In this document: in pieces, positions 1 to 6,225 of the stretch | Numbering within the stretch: the stretch's first letter is position 1 | Layout of the letters: each line of letters begins with the position of its first letter | Assembly: GCA_018652925.1 (NCBI GenBank) | Contig: JABIBH010000258.1 | Span: 1-6,225, forward strand | Direction of reading: 5' to 3' | Source of the DNA: a bacterium | GTDB lineage: Bacteria > Krumholzibacteriota > Krumholzibacteriia > LZORAL124-64-63 | Length of the DNA stretch: 6,225 nucleotides | Made by a program: the position numbers and the translations under genes | The notes under the pieces: generated by a model | What the model saw: the letters and a program-made list of their open reading frames with translations, nothing else | Told to the model about the DNA's origin: nothing | Databases searched by the model: none

Positions 1-1
1 C

Positions 2-1588
2 TCAGATTATATAACTGCGTTGGTAGCAGAAGATGCACTTGGCAATCCAACCGACGAAGATCTGGCAAGCTGGAGTATGGCTGTATTGATTTCCAGTCAT
101 GACTTTGGTGGCGAAGAAGTTCTTGGTGGTATCCGATGGGTCAATGAATCGTCAAGTGAGTGGAATTTTGGTGGCGGTCATTTTACAGACCGTGATCCTA
201 ATATTATTGACTTGTTGCTGGTTCCCGGTGAAGGAAAAACTGTTGGCCGCTCTCAGGATTACTTGCTGGATTACGGAACGGAAGAGGCTGTCCAGAGATT
301 GAATGACGGGCTTACACCTTGCTCAATTGAGATGTCGGCATTTGAAGATACTGGACCTCCATCAATCAATATTGTCAGAAATAATGGGGAAGTTATCAGT
401 GTTGATCCACTGTTGAATGCGCCAATTGCTTTCACTCTGGAAATAACCGATGACTATCAGGTCAGCGGTGCAACATTCAGCTATCGGTCAATGTCCTCTG
501 GCAGTCAGTGGGATGACACAACTGACATGGGCTATGTTGGTAACAACTTATGGTCTGTTGATATCCCAGCAGACTGGATCGACGAAAACCTGGTTTATTC
601 ACCAATTGACAGCACTCGCTATTTTGAATTCCAGGTAACAGCTGTTGATGCTGTTGAAAAGGAATCTGTCTCACCAGTTACAACAATGCAACTCTCGCAG
701 TCCCAAAGCAGCCTCTGGTTCGATGCGAACATGGGTGTTGAAGAGTTGAGCATGAGGCACATTGACGGCTCGGGGCTCAAGCTCGATTACAGACTGCTGG
801 ACGAAATTGTTGCTCTTTATGCAGATGAGTTTGGAGTAACTTTCTCTGCAGATTCTCTTGCAACCCTGATGACACTGGGTTGGGAAATATCATCAGTTGA
901 GCCAGCAATAAGTAACGCCAAGGCGCTGCATGATGGTGTTGCGTTGAACTGTTTCCGGACTATAAAACTGGATGCTGGGACAGCAGAATCATCTATCGAT
1001 CTGGACAATGTCTTTACAACTCCATTCTCGCTTACAATGCACTATCAGGAAGATCAACTTACCAGCAGTATGAAAGAAAACAGTGTTGGTATTTTTGAAT
1101 ATAAACCACAGGCAAACCGCTGGAGCTTGATTGGTGGTCATGTCAATGAACAGAGCAATGAAGTAACTGCGCACCTTGCCAAGGCGGGTACTTTCGGTCT
1201 GTTTTATTCCGATAAACTTGCCGTCGATGAATCAGAAGTTGTCTCTGGAATCATACTTGAACCAAATCCATTTTCACCAAATGGAGATGGCCTTTATGAT
1301 GAAACCAATATCAGTTTTTATCTGACAAGAGAAGCTTCGGTAACTGTTGAGATTTACAATATCGATGGCAGACTCTGCCAACGACTTGAAGATACTTTCA
1401 CTTTTGCAGATGAAGATCAAATTAATGGTGCTGCTCATCGCGTTGAGGGCATTATCTGGAATGGAACTGACGACAAGGGAGACAATGTCCCTTATGGAGT
1501 TTATATCATGCGATTGCTTGTAACTTATAATCAAGGTGGTGGCCGACGAACTATCGGCAGCAATCATCCTGTGGCGGTGATACGATGA
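2..1588 (+). CDS. Secreted glucodextranase-type DOMON/FlgD-like domain protein, probable glycoside hydrolase C-terminus (5' partial)
   Basis: The frame is open to the left edge, so the real start and any signal peptide lie upstream; the TTG at 20 is only an internal codon. Domains in order: nt 2 to about 337 resembles the glucodextranase C-terminal DOMON-like domain (PF09985 type), with SEWNFGGG (155-178) and DPNIIDLLLVPG (194-229) as the recognisable core. About 353-694 is an Ig-like domain (LEITDDYQVSGATFSYR, then LWSVDIPADW). About 700-1000 is unrecognised. About 1007-1210 is a beta-rich domain (FSLTMHY, then GIFEYKPQANRWSLIGG). About 1253-1585 is a FlgD-like/T9SS-like terminal domain (PNPFSPNGDG at 1262-1291, IWNGTDDKGDNVPYGVYI near 1454-1507, ending PVAVIR). 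In known proteins the DOMON-like domain follows GH15, GH13 or GH57 catalytic domains acting on alpha-glucans, so such a domain probably lies upstream; this is inference. The stop overlaps the next start by 4 nt. Confidence 0.8.
   Translation, partial: SDYITALVAEDALGNPTDEDLASWSMAVLISSHDFGGEEVLGGIRWVNESSSEWNFGGGHFTDRDPNIIDLLLVPGEGKTVGRSQDYLLDYGTEEAVQRLNDGLTPCSIEMSAFEDTGPPSINIVRNNGEVISVDPLLNAPIAFTLEITDDYQVSGATFSYRSMSSGSQWDDTTDMGYVGNNLWSVDIPADWIDENLVYSPIDSTRYFEFQVTAVDAVEKESVSPVTTMQLSQSQSSLWFDANMGVEELSMRHIDGSGLKLDYRLLDEIVALYADEFGVTFSADSLATLMTLGWEISSVEPAISNAKALHDGVALNCFRTIKLDAGTAESSIDLDNVFTTPFSLTMHYQEDQLTSSMKENSVGIFEYKPQANRWSLIGGHVNEQSNEVTAHLAKAGTFGLFYSDKLAVDESEVVSGIILEPNPFSPNGDGLYDETNISFYLTREASVTVEIYNIDGRLCQRLEDTFTFADEDQINGAAHRVEGIIWNGTDDKGDNVPYGVYIMRLLVTYNQGGGRRTIGSNHPVAVIR
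1576..1580 (+). promoter_or_regulatory. Ribosome binding site for the PorV-like gene
   Basis: GGTGA, the 3' half of the extended Shine-Dalgarno consensus, lies 4 nt before the ATG at 1585 and inside the last codons of the preceding gene. With the ATGA overlap at 1585-1588 it suggests translational coupling of the two genes. Confidence 0.5.
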
Positions 1589-2442
1589 GAAAAATACTGT
1601 TATTGCTGCTACTTATTCCGGTAATAGTTCATGCTGATTTTCGGCACTCAAGGATGGGAGCAAGGCCCAGAGCCATGGGCTCTGCATTTGTATCGTTGAG
1701 TAATGATCAGTATGCAACAATCTGGAATCCAGCCGGGCTGACGCTGGATAATCGGACTGCTGTTTCCATTACTCGCGCGTGGCCATTTTCAATTCCTGAA
1801 CTTCAGAACGACAACATGGTTCTGGATATTGCAGAGATGAAGAGTATTCATTTTGGTGCTGCATTTACCAGGCTTGGAATTGATGATATCTATTATGAGG
1901 ATACTTACAATCTGTCTGCTGCCATGGAAGTCCCTTTCATCAAAGGTCTTTCCATCGGTTCAACAGTAAAAATGCTTCGCCTTGAGGCTCCTGGTTATGA
2001 ACAGTATAATGACCCAGCCTACAACGGTGGCGATTCCGGTTTTGCTTATGATGTTGGTCTGATTTATAACAACGGTAATCCGTGGACACTTGGTGCTGCG
2101 GTTTACAATCTCAATGAACCTTATTTGCAACTGTTGAGCACAACCGTTGAATCTGATCCTGTTTATAGTCACTTTGCAATTGGTGGGAGTTATCTCTTTA
2201 GAGAGATTCTCCTGTTGAGCTGTGACCTGGGGAGCAGGGAAGGTGGCTGGGATGATAATGTTGTGCGCTTAGGCACAGAGATATGGTTTTTCGATACGCT
2301 GGCTTTACGTTCAGGCATCAATAACGGCCTTGTAACAATGGGCTTTGGATTGCAGGATAAACATTGGCAAGCTGACTTTGCATTGGAGTCCTTTATGGAA
2401 ACAGGCAATGTATACACTCTCTCATTTACAGTAAGGAACTGA
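1585..2442 (+). CDS. PorV/UPF0164-family outer-membrane beta-barrel protein
   Basis: The 285-residue product has a signal peptide (MRK, a Leu-rich core, likely cleavage after A17 in VIVHA). Residues 25-52 carry the family signature: GARPRAMGSAFVSL, then an acidic/aromatic stretch and IWNPAGL. This is the N-terminal hallmark of PorV/PorQ and UPF0164 proteins, which are FadL-like outer-membrane barrels. The rest alternates amphipathic strands and Gly/Asn/Asp turns and ends in a strand (TLSFTVRN), without the C-terminal Phe of many barrels. It is shorter than Bacteroidetes PorV, which is nearer 390 residues. In type IX secretion, PorV carries cargo bearing a C-terminal sorting domain from the translocon to the attachment complex. 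The gene directly upstream encodes a protein ending in such a domain and overlaps this start by 4 nt, so a cargo-specific partner role is plausible. UPF0164 members also occur in bacteria without T9SS, so the family alone does not prove T9SS. Confidence 0.83.
   Translation: MRKILLLLLLIPVIVHADFRHSRMGARPRAMGSAFVSLSNDQYATIWNPAGLTLDNRTAVSITRAWPFSIPELQNDNMVLDIAEMKSIHFGAAFTRLGIDDIYYEDTYNLSAAMEVPFIKGLSIGSTVKMLRLEAPGYEQYNDPAYNGGDSGFAYDVGLIYNNGNPWTLGAAVYNLNEPYLQLLSTTVESDPVYSHFAIGGSYLFREILLLSCDLGSREGGWDDNVVRLGTEIWFFDTLALRSGINNGLVTMGFGLQDKHWQADFALESFMETGNVYTLSFTVRN
2432..2437 (+). promoter_or_regulatory. Ribosome binding site deciding the GTG start at 2444
   Basis: TAAGGA sits 6 nt before GTG 2444. The nearby ATG at 2442 is in another frame and is followed at once by TGA (2445-2447), so it cannot start the gene. 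The GTG gives a textbook signal peptide directly. Confidence 0.65.
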
Positions 2443-2443
2443 T

Positions 2444-4036
2444 GTGAAACATTGGCGAATTACATTTTTGCTACTCTTTCTGATGGTTGTGTCTGCTCTG
2501 GCTGACACCCGATACGAAGGGTATTACTCAGTCTGGGCATCTGCTGATCGTAACGATGAGCAGTGGCACTTTGGCATGCCATCACACTATGCAGAAATGA
2601 AGTTTATAACTTCTCATGCAGAGGGTCTGGAGAGTTATTTCCGGCTTCGTGCGAATGCAAATTCAGATGACGATAGAACTATCGAGGCAGAGTATTACAC
2701 TCCGCCCTGGATTGCTGCTGAAGGTCATATAAAGTACCGGACCAATAATTCTGAAACGATGTTTTTCAGCAGGCAGAACCATTTCTGGATCAACGATGAA
2801 CCACTGTTTGGCCTGGTAAATGACTGGAAACTCAAAAATGATAACTGGGGCCCACAAGCCCAGGGAATCAAACATGAGTTCTGGGACAGAGACATCCCTC
2901 TTCTGGGTAAGTGGGGTGGAACTGTTGTTTACAGTGACGATGGTGGAACTTACAACTGGGGCAATGACGAAGTTGCTGCCGGTGTAGATTCCTGGATCAT
3001 AAGGACACGGAAAAACTCATGGGATGACAGAATTGTTGGTGGTCTGATGTTCTTGCGCAAGGACTGGACCGATACATCGTCACCGGAAAATACAGGTCGA
3101 CTTGGTTTAATGTATAATCAGATTTACGAAGCTGATATTGCTCTGTTTCCAAGAGACTTAATGAAGAACGGTCTTTCTTTTGGACCAGTTGATCTGGAAC
3201 AATCCCGATGGACAATGGAATATGCCTGGAGTCAGGTTCCTTACAATGAATCTGTTTATAACACTCCAACTGATCATGCTTATCTGTTTGGTGCAGAAGT
3301 GCGTGACATTCATATCGGCAATTTCATGGTACATGGTTGGTTCAATAATGCTGGTGAAAACTTCAGAGACTATATGTCCAGTCGATATGATGATGAACGC
3401 CAATATAACCAGATATATAAACACGCCGAAGCTATTTACTTTGTGCCAAGAAAAGCGATTACTGCCAAGGTAGCCTATGACAACAGACGACTGCGAATCC
3501 CCGACGAAGTAGGTCATGGCCTGCGCCCGTCTGAAGAACTTTATGCTGAACTTTATGTTGAGTTTATAAACGGATTCAAAGGCAAAACTGCATATAAACA
3601 GTGGCACGGATTTGATGCAGACACCGATGTAAATGCTTACGCAACTTACCCTGATCTGTTTGGTGAAATTTCTGTCGAGAACTTCCTTGCGAAAATCAGA
3701 TTGCAATTCAGATTGCACGATTTCAACACTTTCAGGGAGTCAACAGCGTTCGGTTTTGATATGAATGTCAATCTTACCGAAAAACTTAAAGGCTATCTGC
3801 GAATGCTCAATGCCAGCGATACCATTGAATCCAGGCAGAGTGCTTTTGCTCAACTGAAATATGACCTTGGTCCTGGTGCCGAACTCTATTTCGAATATGG
3901 AGACCCTGGCCAATCAGACGGCATAGTTTATACCGACTGGTTCATCAGCGCAGTTGATCCTGATTCTGGTGGCAGAAATCCACATGACAGAATTCTTAAA
4001 AATCGTTTGGCACTTTCATTTCGAACCTGGTTCTAA
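2444..4036 (+). CDS. Trp-rich outer-membrane beta-barrel protein of unknown function (porin-like)
   Basis: The 530-residue product starts at GTG, one nt after the previous stop. A signal peptide is clear: MKHWR, a hydrophobic core, and cleavage after A20 (VSALA then DTRYEG). The mature chain has no transmembrane helix. It shows alternating hydrophobic/polar strands rich in Tyr, Trp and Phe with Asp/Asn/Gly loops, and ends RLALSFRTWF, with the C-terminal Phe typical of barrels folded by the BAM machinery. Trp is abundant (19 residues), nine of them between residues 115 and 208. I do not recognise a named family. The N-terminal pattern (EMKFIT, YFRLRAN near 51-71) and C-terminal pattern (SAF then ELYFEYGDPG, 466-489) resemble those of the barrel in the next gene, so the two may be distant paralogues. 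A sugar or oligosaccharide porin role is inferred from the glucan-related neighbours. A non-porin structural barrel remains possible. Confidence 0.75.
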   Translation: MKHWRITFLLLFLMVVSALADTRYEGYYSVWASADRNDEQWHFGMPSHYAEMKFITSHAEGLESYFRLRANANSDDDRTIEAEYYTPPWIAAEGHIKYRTNNSETMFFSRQNHFWINDEPLFGLVNDWKLKNDNWGPQAQGIKHEFWDRDIPLLGKWGGTVVYSDDGGTYNWGNDEVAAGVDSWIIRTRKNSWDDRIVGGLMFLRKDWTDTSSPENTGRLGLMYNQIYEADIALFPRDLMKNGLSFGPVDLEQSRWTMEYAWSQVPYNESVYNTPTDHAYLFGAEVRDIHIGNFMVHGWFNNAGENFRDYMSSRYDDERQYNQIYKHAEAIYFVPRKAITAKVAYDNRRLRIPDEVGHGLRPSEELYAELYVEFINGFKGKTAYKQWHGFDADTDVNAYATYPDLFGEISVENFLAKIRLQFRLHDFNTFRESTAFGFDMNVNLTEKLKGYLRMLNASDTIESRQSAFAQLKYDLGPGAELYFEYGDPGQSDGIVYTDWFISAVDPDSGGRNPHDRILKNRLALSFRTWF

Positions 4037-4049
4037 AAACTGGCGACAT

Positions 4050-4054
4050 GGAGA
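4050..4054 (+). promoter_or_regulatory. Ribosome binding site favouring the ATG at 4060
   Basis: GGAGA lies 5 nt before ATG 4060. The in-frame ATG at 4048 would begin four residues earlier but has no good Shine-Dalgarno sequence in front, and its own codon overlaps this motif. Start 4060 is therefore preferred. Confidence 0.6.
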
Positions 4055-4059
4055 ATATA

Positions 4060-6051
4060 ATGTTGAAGTTCAAGTTTACTCTTTTGATTTTGGTTCTGGC
4101 GGCAACTTCTTTTGCCTCTGTTGACAGTGTGCCAATCGGAGTTCGATTCACTCATGAAGATTCTGGTGCGGGACAGGTGTTCCTGGCTGGTGCTTTCAAT
4201 GAATGGAGCTCTACTGCCAACCCAATGACAGACAACGATGGCACCTGGACTATCATTATGGCCCTGAAGGCTGGTGAGTATCAGTACAAGTTTGTTGTCG
4301 ATGGCAACTGGATGACTGACCCGGGAAATCCCGATTCAGCTCCAGACTCCTTTGGTGGCACAAACTCTGTAATAACTGTTAATGCCAAAGGTAAACTGGT
4401 GCCAACAGTTAAAGATGAAACCACTGGGCCGAACACAGATTTAAGTGCAAGGTTGAAGTTCTCAGGTCGCTATCTTGCCCGTTATACAGCATTCAAAAAC
4501 GTGGATAGTGACCCACGGTTCAGGATGACCAGACCAGAGCAAAAAATTGATATGAACTTCACAACTGTTGTTACCGATGTTGTAACTGCTTACTCAAGAA
4601 TCCGTCTTGATAACACGACCAGAATTAATATGAACAGTATACATTCTGAATTGAATGAAGCATCGGTTGATGTCCATCCTGGACCTTTCCACGTGAACAG
4701 CTATTGGGATATGGAAGCGTTGCAGTTGTCGGACCCGCTTGGCCTTGGTGGCGATATTGATCTCGCTGGGACTATTATGGATGATCACCTGCTGGCAGGT
4801 AAAGGAACAGCTGGAATTACTTTCGATAGCGATCCACTTGGATTCCATTATGATGCATTCTTTGCAGACGTTCATGACCTGGATTATTACAACTCGATTG
4901 AAATCTATGACAACATTGGCCGAGATGTTTTCGGTTCCAGACTGTCTCGCAAACATGGAAAATTCACTTTTGGATTGCCTATGTATATGGAACGCGATTT
5001 ACTTTGGGTAGATTTTTCTCAAGGCACCGATATCCCAGCAATGGAACAGTATCTCGCAGAAAACGATGACTCTTCAACCTGGTATGAATTTGATAATTTC
5101 GATATGAGAGCTGGTCTGGATGTTACTTATGAACTTCCAGGTAACAACAACAGTGCAAGCCTGGAATTTCTCTACAATGATCATAAACAACGGTTTGTAG
5201 TTGGAAATGAATCTGGCCCCAATAACACAAATGGCCCAGTCGATATTGAACTTATGACTCGCAACAGCAGAATATGGCATGCTGAATTTACTCATGCTCC
5301 TGAAAATGGGCACTATTTCAGTGCTGAACATACAATGACTACTGAATTTGGTGCTGAAGCAGACGAGAGTTATCTCCAAAATGTATTCAGGCATGAAAGT
5401 GTGGCCAATAAACGCACATACCTTTTGGTTATGGATGCTCAGCCAGCTAGAAATATTGATTATTCTGAAATAACCTGGTCTGAGCTTGAAGATGACTCCG
5501 AGTTCACTCTCTGGTTACAACGCTATAATGTTGAGCAGGATTACCAATCGGTGGGGCAGTTGTCGCCTGTAGGAAATGAAGTAGATAACGTGACTGCTCT
5601 GATAGCCTCGGCAAAGATTGTTGCGGGGAGCAAAAAAGAGAGCTTTGGGCGTATGGAAATTGAAGCTGCTGTCACACAACTTAATGACGACAGTATTGAT
5701 GAGTCGTTACAAATATTTGAAATAATTGGCAGGAGCAGTAGAAAGATAACACGTAGAATGTCCTTCATTACTGATGTTCGCCTGATTGAGTATCATACTG
5801 GAGATGGTGTGGACAGATTCGTTTCTCCATACCTTGGGTTCCAGTTTGTTCCCCATAAAAAACTTGAACTTGTTTTTGCGATGGGTGTAGATCCAATGGA
5901 CTTTGGCATCGATTATAATGGAAGACAAATAGGCCGATGGCTTAATCGTCGCCTATACATGGACCAGAATCCTGGAGCATCAACGCTTGATGCAGAACAG
6001 TTTCTTGCTGACACTAGAGCACTTGGCATCAGAGCCAACTTCATATTCTAG
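4060..6051 (+). CDS. Outer-membrane barrel protein with N-terminal glycogen-binding CBM48 domain
   Basis: The 663-residue product (from ATG 4060) has a signal peptide MLKFKF plus a hydrophobic core, with likely cleavage after A19 (TSFA then SVDS). Residues about 25-109 form an AMPK-beta-type CBM48/E-set domain: VFLAGAFNEW (40-49), W63, GEYQYKFVVDGNW (72-84), DP (87-88) and GTNSVITV (100-107). By eye against the AMPK beta1 glycogen-binding module, W49, K77, W84, T101 and N102 fall at or near the known sugar-contacting positions (W100, K126, W133, T148, N150), so real alpha-glucan binding is likely. After a linker (about 108-134) come some 530 residues of alternating beta strands ending ALGIRANFIF, with a C-terminal Phe as in outer-membrane barrels. 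There is no visible catalytic domain. The gene lies 23 nt after the previous stop. If the barrel is conventional, with both ends inside, the CBM48 would face the periplasm; surface display is the alternative. Confidence 0.83.
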   Translation: MLKFKFTLLILVLAATSFASVDSVPIGVRFTHEDSGAGQVFLAGAFNEWSSTANPMTDNDGTWTIIMALKAGEYQYKFVVDGNWMTDPGNPDSAPDSFGGTNSVITVNAKGKLVPTVKDETTGPNTDLSARLKFSGRYLARYTAFKNVDSDPRFRMTRPEQKIDMNFTTVVTDVVTAYSRIRLDNTTRINMNSIHSELNEASVDVHPGPFHVNSYWDMEALQLSDPLGLGGDIDLAGTIMDDHLLAGKGTAGITFDSDPLGFHYDAFFADVHDLDYYNSIEIYDNIGRDVFGSRLSRKHGKFTFGLPMYMERDLLWVDFSQGTDIPAMEQYLAENDDSSTWYEFDNFDMRAGLDVTYELPGNNNSASLEFLYNDHKQRFVVGNESGPNNTNGPVDIELMTRNSRIWHAEFTHAPENGHYFSAEHTMTTEFGAEADESYLQNVFRHESVANKRTYLLVMDAQPARNIDYSEITWSELEDDSEFTLWLQRYNVEQDYQSVGQLSPVGNEVDNVTALIASAKIVAGSKKESFGRMEIEAAVTQLNDDSIDESLQIFEIIGRSSRKITRRMSFITDVRLIEYHTGDGVDRFVSPYLGFQFVPHKKLELVFAMGVDPMDFGIDYNGRQIGRWLNRRLYMDQNPGASTLDAEQFLADTRALGIRANFIF

Positions 6052-6055
6052 GAGA
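6050..6055 (+). promoter_or_regulatory. Ribosome binding site for the lipoprotein gene
   Basis: AGGAGA overlaps the stop codon of the preceding gene (TAG 6049-6051) and lies 4 nt before ATG 6060. It is a strong site and supports this start for a gene that is cut off by the window edge. Confidence 0.65.
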
Positions 6056-6059
6056 CTTG

Positions 6060-6225
6060 ATGAGAAAGCTACTATTACCAGTTCTAATTGTGCTCCTGCT
6101 TCTGTCAGGTTGCGGTTATATGAAAATAATACGCACAAGAGTACCCCCTCCCAAAAGAGGTCCGGAAGGGAAAATTCATTTCTACTTTGAGGCACCTACT
6201 GCCAAGCATGTGAATCTTTGCGGAA
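6060..6225 (+). CDS. Lipoprotein with probable CBM48-like domain (3' partial)
   Basis: The frame runs open to the right edge, giving 55 complete codons. Residues 1-18 are a type II signal peptide: MRK, a Leu/Val-rich core, then the lipobox LSGC with C18 as the lipid-modified residue. Gly follows the Cys, so the E. coli Asp+2 inner-membrane retention signal is absent and outer-membrane location is likely. A short basic, Pro-rich linker (TRVPPPKRGPEG, 26-37) follows. Residues 38-55 (KIHFYFEAPTAKHVNLCG) match the first strands of a CBM48/E-set domain (pattern: V-x-F-x-F-x-A-P-x-A-x-x-V-x-L-x-G). The Trp and Lys that contact sugar would lie beyond the edge, so binding cannot be judged. The start is 8 nt after the previous stop, in the same operon. 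The rest of the protein is unknown; it may be a small glucan-binding lipoprotein or the front of a larger one. Confidence 0.75.
   Translation, partial: MRKLLLPVLIVLLLLSGCGYMKIIRTRVPPPKRGPEGKIHFYFEAPTAKHVNLCG

What the first reader, a model, noticed from the sequence alone, without database searches (positions are those of the whole stretch)
2..6225. Putative alpha-glucan envelope system without visible SusC/SusD
One operon combines a secreted protein with a glucodextranase-type DOMON-like domain, a PorV-like barrel, a Trp-rich barrel, a CBM48-tipped barrel and a CBM48-like lipoprotein. Bacteroidetes starch systems use a TonB-dependent SusC with SusD/E/F lipoproteins, and none of those is visible here. 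The set could be a different solution for binding, cutting and importing starch or glycogen at the outer membrane. The domain calls are read from the sequence; the joint function is inference.
Basis: partly seen in the sequence, partly recalled or inferred. Interest (0 to 1): 0.7.

Follow-up and report, generated by a model that had tools for sequence, protein, structure and literature searches.

The report
Starch-uptake barrels without SusC/SusD
This is a gene cluster whose core order recurs in five little-known bacterial phyla (as their records are titled) and that is predicted to bind starch or glycogen at the outer membrane and would likely take the sugars in through a pair of related protein barrels, without the SusC/SusD pump used by gut Bacteroidetes.

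Summary
The window is a whole 6,225-bp contig of a Krumholzibacteriota-type MAG: a 5'-cut gene (glucodextranase-type domain, T9SS-like tail), a PorV-family barrel, an unnamed barrel, a CBM48+barrel fusion and the start of a CBM48 lipoprotein. Relatives show this is the outer-membrane half of an alpha-glucan locus, next to SBP-MalF-MalG, MalK, a GH13 with tandem CBM48, a second GH13, a CBM20 protein and a debranching enzyme. The order recurs in Krumholzibacteriota and, by record title, Eisenbacteria, Cloacimonadota, Elusimicrobia and Zixibacteria. In 20 of 20 loci picked by the unnamed barrel alone in three other phyla, PorV and CBM48 genes accompany it; 18 of 20 have GH13, Mal or debranching genes; 0 of 18 control stretches do. 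SusD: 0 of 41 genomes. No TonB plug was found in the loci. Both barrels are predicted plugless (24 and 22 strands) and likely related. Import through the barrels is inference.

The parts
2..1588 (+). Gene 1 (5' cut): C-terminal 528 aa of a predicted T9SS-secreted surface protein; full-length relatives in families f1, f3 and f5 are about 1,760-2,130 aa (about 385-425 aa in f4)
   Evidence: (PF09985 in two full-length relatives, no glycosidase domain over cut-off); lengths; weak CHU_C / T9SS tail hits
11..274 (+). C-terminal part of the glucodextranase-type DOMON-like domain (PF09985)
   Evidence: residues 4-91, E 2.7e-7
1262..1522 (+). FlgD/CHU_C-like C-terminal domain, candidate T9SS sorting signal
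   Evidence: CHU_C E 1.4e-4, below cut-off; end of PorU profile E 3.2e-7, far below cut-off
1585..2442 (+). Gene 2: PorV/PorQ-family outer-membrane barrel, signal peptide by eye
   Evidence: NF033709 E 1.6e-14 (54 bits, cut-off 90)
2444..4036 (+). Gene 3: unnamed barrel, predicted 24 strands and no plug (GTG start)
   Evidence: pLDDT 91.9; best rows are usher barrels; strand count; no Pfam/NCBIfam hit
4048..6051 (+). Gene 4: CBM48 followed by a predicted 22-strand barrel, likely paralogue of gene 3's barrel
4144..4389 (+). CBM48 / AMPK-beta-type glycogen-binding domain of gene 4
   Evidence: E 5.8e-17; W53, K81, N106 in 84 of 84 rows and W88 in 83 of 84
4447..6048 (+). Barrel of gene 4, predicted 22 strands, ends in Phe
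6060..6225 (+). Gene 5 (3' cut): lipoprotein signal and first strands of a CBM48 domain
   Evidence: own g5 profile scores 62 bits on the fragment; complete relative L054:7333-7779 carries PF16561

Best explanation
Genes 1-5 encode the predicted outer-membrane half of an alpha-glucan (starch or glycogen) utilisation locus that likely takes in malto-oligosaccharides through two related, plugless barrels instead of a SusC/SusD pump. Shown: gene order, domain content, conserved CBM48 residues, neighbouring GH13 and Mal-type ABC genes in relatives, no SusD found in the genomes searched and no plug domain found in the loci. Predicted: gene 3 as a 24-strand and gene 4 as a 22-strand barrel, both without a plug; gene 4's CBM48 on the periplasmic side. 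Inferred: gene 1 would be exported by the T9SS with gene 2 as its PorV-type shuttle and would hold glucan at the surface. The GH13 and CBM48 lipoproteins would trim and hold chains at the outer membrane. Short chains would pass gene 3/gene 4, and the periplasmic CBM48 (one or two copies) would bind emerging chains and hinder back-slip. The tandem-CBM48 neopullulanase-type GH13 (signal peptide by eye, no T9SS tail) and the debranching enzyme would cut them in the periplasm, and SBP-MalFGK would bring the products into the cytoplasm.
For: Order: of 31 Krumholzibacteriota genomes with gene 3 (31 of 80), gene 2 precedes it in 28 of the 28 whose contig does not start inside gene 3. A CBM48 barrel follows in 29 of 29 with room (26 at 200 bits or more, two divergent, one as fragments at a contig end). 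Gene 5 follows in 26 of 26 with room, counting the window's fragment. SBP lies within 4 kb of the operon in 17 contigs and 14 kb away in one. The tandem-CBM48 GH13 is nearby in 17 contigs, only its GH13 end being seen in two. Test by gene 3 alone: 20 loci in three other phyla give PorV 20/20, CBM48 20/20, GH13 12/20, SBP/Mal 11/20, any GH13/Mal/GDE 18/20, plug 0/20; 18 control stretches give 1, 0, 0, 0, 0, 0 (recount). The GH13 matches neopullulanase / alpha-amylase II; catalytic motifs intact in 14 of 16 long ORFs. MalK carries OB_MalK and TOBE_2; SBP, two permeases, GDE_C and CBM20 by Pfam. SusD 0/41. SprA in 14 of 15 genomes. CBM48 site W, K, W, N conserved. Barrel models are confident; long loops on one side, short turns on the other.
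Against: All 23 genomes tested also carry TonB-receptor plug domains elsewhere, so a distant TonB receptor could do the import. No binding, transport or localisation has been measured. The one genome of 15 in which SprA was not found is the window's own MAG (MAG 76% complete). T9SS tail and PorV hits are below curated cut-offs. A large plugless pore would make the outer membrane leaky unless something fills it. In this MAG the three pieces lie on three contigs, so linkage is inferred from relatives. The lipobox script found a motif in only 4 of 8 copies of the second GH13. The only same-genus genome (G001) and 49 of 80 phylum genomes show no gene 3.
Confidence: 0.6

Rival explanations
1. The locus handles alpha-glucan, but genes 3 and 4 are non-transporting surface scaffolds that hold glucan and enzymes; import runs through a TonB-dependent receptor encoded elsewhere.
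Against: No plug hit in 645,496 bp of 35 locus contigs with a profile that recovers 20 of 20 of its seeds left out one at a time, nor in 72 named loci or 20 further loci; the 18 control stretches had none either, so plugs are sparse. A barrel pair kept in order across phyla beside an ABC importer fits a channel role better.
Confidence: 0.2
2. The barrels export something: either a T9SS accessory pore pair or an outer-membrane exit for a cell-made alpha-glucan coat.
Against: The recurrent neighbours are hydrolases, a debranching enzyme and an SBP-dependent ABC importer, that is, degradation and import. CBM48 and AMPK-type sites fit binding of ready-made glucan. Among the 18 neighbour proteins scanned with Pfam no glycosyltransferase or polymer synthase was found; not every neighbour was scanned.
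Confidence: 0.12
3. An ordinary maltoporin-type system: gene 3 or gene 4 is simply a diverged LamB-like sugar porin with Mal ABC genes.
Against: No maltoporin Pfam match in gene 3 or gene 4 or in three distant relatives of each. Predicted 24 and 22 strands, against 18 in LamB (recalled). A CBM48 fused to the barrel and a PorV/T9SS pair are not part of LamB systems (recalled).
Confidence: 0.08

Closest known systems
Bacteroides starch utilisation system (SusA-G) and SusCD utilisomes
   Same: A locus of glucan-binding lipoproteins, a second GH13 with lipoprotein-type signal, a neopullulanase-type GH13 and outer-membrane barrels; PMC7618045 (passages seen) describes SusCD, SusE/F and SusG.
   Different: No TonB plug found at the loci, no SusD (0 of 41 genomes); binding modules are CBM48 and CBM20; an SBP-dependent ABC transporter adjoins; T9SS-type secretion pair present.
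Enterobacterial maltose/maltodextrin system (LamB porin + MalEFGK)
   Same: SBP-MalF-MalG-MalK genes and no TonB receptor found at the locus.
   Different: Barrels have no LamB match, are predicted larger (24 and 22 strands), and one carries CBM48.
Caulobacter MalA (TonB-dependent maltodextrin receptor)
   Same: Outer-membrane uptake of maltodextrins; mentioned in PMC6851124 (passage seen).
   Different: MalA works with TonB/ExbB/ExbD; no plug domain is found at these loci.
Type IX secretion cargo with PorV
   Same: Gene 1 tail (CHU_C/FlgD type) next to a PorV/PorQ-family barrel; SprA in 14 of 15 genomes.
   Different: Both matches are below curated cut-offs; the pair sits in a glucan locus in front of two barrels of no named family.
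Chaperone-usher pores (FimD/PapC)
   Same: Similar 24-strand barrel outline to gene 3.
   Different: No usher Pfam match in gene 3 or three distant relatives.

Membership tests
SusC/SusD polysaccharide utilisation locus | SusC: TonB-dependent receptor with plug domain at the locus | tested here: not met
   Own plug profile, 0 hits in 35 locus contigs, 72 named loci and 20 further loci; seeds recovered 20 of 20
SusC/SusD polysaccharide utilisation locus | SusD lipoprotein | tested here: not met
   PF07980 0 of 41 genomes, PF14322 0 of 15; Bacteroides control positive in both
SusC/SusD polysaccharide utilisation locus | Surface amylase lipoprotein (SusG role) | tested here: inconclusive
   A second GH13 with an N-terminal Cys motif is next to the locus; the script found a lipobox in 4 of 8, more are seen by eye; surface exposure untested
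Maltoporin (LamB) family | Sequence membership (maltoporin Pfam family) | tested here: not met
   Gene 3: no Pfam family at E<=1; gene 4: only CBM48-type families; same for three distant relatives of each
Maltoporin (LamB) family | 18-strand barrel | tested here: inconclusive
   Models count 24 and 22 long strands; no experimental structure
Maltodextrin ABC importer (MalEFGK) | SBP, two permeases and an ATPase with OB_MalK/TOBE | tested here: met
   in relatives; own genome has SBP end-MalF-MalG on C289; MalK not sought in the own genome
TonB-dependent receptor | N-terminal plug domain in gene 4 | tested here: not met
   N-terminus is CBM48; no plug hit in the window contig
CBM48 / AMPK-beta glycogen-binding domain | Family match and sugar-contact residues | tested here: met
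   E 5.8e-17, aligned to AMPK beta-1 1z0n; W53, K81, N106 84/84 and W88 83/84; which AMPK residues contact sugar is recalled
T9SS cargo / PorV pair | Sorting-domain match over cut-off | tested here: not met
   CHU_C 22.4 of 27 bits in the window; Por_Secre_tail 20 of 23 bits in relative L047. FlgD_ig passes its cut-off in the short gene 1 of G041 (30 of 27 bits), but that model is not a T9SS model
T9SS cargo / PorV pair | T9SS translocon SprA in the genome | tested here: inconclusive
   14 of 15 genomes, but not found in the window's own 76%-complete MAG
Chaperone-usher pore | Usher sequence family | tested here: not met
   No Pfam match in gene 3 at E<=1 nor in 3 distant relatives at E<=0.01; fold resemblance only

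The most novel reading that the evidence does not exclude
A previously undescribed class of outer-membrane glycan importer: a duplicated pair of giant plugless beta-barrels (24 and 22 strands), one carrying a periplasmic CBM48 ratchet in the place where a TonB receptor has its plug, pulls alpha-glucan chains in without TonB or SusD. It is coupled to a T9SS/PorV-displayed glucan binder outside and a Mal ABC importer inside, and replaces SusCD in five or more FCB-type and Elusimicrobia lineages.
Probability: 0.35. Interest if true: 0.92.

Novelty: new variant of a known kind. Interest (0 to 1): 0.77.

Why it matters
How bacteria outside the well-studied Bacteroidota and Proteobacteria bring starch-sized sugars across the outer membrane is little known (recalled). 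This locus gives a concrete, conserved answer to test: two barrel families with no Pfam or NCBIfam name for the barrel, fixed beside CBM48 lipoproteins, GH13 enzymes and a Mal ABC importer. If the barrels transport, uptake of large glucans need not use TonB and SusD, and the five genes become a marker for starch use in Krumholzibacteriota, Eisenbacteria, Cloacimonadota, Zixibacteria and Elusimicrobia. One paper found starch/glycogen glycosidases to be the most abundant kind in a Krumholzibacteriota MAG (PMC10936416, passage).

Tried and rejected
A glycosidase in the missing part of gene 1: not found in full-length relatives L047 and L054 (only a sub-cut-off hit to the Ig-like C-terminal domain of GH2), and no PDB match at E<=0.1 for L047. 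A solved relative of gene 3 by sequence: none at E<=1. Reading gene 3 as an usher: only the barrel outline matches. Fold families absent from the VIA-align lists were not treated as excluded. A first genome-contig scan with the single protein found no relative; the alignment did. A first gene-calling pass picked antisense ORFs in high-GC contigs; it was replaced by homology-weighted calling and profiles on stop-to-stop frames.

Recount: one search counted any profile hit above threshold and gave GH13 13 of 20 and any GH13/Mal/GDE 19 of 20. Counting only each frame's best profile gives 12 and 18 of 20; the two without are short contigs (L205, 8.2 kb; L212, 11.9 kb). In L222 a CBM48-type frame lies between PorV and gene 3 (1.3 kb); in L205 only the start of gene 4 is held.

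Rows dropped or to be read with care: alignment A2 holds an antisense row (L044), so A2 was not used further; alignment A1 holds a row (L048) with N and a frame change, left as it is. In one search the two GH13 motif misses are a fused gene 4 frame (G009) and G038, whose motif was not matched. Promoter, Rfam, phage and plasmid searches were not run: they do not bear on the question. Strand counts leave out short DSSP strands (gene 3: 40-43, 170-172, 175-177; gene 4: 442-446, 458-462).

Literature: searches listed no paper whose title or abstract start describes this gene set; only passages of PMC10936416, PMC7618045 and PMC6851124 were read.
Full report
What is in the window. The window is the whole contig C27 (6,225 bp) of a 1.9-Mb, 76%-complete MAG. 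It holds one tight operon on the + strand with a 4-bp overlap and then gaps of 1, 11 and 8 bp.

Genes. Gene 1 is cut at its 5' end. It carries the C-terminal part of PF09985 (glucodextranase-type DOMON-like domain) and a CHU_C/FlgD-like tail below cut-off. The two full-length relatives scanned have the complete PF09985 domain, CarboxypepD_reg and Big_1/Invasin-type domains and no glycosidase over cut-off. Gene 2 is PorV/PorQ family, below the curated cut-off. Gene 3 has no named family. Gene 4 is CBM48 plus barrel. Gene 5 is the first 55 codons of a lipoprotein whose complete relatives (about 140 aa) carry CBM48.

Glucan link. The CBM48 of gene 4 aligns with the AMPK beta-1 glycogen-binding domain (E 3.9e-13). 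W53, K81 and N106 are kept in 84 of 84 rows and W88 in 83 of 84; that these match AMPK sugar contacts is recalled. In relatives the operon is bordered by a GH13 with several CBM48 domains (4 in this MAG's copy, 5 in L042), convergent in families f1 and f3, a second GH13, a CBM20 protein, MalK, an amylo-1,6-glucosidase and SBP-MalF-MalG. The tandem-CBM48 GH13 of this MAG (contig C367) matches neopullulanase/alpha-amylase II with the catalytic Asp/Glu/Asp motifs present. C289 of this MAG carries the SBP end, MalF and MalG. So this MAG has these parts on three contigs; that they are one locus is inferred from relatives.

Conservation. Gene 3 is in 31 of 80 genomes of the phylum. In these 31: gene 2 upstream in 28 of 28 whose contig does not start inside gene 3; a CBM48 barrel downstream in 29 of 29 with room (26 at 200 bits or more, two divergent, one as fragments at a contig end); gene 5 in 26 of 26 with room, counting the window's fragment; SBP within 4 kb in 17 contigs and 14 kb away in one (G060); the GH13 in 17 contigs, two of them showing only its GH13 end. 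The arrangement varies: SBP divergent from gene 1 in families f1 and f3, collinear after gene 5 in f5, and a short gene 1 in f4. By record title, 45 of 72 named loci hold gene 3, including Eisenbacteria, Cloacimonadota, Elusimicrobia/Endomicrobiia and Zixibacteria; those loci were found through the CBM48, so they are biased towards it. Zixibacteria rests on titles alone (L088, L091, L101; in L088 no PorV frame was found).

Test by gene 3 alone. It is found in 17 of 124 genomes of the phylum of a Cloacimonadota-titled genome (13 at E below 1e-80, 4 near 1e-3), 4 of 294 drawn from that of an Elusimicrobia-titled one and 17 of 47 of an Eisenbacteria-titled one. Of 25 strong hits not seen before I fetched 20: PorV 20 of 20, CBM48 gene 4/gene 5 20 of 20, GH13 12 of 20, SBP/MalF/MalG 11 of 20, any of GH13/Mal/GDE 18 of 20, plug 0 of 20. 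In 18 control stretches of the same genomes, chosen by arbitrary contig number (20 asked, 2 did not exist; 232,602 bp against 347,978 bp), the counts were 1, 0, 0, 0, 0, 0. The association is far beyond chance.

SusC/SusD. PF14322 0 of 15 genomes and PF07980 0 of 41, with the Bacteroides control positive in both. Plug domains exist in 23 of 23 genomes, so TonB receptors are present, but the rows shown list none on the locus contigs (the list was cut). My own plug profile (20 seeds from these genomes, 20 of 20 recovered when left out) finds none in 645,496 bp of 35 locus contigs, in the 72 named loci or in the 20 further loci.

Secretion. SprA_N is in 14 of 15 genomes tested; the one without a hit is this MAG. 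With gene 2 (PorV type) and the gene 1 tail this suggests T9SS export of gene 1; the role of PorV as shuttle is recalled.

Reading. The best reading is a Sus-like division of labour without SusC/SusD: surface binding (gene 1, gene 5, second GH13), passage through barrels 3 and 4, periplasmic CBM48 binding and GH13/debranching, then an ABC importer. Import by the barrels, direction of flow and localisation are inferred. The main rival is that genes 3 and 4 are scaffolds and a distant TonB receptor does the import. Known comparisons come from passages of PMC7618045 (SusCD, SusE/F/G), PMC6851124 (Caulobacter MalA) and PMC10936416 (starch/glycogen enzymes in a Krumholzibacteriota MAG). No paper listed by searches describes this gene set in the title or abstract start shown. 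I file it as a new variant of a known kind (a glucan utilisation locus) with a new outer-membrane part; a new importer class is possible but unproven.

Noticed in passing
G000:C289 and G000:C367 (L188, L007): The window's MAG carries SBP-MalF-MalG and the tandem-CBM48 GH13 / start of the second GH13 on two other small contigs, probably pieces of the same locus.
   Followed up: partly
L046, L047, L048, L049, L051, L053, L092: Gene 4 relatives carry two CBM48 copies in front of the barrel, one in the window: a copy-number change that may tune glucan grip.
   Followed up: partly
L103, L108, L114, L115, L119, L122, L203, L208-L212: In Eisenbacteria- and Elusimicrobia-type loci a further CBM48-type frame, mostly longer, follows gene 5.
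   Followed up: no
L067, L069, L070, L090: Records titled Latescibacterota, Gemmatimonas, Fibrobacter and Latescibacteria match contigs of the window's family or class by length; the depositors' labels conflict with each other.
   Followed up: no
P0236: A GH57 alpha-amylase carries both PF09985 (Glucodextran_C) and CBM48, which ties the gene 1 domain to alpha-glucan enzymes.
   Followed up: no
L047:12723-13991 and relatives: A conserved protein of about 380-430 aa in most copies, with a CBM20 and no enzyme domain in the copy scanned, lies next to the tandem-CBM48 GH13.
   Followed up: no
G001: The only same-genus genome (94% complete) shows no gene 3 and no gene 4 match: the locus is patchy even among close kin.
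   Followed up: no
L054:18011-19066: An ABC-3 family permease gene sits between gene 1 and the SBP gene in G056, an odd guest in the locus.
   Followed up: no
L142:11098-11982 (G030) and its counterpart in G006: A polysaccharide deacetylase / DUF3473 gene lies beyond the GH13 genes in two genomes of one genus.
   Followed up: no
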